A DNA stretch of 44,389 nt. Source: Planctomycetota bacterium. Lineage in GTDB: Bacteria; Planctomycetota; UBA1135. The stretch lies in the NCBI GenBank assembly GCA_029941685.1, contig JAPYTC010000004.1:1-44389 (forward strand), written 5' to 3'. Each line of letters opens with the position of its first letter. Position 1 is the first letter of the stretch. Positions 1-44,389 of this stretch are shown here, piece after piece. The notes beneath the pieces are model-generated. The model was given only the letters and a program-made list of their open reading frames with translations, had not been told where the DNA came from and did not search any database. The position numbers and the translations under genes were made by a program.

Positions 1-433
1 GCAACATACCGCCCGGCTTCAGCACCCGCCACGCCTCACTCAGAAAATCTATGGGCTCGGGGATGTGATGCAAAATCGAATTGGAAAATACGCTGTCAAA
101 AAAATCATCTTCGGCACCAATACCTTTAGCGTCGGCAAGTACAAATTCGACTTGTTCGCCATTCTCACACTCTTCTTGATGTTTGAGTGCAACCAACAAC
201 ATGTTCTTAGAAAGATCGAGCGCCACCACATCTACGTTTGGGCATTCGGTGACTAATTGCAAAGGGATGTGCCCCGGGCCACATCCAATATCAAGACACA
301 AGCCATTAACCCCAAGAGTTTTCAAGCGCGCGATGAACGAATCGTTCACCGAACTGTGGTCCATGGCGTCGTAGGTCGCGGCCTCTTCAGCAGTATCCAT
401 CACTTCGGGTTCAAGTACGCGTTGCATAAGCAT
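1..433 (-). CDS. SAM-dependent methyltransferase (class I), 3' end truncated by window edge
   Basis: My minus-strand translation from ATG at 433: MLMQRVLEPEVMDTAEEAATYDAMDHSSVNDSF..LCLDIGCGPGHIPLQL..VDVVALDLSKNML..DDFFDSVFSNSILHHIPEPIDFLSEAWRVLKPGGML; motif I (LDIGCGPG) and the typical LKPGG motif. Absent from the ORF track because no stop lies inside the window. Confidence 0.9.
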   Translation of the reverse strand, partial: MLMQRVLEPEVMDTAEEAATYDAMDHSSVNDSFIARLKTLGVNGLCLDIGCGPGHIPLQLVTECPNVDVVALDLSKNMLLVALKHQEECENGEQVEFVLADAKGIGAEDDFFDSVFSNSILHHIPEPIDFLSEAWRVLKPGGML

Positions 434-461
434 AGAATACTGTGGCCCAACATCTAGAACG

Positions 462-1172
462 ATGAAACTCATTACCATCTCGCGCCAACTCGCCGCCGCC
501 TGCGATCAACTCAGTTTTCCGCAACCGGTCACTCATGTTTACAATCCGCTGCAATACGCACGCACGCCGCACGAAAAATATTTACGTAAATACGGGCGCA
601 AGGAGCCGTCCGCGATTTTGTTGGGGATGAACCCTGGTCCTTGGGGCATGGCGCAAACTGGAGTACCCTTCGGCGAGATAGCAGCCGCCCGCGATTTTTT
701 AGACGTCGCCGGGCGCGTCAAACGACCTGCTGTGATTCACCCCAAACGCCCTATCGACGGTTTTGATTGCCAACGCAGCGAAATAAGTGGCCGACGCATG
801 TGGGGATGGGTTGCCGACCGCTTCGAATCGGCCGACGCCTTTGCCGATTACTATTATGTTTGCAATTACTGTCCATTGGTCTTCATGGAAGAAGGCGGGC
901 GCAATTTCACTCCTGACAAATTTAAAGCCGCCAAGCGCGACGAGTTGTTTGCGATCTGCGACGATTACTTACGCCAAACCGTTGATTACTTAAAGCCTGA
1001 ATGGGTAATCGGCATTGGTAAATTCGCCGAATCACGTGCCGCCAAGGCCTTGGTTGATTACGATGTAAAAATCGCTACTATCTTGCATCCTTCACCGGCC
1101 AGCCCCATGGCTAATCGCGGATGGCAACCGCACATCCAAAAGCAACTCACTGCACTCGACCTCCCTAATTAA
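462..1172 (+). CDS. SMUG1-type single-strand-selective monofunctional uracil-DNA glycosylase
   Basis: GMNPGPWGMAQTGVPFGE and HPSPASPMANRGW match the two SMUG1 active-site motifs. Confidence 0.88.
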   Translation: MKLITISRQLAAACDQLSFPQPVTHVYNPLQYARTPHEKYLRKYGRKEPSAILLGMNPGPWGMAQTGVPFGEIAAARDFLDVAGRVKRPAVIHPKRPIDGFDCQRSEISGRRMWGWVADRFESADAFADYYYVCNYCPLVFMEEGGRNFTPDKFKAAKRDELFAICDDYLRQTVDYLKPEWVIGIGKFAESRAAKALVDYDVKIATILHPSPASPMANRGWQPHIQKQLTALDLPN

Positions 1173-1946
1173 ATGCGCATTATTTCTTTAAACATGAATG
1201 GCATTCGTGCCGCCGACCGCAAAGGCTTTTACCCGTGGCTCGAACAGCAAGATGCCGATGTCGTGTGCTTGCAAGAAACGCGCATTCAGCAACACCAACT
1301 TACCGAGCAAATGCTCAAACCTAATGGTATGCACAGTTTTTTCCATTGTGCCAAGCGCCCCGGATATTCAGGGGTTGCCATTTACAGCAAACAAAAACCG
1401 ACCCGCGTGCATGTCGGACTAGATTGGGAGCCGTTCGATAATGAAGGCAGGATGCTGCGCGTCGACTTCGGCCAAACCACGGTAATTTCACTCTATTTAC
1501 CATCGGGTTCGTCAAAAGAATCGCGTCAAGAATTCAAATATAAATGCATGAGCAAGGTCAAGGCGTACATGGACAAAATCGCCAAAACGCGGCGCAAGGT
1601 AATCATGTGCGGCGACTGGAACATCGCGCACACCGAAAAAGACCTCAAAAATTGGCGTGGCAACAAAAAGAACTCGGGATTTTTACCGGAAGAGCGCGAA
1701 TGGATGACGTCCCTATTTGCTCAATCTACATGGGTTGATAACTTCAGAAGCGTATATCCGGACGAGGAAGGTGGCGGCTACACCTGGTGGTCAAACCGCG
1801 GTAACGCCTTTGCCAACAACACCGGGTGGCGGATTGATTACCAGATTTGCACTTCCAATATCGCAAAAAAAGCGCTTAAAACATGGGTTTTCAAGAATAA
1901 AAGATTCTCAGACCATGCCCCTTTAATTGCAGATTATGCGTTATAG
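1173..1946 (+). CDS. xthA: Exodeoxyribonuclease III (EEP-fold AP endonuclease)
   Basis: MRIISLNMNGIRAADRKGFYPWLEQQDADVVCLQETR...GDWNIAH...SDHAPLIADY; ExoIII motifs. ATG directly follows the TAA of the previous gene. Confidence 0.93.
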   Translation: MRIISLNMNGIRAADRKGFYPWLEQQDADVVCLQETRIQQHQLTEQMLKPNGMHSFFHCAKRPGYSGVAIYSKQKPTRVHVGLDWEPFDNEGRMLRVDFGQTTVISLYLPSGSSKESRQEFKYKCMSKVKAYMDKIAKTRRKVIMCGDWNIAHTEKDLKNWRGNKKNSGFLPEEREWMTSLFAQSTWVDNFRSVYPDEEGGGYTWWSNRGNAFANNTGWRIDYQICTSNIAKKALKTWVFKNKRFSDHAPLIADYAL

Positions 1947-1954
1947 TAAAAATA

Positions 1955-2902
1955 ATGAAACTCTCCCTTCCACTCATCTTTGTTCTCGCAGCATCACCTC
2001 TTGCCGCGCAGAATGTTCAATTTTCCGGGCAATTAGACCAGCCAAACAATGTTATTAGCTGGGGTGTCACTTCGAGCATTGGCACCATTAATGTTTCACC
2101 TAGTACTTTTAAAATGGGCGGAACAATGGACTTTTTGCTAGATTCTGCTAATAGCCCATTCCAATCCGGAACTTTGAACGGGTCCCTTATTTATACAAGC
2201 CCTTCGACTTTATATGGAGAAGTTCCGAATCCACTCCCTTTTCTCCCGCCTTTGGCTGAATTTGAAATAAAAAATCTAGAAATGTCGCTGTCAGCTCCAA
2301 CCTGCGCAGTTGATCCAAATACTGGTGACTTTACGGCGATTGCTACTGTAACTGTGACGAAAGGCATCTTTGAGATGACCGGGCTACTAGGGAATTCTAC
2401 TGAATCTTTAGCGGGCGTAACAGGTGTACCAACGTCAATAGCAGGCGTAGTAAGCCAAAATGGAAACATCATAAGCCTGTGGTCAGATCTGACAATGTCT
2501 CTTACATATAGCGACCCAGGATCAGGAATATCCGTGGTAGTTACTTTCGCAGGCGATGTTGAAGCGTTCGTCTTAGCTTCAGAGGCCAATAGTATGCACA
2601 TTGATGTTCCTTACGGCCTGACCCCTGGCGCGACGAGCGTAATTGAGTTCAGCAACGCTACCCCAAACAGCACTGTATTCCTAGCCGGTTCAGGCTCAGG
2701 CCGCGGTGTGTTCTCTGTGCCTTCTCTTGGCGTCGACCTCGGCATGCGTAACCCACGGCACGCTGCTACCGCCTCTGCCGACATGAACGGCAATGGTGGT
2801 TTTAGCTTATTCGCTCCTACAAGCATGTCTGGCATTTCAGTGTTGCTACAAGCTATTCAAAATGGCAAAGTTTCAAACGTTGCTGGCACTTACATCGAGT
2901 AA
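1955..2902 (+). CDS. Secreted protein of unknown function
   Basis: Signal peptide MKLSLPLIFVLAASPLAAQ; Ser/Thr/Gly-rich beta-type composition; 315 aa. Confidence 0.7.
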   Translation: MKLSLPLIFVLAASPLAAQNVQFSGQLDQPNNVISWGVTSSIGTINVSPSTFKMGGTMDFLLDSANSPFQSGTLNGSLIYTSPSTLYGEVPNPLPFLPPLAEFEIKNLEMSLSAPTCAVDPNTGDFTAIATVTVTKGIFEMTGLLGNSTESLAGVTGVPTSIAGVVSQNGNIISLWSDLTMSLTYSDPGSGISVVVTFAGDVEAFVLASEANSMHIDVPYGLTPGATSVIEFSNATPNSTVFLAGSGSGRGVFSVPSLGVDLGMRNPRHAATASADMNGNGGFSLFAPTSMSGISVLLQAIQNGKVSNVAGTYIE

Positions 2903-2919
2903 CTCCTGTGCTTTGATTT

Positions 2920-2959
2920 AAGGCTCTGCCAACTAGTTTGGCAGAGCCTTCTTTCTTTT
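2920..2959 (+). terminator. Rho-independent terminator
   Basis: Perfect 13-bp stem AAGGCTCTGCCAA (2920-2932) / TTGGCAGAGCCTT (2938-2950), loop CTAGT, followed by CTTTCTTTT. Confidence 0.9.
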
Positions 2960-2972
2960 GTAAAATACCTTA

Positions 2973-3944
2973 ATGTTGCTTTCCTTAGCCCTTGTCTTAA
3001 GCGCACAGATCACTCCGTACGACCATGTAATTTTAATTAGCATCGATGGCTTGCGGTCTGACGCCTTACTTAATGATCATGCGCAGTCATTCAATCATTT
3101 CCAACGATTAATGGGTGGCGCTTCCACCAGCAATGCTCGCACCGACTGCGACTCTACGGTTACGTTGCCGAACCATGTCGGAATGCTTACCTCAAGGCTG
3201 GTGAATGGTGTACAAGGTCATCAATATACAGCGAATCGGACACCCCCTATCGATACTGTCCTACGCAACGTTGACGGCGATACTATCGATAGTGTTTTTA
3301 CACGCACATCTGCCGCCGAAGTGCATTCTTCACTTATTGCATCAAAGGATAAATTTGTACTATTCAAGCAAAGCTATGGTGAGTTAATGAATGATTATTT
3401 CATCGATGCAAATGGTGACAAAGAAATGGCGCACCTGCTTAACGATTTGCAACTGCACGCCCAGCAACGCACATTCAATTTTTTACACTTCTTGCACCCA
3501 GATGTGGCCGGCCATGGCTACGGGTGGAATCTGTCACCCGACTCTAAGTACATGCAATCTATTGCCGCGGTTGACGCTTTACTTGGTGAGCTATTTGCTT
3601 ACCTCGACGCCAACCCTGATTACTCCAAGCGCACCGCGATTGTATTAACTGCCGACCACGGTGGCGGTGCGCCGTATCAAAACCATCACGGGATTGGTCA
3701 CCTATGGATCAACTATGTTATCCCGTTCATCGTTTGGACTGGTGATGGCAAAGCACAGGGTGACTTAATAGAAATCAACTCGGCAACACATCGCGATCCA
3801 GGAATTGATGATCCGCACCCAACTGCCGGACGACTTCCGGTTATCCGCAACGCTGATGCCGGAAATTTGTGCCTCTCATTATTAGGCCTGCCTGCTATAA
3901 AAAATTCGACGCGTAACGTTCAACAAGACATCTTGATTAACTAA
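2973..3944 (+). CDS. Alkaline phosphatase superfamily / type I phosphodiesterase-nucleotide pyrophosphatase-like protein
   Basis: HVILISIDGLRSDAL, TLPNHVGMLTSR, TADHGGG metal-binding motifs; hydrophobic N-terminus. Confidence 0.8.
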   Translation: MLLSLALVLSAQITPYDHVILISIDGLRSDALLNDHAQSFNHFQRLMGGASTSNARTDCDSTVTLPNHVGMLTSRLVNGVQGHQYTANRTPPIDTVLRNVDGDTIDSVFTRTSAAEVHSSLIASKDKFVLFKQSYGELMNDYFIDANGDKEMAHLLNDLQLHAQQRTFNFLHFLHPDVAGHGYGWNLSPDSKYMQSIAAVDALLGELFAYLDANPDYSKRTAIVLTADHGGGAPYQNHHGIGHLWINYVIPFIVWTGDGKAQGDLIEINSATHRDPGIDDPHPTAGRLPVIRNADAGNLCLSLLGLPAIKNSTRNVQQDILIN

Positions 3945-5407
3945 TGAAAAAAGTTATTCTTGCTATCGATCAAGGGACAACATCCTCACGGGTGATTCTT
4001 TTCGGATTTGACGGCGAAGTACTTAAAACTTTTCAGCGCGAGTTCGCGTGTAGCTATCCCAAGAGTGGTTGGGTTGAGCAAGATGCCAACCTAATTTGGG
4101 ATGACGTTTTTGAGTTGTGTACGGCTGCAATTGCTTATGCTAAAAAAGAGTCCTACACAATAGAATCGATTGGCATCGCCAACCAACGTGAGACAATTGT
4201 TTTTTTCGACAAAACCACTCAACGTGCCTTGGCGCCTTCAATCGTCTGGCAAGACCGACGGACTGCTGATATCTGCGATAAGTTAAATCGATCCGGCTAT
4301 GCAGATCTTGTTAAACAGCGCACCGGGCTAGTAATCGATCCGTATTTTTCGGCAACCAAAATTGCTTGGGGTATTCAAAACGATGACCTTGTTCGCCAAG
4401 CGTTATCCGCTAACAATTTATACGTCGGCACCATTGACAGCTGGTTACTCTACAAGCTAAGTGGCGGGAAAATGCACGCCACTGATTCGTCTAATGCATC
4501 ACGGACTATGTTGTTTGATATCGTGAAGCATCGATGGTGCGATGAATTACTAAGCCTGTTTGAAGTGCCGCGCGAAATACTGCCACAAGTCATGAACTCG
4601 ATTGACGATTACGGTAGCACCGCAGAAGGTTTATTCGACCTTTGTTTGCCGATTAGGGCGCTTATCGGCGACCAACAAGCTGCCACTATCGGGCAAGGAT
4701 GCCTGCATAAAGGAGACAGTAAATGCACTTTAGGCACGGGTGCTTTTGCCATGCAAAACATCGGCGATAGCTTCTCACCTAACGACAACGGATGGTTGAC
4801 GACGATCCTTTATAGTCAAAATTCGAGTATCGTTTACGCAACTGAAGGCAGCGTTTTTTCAAGCGGCAGCACCATGCAATGGCTACGCGACTCGCTAGGC
4901 ATCATTGACCAGACCAAAGACAGCGAAAAAATCGCTGCCTCCATCAGCAATACGGGTGGAGTCTATTTGGTGCCCGCTTTTAGTGGCCTAGCCGCGCCTC
5001 ATTGGCAAGCAAATGCGCGGGCGATGCTCGTCGGCATCAGCGGCCAGACCACAAAAAAAGAAATTATCCGCGCTGCACTCGAAGCGGTTAGTTACCAATG
5101 TAATGATTTGTTTGCCGGAGCCACGCCTGATGAATTAAAGGTTGATGGTGGCATGGCAGCGAATGACTGGTTGTTACAGCATCTTGCCGACATTCTGCAA
5201 TGTCGTGTTGTACGACCTTCCAATCTCGAGGTAACAGCATGGGGTGCGGCACGCTGTGCGGCATCGAGTCAAGGTTCATCGATAGATAGCAGCGACGTTA
5301 CAATGAGTGGCGAACAATTCATCCCAACGATGAACCCTGACGAGCGCCAGCAATTATTAGAGGGATGGCACGCTGCAGTTAATAGCTGCATTCAACTCAA
5401 TGCATAA
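3944..5407 (+). CDS. glpK: Glycerol kinase
   Basis: AIDQGTTSSRVILF, GWVEQDANLIWDD, ATIGQGCLHKGDSKCTLGTGAF; 487 aa FGGY kinase. Start overlaps the previous stop. Confidence 0.95.
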   Translation: MKKVILAIDQGTTSSRVILFGFDGEVLKTFQREFACSYPKSGWVEQDANLIWDDVFELCTAAIAYAKKESYTIESIGIANQRETIVFFDKTTQRALAPSIVWQDRRTADICDKLNRSGYADLVKQRTGLVIDPYFSATKIAWGIQNDDLVRQALSANNLYVGTIDSWLLYKLSGGKMHATDSSNASRTMLFDIVKHRWCDELLSLFEVPREILPQVMNSIDDYGSTAEGLFDLCLPIRALIGDQQAATIGQGCLHKGDSKCTLGTGAFAMQNIGDSFSPNDNGWLTTILYSQNSSIVYATEGSVFSSGSTMQWLRDSLGIIDQTKDSEKIAASISNTGGVYLVPAFSGLAAPHWQANARAMLVGISGQTTKKEIIRAALEAVSYQCNDLFAGATPDELKVDGGMAANDWLLQHLADILQCRVVRPSNLEVTAWGAARCAASSQGSSIDSSDVTMSGEQFIPTMNPDERQQLLEGWHAAVNSCIQLNA

Positions 5408-7463
5408 GTCAATCCGTCCGCGTAATGCGTTATTGACCGCTATCAAACGTATTTGGTGGCTGATGGCAACCCTGTTGTTCATCATGAGTGGCTTTCGCTT
5501 TATTTTCGCTATTCAGTTTGCACACCCCGAGGTATTCACCGATTTCGTCAAAAACTTGCCGCCAGCATTTGCTTTCGGCGTCTTGCACGATCTACGCATT
5601 CTATTACTAATATCCCTTCCAACGACTCTATCATTGCTATGGATGCGACAGCGTTCTGCAAAGCGTTGGAGTGTTTGGCTATCCCGCACTACGCTTTACT
5701 GGACGTTCATTATTTCGTTCATCTTCATCGCTCTTGGTGCCGACCAAATTTACTATTCATACTTCCAAAGTCACTTTAATATTTTGGCATTTGGTGCCAT
5801 CGAAGACGACATTAGTGCGGTAATGATTAGTGCCTGGAAGACATACCCGCTAGTTCTTTACTTATTTATGATACTCGGCACAATGTATCTCCTTTATCGC
5901 GTGATACGCCGTGCCTTTCGCATCGCCAACTTTCTGCACATCGAAAAACAACCCGATGTAAAGAAAGTTGAAGTCTCGTTCAATTGGCACTTCAGTTCGC
6001 ATTTAATATGCACAATTTTACTTTGCTCAATTTCGCTCACCCCAGCATTTGTCGAACTAAATAGAAATTACCCGCAATCTAATTTCGTGCGAACAGTCAG
6101 TGAAAGCGGTGTAGAGAAACTCGCTGAAACCGTCTGGAATCGCCTCCAAGAAGACGACCTCACTACGGCTAACAATTTTGGCTATCCTAACCCCGAAAGT
6201 GCCCTCAACATCTTGTTTCCAGGATCTACTCTCGAAGGCGACACTTTGTTTGGCAAGATTCCATCTCAATATTTCAAACCTGTAATCCAAAGCGAAAGTA
6301 AGCCACACGTAGTTTTAGTGGTCATGGAAAGCTTCGCCACACACCTGCTGCGTTTCCAAAATGACGACTTCGATATACTCGGCCGTGCAAAGCAGCATTT
6401 TGAAAACGGTGTCCACTTCAAGCGATTTTTACCTGCCGACAACATTTCTGCTGGGAGCATTCTTGGATTATTCACCAACTTACCCTACCGACCGAACACT
6501 AAGCAACTGTCTCAAGGCACTAGCCAAGGCGCAACCTTCTTGACATCGTCGGCTTCGTTGTTTGCGGCACAGGGTTACGACACTGCTTTTTATTATGGAG
6601 GTGAAACAAATTGGCGTAATCTTGACCAGTTCTTGCCAATACAAAACTACAAAGAGTTAGTCGGCCAGCAAGAAATTGCCGAGCGCTACCATCTCGATCT
6701 CGAGAAAGATGCCGCACCATGGGGAGTATGGGATGAACATTTGTTCCGAGCAGTCGCCGACCGTTTAAAAGAAGCACAACGACCGACATTCATGGTGGTG
6801 TTTACTACGACTAACCATCCGCCAAACCAACTGCCCCCTGATAACAATTTACCTAGCTTAAACCCGAGTGAACTTTTCTTGCAGCTTGCCACTTCCGATC
6901 ACAACCTAAGCTCCACCCAAAAGCAACAATTACTAACGTACCAATACTCCAACCATCAGCTTGGCATCTTTCTAGACGACCTAGAAGCGAGTGGCGTATT
7001 GGAGAACTCCGTGATTGGCATTACCGGCGATCACACTGCTGGCATGGGCATCCCGTTTGCACAAAGTGAATTGATATTAAAGCGCGCCGTTCCATTTGTA
7101 TTGTTAACGCCAACATCAATCAGCAACCAATACACCGCTGACCCACTGACCCCGGGCAGCCACAAAGATATCATCCCGACTTTATTTCACGCTGCTGGCC
7201 TTGCAGACAAAGGATACAAAGGGCTAGGCACAAGCATGCTCGACAACAGTATTTATCATTTTGGATGCAATGCTGATGGCTTCGTCATCCATAGTAGCGG
7301 CCTAGCCAATATCCGTAAAAAGGGCTTTGACAGCTATAAATGGGTGCCGGGCGAGACATTGATATCCACTGAATCAGACAGCGAAAATGCCGAAATAGCT
7401 GTAAATCGCTATAAGGCACTAGTTTCCCTTTGTGATTGGCTAATTTTTTCATTTTCTGAATAA
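5400..7463 (+). CDS. LTA synthase / phosphoglycerol transferase-like membrane sulfatase-fold protein
   Basis: N-terminal TM helices followed by a sulfatase-like domain (HVVLVVMESFATHLL, ADNISAGSILGLFTNLPY, GITGDHTAGMG); overlaps glpK. Confidence 0.82.
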   Translation: MHKSIRPRNALLTAIKRIWWLMATLLFIMSGFRFIFAIQFAHPEVFTDFVKNLPPAFAFGVLHDLRILLLISLPTTLSLLWMRQRSAKRWSVWLSRTTLYWTFIISFIFIALGADQIYYSYFQSHFNILAFGAIEDDISAVMISAWKTYPLVLYLFMILGTMYLLYRVIRRAFRIANFLHIEKQPDVKKVEVSFNWHFSSHLICTILLCSISLTPAFVELNRNYPQSNFVRTVSESGVEKLAETVWNRLQEDDLTTANNFGYPNPESALNILFPGSTLEGDTLFGKIPSQYFKPVIQSESKPHVVLVVMESFATHLLRFQNDDFDILGRAKQHFENGVHFKRFLPADNISAGSILGLFTNLPYRPNTKQLSQGTSQGATFLTSSASLFAAQGYDTAFYYGGETNWRNLDQFLPIQNYKELVGQQEIAERYHLDLEKDAAPWGVWDEHLFRAVADRLKEAQRPTFMVVFTTTNHPPNQLPPDNNLPSLNPSELFLQLATSDHNLSSTQKQQLLTYQYSNHQLGIFLDDLEASGVLENSVIGITGDHTAGMGIPFAQSELILKRAVPFVLLTPTSISNQYTADPLTPGSHKDIIPTLFHAAGLADKGYKGLGTSMLDNSIYHFGCNADGFVIHSSGLANIRKKGFDSYKWVPGETLISTESDSENAEIAVNRYKALVSLCDWLIFSFSE

Positions 7464-7515
7464 TTATTAGCATAATTGAGTTACCATAAGGCTATACCAG
7501 AAATAGGTAATACCA

Positions 7516-8550
7516 ATGAAACAAATACTAAGCATAACATTAGCTTTCGTCGGCATAGCTGTTTTCAGCTCTCCGGCATTTGGCGCGCTTCAATGATGAG
7601 GCGGCGGCGGCCCTCGCGGCGGCGCTGGTTACTCGGGTCCGGGTGACACATCAAATCCAGGAGGCGCAGGCCCTGCTGCTCCATCTACTCCTACCGGTGG
7701 CGGCGCTCCAGGCGCGCCTCCAACACCAGGTGGTGGCGCAGGTCCAATGACCCCCGCAGGTGGTGGCGCAGCAATGCCATTACCGCCGCACGGTCAAACG
7801 GCTAAAGATGTCATGAAGCTAAAGTGGGATTTTCCTACTCATAACATCTACAAGCGCGAAGAGGCCAAAGGTGCCAACGCAACTATTGCAACAAAAATAG
7901 AAGCTGCTCTTCCAGAGCAAGAAGCTTACTACACAATTGCAGGCGACGATCGCCGCCCGTTGCTAGTGCTTCGCGAATGTTTGTTATGTAACGGCACTGA
8001 TGACGCGTTACTTTCAAGTTATGAAAACAATGAAGCCGTCTTGATAGTTACTCGTTGGTTCCATTGCGTTAAGTTGCCTACAGACATTCTTAACGACGAG
8101 CATTCATTCCATACTTTGTTCGAGGGTGACCACCCGCCGCACTTATTCGTGTCGCGCTGGGATGGCAGTAATCCAATTGCATTGCGCGGAGATTTGTCTC
8201 GTAGCGAATTGTTGGGCAACATGTACGCAACCTTGAAGGCGGAATACAAAAAAGACGCAAAAAAGGCGGGCAAGGAAATAACTAAGCTCATGTATGTTTA
8301 CGACATGCTTGATGAAAAGATTCAACGTCTTGAAATCACAATCGACGACGAGCTAGAAAAACGTGGTCCTAAGTCTAAAAAGCTTAAGAAGTACCGCAGG
8401 CAGCTCGAAGACGCACAAAAAGCAATGGCAGCAGCTAAAGAAAAGGAAGCCGTGCTTTCTAACCTTCAGCTAAGGAACCCTGACGAAGCGCCAAACGCAC
8501 TAGAAGAACTTCTAGAGTCGCGCAAAAACGGCCTACCGGCTGGTCAGTAA
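7516..8550 (+). CDS. Exported thioredoxin-like protein with tandem in-frame TGA TGA (candidate Sec-Sec) and Gly/Pro-rich linker
   Basis: ATG 7516: MKQILSITLAFVGIAVFSSPAFGALQ-[TGA TGA 7594-7599]-GGGGPRGGAGYSGPGDTSNPGG...MTPAGGGAAMPLPPHGQ.. in one frame into the track ORF 7747-8550, which holds RPLLVLRECLLCNGTDD..VLIVTRWFHC..PPHLFVSRWDG (thioredoxin-like pattern with CLLC). 7747-7516 = 231, divisible by 3. Confidence 0.65.
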
Positions 8551-8556
8551 ATTTAT

Positions 8557-8592
8557 TACAATTAGGGAATGACTCGTCACTCCCTAATTGTA
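8557..8592 (+). promoter_or_regulatory. 36-nt inverted repeat enclosing the start codon of the 8569 gene
   Basis: TACAATTAGGGA (8557-8568) and TCCCTAATTGTA (8581-8592) are perfect 12-bp reverse complements; the 12-nt intervening segment ATGACTCGTCAC begins with the ATG. Confidence 0.75.
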
Positions 8593-9807
8593 CGTCTCTC
8601 TCTTTCGTGCCTAGCATTAGTCCTATGCACTTCATTTGTTAGTGCACAAAAGAGTAAAGACGACGACAAAGACAATAAATATAAAGAAGACCCATACACC
8701 GAAAATGTCGAAGATGTATGGCGTGCTGCTGGCTACGAAGTCATGGGAGATTTTGCTTGGGCCGATGGCCATGGTTCTATCAACATCGAAGATGCAGTTG
8801 GCGAAGAGCACCTAATCTTCATCGAGACAAAGCACTTCAAAATTGGCTGCTGCTTGCCAAATTACAAGATTTCTCGCGAAGACAAGATCGAGAAGAAAAA
8901 AATTGAAGACGAACTCAATGAGCTGCGTGAGATCATCCCCAATATTCCTAGACGAGTAAAGGTACTCGACAAATGGTTACGCTTGCACCTATTTGCGATG
9001 CGCGCCGAAAAACTTTACGCAAACATCCAAAGCATTCTGCAGATTAGCGACGACGACTTCCCTACCGGGCCTGGCCAATTAAAAGATGGCAAGTATATGG
9101 GCGAAGGTCCTTATCTAGGCATGAAGTCTAAATTTACTCTTTTGTTCTTTGATAAAGAAAGTAGCATCGGTCGATACCGTACTGCTTTTATGGGACAAAC
9201 TGGTATTGTGCCTATTCGTCATTTGTTCCCGAATGATGACACTCTGCTATATGCATGTGCCGCGCAAAATGATGGTCTTGCTTCTGACACGACCATGCAC
9301 TGCGCGATGGTTTACGCAGTGACGCAAAATCTACTTAATGGTTTCCGCCATTACAGTCATGCGATGCCAGTTTGGTTGCCGTTAGGCCTCGCGCACTCGC
9401 TGGCGCGTGATATTGACCAAAAGCGGAATTACTTTACCGACAAACGCCTCTATGACTCAGAAGACAAGAATATCTGGAAATGGGACACCAAAACGCGCAA
9501 GCGGGTCGACTACGACATTGCAGTAACTTATGATGAAATGACCACGTGGAGAAATTCTTCCGCACTGGCTTACAATGACCACGTTATGGCTTGGGCGAAG
9601 GTTGACTACCTGTTAAATGAGCACCCTGACTGGGTTGCACAGTGGCTGTACCGCATGCAAGACAGCTATGCCGGAACACTTGCCCCCTCACCAGAGCAGC
9701 AAGCAACGCGCGATAAAGAACTCGTAGCAGAAATTTTTGTCTTCGACCAAGGTGATTTCGAATCGAATTGGCAAAAATGGGTTAAAAAGAATTATAAGAA
9801 AAAATAG
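8569..9807 (+). CDS. Secreted protein of unknown function (possible degenerate metallopeptidase-like region)
   Basis: Signal peptide MTRHSLIVRLSLSCLALVLCTSFVSAQ; internal PVWLPLGLAHSLARDID resembles the zinc-peptidase 'WLxEGLAH' segment without an HExxH motif. Confidence 0.7.
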   Translation: MTRHSLIVRLSLSCLALVLCTSFVSAQKSKDDDKDNKYKEDPYTENVEDVWRAAGYEVMGDFAWADGHGSINIEDAVGEEHLIFIETKHFKIGCCLPNYKISREDKIEKKKIEDELNELREIIPNIPRRVKVLDKWLRLHLFAMRAEKLYANIQSILQISDDDFPTGPGQLKDGKYMGEGPYLGMKSKFTLLFFDKESSIGRYRTAFMGQTGIVPIRHLFPNDDTLLYACAAQNDGLASDTTMHCAMVYAVTQNLLNGFRHYSHAMPVWLPLGLAHSLARDIDQKRNYFTDKRLYDSEDKNIWKWDTKTRKRVDYDIAVTYDEMTTWRNSSALAYNDHVMAWAKVDYLLNEHPDWVAQWLYRMQDSYAGTLAPSPEQQATRDKELVAEIFVFDQGDFESNWQKWVKKNYKKK

Positions 9808-9871
9808 CGGTTTTTACTTTAGTAAAAGGCTCTAGAGCCGCTGATGTGTGTGAGGAAATCCTCATCACATC
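9806..9871 (+). promoter_or_regulatory. Cluster of hairpins between two secreted-protein genes, last one abutting the ATG
   Basis: AGCGG(9806-9810)/CCGCT(9838-9842); TTTTAC-TTTA-GTAAAA (9812-9827); palindrome GGCTCTAGAGCC (9828-9839); GATGTG(TG)TGAGG-AAAT-CCTCA(T)CACATC (9843-9871), with ATG at 9872. Confidence 0.7.
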
Positions 9872-11815
9872 ATGCGTCTCCAAAAATCCCTCTTAATCGT
9901 ACTGCTAGCTTCTTTACTTGCAGCCTGTGGGGCCGCCGGTGAAGATTCGCCTAATGGCCCGTCAAATGGTGGAGATGATCGAGGTGCCGGCGGCGGAGGT
10001 GCTGATGAGCCAGCCTACGAGCCAGAGCCGCCCCCAGGAACGGCGACTTTTTACGTAAATCACAATAGCGGCGCGAATGACGTACCGCCTGGAAACACTG
10101 CCAAGGGCTTTGCTAGTTCGCACAGTTCGGAAGGTCTCATGCTCGAATTAGCTAACACCGGTGCTGCTGGTGGCCTTCTACGCCACAATTTGCATATCAA
10201 CGCCCCGCGCGGCAACGTGCCTACTTCGTTGATGGAAGGAGAACAAATCGGCCTAAAGACATGGGTCACTGTTATGGGCACGCCATTAAATCAGTCGCCG
10301 TCAACAGACGGTGAGATATACGACTCGAGCCTGCCACCCTACGCACGGTGGACACCAATGAGCGCCGACGTTTGGGCTAACACGGTCATCACTCAGCTAG
10401 AGCATTACGAATCTTTCTATGGTTTCGTGCCGGACTGTGTTGAAATCTGGAATGAACCCGATCGTGTTGAATTTTATAACGGCGACATCGATGATTACTT
10501 GAAACTATATACTGTGACTGCACCGAAAATAAAAAATCGCTGGCCACAAATTCATATTGGCGGGATGGGGCTTGCGGGATATCGATCGAGCATGGGCGGC
10601 TCCGAATCTGCGATTCTCGCATTGATAGACCACGCAGCGGCCAACAACCTCCCGTTAGATTTCGTGTCATGGCATCACTACACAATCGGCAACGGCTTGC
10701 AGTACTCAGGCTTCTTGGAGGATTTGCAACTGCGCTTGGACAGCTACAGTATGTCAAATGTACAACTGGTGGTATCGGAATGGAACATCTACCCATCAAC
10801 AAGTGGACACGGAACCGAATTCGATAGCTCACATAGTGCTGCGAACTACGCTGGATTCCAAACCACCGCTCGCGAACTAGGATTGGACGGCAACAGTATG
10901 TTCTTGCTCCAAGATCCTTCAACAGGCAGTGGAGCCATTGACGACTTTACAGGAAACGGAATGGGTGCGATTACCACACATGGCATCAAGAAACCTGTAT
11001 TTCATGTTATAGAAACAGTCCAGGCAATGGCGGATGAACCGATGCTAACTACAGTGCGCCCCGACGAGGAGCTTAGCGTTAATGTTTATGCAACCAAAAT
11101 GGGCAATCGTGTGCGCTACGTTGTCAGCAATGATGTTGTGCCTGGGGACTGGGTATGGGCGAACCGTTTACGTGATGAGGGGTTAGCTCCAGGTTATTTG
11201 TGGCCCCTTTACTACCACGCCGCAAAGATAGGTCGGCCACATAAACCAACGGACACCGAATTGCTTGCAGAAGGCATGACTACTGCAGAAGTCACTGCGA
11301 TTAGGGACCTAGAAGACGAGTTGAATTTAGCATGGCAGTTTAAAGACGAGAACCGCCCTGTTGAAATAATCTTTGGGGGCAACGAATTGCCGAATATCGC
11401 AAACGTGCATCGCTTCGATAGCCAGCACAACAACTTCGTCGATCATATTGACGAGATCATGCCTTTCTTAGAACAAACCGAAGAAAATGCAAAATGGTTT
11501 GCCTTGCAAGCCGCGGCCGACTACTTTTTCTCACACGGCATCGTGGTCAGTCCTGAAGATTTGTCTAATTACGCTGACATGCATGAGTGGGCAATAGAAA
11601 ACGATGTCCCATACAACATCGCTAGTGCTTCGATAACAATCTACCAAAAAGCGATGGCGGAAGGGCGGTTGTTCGATGTGGGATTATTGAATAGCTTGCC
11701 ACAAATGAGTGTCACACCAATGACTGCAGAAAATGCAGAAGTTATCGCTGCTTCCGGCTCGGTCCACTTCTTTATGGAGCCGAACTCTGTTGTCATCTTT
11801 GACATATATCTATAA
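9872..11815 (+). CDS. Lipoprotein with glycoside hydrolase (GH39-like TIM barrel) domain
   Basis: Lipobox LLAAC; VEIWNEPDRVEFYNGDIDDYLKLY, FVSWHHY, LVVSEWN (candidate acid/base and nucleophile Glu); C-terminal beta-sandwich-like RFDSQHNN. Confidence 0.72.
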   Translation: MRLQKSLLIVLLASLLAACGAAGEDSPNGPSNGGDDRGAGGGGADEPAYEPEPPPGTATFYVNHNSGANDVPPGNTAKGFASSHSSEGLMLELANTGAAGGLLRHNLHINAPRGNVPTSLMEGEQIGLKTWVTVMGTPLNQSPSTDGEIYDSSLPPYARWTPMSADVWANTVITQLEHYESFYGFVPDCVEIWNEPDRVEFYNGDIDDYLKLYTVTAPKIKNRWPQIHIGGMGLAGYRSSMGGSESAILALIDHAAANNLPLDFVSWHHYTIGNGLQYSGFLEDLQLRLDSYSMSNVQLVVSEWNIYPSTSGHGTEFDSSHSAANYAGFQTTARELGLDGNSMFLLQDPSTGSGAIDDFTGNGMGAITTHGIKKPVFHVIETVQAMADEPMLTTVRPDEELSVNVYATKMGNRVRYVVSNDVVPGDWVWANRLRDEGLAPGYLWPLYYHAAKIGRPHKPTDTELLAEGMTTAEVTAIRDLEDELNLAWQFKDENRPVEIIFGGNELPNIANVHRFDSQHNNFVDHIDEIMPFLEQTEENAKWFALQAAADYFFSHGIVVSPEDLSNYADMHEWAIENDVPYNIASASITIYQKAMAEGRLFDVGLLNSLPQMSVTPMTAENAEVIAASGSVHFFMEPNSVVIFDIYL

Positions 11816-12310
11816 TCAATCGGCGGTGTAATACCAAACACCGCGTTGCCCTTGGGTTTCTTCAACCGCCATACGCATCGAATGAACCTCCACATCGGAG
11901 AAGTTCAGCTGCAATTTTTCGAGTAACCGGCGGCCAATGTATGTCGCTAAGTTTTCTGCAGAAGTGTTGTTAACCGGCAAAACGATAACGTCTTCTCTGG
12001 GTGCGGCATAATAACGTTCGCGATAACGTACTTCGATGACATCATCTTCACGGATGTTACATGTTAGCTCGTGATGCTCTCCGGGTATCAACCAACGCTC
12101 GTCTAAAGCATCTACGATCTCACGGATTAACGGTTTAACTTGTGTGAAGTCAATGACTAATCCGTACTGCGACAAGCTACCGGACACTTCGCAGTACACA
12201 CGGTAGTTGTGTCCGTGCAAACGTTCGGCGGTGCCATCAGGAAATATCAAAAAGTGCGCCGCAGAGAACTTTAAATATTCTTTCTTGATTTCGATTGACC
12301 AGCGTTCCAT
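11816..12310 (-). CDS. queD: 6-pyruvoyl-tetrahydropterin synthase / 6-carboxy-tetrahydropterin synthase (QueD-like)
   Basis: KEYLKFSAAHFLIF..ERLHGHNYRVYCEVSG..DFTQVKPLI; PTPS zinc/His motifs. Confidence 0.85.
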   Translation of the reverse strand: MERWSIEIKKEYLKFSAAHFLIFPDGTAERLHGHNYRVYCEVSGSLSQYGLVIDFTQVKPLIREIVDALDERWLIPGEHHELTCNIREDDVIEVRYRERYYAAPREDVIVLPVNNTSAENLATYIGRRLLEKLQLNFSDVEVHSMRMAVEETQGQRGVWYYTAD

Positions 12311-12313
12311 TTT

Positions 12314-13138
12314 TTATATTGAGATGTCTGCTAGAGAAAAGACTGGGCCCTCAGTGCAAGTTTTCGCATAAGGCCAATCAGTAAATTTACCATCAACACT
12401 AGTCGGCACCGGACATGCATTACATACGCCAAAACCACAACCCATGTATGTTTCGAGGCTTAAGTAGGCGTTGAGGTTGCGCAAGCGAGCAAAGTCAGCG
12501 AAAGCATGTAGTAAGCCAGCTGGCCCGCAGGCGACAATCACTGATTTTTTTGAAATGCGCTTTTTATCGAGCTCGGTGGCGAGACAAGCGATGACGTTTC
12601 CTTTGAACCCATGACTGCCGTCATCGGTTGAGTAATGCATGTTAATGCCTAATGCATCAAATGACTGATGATCGAAAAGGTGGCGCTGCGTGCGCCCGCC
12701 AAAAAACATGTGAGTGTTTTCTCTGGCACCAAGGGCGATGCGTTGTTGCGCATAAATTAAAAATGGTGCCGAACCGACACCGCCAGCAACCATGACCACA
12801 TCTTGTTCGACAGCTGCGACGTCGAAGCCGTTGCCTAACGGCAGTAAGCAGCGCAACATAGTACCTATGGGTGCATCAACTAGAGCAGCAGTGCCCTTGC
12901 CCATTTTTTGAATGAGAAAAGTAAACCTATTGGGTGCTGGCCGCTCGTACAACGAAAATGGGCGAGCAATGACCGTCGGCGAGTTCTCTGCCAATGACAA
13001 CATCGCAAACTGCCCGGGGCCAAAATCGCTAGTGATGTCCTCTATCTCGACGTCGATAACCCAAGTTTGCTCGCCAACTTCGCGGGTGGCGACAATTGGA
13101 GCTAAAACGGCTTGAGTGCTATCTAAGGACAGTGACAT
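12314..13138 (-). CDS. pyrK: Dihydroorotate dehydrogenase electron-transfer subunit-like flavoprotein (PyrK family)
   Basis: ARPFSLYE FAD motif, VAGGVGSAPFL, C-terminal [2Fe-2S] cysteines LSLETYMGCGFGVCNACPVP...TCTEGPVF. Confidence 0.82.
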   Translation of the reverse strand: MSLSLDSTQAVLAPIVATREVGEQTWVIDVEIEDITSDFGPGQFAMLSLAENSPTVIARPFSLYERPAPNRFTFLIQKMGKGTAALVDAPIGTMLRCLLPLGNGFDVAAVEQDVVMVAGGVGSAPFLIYAQQRIALGARENTHMFFGGRTQRHLFDHQSFDALGINMHYSTDDGSHGFKGNVIACLATELDKKRISKKSVIVACGPAGLLHAFADFARLRNLNAYLSLETYMGCGFGVCNACPVPTSVDGKFTDWPYAKTCTEGPVFSLADISI

Positions 13139-13176
13139 GCCCTAATTGTAGCCTCGCGCAGGATTACAATATAGCT

Positions 13177-13614
13177 GTGATTTCTAACGACAATCCGGTG
13201 ACCGCAAGTGGTGTGGTGCTTTACTCTTTAGAGGAAGGTAAAGTAAAGTTTTTGCTACTGCAAAGTGCTCGCCACCAAACTTGGGGCTTCGCCAAGGGTC
13301 ATGTTGACAGTAACGAAACACTAATGGAGTGTGCTTTGCGCGAAGTATCTGAAGAAACTGGATACAACTTAACGACAGACGATGTGTTCGAAGTATTCAA
13401 TGATTGCGCAACATACCTATTGCCAGGCACGAGCACACTTAAGCGCACTGTGATGTTTCTTGCGACTAAGCCCGTTGCTGCCAACGGATTACGAGTATCC
13501 GGCGAGCATCAACAATTTAAATGGTGCGATTTAAGTGCCGCACTCAAATTACTTGGGCACCAACAATCGAAAACATGTTTGCTGCGCGCGTCTGATTGGG
13601 TAGAAAACAACTAA
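13177..13614 (+). CDS. NUDIX hydrolase (Ap4A hydrolase-like)
   Basis: Nudix box GHVDSNETLMECALREVSEETGYN; GTG start at 13177 preferred over the upstream track start. Confidence 0.85.
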   Translation: MISNDNPVTASGVVLYSLEEGKVKFLLLQSARHQTWGFAKGHVDSNETLMECALREVSEETGYNLTTDDVFEVFNDCATYLLPGTSTLKRTVMFLATKPVAANGLRVSGEHQQFKWCDLSAALKLLGHQQSKTCLLRASDWVENN

Positions 13615-14207
13615 TGGATGTTGCCGCAGCACATGACATCCTTAACCACGTTGATACGCATGGTGAATCTTGGCCTCAACACTGTAGGCAAGTTGCGCGA
13701 GTGGCAAGCCGTTTGGCCACCGCGTTAAATGAAAATGGGGCCGAGCTCGATGCCGGATTATGCGAGCGGCAGGCGTTACTGCATGACATCGGCCGCAGCA
13801 AAACCCACGGGCCACTCCATGGTTGGAGCGGCTTCACCATCTTGCGGGGCATGGGACACCCCGCCGAAGCACGGGGCTGTCTTGCACATTGGACAAAAGG
13901 CCGTGGCCGCAAAGAATTAGAAGTCGTGCCCATCTGGAAACCGTCCTTTGTAGTCCGCGTGTTTGAAATTTTCGACAAGCAGCCATGGGATATTTACGAT
14001 TCGGTAGTTAGCGTTGCCGATTCTTCAGTACGCCATACCGAAATCGTGTCGATCGAATGCCGCCATCAAGATTTGTTCGACCGCTACGGAGATTCCATCT
14101 GGATGCGCCGCGCTGCCGAACTTGCCCATATTCACGCCACTGAGTTGAGCGATATATTAAAATCTCCCGTCGCTGAGCTGCTAAGCCCGCTCTACGGCAC
14201 TGAATAA
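13614..14207 (+). CDS. HD-domain phosphohydrolase
   Basis: HCRQVARVASRLATAL..ALLHDIGRSKTHGPLHGWSG; ATG overlaps the NUDIX stop (TAATG). Confidence 0.82.
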   Translation: MDVAAAHDILNHVDTHGESWPQHCRQVARVASRLATALNENGAELDAGLCERQALLHDIGRSKTHGPLHGWSGFTILRGMGHPAEARGCLAHWTKGRGRKELEVVPIWKPSFVVRVFEIFDKQPWDIYDSVVSVADSSVRHTEIVSIECRHQDLFDRYGDSIWMRRAAELAHIHATELSDILKSPVAELLSPLYGTE

Positions 14208-15916
14208 TGACTACTACCCCGCCACTTCACGGCCTCGACACCTTTGCCTTGACAATTCGTCAAGCAGTGTCTTCTGCCATCGACGTCAAGATTGATTTAA
14301 TTTCGCTAGAGCGCCCACGCCAAGAAAGCTTAGGTGAATTTGCATTGCCATGTTTTCGCTTCGCCAAGCAGGCGAAATTAGCGCCTCCAGCTTTAGCGTC
14401 TAAGCTTGCCGACGAACTTGCTATCGAAAATGTTAACTGCGAAGCAGTGGGGCCGTTTTTGAACTTTCGAATCGATGCTAACTCGTTAGCGCGGTCGATT
14501 GTAACTTCAGCACAAAACGACAACTATGCAGGAGATAACCAAGACTTGACCACCTTGGTTGAGTTCTCTTCGCCAAACATCGCAAAGCCAATGCATATTG
14601 GCCATATGCGGACTACTGTAATCGGTGCAGCTCTCAGTCGTATTTACTCACACCTCGGTCATGATGTAAAACGCATTAACCACCTCGGTGATTGGGGCTC
14701 TCAATTTGGCAAATTAGTTGCAGCGTGGCAGCGCTGGGGTTCTGAAGACAAGCTCAACGAACTACCTATTGCACATTTGCTCGAGCTATACGTGCGTTAC
14801 CACGAAGAAGAAAAAAACGACAAAACTTTAGCTGTCGATGCAAAAAAATATTTTCAACAGCTAGAATCCGGGGAGGACAATCAAACACGAGCCACCTGGA
14901 AGCAATTCACTGCGCTATCTCTAACCGAATTTGACAAAGTCTATGCACGCTTTGGCATTGAGTTTGATTATGTGCGCGGCGAATCATGGTACGAAGATCA
15001 ACTCGACGACATGATTACTTGGCTTGACGAATGCGGTGTTACCGAATTGTCCGATGGCGCAACCATTGTTAATCTTGAAGAACAAGGGATTAAAACTCCC
15101 AGCTTAGTAAAGACGGCGCACGGCACGACTCTTTATGCCACGCGCGACTTAGCAGCTGCAAAGTCTCGCTGGGAGGAATTCAAGTTTGATCATTCTTTGT
15201 ATGTAGTTGGCGCCGAGCAAACGCTTCATTTTCAACAATTAAAGGCCGTATTGTCGCGATGTGGTGTTGAATGGGAAAAACGTATGGAGCATATTCCGTT
15301 TGGACTGATTCGTCTTACCGAAGGCAAGTTGTCTACACGCGAAGGACGAGTAATCGCACTCGTGGATGTGCTCAATCGCTCAGTCGAATTAGCTGCTAAG
15401 TCTATTGAACAAAAAAACCCCGATTTGCCGAACAAAGAGACCGTCGCCGAACAAGTTGGCTTGGGCGCGATTGTGTTCCACGATCTCAAGCACCAACGTC
15501 AAAAAGATGTGGTGTTTGACTGGAAAGAAGTTTTGTCTTTCGAAGGCGATACCGGCCCTTACCTGCAATACACCCATGCACGCTGCTGTTCTATTTTACG
15601 CCGCGCCGAAAAAGATGTGCCGCAGCTTGACGACATTGATTTTTCAGTGCTCGAAGGGGGGCGCGAATTATGGGTAGCCATCGGACGTCTCCCGCAGGCT
15701 GTCCGCGAGGCTGCTGCAAAACGCGAACCCATGTTGATTGCAAATGCTCTGCTTAAAGTTGCAGCTGCCGGTAATGGGTTTTATCGTGACAATCAAGTGT
15801 TGGGCACTAACGACGACAATCTAGAAAAAGCACGCTTAGTTGCGATTGACACGTTGCGCAAAACCTTAGCGCTGGGCATGAAATTACTTGGCGTTCCGAC
15901 TCCGCAAGAAATGTAA
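14207..15916 (+). CDS. argS: Arginyl-tRNA synthetase
   Basis: VEFSSPNIAKPMHIGHMRTTVIG (HIGH signature), INHLGDWGSQFGKL, QYTHARCCSILRR. Confidence 0.96.
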   Translation: MTTTPPLHGLDTFALTIRQAVSSAIDVKIDLISLERPRQESLGEFALPCFRFAKQAKLAPPALASKLADELAIENVNCEAVGPFLNFRIDANSLARSIVTSAQNDNYAGDNQDLTTLVEFSSPNIAKPMHIGHMRTTVIGAALSRIYSHLGHDVKRINHLGDWGSQFGKLVAAWQRWGSEDKLNELPIAHLLELYVRYHEEEKNDKTLAVDAKKYFQQLESGEDNQTRATWKQFTALSLTEFDKVYARFGIEFDYVRGESWYEDQLDDMITWLDECGVTELSDGATIVNLEEQGIKTPSLVKTAHGTTLYATRDLAAAKSRWEEFKFDHSLYVVGAEQTLHFQQLKAVLSRCGVEWEKRMEHIPFGLIRLTEGKLSTREGRVIALVDVLNRSVELAAKSIEQKNPDLPNKETVAEQVGLGAIVFHDLKHQRQKDVVFDWKEVLSFEGDTGPYLQYTHARCCSILRRAEKDVPQLDDIDFSVLEGGRELWVAIGRLPQAVREAAAKREPMLIANALLKVAAAGNGFYRDNQVLGTNDDNLEKARLVAIDTLRKTLALGMKLLGVPTPQEM

Positions 15917-15917
15917 T

Positions 15918-16439
15918 ATGGCAATCGACCTAAACAAATTTATCCGCGACATTCCCGATTACCCTAAACCGGGTATTATCTTCAAAGACATCACCCCGCT
16001 GTTGCAAGATGCTGATGCACTGCGCCAATCGATTCTAGACATGGCCGTCATCGCTAAACGATATGACGTCACGCACATCGCTGGCATTGAATCACGCGGA
16101 TTTATTTTTGGTACTGCCCTCGCTGTCGAACTGGGTTTAGGGTTTTTACCGATTCGCAAGCCAGGCAAGCTACCCTGGAAAACCTTCGCCGAGGCTTACG
16201 AGCTTGAATACGGTAGCGACAAGCTAGAGATTCATGTTGACGCCTCTGCTGCTGGCGAGCGCGTGTTGCTAATTGACGATTTGTTAGCAACTGGCGGAAC
16301 TGCCGAAGCTTCTGTCAAGCTCATTCGCCATACAGGCGCCGAAGTTATGGCGTGCTGCGTGCTGCTCGAGCTAGAATTCTTGCACGGGCGCGAAAAGCTG
16401 CACGGTGTGCCGATGCATTCATTGATAAAAATTAAGTGA
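15918..16439 (+). CDS. apt: Adenine phosphoribosyltransferase
   Basis: IRDIPDYPKPGIIFKDITPLLQD, GIESRGFIFG, VLLIDDLLATGGTAEA (PRPP motif). Confidence 0.95.
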   Translation: MAIDLNKFIRDIPDYPKPGIIFKDITPLLQDADALRQSILDMAVIAKRYDVTHIAGIESRGFIFGTALAVELGLGFLPIRKPGKLPWKTFAEAYELEYGSDKLEIHVDASAAGERVLLIDDLLATGGTAEASVKLIRHTGAEVMACCVLLELEFLHGREKLHGVPMHSLIKIK

Positions 16440-16482
16440 GCTAAGTGTAGAGTCTGACCACTGCCTACAATAGACTTTGTCT

Positions 16483-17265
16483 ATGGCTGATGCCACTACC
16501 AACCCCGCAGGCTCTCCCCAAGTTTCTACCGAAGATCTTTGGACTGAGTTAAGAAAGACTAATGACGAAGATATTCGCCATGAAATCGTGCGTCGTCATC
16601 AACCTTTGGTGCGTTTCCTTGCCGAACATATGGCGCGCAAATTGCCTCGTTCTGTCGACGTAGACGACTTGGCCCAAGAAGGTTCTTTCGGATTGATGGA
16701 CGCCATCAACAAGTTCGACCCCGAACGTGGCATCAAATTCAAAACCTATTGCTCAACCAGAATTCGTGGCGCGATTTTAGATTCGCTGCGCTCTCAAGAT
16801 TGGGTGCCGCGTCTGACTCGCCAGCGCGCAGTAAAAATTCAAAACTTCACCGCCGATTTTCTAGAAGATCAGGGGCGCGAGCCGTCTCTCGAAGAGATTT
16901 CTACGGCGCTTGAGATTCCGATGAAGGCCGTAAAAAATGCGCAGCCATTGGCAATGAATCAAGTATCGGATCGTCGTCCACAACCTAACGAAGACTACGA
17001 TAACAGCCTAGACAGCATCAGTGAATCAAAAGAAGACAACCCTTTTGATGCTGCCAATCGCAAAGATTTAGTGGCCGTCATTACCGACCAACTCGGAGAG
17101 AAAGAGCGTTCGATTCTGCAGATGTACTACATTCAAGGATTGACCTTACGCGAAATTGGCAGCGCACTTTCAATCACTGAATCGCGTGTGTGCCAAATTC
17201 ACTCTAACGTGATTAAACGCCTGCGCACCAAGCTAAAAGGTGATGCTGACAAGTTCTCGGCTTAA
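16483..17265 (+). CDS. RNA polymerase sigma factor, FliA/WhiG (sigma-28)-like
   Basis: DVDDLAQEGSFGLMDAINKFDPERGIKFKTYCSTRIRGAILDSLRSQDWVPRLTR; C-terminal region 4 LTLREIGSALSITESRVCQIHSN. Confidence 0.9.
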   Translation: MADATTNPAGSPQVSTEDLWTELRKTNDEDIRHEIVRRHQPLVRFLAEHMARKLPRSVDVDDLAQEGSFGLMDAINKFDPERGIKFKTYCSTRIRGAILDSLRSQDWVPRLTRQRAVKIQNFTADFLEDQGREPSLEEISTALEIPMKAVKNAQPLAMNQVSDRRPQPNEDYDNSLDSISESKEDNPFDAANRKDLVAVITDQLGEKERSILQMYYIQGLTLREIGSALSITESRVCQIHSNVIKRLRTKLKGDADKFSA

Positions 17266-18037
17266 ACGGTTACATGCCAAATTGCCTGCGCGGCGGTTAT
17301 TTGCCCGCAACATTGAAATCGTTGAACAGTGCCAATCAACCAACGACGAATTAAAAGAGCGCATTGCTGCAGGCGAAAATGTTAGCAATACTTTATTGGT
17401 AGCAAACGACCAACAATCTGGACGCGGACGCTCAGCGCGCGATTGGTGGTCGGGAGATGCGGGCGACAATTTATGTTTCAGCTTAGGATTGAGAAATGAA
17501 AACATGGCACCACACATTGTTGGCTTGGTCGGAGCCGTCGCATTAGCTGATGTTTGTCAGCAGCTGTTGCCAAATGAGCGGCTTGCCATTAAATGGCCCA
17601 ATGACATACTGCTCAATGGCTCAAAACTGGCCGGGTTTTTATGTGAGCTTCCAGCTGGTGGCGACACACTCATTCTAGGGCTAGGGGTGAACGTAAACAC
17701 TAAACCACCCTCCGATGAGGTCCCCTATTCGGTTGCTTGCCTGAACGAGCACAATCTCAAGATTACTCCACTAGAATTACTGGCACTAGTCATGCACCGC
17801 TTCGAATCACTGATAGTGCGTTATCAGCGCCACGGCAGCAGCGATTTTGAAGATGGCTTTCTGAATTATTTACAATTATGGGCGCCAAATGGTGTAAGAA
17901 ATCCTACTAACCAAAAGGCGGGCGCGTTGTTAAAATTTTCGGTCGCAAATGGCTTAACCCTCGATGTTGACGGCGAACAGTTCACCCAAGCGATGGAAGC
18001 CATTAATTGCCTCGAAAAGATTAATAATGTCACGTAA
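17243..18037 (+). CDS. birA: Biotin-[acetyl-CoA-carboxylase] ligase
   Basis: QCQSTNDELKERI, QQSGRGRSARDWWS, IKWPNDILLNGSKLAGFL. Confidence 0.92.
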   Translation: MLTSSRLKRLHAKLPARRLFARNIEIVEQCQSTNDELKERIAAGENVSNTLLVANDQQSGRGRSARDWWSGDAGDNLCFSLGLRNENMAPHIVGLVGAVALADVCQQLLPNERLAIKWPNDILLNGSKLAGFLCELPAGGDTLILGLGVNVNTKPPSDEVPYSVACLNEHNLKITPLELLALVMHRFESLIVRYQRHGSSDFEDGFLNYLQLWAPNGVRNPTNQKAGALLKFSVANGLTLDVDGEQFTQAMEAINCLEKINNVT

Positions 18038-18752
18038 CGACTCTCGTACTCCTACCGACTTACGCCCGCTTAAATTCAGGCGCAAGTTTACCAATCACCC
18101 TGCTGGCTCAGTTTTAGTAGAAGCTGGTCAAACCCGTGTTTTATGCACGGTGACAGTCACCGATAGTGTGCCACGTTGGCGCCAAGGTTCTGGCAAGGGT
18201 TGGCTGACGGCCGAATACGCGATGCTACCTGGCTCAGTCGTTGGCCGCAAACAACGCGAACACAATCATCGCGATGGGCGCTCAGTCGAAATCCAACGCT
18301 TGATTGGTCGTGCTCTACGCGCTGCTGTTGACATGCGATCTTTTCCGAATGTCACCCTGCAAGTTGATTGCGATGTGTTGCAAGCCGACGGTGGCACCCG
18401 CTGCGCTGCAGTTTGCGGTGCGATGATGGCGCTTCACGATGCTGCTCATTACTTAAACGATAATGACAAGCTAAAGTCATGGCCTATCAAAAACTGGATT
18501 GCGGCTGTTTCTGTTGGTCATGTTGGCGGCCGTTCGCTACTCGATTTAGATTACAGCGAAGATTCAACCGCTGACGTCGACATGAATGTCATTGCCACTG
18601 AAAACAATGAGATTATTGAAGTGCAAGGCACTGCCGAGGGCTCACCGTTTTCTTTAGACACTCATCACGAGTTGTTAACGCTTGCCATGCAGGGCACCGG
18701 CGACATTATCGCGCAAATGAAAGAAATCTCTGCCGAAAAAATCCAAGCATGA
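18027..18752 (+). CDS. rph: Ribonuclease PH
   Basis: AGSVLVEAGQTRVLCTVTV, GWLTAEYAMLPGS, RSVEIQRLIGRALRA, QVDCDVLQADGGTR; in-frame ATG at 18027. Confidence 0.95.
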   Translation: MSRNDSRTPTDLRPLKFRRKFTNHPAGSVLVEAGQTRVLCTVTVTDSVPRWRQGSGKGWLTAEYAMLPGSVVGRKQREHNHRDGRSVEIQRLIGRALRAAVDMRSFPNVTLQVDCDVLQADGGTRCAAVCGAMMALHDAAHYLNDNDKLKSWPIKNWIAAVSVGHVGGRSLLDLDYSEDSTADVDMNVIATENNEIIEVQGTAEGSPFSLDTHHELLTLAMQGTGDIIAQMKEISAEKIQA

Positions 18753-19372
18753 GTCAAAGAATTTTACTAGCCTCGGGTAATCCCAAAAAATTAGCCGAAC
18801 TAGAATCGCTGTGCGCTGACCTCAACGTCGAGATATTAGCGCCGAGCGATATTGATGCTCCCCTGCCTGACGTTATCGAAGACGGTGGTGATTTTCTGAG
18901 CAACGCTAGTAAAAAAGCAATCGAGTTTGCCGAATTTGCTAAAGAGCACCTTGGCGACGATGTTTGGGCATTGGCTGACGACTCCGGGTTATGCGTCGAT
19001 TACTTAAACGGGGCGCCAGGGGTTTACTCGGCACGTTACGCTGGCGACGACGGTCCAAACCGTGATCAATCAAATAACAGCAAGCTGTTGGCCGATATGA
19101 GCAAAGCTGTTGGCGACGATCGCAGTGCAGCATTTTGGTGTGTCATTGCAGTTGCCCATCAAGGAGAGGTTCTTTTTGCGGTCGAAGGTAGCGTTAATGG
19201 CACAATATTGACGAAAGCCGATGGCGATGGCGGATTTGGCTACGACCCACTGTTCTTTCATGTAGAATCTGCATCAAGCTTCGCCAAGCTCCCCCCCGAG
19301 CAAAAAGCGCAAGTCAGCCACCGCGGACAGGCTATTGCACGCCTTCGCAACGCTTTAGAATCGGTGGCCTAA
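18749..19372 (+). CDS. rdgB: XTP/dITP diphosphatase (non-canonical purine NTP pyrophosphatase)
   Basis: ASGNPKKLAELE, ADDSGLCVDYLNGAPGVYSARYAG, GFGYDPLFF. Confidence 0.94.
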   Translation: MSQRILLASGNPKKLAELESLCADLNVEILAPSDIDAPLPDVIEDGGDFLSNASKKAIEFAEFAKEHLGDDVWALADDSGLCVDYLNGAPGVYSARYAGDDGPNRDQSNNSKLLADMSKAVGDDRSAAFWCVIAVAHQGEVLFAVEGSVNGTILTKADGDGGFGYDPLFFHVESASSFAKLPPEQKAQVSHRGQAIARLRNALESVA

Positions 19373-19378
19373 TAAATC

Positions 19379-21187
19379 ATGAGTAAGTCATTCCCGGCAG
19401 AGCGCATCCGCAATTTTTCGATTATCGCGCATATCGACCATGGCAAATCTACGCTTGCCGACCGCTTTCTCGAAATTACTGGTGCGGTGGATACGCGCAA
19501 CAAGCAAGCGCAGCAGCTCGACTCCATGGATATCGAGCGCGAACGTGGCATCACGATTAAGGCGGCGGCGGTTTCGCTCACAACCCACGTTAATGGCGTA
19601 GAGTATTTGTTAAATCTCATTGATACTCCCGGCCACGTAGATTTCGCTTACGAAGTTGAAAAATCTCTGCAAGCGTGCGAGGGTGCGTTGCTATTGATTG
19701 ATGCTGCACAAGGCATTCAGGCGCAAACAGTCGCCAATGCTATGCTAGCGATGGAGCAAGACATGACCATCATCCCTGTTTTTAACAAGGTAGATTTGCC
19801 GCACGCGCGTCCAGAAGAATTTGCGGGTGAGCTCGAGAACACCTTGCTACTCGAACCAGAATTAGCTTTGCATTGTTCTGCGAAAACAGGCGAAGGCGTA
19901 GAAGCCATCATCGAAGCGTTAGTCGCACGCGTCGAAGCACCGCAGGGAGACCCTCATGCACCCCTGCAGGCATTAATTTTCGATGCCAAATACGACGAGT
20001 ATCGTGGCATTGTGGTTTGCGTCAGAATTATTAATGGCACCTTACACAAAGGTGATACTGCGCACATGATTGGCGTTGGCGCCGATTACGAAGCTGTTGA
20101 TATCGGCAAGTTCATGCCAAAAATGGTGACGCACGACTCATTGTCAGTTGGCGAAGTGGGTTACTTCATTTCAAACATCAAGAATCTAGAGGACGTCCGT
20201 GTTGGTGACACCATGACTATTTCTAAAGGTGAGCGAGCCGAAGCACTCAAAGGCTATCGCGAACCACAGCCCATGGTTTGGTGTGGTGTATTCCCCGTTA
20301 GCTCTGGCGACTTCGAAGATCTACGCGCGGCATTGAAGCAGCTAAAACTGAATGACTCATCGATTATATTTGAACCCGAATCTTCTGAGGCTCTAGGCTT
20401 TGGTTTTCGCTGTGGATTCCTTGGCTTGCTGCACATGGAAATCGTGCAAGAGCGTCTCGAACGCGAGTCTGATTTAAGCGTTGTGCAAACTGCACCCTCA
20501 GTGCCTTACCAAATCGTGCTGAAAGACGGCTCAGTAAAAGACATCCATGCGCCAGGCATGTTGCCTGACCCAAACTTGTTCGAAGAGATTCAAGAGCCAA
20601 TTGTTACGACTCACATCTTGATTCCCGTCGAATCAATTGGCGCGATAATGTCGCTATGTGCCGAACGCCGGGGCACCTTCTTACGACAAGAACATTTGTC
20701 TGCCAACCGCGTCATGCTCACCTGGGATTTACCCCTCGCCGAAATCATTTACGACTTTTACGACAAGCTCAAGTCTGGGACAAAGGGTTACGGCACGATG
20801 AACCTCGAATCGCCGCGTTTCGAATCAGCTAACTTGGTGAAGTTACGCATTTTGGTGGCTGGCAACGACGCCGACGCACTATCTACCATTTGTCACGCCG
20901 ACAATGCCCAGCGCCGCGGACGTGCCGTACTGAAAGTATTGCGTAAAGAAATTCCGCGTCACCAATTTGAGATAGCCCTGCAAGCTGCTGTTGGCGGAAA
21001 AATTTTGGCGCGCGAAAACATTCGTGCATTGTCAAAGAATGTGACTGCTAAATGTTATGGCGGTGACATCACTCGTAAACGTAAACTATTGGCTAAGCAG
21101 AAAGAAGGTAAGAAGCGCATGAAGAGCATCGGCAATGTCGAAGTTCCGCAAAAAGCATTCTTGTCTGTACTAACTACCGACGAATAA
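19379..21187 (+). CDS. lepA: Elongation factor 4
   Basis: IRNFSIIAHIDHGKSTLADRFLE, DTPGHVDFAYEVEKSLQACEGALL; full-length 602 aa LepA. Confidence 0.97.
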   Translation: MSKSFPAERIRNFSIIAHIDHGKSTLADRFLEITGAVDTRNKQAQQLDSMDIERERGITIKAAAVSLTTHVNGVEYLLNLIDTPGHVDFAYEVEKSLQACEGALLLIDAAQGIQAQTVANAMLAMEQDMTIIPVFNKVDLPHARPEEFAGELENTLLLEPELALHCSAKTGEGVEAIIEALVARVEAPQGDPHAPLQALIFDAKYDEYRGIVVCVRIINGTLHKGDTAHMIGVGADYEAVDIGKFMPKMVTHDSLSVGEVGYFISNIKNLEDVRVGDTMTISKGERAEALKGYREPQPMVWCGVFPVSSGDFEDLRAALKQLKLNDSSIIFEPESSEALGFGFRCGFLGLLHMEIVQERLERESDLSVVQTAPSVPYQIVLKDGSVKDIHAPGMLPDPNLFEEIQEPIVTTHILIPVESIGAIMSLCAERRGTFLRQEHLSANRVMLTWDLPLAEIIYDFYDKLKSGTKGYGTMNLESPRFESANLVKLRILVAGNDADALSTICHADNAQRRGRAVLKVLRKEIPRHQFEIALQAAVGGKILARENIRALSKNVTAKCYGGDITRKRKLLAKQKEGKKRMKSIGNVEVPQKAFLSVLTTDE

Positions 21188-21192
21188 TCTTC

Positions 21193-22599
21193 ATGTCTGA
21201 CAAGAAAGAAAAATCCAAACATCCTTTTCGTGAAAACATCGAAGTGGTGCTGTTTGCGATTGTGATGGCTATGGGCCTCAAGGTATTTGCTGTTGAGGCG
21301 TATCAAATCCCTACCGGTTCAATGCAGCCCACATTGATGGGCACCGAATTGCTCGATCCCGCCACCAAGCGTCCAAATGGTGCGCTTAACGACCGCGTGT
21401 TGGTAGACAAGATTTCTTATTTTTTCAGAGATCCGCAGCGCTGGGAGGTCGTGGTATTTCGCTATCCTCTTCTTACACATAACAATTACGTCAAGCGCCT
21501 GGTCGGAATGCCCAACGAAGAGCTCTGGATTGACGGTGGTGATTTGTATGCCCGCGAACTAGACACCGATGATGATTTCGTAGTGCTAACCAAGCCATGG
21601 AAAGTCATGCAAAATATCTGGAAGCAAGTGTTACCCGGAGTCGGTGACGACCCCGCGCAGTGGCATGGTTGGCGAATCACTGGCAAAGCCACAAAAAACG
21701 ATGATGGCTATGTTGTGTTTATCGGCGACGGAAAATGTGATTATTCCTCCAGCATCCGCAATGGCTATTTGCACGGCTACCCCGAAGAAGTTTATTTTTC
21801 GGTGCCTAATGTTTCGTCACGTTCACGCGAAGTCGTCGGCGATTTGCGTTTGCAGTTTCATCTAGACGGAATTCAAGCGAGTGGTTTTATCGAAGCTGGC
21901 TTAGAGCTCGGCAACAACTTGATTAACGCAAAACTCGATGCCTCTGGATCGTTGAGCTTGTCATTACCTGACGGCGAACAACGCATCATTGAAATCCCCG
22001 CTAACTTTAGTGGTGATGTCGACCTCGCATTCTGGGACCACCACTTGCGTGTGTCCTTAGCTGGAGATGTTGTGTTCAACGAAAAGCTAGATGTTGAGCC
22101 ACATAAGCCTCGCCGCAATCGCATGCGATTCACCGTTAAAGGCAGCGGGTGGGTTTTGAGTCCGGTTACTGTGTCACGCGACATTCACTATTTACCGCCC
22201 CGCCAAAACGCTGCGCCAATCTTTGAAATTAGTGACGGCCACTATTTCATGATGGGCGACAATACACAAAACTCGTTAGATAGTCGTGATTGGCAACGCG
22301 AAACGTTCAGTTACGACAATGGCATTGATGCGCCTTTGAAAATAGCCGGCGATCATCTGCAGCATGGTTCTGACCCGATGTACAACAATCCACGCTGGAA
22401 CATGTCGCACGACATCATGACGGTTCGCGATGAGTTCGGCAACATTCACACCCTCGACGAAAACACTGTCAAGCAAAGTGCCGACGTCTTGCAGCACGCA
22501 CCATTAGTGCCACGCGAATATTTGCTCGGACGTGCGCTAGCAGTATTCATGCCACTGAAACCTATCGCTCCAACCAACCGCTTTAACCTAGTACAGTAA
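21193..22599 (+). CDS. lepB: Signal peptidase I with large insertion
   Basis: QIPTGSMQPTLMG (Ser), NNYVKRLVGMPNE (Lys), YFMMGDNTQNSLDSRDW; roughly 200-aa insert between the catalytic blocks. Confidence 0.9.
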   Translation: MSDKKEKSKHPFRENIEVVLFAIVMAMGLKVFAVEAYQIPTGSMQPTLMGTELLDPATKRPNGALNDRVLVDKISYFFRDPQRWEVVVFRYPLLTHNNYVKRLVGMPNEELWIDGGDLYARELDTDDDFVVLTKPWKVMQNIWKQVLPGVGDDPAQWHGWRITGKATKNDDGYVVFIGDGKCDYSSSIRNGYLHGYPEEVYFSVPNVSSRSREVVGDLRLQFHLDGIQASGFIEAGLELGNNLINAKLDASGSLSLSLPDGEQRIIEIPANFSGDVDLAFWDHHLRVSLAGDVVFNEKLDVEPHKPRRNRMRFTVKGSGWVLSPVTVSRDIHYLPPRQNAAPIFEISDGHYFMMGDNTQNSLDSRDWQRETFSYDNGIDAPLKIAGDHLQHGSDPMYNNPRWNMSHDIMTVRDEFGNIHTLDENTVKQSADVLQHAPLVPREYLLGRALAVFMPLKPIAPTNRFNLVQ

Positions 22600-22600
22600 C

Positions 22601-23329
22601 ATGAGCATTATCCTCGAGACTAAAAACATTAGTAAGGCGTTCAAAGGACGCGCCGTAGTTAAAAGTGTCGATCTCCATGTCAAATCTGGAGAAATTGTCG
22701 GCTTACTTGGCCCGAACGGCGCGGGCAAGACCACGACATTTCGCATGTGCATGGGAATGATTGCTCCAGGTAGCGGACAAATATTTTTGCATAACGAAGA
22801 TGTCACTGCGATGCCAATTTACCAGCGAGCTCGTCGCGGATTAGGTTACCTAGCGCAAGAGGCATCGGTATTTCGCAAGTTATCCGTTGCGGACAACATC
22901 CTCGCTGTTCTTGAGACGCTTAAGTTAGATAAAAACGAACGCGCTCAACAATGCGATGCCCTACTCGAAGAATTTGGCCTGACACATTTGCGCGATAGCA
23001 TGGGCGAAGTTCTATCTGGCGGTGAACGGCGTCGTGTTGAAATTGCACGGGCATTGGCGACCAACCCAAAGCTGATTTTACTTGACGAACCATTTAGTGG
23101 TGTTGACCCGATTGCGGTTGAAGATATTCAGGCGATATTGATGCAACTGCAGAAAAAAGGTATCGCTATTCTGCTTACCGATCACAACGTGCGCGAAACG
23201 CTGAGCATAACGACTCGTTCTTACATTTTGTCTACTGGAACTGTGCTTGCCGAAGGTACCGCCGAAGAATTAGTGCATAATAGTTCCGTGCGTAAAGTTT
23301 ATTTGGGCGAAAATTTCGAGTTAAGTTAA
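22601..23329 (+). CDS. lptB: LPS export ABC transporter ATP-binding protein
   Basis: GLLGPNGAGKTTTFRMCMG, ARRGLGYLAQEASVFRKLSVADNI, LSGGERRRVEIARAL, LLDEPFSGVDP. Confidence 0.93.
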   Translation: MSIILETKNISKAFKGRAVVKSVDLHVKSGEIVGLLGPNGAGKTTTFRMCMGMIAPGSGQIFLHNEDVTAMPIYQRARRGLGYLAQEASVFRKLSVADNILAVLETLKLDKNERAQQCDALLEEFGLTHLRDSMGEVLSGGERRRVEIARALATNPKLILLDEPFSGVDPIAVEDIQAILMQLQKKGIAILLTDHNVRETLSITTRSYILSTGTVLAEGTAEELVHNSSVRKVYLGENFELS

Positions 23330-23398
23330 AGCAGGGCGTCCGCGAAATTGGTGGCGAGGGTAGAATATCGCGCCCCCATTCACACGATACACCTTGTC

Positions 23399-24136
23399 AT
23401 GGAAATCTTTAGCTTCGTTAAACGCGTTCCTTCCACAACCGCTAATGTGGAAATAAAAGACCAACAGCTCGACACTTCGGGTTGCGAGTTCGAAATCAAC
23501 CCATACGACCTCTTCGCTGTAGAAGAGGGCTTGCGTCAAAAAGAAGCCGCTGGCGACGGCAATGTCACTTCAGTCAGCTTTGGCAGCGACGCTTCGCAAA
23601 AAGATTTGCGCACAACTTTAGCGATGGGTGCCGACGCAGCTTTGTTGCTGAGAAACGATGCCGCCGACACTGCTGATGCTGCCACTACCGCCAAGGTCAT
23701 TGCGGCTGCAATGGACGGGCGCAGTTTCGACTTGTTGCTGTTCGGCAAGCAAGCCGTTGACCGCGATCAGCATGGTGTTGGTCCAGGTGTAGCAACTCGC
23801 TTGGGTATTCCTTGTATCACCGAGGTCATCTCTTTAACTATCGACGACGGCAAGGTTACTGCCATGCGTGAGGTTGAAGGAGCCACAGAAACTATTACCA
23901 CAAGCGTGCCTTGCGCAATTACTTGTCAGAAAGGTTTGAACGAGCCACGCCTTGCTTCATTGAAAGGCATCATGGCCGCCAAGAGAAAGCCTCTCGAATC
24001 CATCGATACTGAAATGCCCGCAATGGCACTTACTGTCGAGTCTACTCAACCACCAGATGTTCGCCCTGCTGGTCGTATCGTTGCCAATGCTGCTGAATTG
24101 GTCGACGCACTTCGCAACGAAGCAAAAGTTCTATAA
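23399..24136 (+). CDS. etfB: Electron transfer flavoprotein beta subunit
   Basis: MEIFSFVKRVPST, INPYDLFAVEEGL, GKQAVDRDQHGVGPGVATRLGIP. Confidence 0.92.
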   Translation: MEIFSFVKRVPSTTANVEIKDQQLDTSGCEFEINPYDLFAVEEGLRQKEAAGDGNVTSVSFGSDASQKDLRTTLAMGADAALLLRNDAADTADAATTAKVIAAAMDGRSFDLLLFGKQAVDRDQHGVGPGVATRLGIPCITEVISLTIDDGKVTAMREVEGATETITTSVPCAITCQKGLNEPRLASLKGIMAAKRKPLESIDTEMPAMALTVESTQPPDVRPAGRIVANAAELVDALRNEAKVL

Positions 24137-24148
24137 AAGGTAAATAAA

Positions 24149-25087
24149 ATGTCATCTGTACTAGTCATTCTTGAAACTCGCAGCGGTGAACTTCGCTCTG
24201 CATGCCTTGAAACTGTTGGTGCTGCCCGCACAATTGCCGACGCTAAAGGTTGTAATGTAGTTGCTCTCGCAACCGAAACCGCAAACATCGATGCTGCTGT
24301 AGTTGGTGGCGCTGGCGCTGATCAATTAATGATTGCAACGGCCGATGCGCACTCTGCCGATGCGGCAGCAACAACTATTGCGCGCGTCGCTAAAGAAGTT
24401 GGCGCCGATGTAGTGTTACTTTCCGCCACCGTTCGCGGCCGCGACATCACCCCGCGCGTTGCTGCCCTACTCGACACTGGTTTTGCTGCCGACTGCACTG
24501 CAGTTGACTCAAACACCATGCTCTTCACTCGCCCAATATGTGGTGGTAAGGCTTTCAACAACGTAACAGTGAACGGTGATGTTGTAGTTGCCAGCCTTCG
24601 CCCTAACTTCTTTGCAAGTGCTGGGCGCGACCACACTGCTGAGATAAGCGAGGTGGCTAGTGAAACCGCTCTTGCACAAGTTGTTGAAGTGGCTGCACAA
24701 AGCGGCGGTCGTCCTGATGTAGCCGAATCCACCATCGTAGTTTCAGGTGGTCGCGGAATGGCAAGCCCTGATAACTGGAATCTAATCGAAGCAATTGCTG
24801 ATGCAATCCCTGGCGCAGGACTTGGCGCATCTCGTGCAGTAGTCGATGCCGGCTGGCGCCCGCATAGCGAGCAGGTTGGACAAACTGGTAAAACAGTTTC
24901 ACCTGAACTGTACATCGCCATCGGCATTTCTGGCGCGATTCAACATCTTGCCGGCATGAGATCTTCGAAGGTGATTGTGGCAATCAACAAAGATGCCGAT
25001 GCGCCGATATTCAAGCATGCTACTTATGGCATTGTTGGCGATGTATTCGAAGTACTGCCAGAATTGGCCGCTGAGTTGGCGAAGTAA
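24149..25087 (+). CDS. etfA: Electron transfer flavoprotein alpha subunit
   Basis: VVSGGRGMASPDNWNLIEAIADAIPGAGLGASRAVVDAGW, GQTGKTVSPELYIAIGISGAIQHLAGM, INKDADAPIF. Confidence 0.95.
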   Translation: MSSVLVILETRSGELRSACLETVGAARTIADAKGCNVVALATETANIDAAVVGGAGADQLMIATADAHSADAAATTIARVAKEVGADVVLLSATVRGRDITPRVAALLDTGFAADCTAVDSNTMLFTRPICGGKAFNNVTVNGDVVVASLRPNFFASAGRDHTAEISEVASETALAQVVEVAAQSGGRPDVAESTIVVSGGRGMASPDNWNLIEAIADAIPGAGLGASRAVVDAGWRPHSEQVGQTGKTVSPELYIAIGISGAIQHLAGMRSSKVIVAINKDADAPIFKHATYGIVGDVFEVLPELAAELAK

Positions 25088-25091
25088 TTTA

Positions 25092-26087
25092 TCAGCAGTG
25101 ATAGTCGGCCAATAAAGCCTCAACCAAATACTGGCGCCGAATTAAATCTTCATCGATAGCAACCGAAGCGCGGGAATCTTTTATTAGGTTCACGCGCTTT
25201 AAGAATTGGTGCAAGCTTTGCTCCATAGGGTCGCCAATACTCACTGCGTCTTGTGCCTCATCAGCATGTGCAGCAAATTGCATTTGATAGTTTGCGCCGA
25301 TTATACGGTGACACAATTTGTCATCAATGGAGTACTCTGCAGGTGATGGGAACACACCAATATCTTCAAGGATAATCTCGCACTGTAACACGCGAGAATG
25401 GGTGCAATACTCAAAGCGCAATGCCGAATCAGGCGAATCTTTCGCGCGTTCGGTGTACTCAACTTTCTTTAGATACGCAGGCCCCGGGGATATTCTTTGA
25501 ATTAAGCTTAATGGGTGCGATAGCACCTCCTGCCAGCGTTTTTTCCCACGCAGTTTCGGCGACAACAGCATCGAAAACTTTCGCGCCTGCGACATATCGT
25601 GCTGCGGGTGTAGCTGATGCCACGCCTCTAAGGTGAATGGCCATTGGCAGTTTTCACTAATCAGCAACTCGTTTGCACTAAAGTTAAGAATTAAATCGTC
25701 GCAATGTTTTGCGCCAGACACGCACAACGGCTTTTCACAAAACACATGCGCATGAGAATCTAAACACTGCTGAATCCAGTCAATATGTGTGGTAGTTGGC
25801 GAAGCAATAATTACTGCTTCGGGATTGGTCTCAGCCAACATGTCTTCCTCTTCGGCATATACCTCTGGACGCAAGCCGCTGCCCAGCAATTCTTCGCTAG
25901 CTGCACGAGCTGAGTCGTAACTCCCACCAACAATTGCCACCACCTCGGCGCCGGCAGCATGGGCTTGCAGCGCCAATAATCCACCTGTGCCCATATTGGT
26001 GCGCCGCGCACCAACAATCGCCACCCGCAAACCATTAGCTATTGCTTGGGGTTTGCCCGGAGTTGGCTGAGAAGATGGCGACGTCAT
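25092..26087 (-). CDS. Gfo/Idh/MocA-family oxidoreductase
   Basis: LRVAIVGARRTNMGTGGLLALQ, VIIASPTTTHIDWIQQCLDSHAHVFCEKPL. Confidence 0.82.
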   Translation of the reverse strand: MTSPSSQPTPGKPQAIANGLRVAIVGARRTNMGTGGLLALQAHAAGAEVVAIVGGSYDSARAASEELLGSGLRPEVYAEEEDMLAETNPEAVIIASPTTTHIDWIQQCLDSHAHVFCEKPLCVSGAKHCDDLILNFSANELLISENCQWPFTLEAWHQLHPQHDMSQARKFSMLLSPKLRGKKRWQEVLSHPLSLIQRISPGPAYLKKVEYTERAKDSPDSALRFEYCTHSRVLQCEIILEDIGVFPSPAEYSIDDKLCHRIIGANYQMQFAAHADEAQDAVSIGDPMEQSLHQFLKRVNLIKDSRASVAIDEDLIRRQYLVEALLADYHC

Positions 26088-26117
26088 GCTGAATTGTGGT
26101 TATCCTAGAGTAGCGAA

Positions 26118-27104
26118 ATGCCTGCGTCACCTCCATCATCTTTAATGGTGCGTTTGCCGAATCCTCTCGGCGACGCCGTGATGGCATTGCCGCTACTTTC
26201 TAATATTAAACAACGCTTTCCTGACTGTCGCCTAAGCCTGGTAGGTAATCCAGAATATGAATCTTTATTCAGTGGTCTAAGCCATATAGACCAATTCGTT
26301 GCTCTTGATAATTCGCTTAGCATCGCCGAGCAATCCAAAATTTTAGAAGAGCAGCAATGCGACACAATTATTTTGTGCCCCAACTCGTGGTCGTCCGCAT
26401 TGGTTGCGCGGAAGGCCGGAATCAAGCAACGCATCGGTCGCACTAAACATTTGCGCTCGTTTCTGCTCACTCATTCTTTGCCAGCGATTGACAAACCGCG
26501 CTTAATGCCAGAACTGTATTGTGAATTAATTACTGCATTCGGCGTTGGCTTCTCTGTTGACCCAGCATATTTGCCTGCGCCCGAAATTGCAGTCAGTTGG
26601 GCGCCGCCAAAACTGGGATACTTCATGGTGGCACCTGGTGCCGCATTTGGTTCTAGCAAACAATACCCCGCACACTTAATGGCTACGGCCCTGAACGGAA
26701 TTCATGCAAAACACCAATTGTTGCCGGTGCTTTTTGGAGCGCCTAGCGAACATCAATCGCTAATTGAATTGTCGAAACTGCTCGATCATCCATTCATTGT
26801 CGCTAAACAATATGCTGACTTCAACGAAATCAAACACGTGATGAAAAAAGCAAGTTTCGTGTTATCTATGGATAGCGGTGCACGCCACATTGCAGTCGCA
26901 GTCGGCACTCCACAACTTGCAATCTTCGGCCCTACTGACCCAAGTTGGACTGCACACGCCATGGACGGCGCGGTATTCGTCGCAAATGACAAGCTTGATT
27001 GTCTTGGCTGTCACCACAAAACCTGTCCGCTCAAAGGTCACCCTTGCATGAATGACCTAGACCCGCAAATCATTATCGATGCCAGCTCAAGATTTATCGC
27101 CTAG
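26118..27104 (+). CDS. Glycosyltransferase family 9 (ADP-heptose:LPS heptosyltransferase-like)
   Basis: VRLPNPLGDAVMALPLLSNIKQRFPDCRLSLVG, APGAAFGSSKQYP, LSMDSGARHIAVAVGTPQLAIFGPTDP. Confidence 0.9.
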   Translation: MPASPPSSLMVRLPNPLGDAVMALPLLSNIKQRFPDCRLSLVGNPEYESLFSGLSHIDQFVALDNSLSIAEQSKILEEQQCDTIILCPNSWSSALVARKAGIKQRIGRTKHLRSFLLTHSLPAIDKPRLMPELYCELITAFGVGFSVDPAYLPAPEIAVSWAPPKLGYFMVAPGAAFGSSKQYPAHLMATALNGIHAKHQLLPVLFGAPSEHQSLIELSKLLDHPFIVAKQYADFNEIKHVMKKASFVLSMDSGARHIAVAVGTPQLAIFGPTDPSWTAHAMDGAVFVANDKLDCLGCHHKTCPLKGHPCMNDLDPQIIIDASSRFIA

Positions 27105-28179
27105 CAACGAAATATTGTTTACCGAGGCGCATTCGACTTGGTCGCAGTTATTGAGTGATATTGCAGAGTCAAGTCAAAGCATATTGTTTGAGAACTACAT
27201 TTGGAATGACGGCGCCGCAAGTGATGCCTTGCTCGTAGCCATGCGCAACGCAAAATCCAATGGAGCGGACATCACTATTCATCTTGATGCTATTGGGTCA
27301 TTTCACGCGTCGAGTCAATTACTCTCCGAAATATCAAAAATCGCAAAACTAGTGATTTATAACAAGCCGCGTTTCGAGTTTCTTTATTCGCGATTCGTCA
27401 ATAGCGTAATGCGACGTACTCATCGTCGCATCATCGTTTGTGACGACAAAAATGCTTGGGTTGGCGGCTTAGCTATCGATGATTTCTGGTGGCATGAAAA
27501 CATAAATCCATGCCGTGAATCTATGCTACGAGTGAGCGGCGCTATCTGCCACGAACTTAGACGGATTTTTTTCAATCTCGAGGCCAAAGTGGAGCATCGC
27601 AATTCAATTACTCTTAAACCACTAAGCGCTAACAGCGCTCGCGTATGCAACTTTAGTCCCTTTGGGCGTCCAACTTTTTTGCGGCTGTTACTACAACGAA
27701 TCGGTCGCGCACAAAACTCTATACACATAGCTACTGCTTATTTTATTCCGCCGCGCAAACTTCGCCGCGCCTTAATTAAGGCGCGACAACGTGGGGTCGA
27801 AGTGTATCTACAACTGCCTTCTGCAAAGTTACATGACCATCCAATGGTGAGAATGGCGGCACGCCGTCACTACGCGAAATTACTGAAACGCGGTGTAGTG
27901 ATTTATGAATACACCCAGAGCTTTCAGCATAGCAAAACGGCATTATTTGACAACTGTGACTGCCTAGTCGGGTCACCAAACATTGACCGCTGGTCATTCT
28001 TCAGGAATCACGAACTTTTAATTGAAAGCACTGATCCTAGTTTATGTGAACAGCTCAAACAGTCCTTTGACGCTGACATGCGCCGCTCGGTGCAGATTGA
28101 TCCGCAACTCTGGGAGAGACGCAGCACCAAAACCCGTTTACTCGAGAACTTCGCCGGAATTTTTGACCCCATTTTATGA
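27079..28179 (+). CDS. Phospholipase D / cardiolipin synthase family protein (ClsB-like)
   Basis: Two HKD-type regions: HRRIIVCDDKNAWVGGLAI and HSKTALFDNCDCLVGSPNIDRWSF. Confidence 0.87.
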   Translation: MPAQDLSPSNEILFTEAHSTWSQLLSDIAESSQSILFENYIWNDGAASDALLVAMRNAKSNGADITIHLDAIGSFHASSQLLSEISKIAKLVIYNKPRFEFLYSRFVNSVMRRTHRRIIVCDDKNAWVGGLAIDDFWWHENINPCRESMLRVSGAICHELRRIFFNLEAKVEHRNSITLKPLSANSARVCNFSPFGRPTFLRLLLQRIGRAQNSIHIATAYFIPPRKLRRALIKARQRGVEVYLQLPSAKLHDHPMVRMAARRHYAKLLKRGVVIYEYTQSFQHSKTALFDNCDCLVGSPNIDRWSFFRNHELLIESTDPSLCEQLKQSFDADMRRSVQIDPQLWERRSTKTRLLENFAGIFDPIL

Positions 28180-28907
28180 TGAAAGTTCGCGTAATGAGTT
28201 GGAACATCCATCGCTGCATCGGAGTTGACCGCCGCTTCAAGCCAGAACGGATAGCACAGTGCATCGGCCATTATTCGCCTGACATTTTATGCCTACAAGA
28301 AGTTGATCGTGGTGTGCCGCGCTCACGCAACCTATATTTAGACCATTATCTAGCTGACCAACTTGACTACGGCTATCACACTTGGGCACAGGCCCATGCC
28401 TTAACAACCGGCGCATATGGCAATGCCACCCTATCGCGTTTTCCAATCATCAAGCGTCGTGCTATCGACTTAACTATCGCCAACAAAAAGAAACGCAACA
28501 ATCTTTACACTCGAATAAAAATTGAGCGACGTAGCCTGCACCTATTCAATTGGCATCTCGGATTATCAGCCAAAGAGCGCGGCCTCCAAGTACAACGCTT
28601 ACTGCGTTGTAACACGCACGGCGACTTGCCAAGCAGCAGCCGCATCATTCTCGCAGGCGACACCAATGATTGGCGCAACTTGCTTTACAACAGTGCCGGC
28701 ATAGCTGATTCAAATTACCATGCCTGGAGCGAACACGGTCGTCGCAAACCCATCCGCACTTTTCCTAGCACGCAGCCTATTGGTGCACTTGATAAGTTTT
28801 TTTGGAAAGGGAAAATTGATGCTGAACATATTTACCCTGGGCATACTAAGCAAACACGCGTCGCCAGCGATCACTTGCCATTAGTCGCCGATTTTACATT
28901 AAGCTAG
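28176..28907 (+). CDS. Endonuclease/exonuclease/phosphatase family protein (YbhP-like)
   Basis: VRVMSWNIHRCIGVDRR, ILCLQEVD, ILAGDTNDWRN, ASDHLPLVADF; overlaps the PLD gene by 4 nt. Confidence 0.86.
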   Translation: MMKVRVMSWNIHRCIGVDRRFKPERIAQCIGHYSPDILCLQEVDRGVPRSRNLYLDHYLADQLDYGYHTWAQAHALTTGAYGNATLSRFPIIKRRAIDLTIANKKKRNNLYTRIKIERRSLHLFNWHLGLSAKERGLQVQRLLRCNTHGDLPSSSRIILAGDTNDWRNLLYNSAGIADSNYHAWSEHGRRKPIRTFPSTQPIGALDKFFWKGKIDAEHIYPGHTKQTRVASDHLPLVADFTLS

Positions 28908-30929
28908 CATTGCGCGCACTTGCTGTTCATTAAGGACTGCAACACCTAACTCTTGCGCCTTGGTTAATTTGCTGCCGGCTTTATCCCCAGCAACTAGATA
29001 ATCGGTTTTCTTCGACACCGTGCTAGTCACCTTGCCGCCAGCCGCCTCAATGATGGCCTTCATTTCTGGACGCGAGCAAGACAGCGACCCCGTCAACACA
29101 AAAACTTTCGACGCGACGCCATCTACATGGTCATCTTCGCTGAGCACTACACTTTGCGGACGCAATCCGTATCCGATCATTGCATTAAGTGCTGCTTGGT
29201 TCTTACTTGAACTAACAAATTGCAGTAATGAACCGGCAACCTCTTTGCCTACACCCTCGATTTCACTTAATCGCTCAACGGCTTGTTCGTATTCGTTGTC
29301 GGCCAAACTAAGTAATGCACCGATGCTATTAAACTTCGCACAAACCACACGCGAAGTTTCTGGCCCTACATCAGGAATACCCAAGCTAGATATAAACTTA
29401 TCTAGCTTGGGCTGCAAGGCTGCTTCAATACCATCGCGCATTGCAGCAACAGATTTTTCACCCCAACCGTCTAAGCTAGCGATGGCCTCGTAATCTAAAT
29501 TAAACAATTGTTCGACACTATTAAGCAACCCCTCGGCATGCAATTGCACTACTGCTTTATCGCCAATACCGTCGATATTAAGCGCCACGCGCGACACCAT
29601 ATATTGAACACGACGAATTAACTGCGCTGGGCAATCGATATTCACACAAAAACAGTGCTCGCCATTAGCCTTAGCAGCGCCACCACATTCGGGACACTCG
29701 CTAGGAAAAACGAACTCGCGCTCGCTGCCATCGCGCACACCTAAAACAGGGCCAACAATCTGCGGGATAACATCGCCGGCACGCCGCACAAGTACTTGAT
29801 CCCCTAGTTTGATGTCTAGATCAGAAATATACGCTGCATGATGCAAGGTTGCATGCTGTACTATCACACCGCCAATATTTACTGGATCGAGAACTGCGCG
29901 TGGAGTTAATCGTCCAGTGCGTCCGACTTGGATAAGAATATCAAGCAACTTAGTAGTTTCTTCACGCGGCGCAAATTTATGCGCACACACCCAGCGCGGT
30001 GTTCGAGCGCGCGAACCTAATAAATCACGCAACACCTGTGAATCAACTTTATAAACCACGCCGTCCATTTCGTATTCAATTTCGTCGCGCCGACTTTCGA
30101 TATCGTCGTGAAACTTAATCATGCCAACAGCGTCAGAAACTAGTCCCGAGTATTTAGAGACTGCAAAGCCCCATTTTTTAGCACCCTGCATTGCATCAGC
30201 ATGAGTGGCGAACATGTCTTGCCCAACAACACGCACAACTTCATAACACATAAAACGCAGCGGCCTTGATGCCACCACCGCCGGGTCGAGACGCTTAAGG
30301 GTGCCTGCAGTAGCATTACGGGGGTTAGCAAAGACTTGCTCGCCGTTAGTCCGCAACTCGTCATTCATCGCATTGAAGCCTGCAATAGGCATCATCACTT
30401 CACCGCGCACTTCTAGCACCTCAGGTAAATCTTCGCCGAACAACCGCAATGGCACACCACCAACGGCGCGTAAATTACTTGTTAAATCTTCGCCGAATTG
30501 ACCATCACCACGCGATACACCACGGACCAGCAAACCATTTTCATAAATTAAGCTGGCGGAAACGCCATCCCATTTTGGCTCGCATAGAAAAGTAGGCAGG
30601 GTTTCTGTTTCGGAAACTAACCCTTTCAGCACGCGAGCCTCAAAATCAACAATCGCAGCATCGCTGGACAATGACTCGATAGAAATCATTGGCACCACGT
30701 GTTCGACTTTTTCAAAATCAGACCCCGTAGCTAGCGGTGCACCCACCCGCTGACTGGGACTCGACGAATCACACCACTGAGGATGCAACTTTTCAATTTC
30801 AATTAAGCGCTGAAATTTACGATCGTACTCGGCATCACTGATCAATGGCTGCGCATCAACGTAATAAGCATGATTATGCTGATGCAACTCAGCGCACAAC
30901 AAATCGTATTCGCCGCGCAAATCAGTCAT
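28899..30929 (-). CDS. ligA: NAD-dependent DNA ligase
   Basis: EPKWDGVSASLIYENG (adenylation Lys), NPRNATAGTLKRLD, Zn-finger CPECGG..CVNIDCPAQ, BRCT KVFVLTGSLSCSR. Confidence 0.95.
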   Translation of the reverse strand: MTDLRGEYDLLCAELHQHNHAYYVDAQPLISDAEYDRKFQRLIEIEKLHPQWCDSSSPSQRVGAPLATGSDFEKVEHVVPMISIESLSSDAAIVDFEARVLKGLVSETETLPTFLCEPKWDGVSASLIYENGLLVRGVSRGDGQFGEDLTSNLRAVGGVPLRLFGEDLPEVLEVRGEVMMPIAGFNAMNDELRTNGEQVFANPRNATAGTLKRLDPAVVASRPLRFMCYEVVRVVGQDMFATHADAMQGAKKWGFAVSKYSGLVSDAVGMIKFHDDIESRRDEIEYEMDGVVYKVDSQVLRDLLGSRARTPRWVCAHKFAPREETTKLLDILIQVGRTGRLTPRAVLDPVNIGGVIVQHATLHHAAYISDLDIKLGDQVLVRRAGDVIPQIVGPVLGVRDGSEREFVFPSECPECGGAAKANGEHCFCVNIDCPAQLIRRVQYMVSRVALNIDGIGDKAVVQLHAEGLLNSVEQLFNLDYEAIASLDGWGEKSVAAMRDGIEAALQPKLDKFISSLGIPDVGPETSRVVCAKFNSIGALLSLADNEYEQAVERLSEIEGVGKEVAGSLLQFVSSSKNQAALNAMIGYGLRPQSVVLSEDDHVDGVASKVFVLTGSLSCSRPEMKAIIEAAGGKVTSTVSKKTDYLVAGDKAGSKLTKAQELGVAVLNEQQVRAMLA

Positions 30930-31294
30930 TAAGTCAACAACTCACTAAGGGTGACAATTTTGCGGTCGCCAGCGCCTGATGACAAAATAAATGTAACTTC
31001 GCCAGTTGCACATTCGGCAACTTGCGCCAAAGCAACCTTAGACGGCACCGGCCAGCCATCGACTGGTGAATACATGCCAATACGTAATGGACGGTAAGAT
31101 CCATGCACTCGTCCGGCCGACAAAGCATTTGACACTGAATTTTGGTCGAGCGCAATGTCGTCATACTCGAGGCGACATCCCATCGCAACATGTCCGTCAT
31201 CAAACAAAATAGTGCAGCCCTCGATAGGATTGCGTTGTACTCTAGATGTTGCTGCAGCTTGCTCAGCAACGGCGGTTAAATTGCGGTCGTCCAT
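30929..31294 (-). CDS. Cytidine-deaminase-fold-like protein lacking catalytic motifs (inferred)
   Basis: NPIEGCTILFDDGHVAMGCRLEYDD..ALSAG and GMYSPVDGWPVPSKVALAQVAECATGEVTFILSS..IVTLSELL align by eye with the cytidine deaminase layout, but (C/H)AE and PCxxC are absent. Overlaps ligA start. Confidence 0.5.
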   Translation of the reverse strand: MDDRNLTAVAEQAAATSRVQRNPIEGCTILFDDGHVAMGCRLEYDDIALDQNSVSNALSAGRVHGSYRPLRIGMYSPVDGWPVPSKVALAQVAECATGEVTFILSSGAGDRKIVTLSELLT

Positions 31295-31303
31295 TGTCCT
31301 ATT

Positions 31304-31744
31304 CTAACGCACTACCTGCATAATCAAATCGCCTTTGCGCGTCGATAACCAAATAGCGTTTTTGTTTTTCAGTTCAATGACCACGCCTGGACCTTTGCCG
31401 GTGAAGTAAACCGTTACCCCGGGTGACTTTTTATAGCCCCAGCCTCGCTTGCCTATCGCCCACGGGTAAGTCATGTGCTCGTGAATCGCCATTATTGACT
31501 TGAACGGCACATACTGCTTAGGAAAAGGTGCCATTTGTAGCACTATTTCATCGTCGCCCATCCAAACCTTCATGCTCGACTGCCACATGAACCAAAGAAA
31601 CAATAACGGCAGCAACAGCAGTAAAATTAGTGCGCTCAATGGCACATCAACCACCAACAAAATAATTATCGGGATCATCACAATGATGGCCCCGACAACT
31701 TTTATCACCGTTGTAGACGGTTTACGTTGTTCTAGCAACTGCAT
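31304..31744 (-). CDS. Small membrane protein of unknown function
   Basis: 146 aa with a hydrophobic hairpin VVGAIIVMIPIIILLVVDVPLSALILLLLLPLLFLWFMW. Confidence 0.7.
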   Translation of the reverse strand: MQLLEQRKPSTTVIKVVGAIIVMIPIIILLVVDVPLSALILLLLLPLLFLWFMWQSSMKVWMGDDEIVLQMAPFPKQYVPFKSIMAIHEHMTYPWAIGKRGWGYKKSPGVTVYFTGKGPGVVIELKNKNAIWLSTRKGDLIMQVVR

Positions 31745-31753
31745 CTAGCATAA

Positions 31754-32152
31754 TTATACCTCAACAGCAGCGTAACCGGTAAATGGTACGCGGTTTTGCA
31801 GACGGCGTACGCCAGTGATTGGATCTTCGCGCTCTTCTGGGCGCACTTCGACGATGGCTTCGATATCTGACAGCTCGTCAGGCGAAATTTGCAATTCGCC
31901 ATCTGCAGCAATACCAAGAACCTGTAGCACAAACTTTACGCGCGGCAACCCCCGCTCAGACCAGTGAAGGCTGTCCCAGCAGGCGGTACGCCCCTGAAAC
32001 TCGCCTTTTGTAACTTCCCAGCGGATACCCCAACGTGTGTGACCTGCTGGAGATAGACTTTCGCGTACTTCAGCCACTTTGCAGTGGTAGTCGCCCGGAG
32101 GCACAGAACGCATGTCTTCGATGTTTTCAATTGTAGAGAGATTTATCTTCAT
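31754..32152 (-). CDS. DUF669-like protein (phage SSB/recombination-associated fold), tentative
   Basis: PPGDYHCKVAEVRESLSPAGHTRWGIRWEVTKGEFQGRTACWDSLHWSERGLPRVKFVLQVLGI; ATG at 32152 chosen over the track start, which would overlap the divergent gene. Confidence 0.55.
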   Translation of the reverse strand: MKINLSTIENIEDMRSVPPGDYHCKVAEVRESLSPAGHTRWGIRWEVTKGEFQGRTACWDSLHWSERGLPRVKFVLQVLGIAADGELQISPDELSDIEAIVEVRPEEREDPITGVRRLQNRVPFTGYAAVEV

Positions 32153-32207
32153 GTTACCCTGTAGACGGACAGTGTATATCATCGACACTTCTTTTATACT
32201 GCACCCC

Positions 32208-34292
32208 ATGATGAACCGCTTCGTCCTTAGTCTCACACGATCTGTTTGCCTTAAGCAAATAACCCTACTATTGTTTTTTGCAATTTCTTCGGTGTCTATT
32301 TCGGCACAGCAAGAAGTTACCCACAATAAAATTGATACCAAAGGCCCATTCGAGTATTTACTAGAGCCTGAAGTTGGCCCAGGAACATTCGATTTCATCG
32401 ACGAAGGCGCCGGAACTGTAGTGGGTGTCCTTGGCGCAGTAATGTTTTACGACCTCGGTGCTGATTACTACGATTTCGAAAAAAGTATCTCATCATCAGG
32501 CACAACAGCGGCCGAACTCGCTGCGATAGTTGACCGCATCAATAAGCTAAATGGCAAGGATGCCACAAGCGTTGATTACGACTTAATGTGGCCACTGATT
32601 GAAGAGCTACGCAACACGGCACAAGCTAGTTTTGCTGCATCAAAGGATACTATCCATGAACTGCTTCAAGAATGCGCAGCAGAGGCAGACTTCACTCTAG
32701 AAGAAGCGGTCGAACTAACTCTAACCATACCCACTGGGTTTGCGATTGGCAGCATCAACCTTGACTCAGACGAGTTAAAGAGCAAAACGACAAACGATCT
32801 GCAAAACATTTTTGCCAAAGCCGTAAACGAAATCGTTGAAGGGGAAAAGCTCAAGCTCAGCATAAAGTTTTCGGACGACGCGGATACCGCCACGCTTAAG
32901 GTAACCAGACACGGTGTACCCATTGTGGTGTTATGGTTAGTGCTCGGCGCCATCTTCTTCACCTTCCGCATGGGTTTCATTAACCTGCGTGGCCTAGGGC
33001 ACTCAATAAAAGTTGTAAGCGGCCGCTTTACCAACCCTAACTCACACGGCATTGGCGAAGTCACCCACTTCCAAGCACTAGCATCAGCGTTATCGGCAAC
33101 GGTAGGACTCGGTAACATCGCTGGCGTTGCAATTGCGGTTTCAATGGGCGGGCCCGGTGCAATCTTTTGGATGGTGGTGGCCGGATTCCTCGGCATGTCG
33201 TCCAAATTCGTTGAATGTACTTTGGGTCAAAAATACCGCGAAGTACGGCCAAACGGTGAAGTGATGGGTGGTGCGATGTTCTACCTATCCAAAGGCCTCA
33301 AAGAAATGAAGATGCCTATCTTGGGCAAAGTCCTAGCAGTCATGTTCGCGGTGCTTTGTATCGGTGGTTCTTTCGGCGGCGGCAATACCTTTCAGGTAAA
33401 TCAATCGCTAAATGCGATCCAAGAGACCGTGCCTTTCTTCGGCGAGCATCGCTGGGTTTACGGCTTAATCATGACTATCGTGGTAGGTGTGGTCATCATC
33501 GGCGGCATCAAACGTATCGCTTCGACCGCTGAAAAAATCGTGCCGGCCATGTGCGGAGTCTACGTTGCTGCGTGTTTAGCCGTGTTGTTCAACAATTTTG
33601 ATCAGATTCTGCCGGCATTCAGCACCATCTGGGATAGCGCCATTAACCCCGACGCCGCTTACGGTGGATTTATCGGCGTACTCGTCATGGGGTTCAAACG
33701 AGCGGCTTTCTCTAACGAAGCTGGCGTTGGTTCGGCCGCCATCGCGCACTCGGCAGCGAAAACGGATTACCCGGTTCGTGAAGGTATCGTGGCTTTGCTC
33801 GAACCATTCATTGACACGATTATTGTTTGTACGATGACCGGTTTGGTAATAGTCATTACTGGCGCTTACGACGCAACCACTATGGTTGACGGCGTCGCCG
33901 TTTATGCACCATACCTAACAGACGCAAACGGTGCCGGCTTAACCTCGCAAGCATTTGCTAGCCAATTCAGTTGGTTCCCAATGATTCTCGGTGTCGCCGT
34001 TGCTCTCTTCGCCTTCTCAACCATGATCTCATGGTCATACTACGGCGAACGGTGCTGGGCTTACCTCTTCGGTGACAACGCCTCGATGTCTTACAAGATT
34101 ACTTTCTTGACCTTCACGTTTTTAGGTTCGGTAATTACATCAAAAAATGTTTTGGACTTCGGCGACTTAATGATTCTCGGCATGGCTTTCCCCAACGTGT
34201 TAGGTGTCGTGTTGTTGTCCGGAAAAGTTAAACGCGATCTAAATACTTACTGGAAGCTCTTGAAATCAGGTGCCTTTAAAGAGTACAAATAA
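32208..34292 (+). CDS. Sodium:alanine (AGCS) symporter with exported N-terminal domain
   Basis: GLGHSIKVVSGRFTNPNSHGIGEVTHFQALASALSATVGLGNIAGVAIAVSMGGPGAIFWM and the downstream AGCS signature; about 250 aa preceded by a signal peptide upstream of the first transporter helix. Confidence 0.92.
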   Translation: MMNRFVLSLTRSVCLKQITLLLFFAISSVSISAQQEVTHNKIDTKGPFEYLLEPEVGPGTFDFIDEGAGTVVGVLGAVMFYDLGADYYDFEKSISSSGTTAAELAAIVDRINKLNGKDATSVDYDLMWPLIEELRNTAQASFAASKDTIHELLQECAAEADFTLEEAVELTLTIPTGFAIGSINLDSDELKSKTTNDLQNIFAKAVNEIVEGEKLKLSIKFSDDADTATLKVTRHGVPIVVLWLVLGAIFFTFRMGFINLRGLGHSIKVVSGRFTNPNSHGIGEVTHFQALASALSATVGLGNIAGVAIAVSMGGPGAIFWMVVAGFLGMSSKFVECTLGQKYREVRPNGEVMGGAMFYLSKGLKEMKMPILGKVLAVMFAVLCIGGSFGGGNTFQVNQSLNAIQETVPFFGEHRWVYGLIMTIVVGVVIIGGIKRIASTAEKIVPAMCGVYVAACLAVLFNNFDQILPAFSTIWDSAINPDAAYGGFIGVLVMGFKRAAFSNEAGVGSAAIAHSAAKTDYPVREGIVALLEPFIDTIIVCTMTGLVIVITGAYDATTMVDGVAVYAPYLTDANGAGLTSQAFASQFSWFPMILGVAVALFAFSTMISWSYYGERCWAYLFGDNASMSYKITFLTFTFLGSVITSKNVLDFGDLMILGMAFPNVLGVVLLSGKVKRDLNTYWKLLKSGAFKEYK

Positions 34293-34295
34293 GGG

Positions 34296-34484
34296 GTGGC
34301 CCGCGCAGGCCCCCCCTTACTCTTGATTACCCTACTGTCCAGCGGCTCAACTGAAACCACCCGTGAACTCATCGAGCTCAACTCGCTCGGTGTTACGGTG
34401 GCACTTCTAGTGTGGCTAACGCTGTTCGCAGTCAACGGTTACTGCTTCTACCGAATCTGCTGTAAACCTAGACTAGAAATCTAG
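34296..34484 (+). CDS. Putative small single-TM protein downstream of AGCS transporter
   Basis: 62-aa GTG-start ORF with a TM segment SLGVTVALLVWLTLFAVNGYCFYRICC and positive C-terminus, 3 nt after the symporter stop. Confidence 0.45.
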   Translation: MARAGPPLLLITLLSSGSTETTRELIELNSLGVTVALLVWLTLFAVNGYCFYRICCKPRLEI

Positions 34485-34534
34485 TTACAAAGTCGTTTTT
34501 TTCACTAAAGAAGCTGTGGATGGCGTCCGTAAAT

Positions 34535-34555
34535 GGTGTAGCTCAATACTACACC
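34535..34555 (+). promoter_or_regulatory. Hairpin/inverted repeat abutting the start codon of the Hpt gene
   Basis: GGTGTAG (34535-34541) CTCAATA CTACACC (34549-34555), with ATG at 34556. Confidence 0.6.
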
Positions 34556-34909
34556 ATGAACCAAGACCCATCTTTTGACCATCTGCGCATCCGCTCCTTA
34601 ACCGAGTTGTTCGGCAACTCCGAATCGGTGCGAGACTTATACATTGAATTTTTAGACTCATGCCCCGAACGTGTGGCTGTAATCAAACAAGGAATTCTCG
34701 AGCACCGCGCTGACTTAATCGAGTTTGCAGCTCACGCTATTCACGGCACGAGCGCCAACATCGGTGTCGCTAACATTGAAGCAACGTCTTCGGTAATCGA
34801 GGACATGGCTCACAATAACCAATTTGAGCTAGTCGACGCTTGCGTAGGTGAACTCGAAGATCAAATCGCTGGACTGCGCCAACATATCGATATGCGCCGC
34901 GCGATTTAG
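34556..34909 (+). CDS. Hpt (histidine phosphotransfer) domain protein
   Basis: LIEFAAHAIHGTSANIGVANIEATSSVIEDMA: phospho-accepting His motif in a helical 4-helix-bundle pattern. Confidence 0.82.
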   Translation: MNQDPSFDHLRIRSLTELFGNSESVRDLYIEFLDSCPERVAVIKQGILEHRADLIEFAAHAIHGTSANIGVANIEATSSVIEDMAHNNQFELVDACVGELEDQIAGLRQHIDMRRAI

Positions 34910-34911
34910 AG

Positions 34912-35634
34912 CTAAGCCGTCGCGCCGTTTGGTGAATCGAGCGTCCAGCTGCAGAGCTTGAAAAAATCTGCGAGACTGAGCAGCTCTTGCTTGACAGTAG
35001 ATGCAAAATCTTCACCAAGCCCTATGACATCTGTCGATTGCATGCGGTGCACAATTTCGACTGCATTCTCGCCGGGGTTAACCGTACCGGCAATATCGCG
35101 CCAATCGCGGTTGCTCATGTCTGATAATGAACGCGCACCTCCATTATTAAGTTCGAAATTAAAATTGCTTGATGCTTTCTGAGCAGCGGCAACAATCTCA
35201 TCACGTGAATAGTCCTCTTCGGCACGCTTAATTAGCACATTCAGGTCATACCAAGCCGTTTCATCAATACGGACTCCCCACCAACATTGCTTATCGTCGA
35301 TGCAAATTTGCATATGCACATTGTTACGCGCTGAATTTAAATCTTTCCCCAACTCTTTGCCCAAAAATGACTGAAGCTTCTTACGGGATTTTTTGTCGCG
35401 AAATATCATGGTGCGCTGGCGACGCACACGCTTACGGTTAGTGTGGTGCGGATGATGCAGAGACTCGCGGCGGTCCAAGGCTATGCCAACTTCGGCAAAC
35501 TGCTCACACACCTCGTTACCTAAAGCCTGCAAGCGGCGGCGCACCTCTAAACGGCGGCCGTTCCATTGGTCGTCGCCCTGAAAGCGAGAACTAAACAATT
35601 CAAAGTCGGATTCGAAAAACATGGGACATATCAT
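34912..35634 (-). CDS. Conserved-looking cytoplasmic protein of unknown function
   Basis: MICPMFFESDFELFSSRFQGDDQWNGRRLEVRRRLQALG...; the track start at 35658 lies inside a terminator-like hairpin, so ATG 35634 (or 35623) is more likely. Confidence 0.65.
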   Translation of the reverse strand: MICPMFFESDFELFSSRFQGDDQWNGRRLEVRRRLQALGNEVCEQFAEVGIALDRRESLHHPHHTNRKRVRRQRTMIFRDKKSRKKLQSFLGKELGKDLNSARNNVHMQICIDDKQCWWGVRIDETAWYDLNVLIKRAEEDYSRDEIVAAAQKASSNFNFELNNGGARSLSDMSNRDWRDIAGTVNPGENAVEIVHRMQSTDVIGLGEDFASTVKQELLSLADFFKLCSWTLDSPNGATA

Positions 35635-35668
35635 AAAAAATGCGGCCCTAGTTTTCACTAAGACCGCA
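35635..35668 (-). terminator. Rho-independent terminator/attenuator-like hairpin
   Basis: Minus strand TGCGGTCTTAGT-GAAA-ACTAGGGCCGCA followed by TTTTTT, then ATG. Confidence 0.75.
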
Positions 35669-35803
35669 ACTCCATCCCCTCAGATGGCACCTTTCGGTGT
35701 TCGCCAAATGATAGTATCTCTGTAACACAACTCAAATAACATTCGGCTGTTTATTATTTATTTAGAAAATAGATACGCAAAAGCTACTTCCTATTGAGCG
35801 CGA

Positions 35804-36076
35804 CTATTCTAGGCCTTGCTTATTTTCTACGGCTACTTCGTGCTCGCGGTCGCCCTGAGAACCGGCGCGACGGGATTCTAAGTTACGCAACATCGCAATT
35901 TTTCCGTAAACAATGATCTCGTCGCCATCAGCGCTAATCGCCGTACCCTTCGTCACCGAGACGTAAATCCATTAGCGAGCGATTGAGCATCCAGTCGAGT
36001 GAAGCGCCACTGTGCTAATACGCACAATGAATAACGACAGAGACAATACCATCAGGACGGCGATGAGGGACATCAT
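35804..36076 (-). pseudogene. Remnant of a TrkA-C-domain integral membrane protein gene
   Basis: Fragments in different frames: MMSLIAVLMVLSLSLFIVRISTVALHSTG (frame 1), SLDWMLNRSLMDLRLGDEG (frame 2), GTAISADGDEIIVYGKIAMLRNLESRRAGSQGDREHEVAVENK (frame 1). They follow the order of a TM + TrkA_C protein but with large internal losses. Confidence 0.6.
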
Positions 36077-36100
36077 GTTAGGTATGGTAAACTCCCCGCG

Positions 36101-38059
36101 ATGGAAACCCAATCCCCGCTTCTAAAAGGACTCAATTCTGAGCAGCTTCATGCGGTAACCAAGACTGAAGGTCCATTGTTGGTATTGGCAGGGGCAGGCA
36201 CCGGCAAAACGCGAGTGATTACGATTCGCACAGTGCATTTAATGAATGAGGGTGTGGCACCAGAAAACATTTTGCTGGTCACTTTTACCAACAAAGCAGC
36301 CCGTGAAATGCGCGAGCGACTGCGCAAGCTTTGTGGTGACAAAGCTAAACAGGTTACGTGCGGCACATTCCATAGCTTTTGTATTCGTATGATTCGTGAG
36401 CACCACCAGAAACTGAATCTTCCCAAAACGTTCGGCATCTGTGATTCCTCTGACCAGCTCAACGCCATCAAAGCGCAATTGCGTGAATTGCGCATCGCCG
36501 AGACAACGGTTAACCCACGTGCGGCACAGTCGCGAATCTCGTTGTTCAAAAACTCATTGATTTTGCCCGAGCAAGCCTTCGAAGAAGCTGAAGACGATTA
36601 TGACTTCATAATCGCGCGGTGCTATGAGAAGTATCAAGAGTATTTACGTCGTTCACGCGTACTCGACTTCGACGATTTCTTACTATACACGCACGAACTG
36701 CTACGCGACAACGAAGATGTACGTACCCAACTAGAGAAGCAGTTCAAATATGTAATGATCGATGAGTATCAAGACACAAATACTCCTCAGTACGAGATCG
36801 TTCGCGCAATCGTCAAAAACCACCGTAATATTTGTGTAGTAGGCGACGACGACCAGTCCATTTACGGCTGGCGTGGTGCTGACATCCAAAAGATTTTGGG
36901 CTTCGAGAAAGACTTTCCTGGTGCTGACAAAGTTTATCTCGGTATCAATTATCGCTCAACGCAAGAGATTGTTGATGCGGCGAATATGGTGATTAGAAAC
37001 AACAGCTCGCGTCACGAAAAAGAATTGCGCTCATCCTACGGCCCTGGAGAGTCCGTGGCGATTATGCGTGTCGAAGACGAAAACCATGAAGCAAGTCACA
37101 TTTGCGGCGACATTAAATACCAGGTCGGTCGTGAGCAGGCCCACTATCGTGATTTTGCGATTTTATGTCGCACGGCGCAGCAACCGCGAGCCTTCGAAGC
37201 CGAATTGCGTGGCGCAAATATCCCTTATAAGTTAGTGGGTGGTCAAAGTTTTTTCGATCGTAAAGAGGTGCGGGACATTTTGTCTTATTTACGCGTCATT
37301 GACAACCCTGCCGACGAAACATCATTTTTGCGCATTGTTAATACCCCGCCGCGCGGCATTGGCAAAGGCACTATCGACAAAGCTTTAGCGCAAGCGACCG
37401 AGCAAGGCAAAGGTGCGTATGAGATGTTTAAAGAGATGCATCAGGCAAAAGAGCTGGCGTCCGCAGCTAGTAAGGGTTTTGATCGTTTGAGTAATGCATT
37501 ACGCGCTGCTTACGTCAGCGCCCAGGCCAATGAAGATTTGGTTTCTACATTGCGCAAGTTGATCAGTGACATCGATTACCACCAAGAGGTCGCACGCTGT
37601 TACCCCGATCCTGATACTGCGCAAACGCGATGGGCCGGAGTCGATGAGATTTTAAACTTCGCAGAAAACTATCAACGCAAAAACAAGGATGCCGACCTTA
37701 ATGGGTTTTTGCAAGAGCTGATGCTTGATGAAAGCGACAAAGATGACGATGACAATTCGAATCAAGTCACGTTAATGACATTACACGCAGCGAAAGGACT
37801 AGAGTTTCGCAACGTTTATTTAGTCGGACTCGAAGAAGGTATCTTACCGCACAAACGTTCGGCAGTCGAAGGTACCATCGAAGAAGAACGCCGCCTGATG
37901 TATGTCGGCGTCACTCGTGCGCAGCGCTTGTTAGTAATGACGTTCTGCACCGCACGCGCTAAATTCGGAAAACTACAAGCATGTCATCCGTCACGTTTTT
38001 TGTTTGAAATAAAAGGGAAAACTCCACCTGACGATTGGGTGCCTGCTAGCGAAGTGTAG
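36101..38059 (+). CDS. UvrD/Rep/PcrA-family ATP-dependent DNA helicase
   Basis: LAGAGTGKTRVITIR, VMIDEYQDTNTPQYEIVR, VVGDDDQSIYGWRGAD, TLHAAKGLEFRNVYLVGLEEGILPH, YVGVTRAQ. Confidence 0.95.
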   Translation: METQSPLLKGLNSEQLHAVTKTEGPLLVLAGAGTGKTRVITIRTVHLMNEGVAPENILLVTFTNKAAREMRERLRKLCGDKAKQVTCGTFHSFCIRMIREHHQKLNLPKTFGICDSSDQLNAIKAQLRELRIAETTVNPRAAQSRISLFKNSLILPEQAFEEAEDDYDFIIARCYEKYQEYLRRSRVLDFDDFLLYTHELLRDNEDVRTQLEKQFKYVMIDEYQDTNTPQYEIVRAIVKNHRNICVVGDDDQSIYGWRGADIQKILGFEKDFPGADKVYLGINYRSTQEIVDAANMVIRNNSSRHEKELRSSYGPGESVAIMRVEDENHEASHICGDIKYQVGREQAHYRDFAILCRTAQQPRAFEAELRGANIPYKLVGGQSFFDRKEVRDILSYLRVIDNPADETSFLRIVNTPPRGIGKGTIDKALAQATEQGKGAYEMFKEMHQAKELASAASKGFDRLSNALRAAYVSAQANEDLVSTLRKLISDIDYHQEVARCYPDPDTAQTRWAGVDEILNFAENYQRKNKDADLNGFLQELMLDESDKDDDDNSNQVTLMTLHAAKGLEFRNVYLVGLEEGILPHKRSAVEGTIEEERRLMYVGVTRAQRLLVMTFCTARAKFGKLQACHPSRFLFEIKGKTPPDDWVPASEV

Positions 38060-39401
38060 GCACGGTGTCGTGGTCGGTGTAGTGAATACGCACGACATTC
38101 TTGTCGCTATTACCCGACGCCAAAGACTGTGGCAAAACAAGGTCTTTGTTCAATTCGCGGCGCAACAAATAGCGTAAGCGCGCTAACCCGCCTCCATGCT
38201 CGAGGAAATTTGTTGCTTGTTCTTCATCAACACCAGCAACATCAACGACTAGCGTTGTATTTTCGTCGACTGTTATCTCAAGCAGTTGCACGAACTGAAC
38301 ACAGTTCTGATCACTGATAGTCTTGTAAGGCTGATTAATGTCTTTAAGAATTCCGCCGGTGATGAACAGCAACATGGCGATGACAACAACCGCTGTTGCG
38401 CGTGGTGACGGCAACAAGCGCTCGAGACCAACAGCGGCGCAAATGCAAATAGCTGGCGCCAAAAATATCGCGACACGCACGCTACCGCCGTATGGATAAG
38501 CTTGAATAGCTGCAGCGATGAACAAGAACGGCAAGCTGCCGTAGAGAAGCGCTAGCTGTGATTTGCGCTGCTGGCGCCATAACACTAGCACGCCTAGTAT
38601 TTGCAACAGCAGTGTGGCGGATGAACCGAAATGACGTCCACCAGTGGGATAGGCTGACATGTAACCGGCATGGCGCTCGATTAACCAGGAAGGTACCGTC
38701 CACCATTCGCTGATTGGCGGGAAAGCGGTAACCCACATATCCATTTCGTGTAACCATGATGCAGCTTCAGCATGTGGTGAGGTGAAACTAATAGTCATCC
38801 ATGTGTATTCAGCAATGAGCAGCACACCGCCAATGAATAGCAAGTTACGTTGAGCTGACAAGTTGTAATACAAATACAAACCACACCCAGCGACAACGAA
38901 CATTGATGGCAGGCTAAAGAAAATGCCCAGCGCGGCAACTACAATAAACTTTTTGGGTGCCGAGCTTAACGCTGATTCAATTAACAATAGAGCAATCAAT
39001 AAATCGAAAGCATAGGGTTTTACTTCGATGCTGTAACGCATCGGATAATACGACGCACAAAAAATCGCTAGAGAAAACAAGGCTGCGCGTGGCTCGACCA
39101 CTTTTTGAGCCACTCGCCAAAACACTAATACGCTCACAGCACCAGCAACAAAGGAAGGCAAGCGCAGCATAAACAAACTGCCGCCGCCGATATCGAACAT
39201 TAACTTTTCTAGCCATAGCCAACCTAATGGACCAATTTGCCCGTATTCAAGCGGTTGGAACAAATCGGCATAGCTAGCATCAAAAAAGTTGATTGCCACC
39301 ATCGCTTCGTCGCCCCAAATTGGAAAATCAAGGAAGAGGCGCGTAAGTCGCCACACAAGGCACAGCCCAATTAAAGCAAATGCCCAACGGTTTTTTACCA
39401 T
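38046..39401 (-). CDS. Multi-TM glycosyltransferase (ArnT/PMT-like, GT-C fold)
   Basis: About 12 hydrophobic segments; N-terminal FPIWGDEAMVAINF (acidic motif in first loop) and PFASLPSFVAG-like membrane architecture; start ATG 39401 likely. Confidence 0.72.
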   Translation of the reverse strand: MVKNRWAFALIGLCLVWRLTRLFLDFPIWGDEAMVAINFFDASYADLFQPLEYGQIGPLGWLWLEKLMFDIGGGSLFMLRLPSFVAGAVSVLVFWRVAQKVVEPRAALFSLAIFCASYYPMRYSIEVKPYAFDLLIALLLIESALSSAPKKFIVVAALGIFFSLPSMFVVAGCGLYLYYNLSAQRNLLFIGGVLLIAEYTWMTISFTSPHAEAASWLHEMDMWVTAFPPISEWWTVPSWLIERHAGYMSAYPTGGRHFGSSATLLLQILGVLVLWRQQRKSQLALLYGSLPFLFIAAAIQAYPYGGSVRVAIFLAPAICICAAVGLERLLPSPRATAVVVIAMLLFITGGILKDINQPYKTISDQNCVQFVQLLEITVDENTTLVVDVAGVDEEQATNFLEHGGGLARLRYLLRRELNKDLVLPQSLASGNSDKNVVRIHYTDHDTVPTLR

Positions 39402-40387
39402 AAAATGCGTGCGCCAGACCAAGTGAGGCCAGCACCGAATGCACCAAGCACTAAGTACTTATCTTTTTCGAACAAGCCTTTGTGGTAACCCTCCGACAAC
39501 AATAACGGCACCGATGCAGATGAAGTGTTGCCGTACTTTGCAATGTTATGCAAAACTTTATGTGGTGGAATACCCAAATGCGCAGTCGCCTGCTCGAGAA
39601 TACGACGATTCATTTGGTGCGGGATCATCCAGCCTAGCTTGGCAGGGTCTTGACCTGTCATCGCCCAGTCGAGTAACCAAATCATTTTGGTTGCCGCGAA
39701 ACGATATACCGGGCGGCCGTCCATGAAAATGAAGTGCGACTTTTCGTCGAGGATTTCGTGCGATATCGGATCTGCTCCGCCACCACGCTTACGAATGATG
39801 TACTTGGCGCCGGCACCTTGCGCACCAATGGTGATGTCTTCGATGAGTCCGCGCTTACAAACTGAATGCGGTTGTAGAACCATCGCGCCTGATGCGTCAC
39901 CGAATAGTACCGCTGTTGAGCGATCTTCTTTGTTGATCATACGTGACATTGCATCGCCACCAACGACCAACACGTTTTTGTATTTCCCGGTTTCGACGAA
40001 TTGCGTGCCAACTGCAAGCGCATACATAAAACCAGAACACGCAGCAGCCACATCGAATGCGCCACAGTCGTTAGTGATGCCGAGACGGTCTTGCAAAATA
40101 CAAGCCGCAGAAGGCGCGGTGTAGTCGCCCGAAACCGAACCAACCACAATCATGTCGATGTCGTTGGCATCAATACCGGCATCTTTGATCGCCATTTCAG
40201 AGGCGCCCTTAAACATATCGGTCGGCACCTCATCGTCGGTCAACCAACGGCGTTCCGCAATACCTGTTCGCTTGGTGATCCATTCATCGGACGTGTCGAG
40301 GTATTTGGCAAACCACTGATTAGTGATTACTTGGCTTGGCACCCAGTGCCCAATGCCAGCGACGCCGGCGGGAATTAGCTGTTTCAT
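39395..40387 (-). CDS. fabH: 3-oxoacyl-ACP synthase III family protein
   Basis: SDEWITKRTGIAERRW, DVAAACSGFMYAL (Cys), IPHQMNRRI (His), NIAKYGNTSSAS (Asn). Confidence 0.93.
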   Translation of the reverse strand: MKQLIPAGVAGIGHWVPSQVITNQWFAKYLDTSDEWITKRTGIAERRWLTDDEVPTDMFKGASEMAIKDAGIDANDIDMIVVGSVSGDYTAPSAACILQDRLGITNDCGAFDVAAACSGFMYALAVGTQFVETGKYKNVLVVGGDAMSRMINKEDRSTAVLFGDASGAMVLQPHSVCKRGLIEDITIGAQGAGAKYIIRKRGGGADPISHEILDEKSHFIFMDGRPVYRFAATKMIWLLDWAMTGQDPAKLGWMIPHQMNRRILEQATAHLGIPPHKVLHNIAKYGNTSSASVPLLLSEGYHKGLFEKDKYLVLGAFGAGLTWSGARILW

Positions 40388-40424
40388 TGCTTATTACGGT
40401 TATTGGCGGGGACCAATGTCCTCG

Positions 40425-40430
40425 ATTATA
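40425..40430 (-). promoter_or_regulatory. Candidate -10 box for the fabH transcript
   Basis: Perfect TATAAT on the minus strand about 40 nt upstream of the fabH ATG; -35 is poor. Confidence 0.4.
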
Positions 40431-40471
40431 CCTTATCGGCTATCAGGGGGAAAAGACTGCATTAATCTTAT

Positions 40472-43400
40472 CTAAAAATCAGAGCGGCCTTCCCATTCGA
40501 GGATGGTCTGCTTTAGCTTGGAGTAAGTGGGCACATAAAAATCGGCGAACACCACGCGTCCTTGGTCGTCAATGACGATTGTGGTTGGGGTGATTTGCGA
40601 AGCTGGGAGGTCTTCGTATTTTTCGGTGATAATTCGATCTTGCTCGATTTTAAAAGCATCTATGTCGTCGTCGGTGCGATCGCTCAACATGATGTACGCG
40701 GGCTTGTAAACCTTCGCGTATTTCTCCATGTCACTTTTGCTATCACCCAACATGCCGCCGGCATTATTAAAGCCAAGAACTTGTAGCTCGGCGTCATCGA
40801 AATGCAAACTAATCGCATCGATCAGCGGAGATGCTGCCTTGCATGAGGTGCATGTAGAGAACCAAGTTGTAAACATTCGATATTTCGCCTTGGTGTGAGG
40901 CTTACTCATATCTAGAAACAACTTACTGACTTTAGCGTCGTCATGAGTTTTGGTGGTTAGTGTTTCTTGAGCAATTCCTTTACTGACTTTAGCAATCGAA
41001 CTTACTGAGTAACCACTGCCATTCGGCGAATCAGCAGGATTTTCGTAAACAGTAATCAATTGTCCCGGCAACGCCTCAGCCACAACAGTAGTCGCGCCCT
41101 TTGGCCATTGCACAATAAAGCTTGCGGATTCGTTTGCACCAATACCTATCGGCATGGTGCGCGAATTCTGCGCCGCCAATCCTTCGCCACAACGCAACTC
41201 ACGACTGATGTTTAAATCACCAGACTTCAGCAAAACTTTAGCGCCAATACCATCGCGCGCGCCCCACTTATCCGAAGCGGACGCAGTCTTATTGCCTCCT
41301 TCCAAACGAATATAAATCGGCTGATAGGTGGTCTCTGCTGGCATCAAATCGCCAATCTTGTTCCGGTATAACTGAACGTACGGGCGGTTACCGCTGACAA
41401 GGACGAAGTCTTGGTAACCATCGCGGTCGTAGTCGAATAGCGCAATGGCACGCGCATCACCCTTGTGGTCAGCACCCGAAATGCCTGACTGTGTCGAGAA
41501 TTCTTTACCACCGATGTTCAACCAAAAGTGGTTAGGCTCGCTACCCGAAAATGATGCGCCCGAACCGACTTGACCTGGGTCAATGACAACACCAACATCT
41601 TTCCCTTGTTTGATATTTGCATTTTTGTCTCCGCGAACCACGGAGCGCCAAAAATCACTTCACAAATCAACATTGCGTTTTTGATCTTGCGGTGCGGTGT
41701 AATACCCCGCTGGGCCGTACAAGTCGAGATAGCCATCGTTATTAAAGTCAGCAAATTGCGCACCCCATCCCCAGCCACCAAACTCGGTTGAATGCATCGC
41801 TTCGCCCTCAGCAGAGACTTTGGACCACTCGCCATTATCGTTGTTGTGGTACATTGAGTTACCACGTCCAAGTTGCTCGAATAGCGGGTCGATACCCTCA
41901 CCATTAAGCAAGTCGGCGTCGTAATTGACGCGACCTGGCGTGAAGAATGATGTTACGCGGCGTGCTGCTTTCGAAAACATGTTCGTCACGTATAAATCTT
42001 GCAGGCCATCGTTGTCGTAATCACCAAATGCAACACCCATGCCGAAACCTACGTCAGCGACATTCGCCTCTTCGGTAATATCGGTAAATTTACCTCCTCC
42101 ATCATTACGAATTAGGTAATTCGGCGCAAAGTCGTTTGCTGAGTAGAAGTCGAAGTCTCCATCGTTGTCGATATCACTCCACGTGGTCTGGAAAGTATTG
42201 TGAAAAATCCGCAACGCATCTGGCAGAACATGCTCTTCGAATTTGCCATTACCTGTATTGCGTAACAACAAATTAGGTGGCCCCGGACGACTACGGTACA
42301 ACGTCGACCCCTCAGCAGTCTCCACATAAAGCGGCATCAGTTTGTTGAAATCTTCTTCGCGCATAAAAGCCTTCAGCTCATTCACTGCGAAGTCGGTTGT
42401 GGTCATGATCTGCTCATCGCCTTCACCGGATGACTTCACCGCAGCATCGCCTTGCAACGCCTTAATCGCGCGCTGTGCGAAGTAAGCAGCATATGTCGAA
42501 ATGTAAATGTCGTTAAGACCATCGCCATCGAAATCAACCACAGTTGCACCACCCGTGTTGAATGGCAGGTTGTCTTCGGCGATCCAATCACCAGAACGAT
42601 TTACAAAATGGCCATCAACGTTCTCCATGATGATGCTGCGTCGCAGTGAGCCACCGATGAAAACATCTTTGTCACCATCGTTATCAAAGTCAGAGAACAT
42701 CGCAGACGAAGTCTGGCCGTTGAAATCTAAACCTAACTCGCGGCCGATTTCTTTAAATGTTCCATTGCCGTTGTTATGAAAGAACAAGTTGCGGCCATGA
42801 CGCTCTTGCACGTAAAAATCGTCGAAGCCATCGTCATCGAGGTCGACAATCGAAACTGTAGGGTGACGTTCGCCGGCCGCTACCTGCCACTGTGGATATG
42901 GCTTTTCGAATTTTTTGCCTGCCTTGCGTGACTTTAAGAACTCGCGCACTTGGTTTTCGTGAATAGATTGACGTGCGAGCTCGAGGTCGTCGGTGTTCTC
43001 AATCACGTTGTCGAGCACTTCTTCGAATAACCAATCATCTGTTTCGATAGTAGTAAGCGAATTGATTTTCCACGACACAATTTTCCAGACTTGCTTTCCA
43101 GGATCAATCTCGTCACGCGTTGATAGGTCGTGTTCCCAGATGACGTCTTGCCAACCTTTTATTTCAGCAAGGCGGCCATTTTTCATCTTAGCCTTGGCTG
43201 TGAATTTAAAACCCACTTGCCATTGAGTCATCGTTTCGGGATCGATCCAACGTGGCACAGGTAAGTTAACTTTAAACTCGGCAAACTTAAAGTAATCTAC
43301 TTCGGCAAACAGGCTGCTGTACAAATTGAACTCTGACCAGTCTTTAGTCCCAGCTGGAGCTTCATCGGCACCGTTGTAAAAAGTGGCAACCTGCTCGCTG

Positions 43401-43738
43401 AGGTTCCAGTGGCGCTTGCCTGCTGTACCCCCATTCATTACGGTGTCATACTCAGGGAAGAGCTCGACGATGCCGCTGAATTCAAATGTCTCGGCAAAAT
43501 ATTTTGCACAGCCATTGTCGGGAAACTTTTTACCTTGCAGTGCTTCGGCTAGCCCATCTAGGTAACCCGTTTTTCCCCAAGCAATATGCAGTGCCTCAGA
43601 GCGTGTCATACGCTCTGTTTGAATCTCCATTGGTGTCGTTGGAGCCTTTCTTTTAGGCTCATCATTGCATGTTGCAAATGTCATCGCCACCAAGAAGGCA
43701 AGCAACAACGGGGAGTAGTTTCGGGGTGATTTACTCAT
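40472..43738 (-). CDS. FG-GAP/VCBS + ASPIC/UnbV (CRTAC1-like) lipoprotein with C-terminal thioredoxin-like domain, interrupted by one in-frame TGA (candidate selenoprotein)
   Basis: Track ORFs 43738-41660 and 41641-40472 share one frame (43738-41641 = 2097 = 3x699). Junction: GYYTAPQDQKRNVDL-[TGA 41662-41660]-SDFWRSVVRGDKNANIKQG. Repeated DxDxDGxxD (FG-GAP), ASPIC-like DGIGAKVLL..IQWPKGA, then TTWFSTCTSCKAASPLID. Confidence 0.8.
41629..41645 (-). promoter_or_regulatory. Candidate bacterial SECIS hairpin downstream of in-frame TGA
   Basis: Minus strand TGA-AGTGATTTTTGGCG-CTCCG-TGGTTCG-CGGAG: 5-bp stem (6 with an inner U.G pair), apical loop roughly 20-26 nt after the TGA with G in its first two positions. 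Confidence 0.6.
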
Positions 43739-43771
43739 AGCGGTAACTGTTGACCATTTAGGCCTTAATTA

Positions 43772-43795
43772 CAGAAGAAAGTACTCTTTTTTCTG
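43772..43795 (+). promoter_or_regulatory. Intergenic inverted repeat between divergent genes
   Basis: CAGAAGAAAG-TACT-CTTTTTTCTG, 10-bp stem with one G.U pair. Confidence 0.5.
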
Positions 43796-43832
43796 CGCCT
43801 ATAGGGTATCGTCTCCGTACTATCATTGCTTA

Positions 43833-44330
43833 ATGCCCAATTCGATAAAACTTTACGTCGCAGTCTCCTCCTGCCTGACAGGCGAAAAGGTACGCCACGA
43901 CGCTACATCTAAAACCTCTACTGCTGTTTTGGCACTAAGTAATAGCTTTGGTCTACTAAAGTTCTGTCCGGAGATGCTTATGGGTTTGGGAACCCCTCGC
44001 GAAACAATCTCCCTGCAGCAACAAAGTGGTGCATGGCAAATAATTGGCAATGAAAGTGCCCATAATTACACCCATCTAGCCGATATTGCTTTAGCAGAGA
44101 TTGACAAGATTTTCGGTGACAAGCGAATTGTCGCTTTTGTGATGAAGTCGCGATCTCCGAGCTGTGCCCTTGGCACTTACCCACCCCCACAAGATAAAGT
44201 CGCGCGTGACGGTTTAATCGCCGAACGATTGCGCTTAAAATTTCCATCGGCACTGTTCGTTGACGAGCAGCAGCTAGAAAACGACGTGGCATTTGCCGAA
44301 TTCGTCCACACTTTAAAACATGAAAGCTAA
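43833..44330 (+). CDS. DUF523 family protein (TudS-like thiouracil desulfurase family)
   Basis: VAVSSCLTGEKVRHDATSK, LKFCPEMLMGLGTPRE, KSRSPSCALGTY: three Cys in the DUF523 pattern. Confidence 0.85.
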   Translation: MPNSIKLYVAVSSCLTGEKVRHDATSKTSTAVLALSNSFGLLKFCPEMLMGLGTPRETISLQQQSGAWQIIGNESAHNYTHLADIALAEIDKIFGDKRIVAFVMKSRSPSCALGTYPPPQDKVARDGLIAERLRLKFPSALFVDEQQLENDVAFAEFVHTLKHES

Positions 44331-44389
44331 AATCATCTCCCGCGAAGACCTAACCGACTCGTTATCCATCTTTCGTTTCGACGTTGATG
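44320..44389 (+). CDS. 5' end of a gene, possibly a ferredoxin-NADP reductase-like oxidoreductase (truncated)
   Basis: ATG 44320 gives MKAKIISREDLTDSLSIFRFDVD.., resembling the N-terminus of FNR-type reductases; overlaps the DUF523 stop. Confidence 0.4.
   Translation, partial: MKAKIISREDLTDSLSIFRFDVD

Follow-up and report, generated by a model that had tools for sequence, protein, structure and literature searches.

Does a bacterial gene whose reading frame contains a single internal TGA end at that codon, or is the codon read through, and if so, as what? The question is raised by a minus-strand locus in a 44,389-nucleotide stretch of Planctomycetota DNA (contig JAPYTC010000004.1, hereafter the window), where two open reading frames (41660-43738 and 40472-41641) form one frame with the TGA at 41662-41660 as sole separator, as its preliminary description had stated. 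At no other TGA in the window do long open reading frames (here 702 + 395 aa) join into one protein. The answer reached here, by computation, is that the TGA almost certainly codes for selenocysteine (Sec), as that description had proposed; the reading is supported by a conserved TGA column, a covarying hairpin, and the presence of selA, selB and selD in the host genome, and it rests on sequence comparison. The features of the locus are these:

40472..43738, minus strand: predicted selenoprotein gene, CRTAC1-like with a fused thioredoxin-like domain; single frame, 1,088 residues, TAG stop.
41660..41662, minus strand: in-frame TGA, predicted Sec693; TGA in 140/140 TGA-bearing alignment rows, Cys in 7 homologs.
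43667..43738, minus strand: N-terminal signal or lipobox-like region, residues 1-24 (...FATC24); inferred from a reading of the sequence.
41294..42859, minus strand: FG-GAP beta-propeller, about residues 294-815, containing Sec693; domain and structure matches.
41054..41251, minus strand: UnbV_ASPIC domain, residues 830-895; domain match.
40493..40933, minus strand: C-terminal thioredoxin-like (TlpA/ResA-type) domain, about residues 936-1082; domain and structure matches.
40841..40852, minus strand: CxxC motif C963-T-S-C966, co-evolving with Sec693; homolog comparison.
41629..41645, minus strand: SECIS-type hairpin with stem CTCCGT/GCGGAG and loop GGTTC, the loop lying 20 nt past the TGA; folding and covariation.

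The domains first assigned to the protein, FG-GAP, UnbV_ASPIC and an AhpC-TSA-like region, were all recovered, the last with a Pfam AhpC-TSA score slightly under the cut-off. The AF2 model of the protein (pLDDT 88.8) matches CRTAC1 and ResA: its propeller and UnbV part aligns to the mouse CRTAC1 structure 9etn (Foldseek E 1e-22, TM 0.68 by target length), and its C-terminal domain finds ResA, with the TlpA/ResA-type thioredoxin fold. The CTSC redox motif reported earlier is indeed present, at C963/C966. Sec693 itself lies on the propeller, outside any CxxC-type motif, on an inserted helix (692-702), at its N-terminal end. At the other end of the chain, the N-terminus resembles a lipoprotein signal (C24 recurs in the homolog L009, and other homolog N-termini show VAAAC or SLSC), which would probably place the Sec site outside the cytoplasm, although export is an inference.

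Whether the TGA is a stop can be judged from the homologs, with the proviso that our genome searches were centred on Planctomycetota and that the counts concern that phylum. All 26 genomes searched from the host's own family carry homologs, and almost all of the long matches contain exactly one in-frame TGA, at an identical position in the motif D-L-[TGA]-S-x-F-W-R; the broader CRTAC1-like motif D-L/T-[U]-S-x-F/Y-W-R occurs with TGA in more than 130 Planctomycetota genes. Across the 392 genomes searched from the phylum, a codon pattern that accepts TGA, TGC, TGT or TGG at the site matched 71 times, 69 with TGA, 2 with TGC and none with TGG, while the reversed pattern, used as control, gave none. 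The TGA matches that were fetched are genuine homologs. The two TGC matches (L106, L150) were considered as Cys homologs and rejected as short chance open reading frames. A protein search with a short-form member extended the set to relatives of greater divergence, and these too have TGA at the Sec column. In an alignment of 171 homologs, a few rows of which are the same gene fetched twice, the TGA falls in one and the same column in 140/140 TGA rows, and it is fixed in more than 130 homologs with identities down to about 25-30%. The preliminary description had reasoned that a Sec codon should align with TGA or Cys in relatives, and this is what the column shows in the main: more than 130 homologs have TGA there, and seven have Cys. 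The homologs encoded on plasmids are CRTAC1 proteins only distantly related (about 25% identity), and a search of phages and viral contigs for homologs found none.

These counts bear directly on the most mundane explanation, a genuine stop that marks a split gene or a pseudogene, or a sequencing error for TGC or TGG. A lone TGA in a fragmented assembly is what such an explanation would expect, but the same TGA is shared by independent assemblies as well as by the homologs, so that the read-error alternative raised at the outset was not borne out, and the downstream part of the gene is under purifying constraint much like the upstream part (dN/dS 0.06-0.20 after the TGA, near the value before it). 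With no TGG in the pattern matches, and the two TGC cases dismissed, we consider sequencing error, pseudogene and split gene to be excluded on the sequence evidence, any residual chance being negligible.

The second line of evidence is the RNA downstream. A hairpin, CTCCGU-GGUUC-GCGGAG, had been picked out as a possible bacterial SECIS element, and computation confirms it at 41645-41629, with its loop 20 nt from the TGA and in agreement with the geometry given for such elements, namely, an apical loop of 3-9 nt, a G in the first two loop bases, and a distance of 16-37 nt from the UGA (PMC13188914). For a 45-nt stretch RNAfold gives -14.4 kcal/mol, where shuffled sequences average -9.6 (z -1.9). 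Since a single-sequence energy of this kind is only modestly unusual, the case rests on comparison. Scanned for bSECIS geometry with a stem of at least 5 pairs and at most one G-U, 119/132 distinct TGA sequences have the hairpin, versus 12.9% of synonymous re-encodings of the same peptides, among which the highest count in any replicate was 28. It is present in 0/7 Cys homologs and, across all non-TGA homologs, in 8/32. Of the 13 TGA sequences without a hit, several retain a near-complete stem that the cut-offs exclude. The stem is found in several registers across the homologs. In nine long-form sequences, the window's among them, it is 100% paired, with exchanges (T-A/A-T/G-C and G-C/C-G/T-A) that alter the encoded amino acids; 28 short-form sequences show 98.8% pairing and three pairs that covary. 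In slid controls pairing falls to 24-50% for the long form and 15-74% for the short form, and the covariation score was reached by 0/500 shuffles. A lack of covariation had been named in advance as an outcome that would refute the Sec reading; compensatory changes are instead found in two registers. Moreover, synonymous codons are frozen over the hairpin only, with Ser+9 as TCG in 81/85 (against a 27% background), Gln+6 as CAG in 44/44 and Ser+1 as AGY in 116/116, and codon use is mixed again at +11. Folding energy of the whole stretch, compared with synonymous re-encodings, was also tried as a test (mean z -0.8 for TGA genes and -0.4 for non-TGA genes, p 0.04) and set aside as a weak discriminator; the targeted hairpin geometry was decisive instead.

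A Sec codon also needs a decoding apparatus, and on this point the earlier proposal, which had looked to selA, selB, selD and tRNA-Sec in the genome, is met in three parts out of four. The host genome encodes SelA (E 4e-115), SelB (298 bits, above the curated cut-off) and SelD (291 bits). The selD gene (G000:C180:159-1085) shares a contig with selA and has an in-frame TGA of its own, which may be taken as an independent sign of Sec decoding in this organism. No tRNA-Sec turned up in the host genome; its assembly, at 83% completeness, is also missing the region around the tRNA-Sec gene of a congener. Both congeners have a tRNA-Sec with anticodon UCA, and one scores above the Rfam cut-off in 23/26 family genomes. 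The host's low-scoring tRNA-Sec hits (best 42 bits, cut-off 47 bits) were rejected as ordinary tRNAs. Across the phylum, SelA is present in 43/43 genomes with the core TGA motif versus 263/392 overall. Two genomes with divergent TGA members, G174 (84% complete) and G236 (67%), gave no SelA match. The seven Cys homologs reside in five genomes, four of which have neither SelA nor SelD over the cut-off. It remains conceivable that the TGA is read without selenium, as Trp, Gly or Arg, through code reassignment or natural suppression, and the read-through of the frame in all homologs would suit this. We regard it as very improbable: TGA is also the true terminal stop in 18 of the homologous genes analysed, so the code is not reassigned; the host tRNA-Trp was found with anticodon CCA; none of the homologs found has Trp at the column; and neither the hairpin nor the co-occurrence with SelA would be predicted.

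If the residue is Sec, as we conclude, what is it for? The most useful information comes from relatives that have given it up. On the tree, Sec was replaced about six times among the 139 Sec rows: in one clade by E/A/Q, in another by R/N/H, and otherwise by D, E, S and R. Residues other than Cys at this column had been listed beforehand as counting against Sec. Such residues (E, A, Q, D, S, R, N, H) occur, yet in just 24 nested paralogs, and with few exceptions these have no partner CxxC either. That these 24 carry non-redox residues at the column means that the fold does not need Sec. The seven Cys rows, fewer than is usual for selenoproteins, make up one long-branched clade without the thioredoxin domain. 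Among complete Sec proteins the CxxC is present in 61/70; of the other nine, three have a degenerate domain and six are short, and the fused donor is thus not universal. Paralogs with E, A, D or Q at the Sec column keep the thioredoxin domain at its full length but have lost both cysteines (often DxxS), a Ser paralog retains the CxxC, and the R, N, H and Cys homologs have no thioredoxin domain. Counting unique domain-bearing proteins, the CxxC occurs in 53/56 with Sec versus 1/12 without (Fisher p 3e-9). The Fisher test ignores shared ancestry, and the E/A/Q rows are mostly one loss; the tree itself has three separate Sec losses (E/A/Q clade, D, E), each with loss of the CxxC. This co-loss is a computational observation. 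Because the Sec-replacing E/A/D/Q paralogs kept the domain and lost its CxxC, Sec and CxxC co-evolve, and it is from the pattern of co-loss that we treat the two as one redox unit. A universal resolving Cys near Sec was sought in the alignment and not found (column 737 is C in 38%, column 414 in 59%). In some genomes Sec paralogs coexist with CRTAC1 paralogs that lack both Sec and the thioredoxin domain and have N or H at the column (L069-L074).

The rival that deserves most attention is that Sec binds metal or plays a structural part on the propeller, and that the thioredoxin domain has some other purpose. FG-GAP propellers bind calcium, and the replacements include metal-ligand types (E, D, H, N), but A, Q, R and S occur at the column as well. 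A purely structural role would predict something other than the loss of the CxxC along with Sec in a domain of conserved length, and the location at a helix N-terminus is, by inference, the usual one for redox cysteines. We consider this rival unlikely without dismissing it; a catalytic rather than structural role for Sec693 is itself inferred.

Sec-CRTAC1 genes also occur as paralogs within genomes. The host has two more, with TGA at the same column (G000:C20, L062; G000:C73, L059), and G301, G172 and G404 have at least four each. Tandem pairs of the long form are found in four related genomes (L013+L038, L014+L039, L015+L037, L016+L040). A relative with 84% identity to the N-terminal half is encoded on a 4.3-kb contig (L010) that is assigned to a SAR92 gammaproteobacterium MAG but probably comes from a member of Planctomycetota, through misbinning. 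The window itself has, at 43833-44330 on the plus strand, a DUF523/2-thiouracil desulfurase gene (PF04463) arranged head to head with the Sec gene. DUF523 has been reported as a selenoprotein family (PMC12013277); the window copy has no in-frame TGA.

The mechanism that we favor would begin with SelB and Sec-tRNA recognising the hairpin 20 nt downstream, so that Sec693 is inserted instead of termination. The product would be an exported, probably lipid-anchored protein of 1,088 residues, in which Sec693, on its helix in a propeller of calcium-binding type, is most likely the redox-active residue, and the fused TlpA/ResA-like domain (C963-C966) most likely returns Sec to its reduced state at the end of each turnover. 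The whole protein may then be a self-contained extracytoplasmic selenol oxidoreductase. TlpA/ResA-type thioredoxins have electron donors of the DsbD/CcdA type, and by analogy an outside donor of this type might feed the thioredoxin domain; the direction of electron flow is inferred, and no substrate can be assigned. We lean, with some reserve, toward such a relay of Sec693 chemistry and recycling by the fused thioredoxin (the Sec-CxxC distance was not measured in the model), and hold it somewhat probable, to a like degree, that Planctomycetota as a phylum possess exported selenoenzymes with a catalytic Sec on the propeller and a TlpA/ResA-type thioredoxin on the same chain as dedicated reductant. 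A different kind of protein, one that stores or delivers selenium at the cell surface as Sec and is no enzyme, could be imagined from the multiple copies in some genomes (the four genes in G301, G172 and G404) and from the probable export. With a single Sec in a chain of about 1,000 residues, and a fused thioredoxin CxxC better suited to catalysis, we find it hard to credit.

As the preliminary description had suggested, the gene belongs to what we judge to be a new selenoprotein family; its architecture is unusual. A May 2026 catalogue, which covers 119 families and subfamilies of prokaryotic selenoproteins, lists none with CRTAC1, FG-GAP or UnbV (PMC13188914), NCBIfam of June 2026 has no matching model, and we found no prior report in the literature of Sec in CRTAC1, UnbV, ASPIC, FG-GAP or VCBS proteins. 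It is possible that members were listed earlier without a name, in a 2016 supplement of candidates from two red-alga Planctomycetes (PMC4807772). If the family has indeed been overlooked, the reason would be that annotation splits each member into two truncated CRTAC1 pieces and that Cys homologs are few. Standard gene calling will truncate the Sec-CRTAC1 proteins of Planctomycetota, and would split the gene in the window at the TGA. The family suggests that current catalogues overlook families whose relatives swapped Sec for residues other than Cys, a blind spot that the deep-Sep paper itself states (PMC12013277). The lesson is a large selenoprotein family outside the usual thioredoxin-like folds, with more than 130 genes in a sample of one phylum and up to four members per genome, and a redox centre as the first mechanistic lead for the uncharacterised bacterial CRTAC1/UnbV propellers.

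With the bacterial bSECIS selenoproteins, the family shares the UGA, a hairpin 16-37 nt downstream, the loop G, and selABD, together with a tRNA-Sec in the host's congeners and in most genomes of its taxonomic family. Known members are mostly thioredoxin-like, many with UxxC or CxxU, whereas none of those catalogued has CRTAC1, FG-GAP or UnbV (PMC13188914). With the CRTAC1/ASPIC-UnbV family, for which no Sec is reported, the window protein has in common its domain order and its propeller/UnbV fold, to which it adds the Sec-bearing helix and the C-terminal thioredoxin domain. That domain, in turn, has the fold and the CxxC of the extracytoplasmic thioredoxins TlpA and ResA; unlike them, it is fused to a propeller, and across the family its CxxC occurs almost only alongside the propeller Sec.
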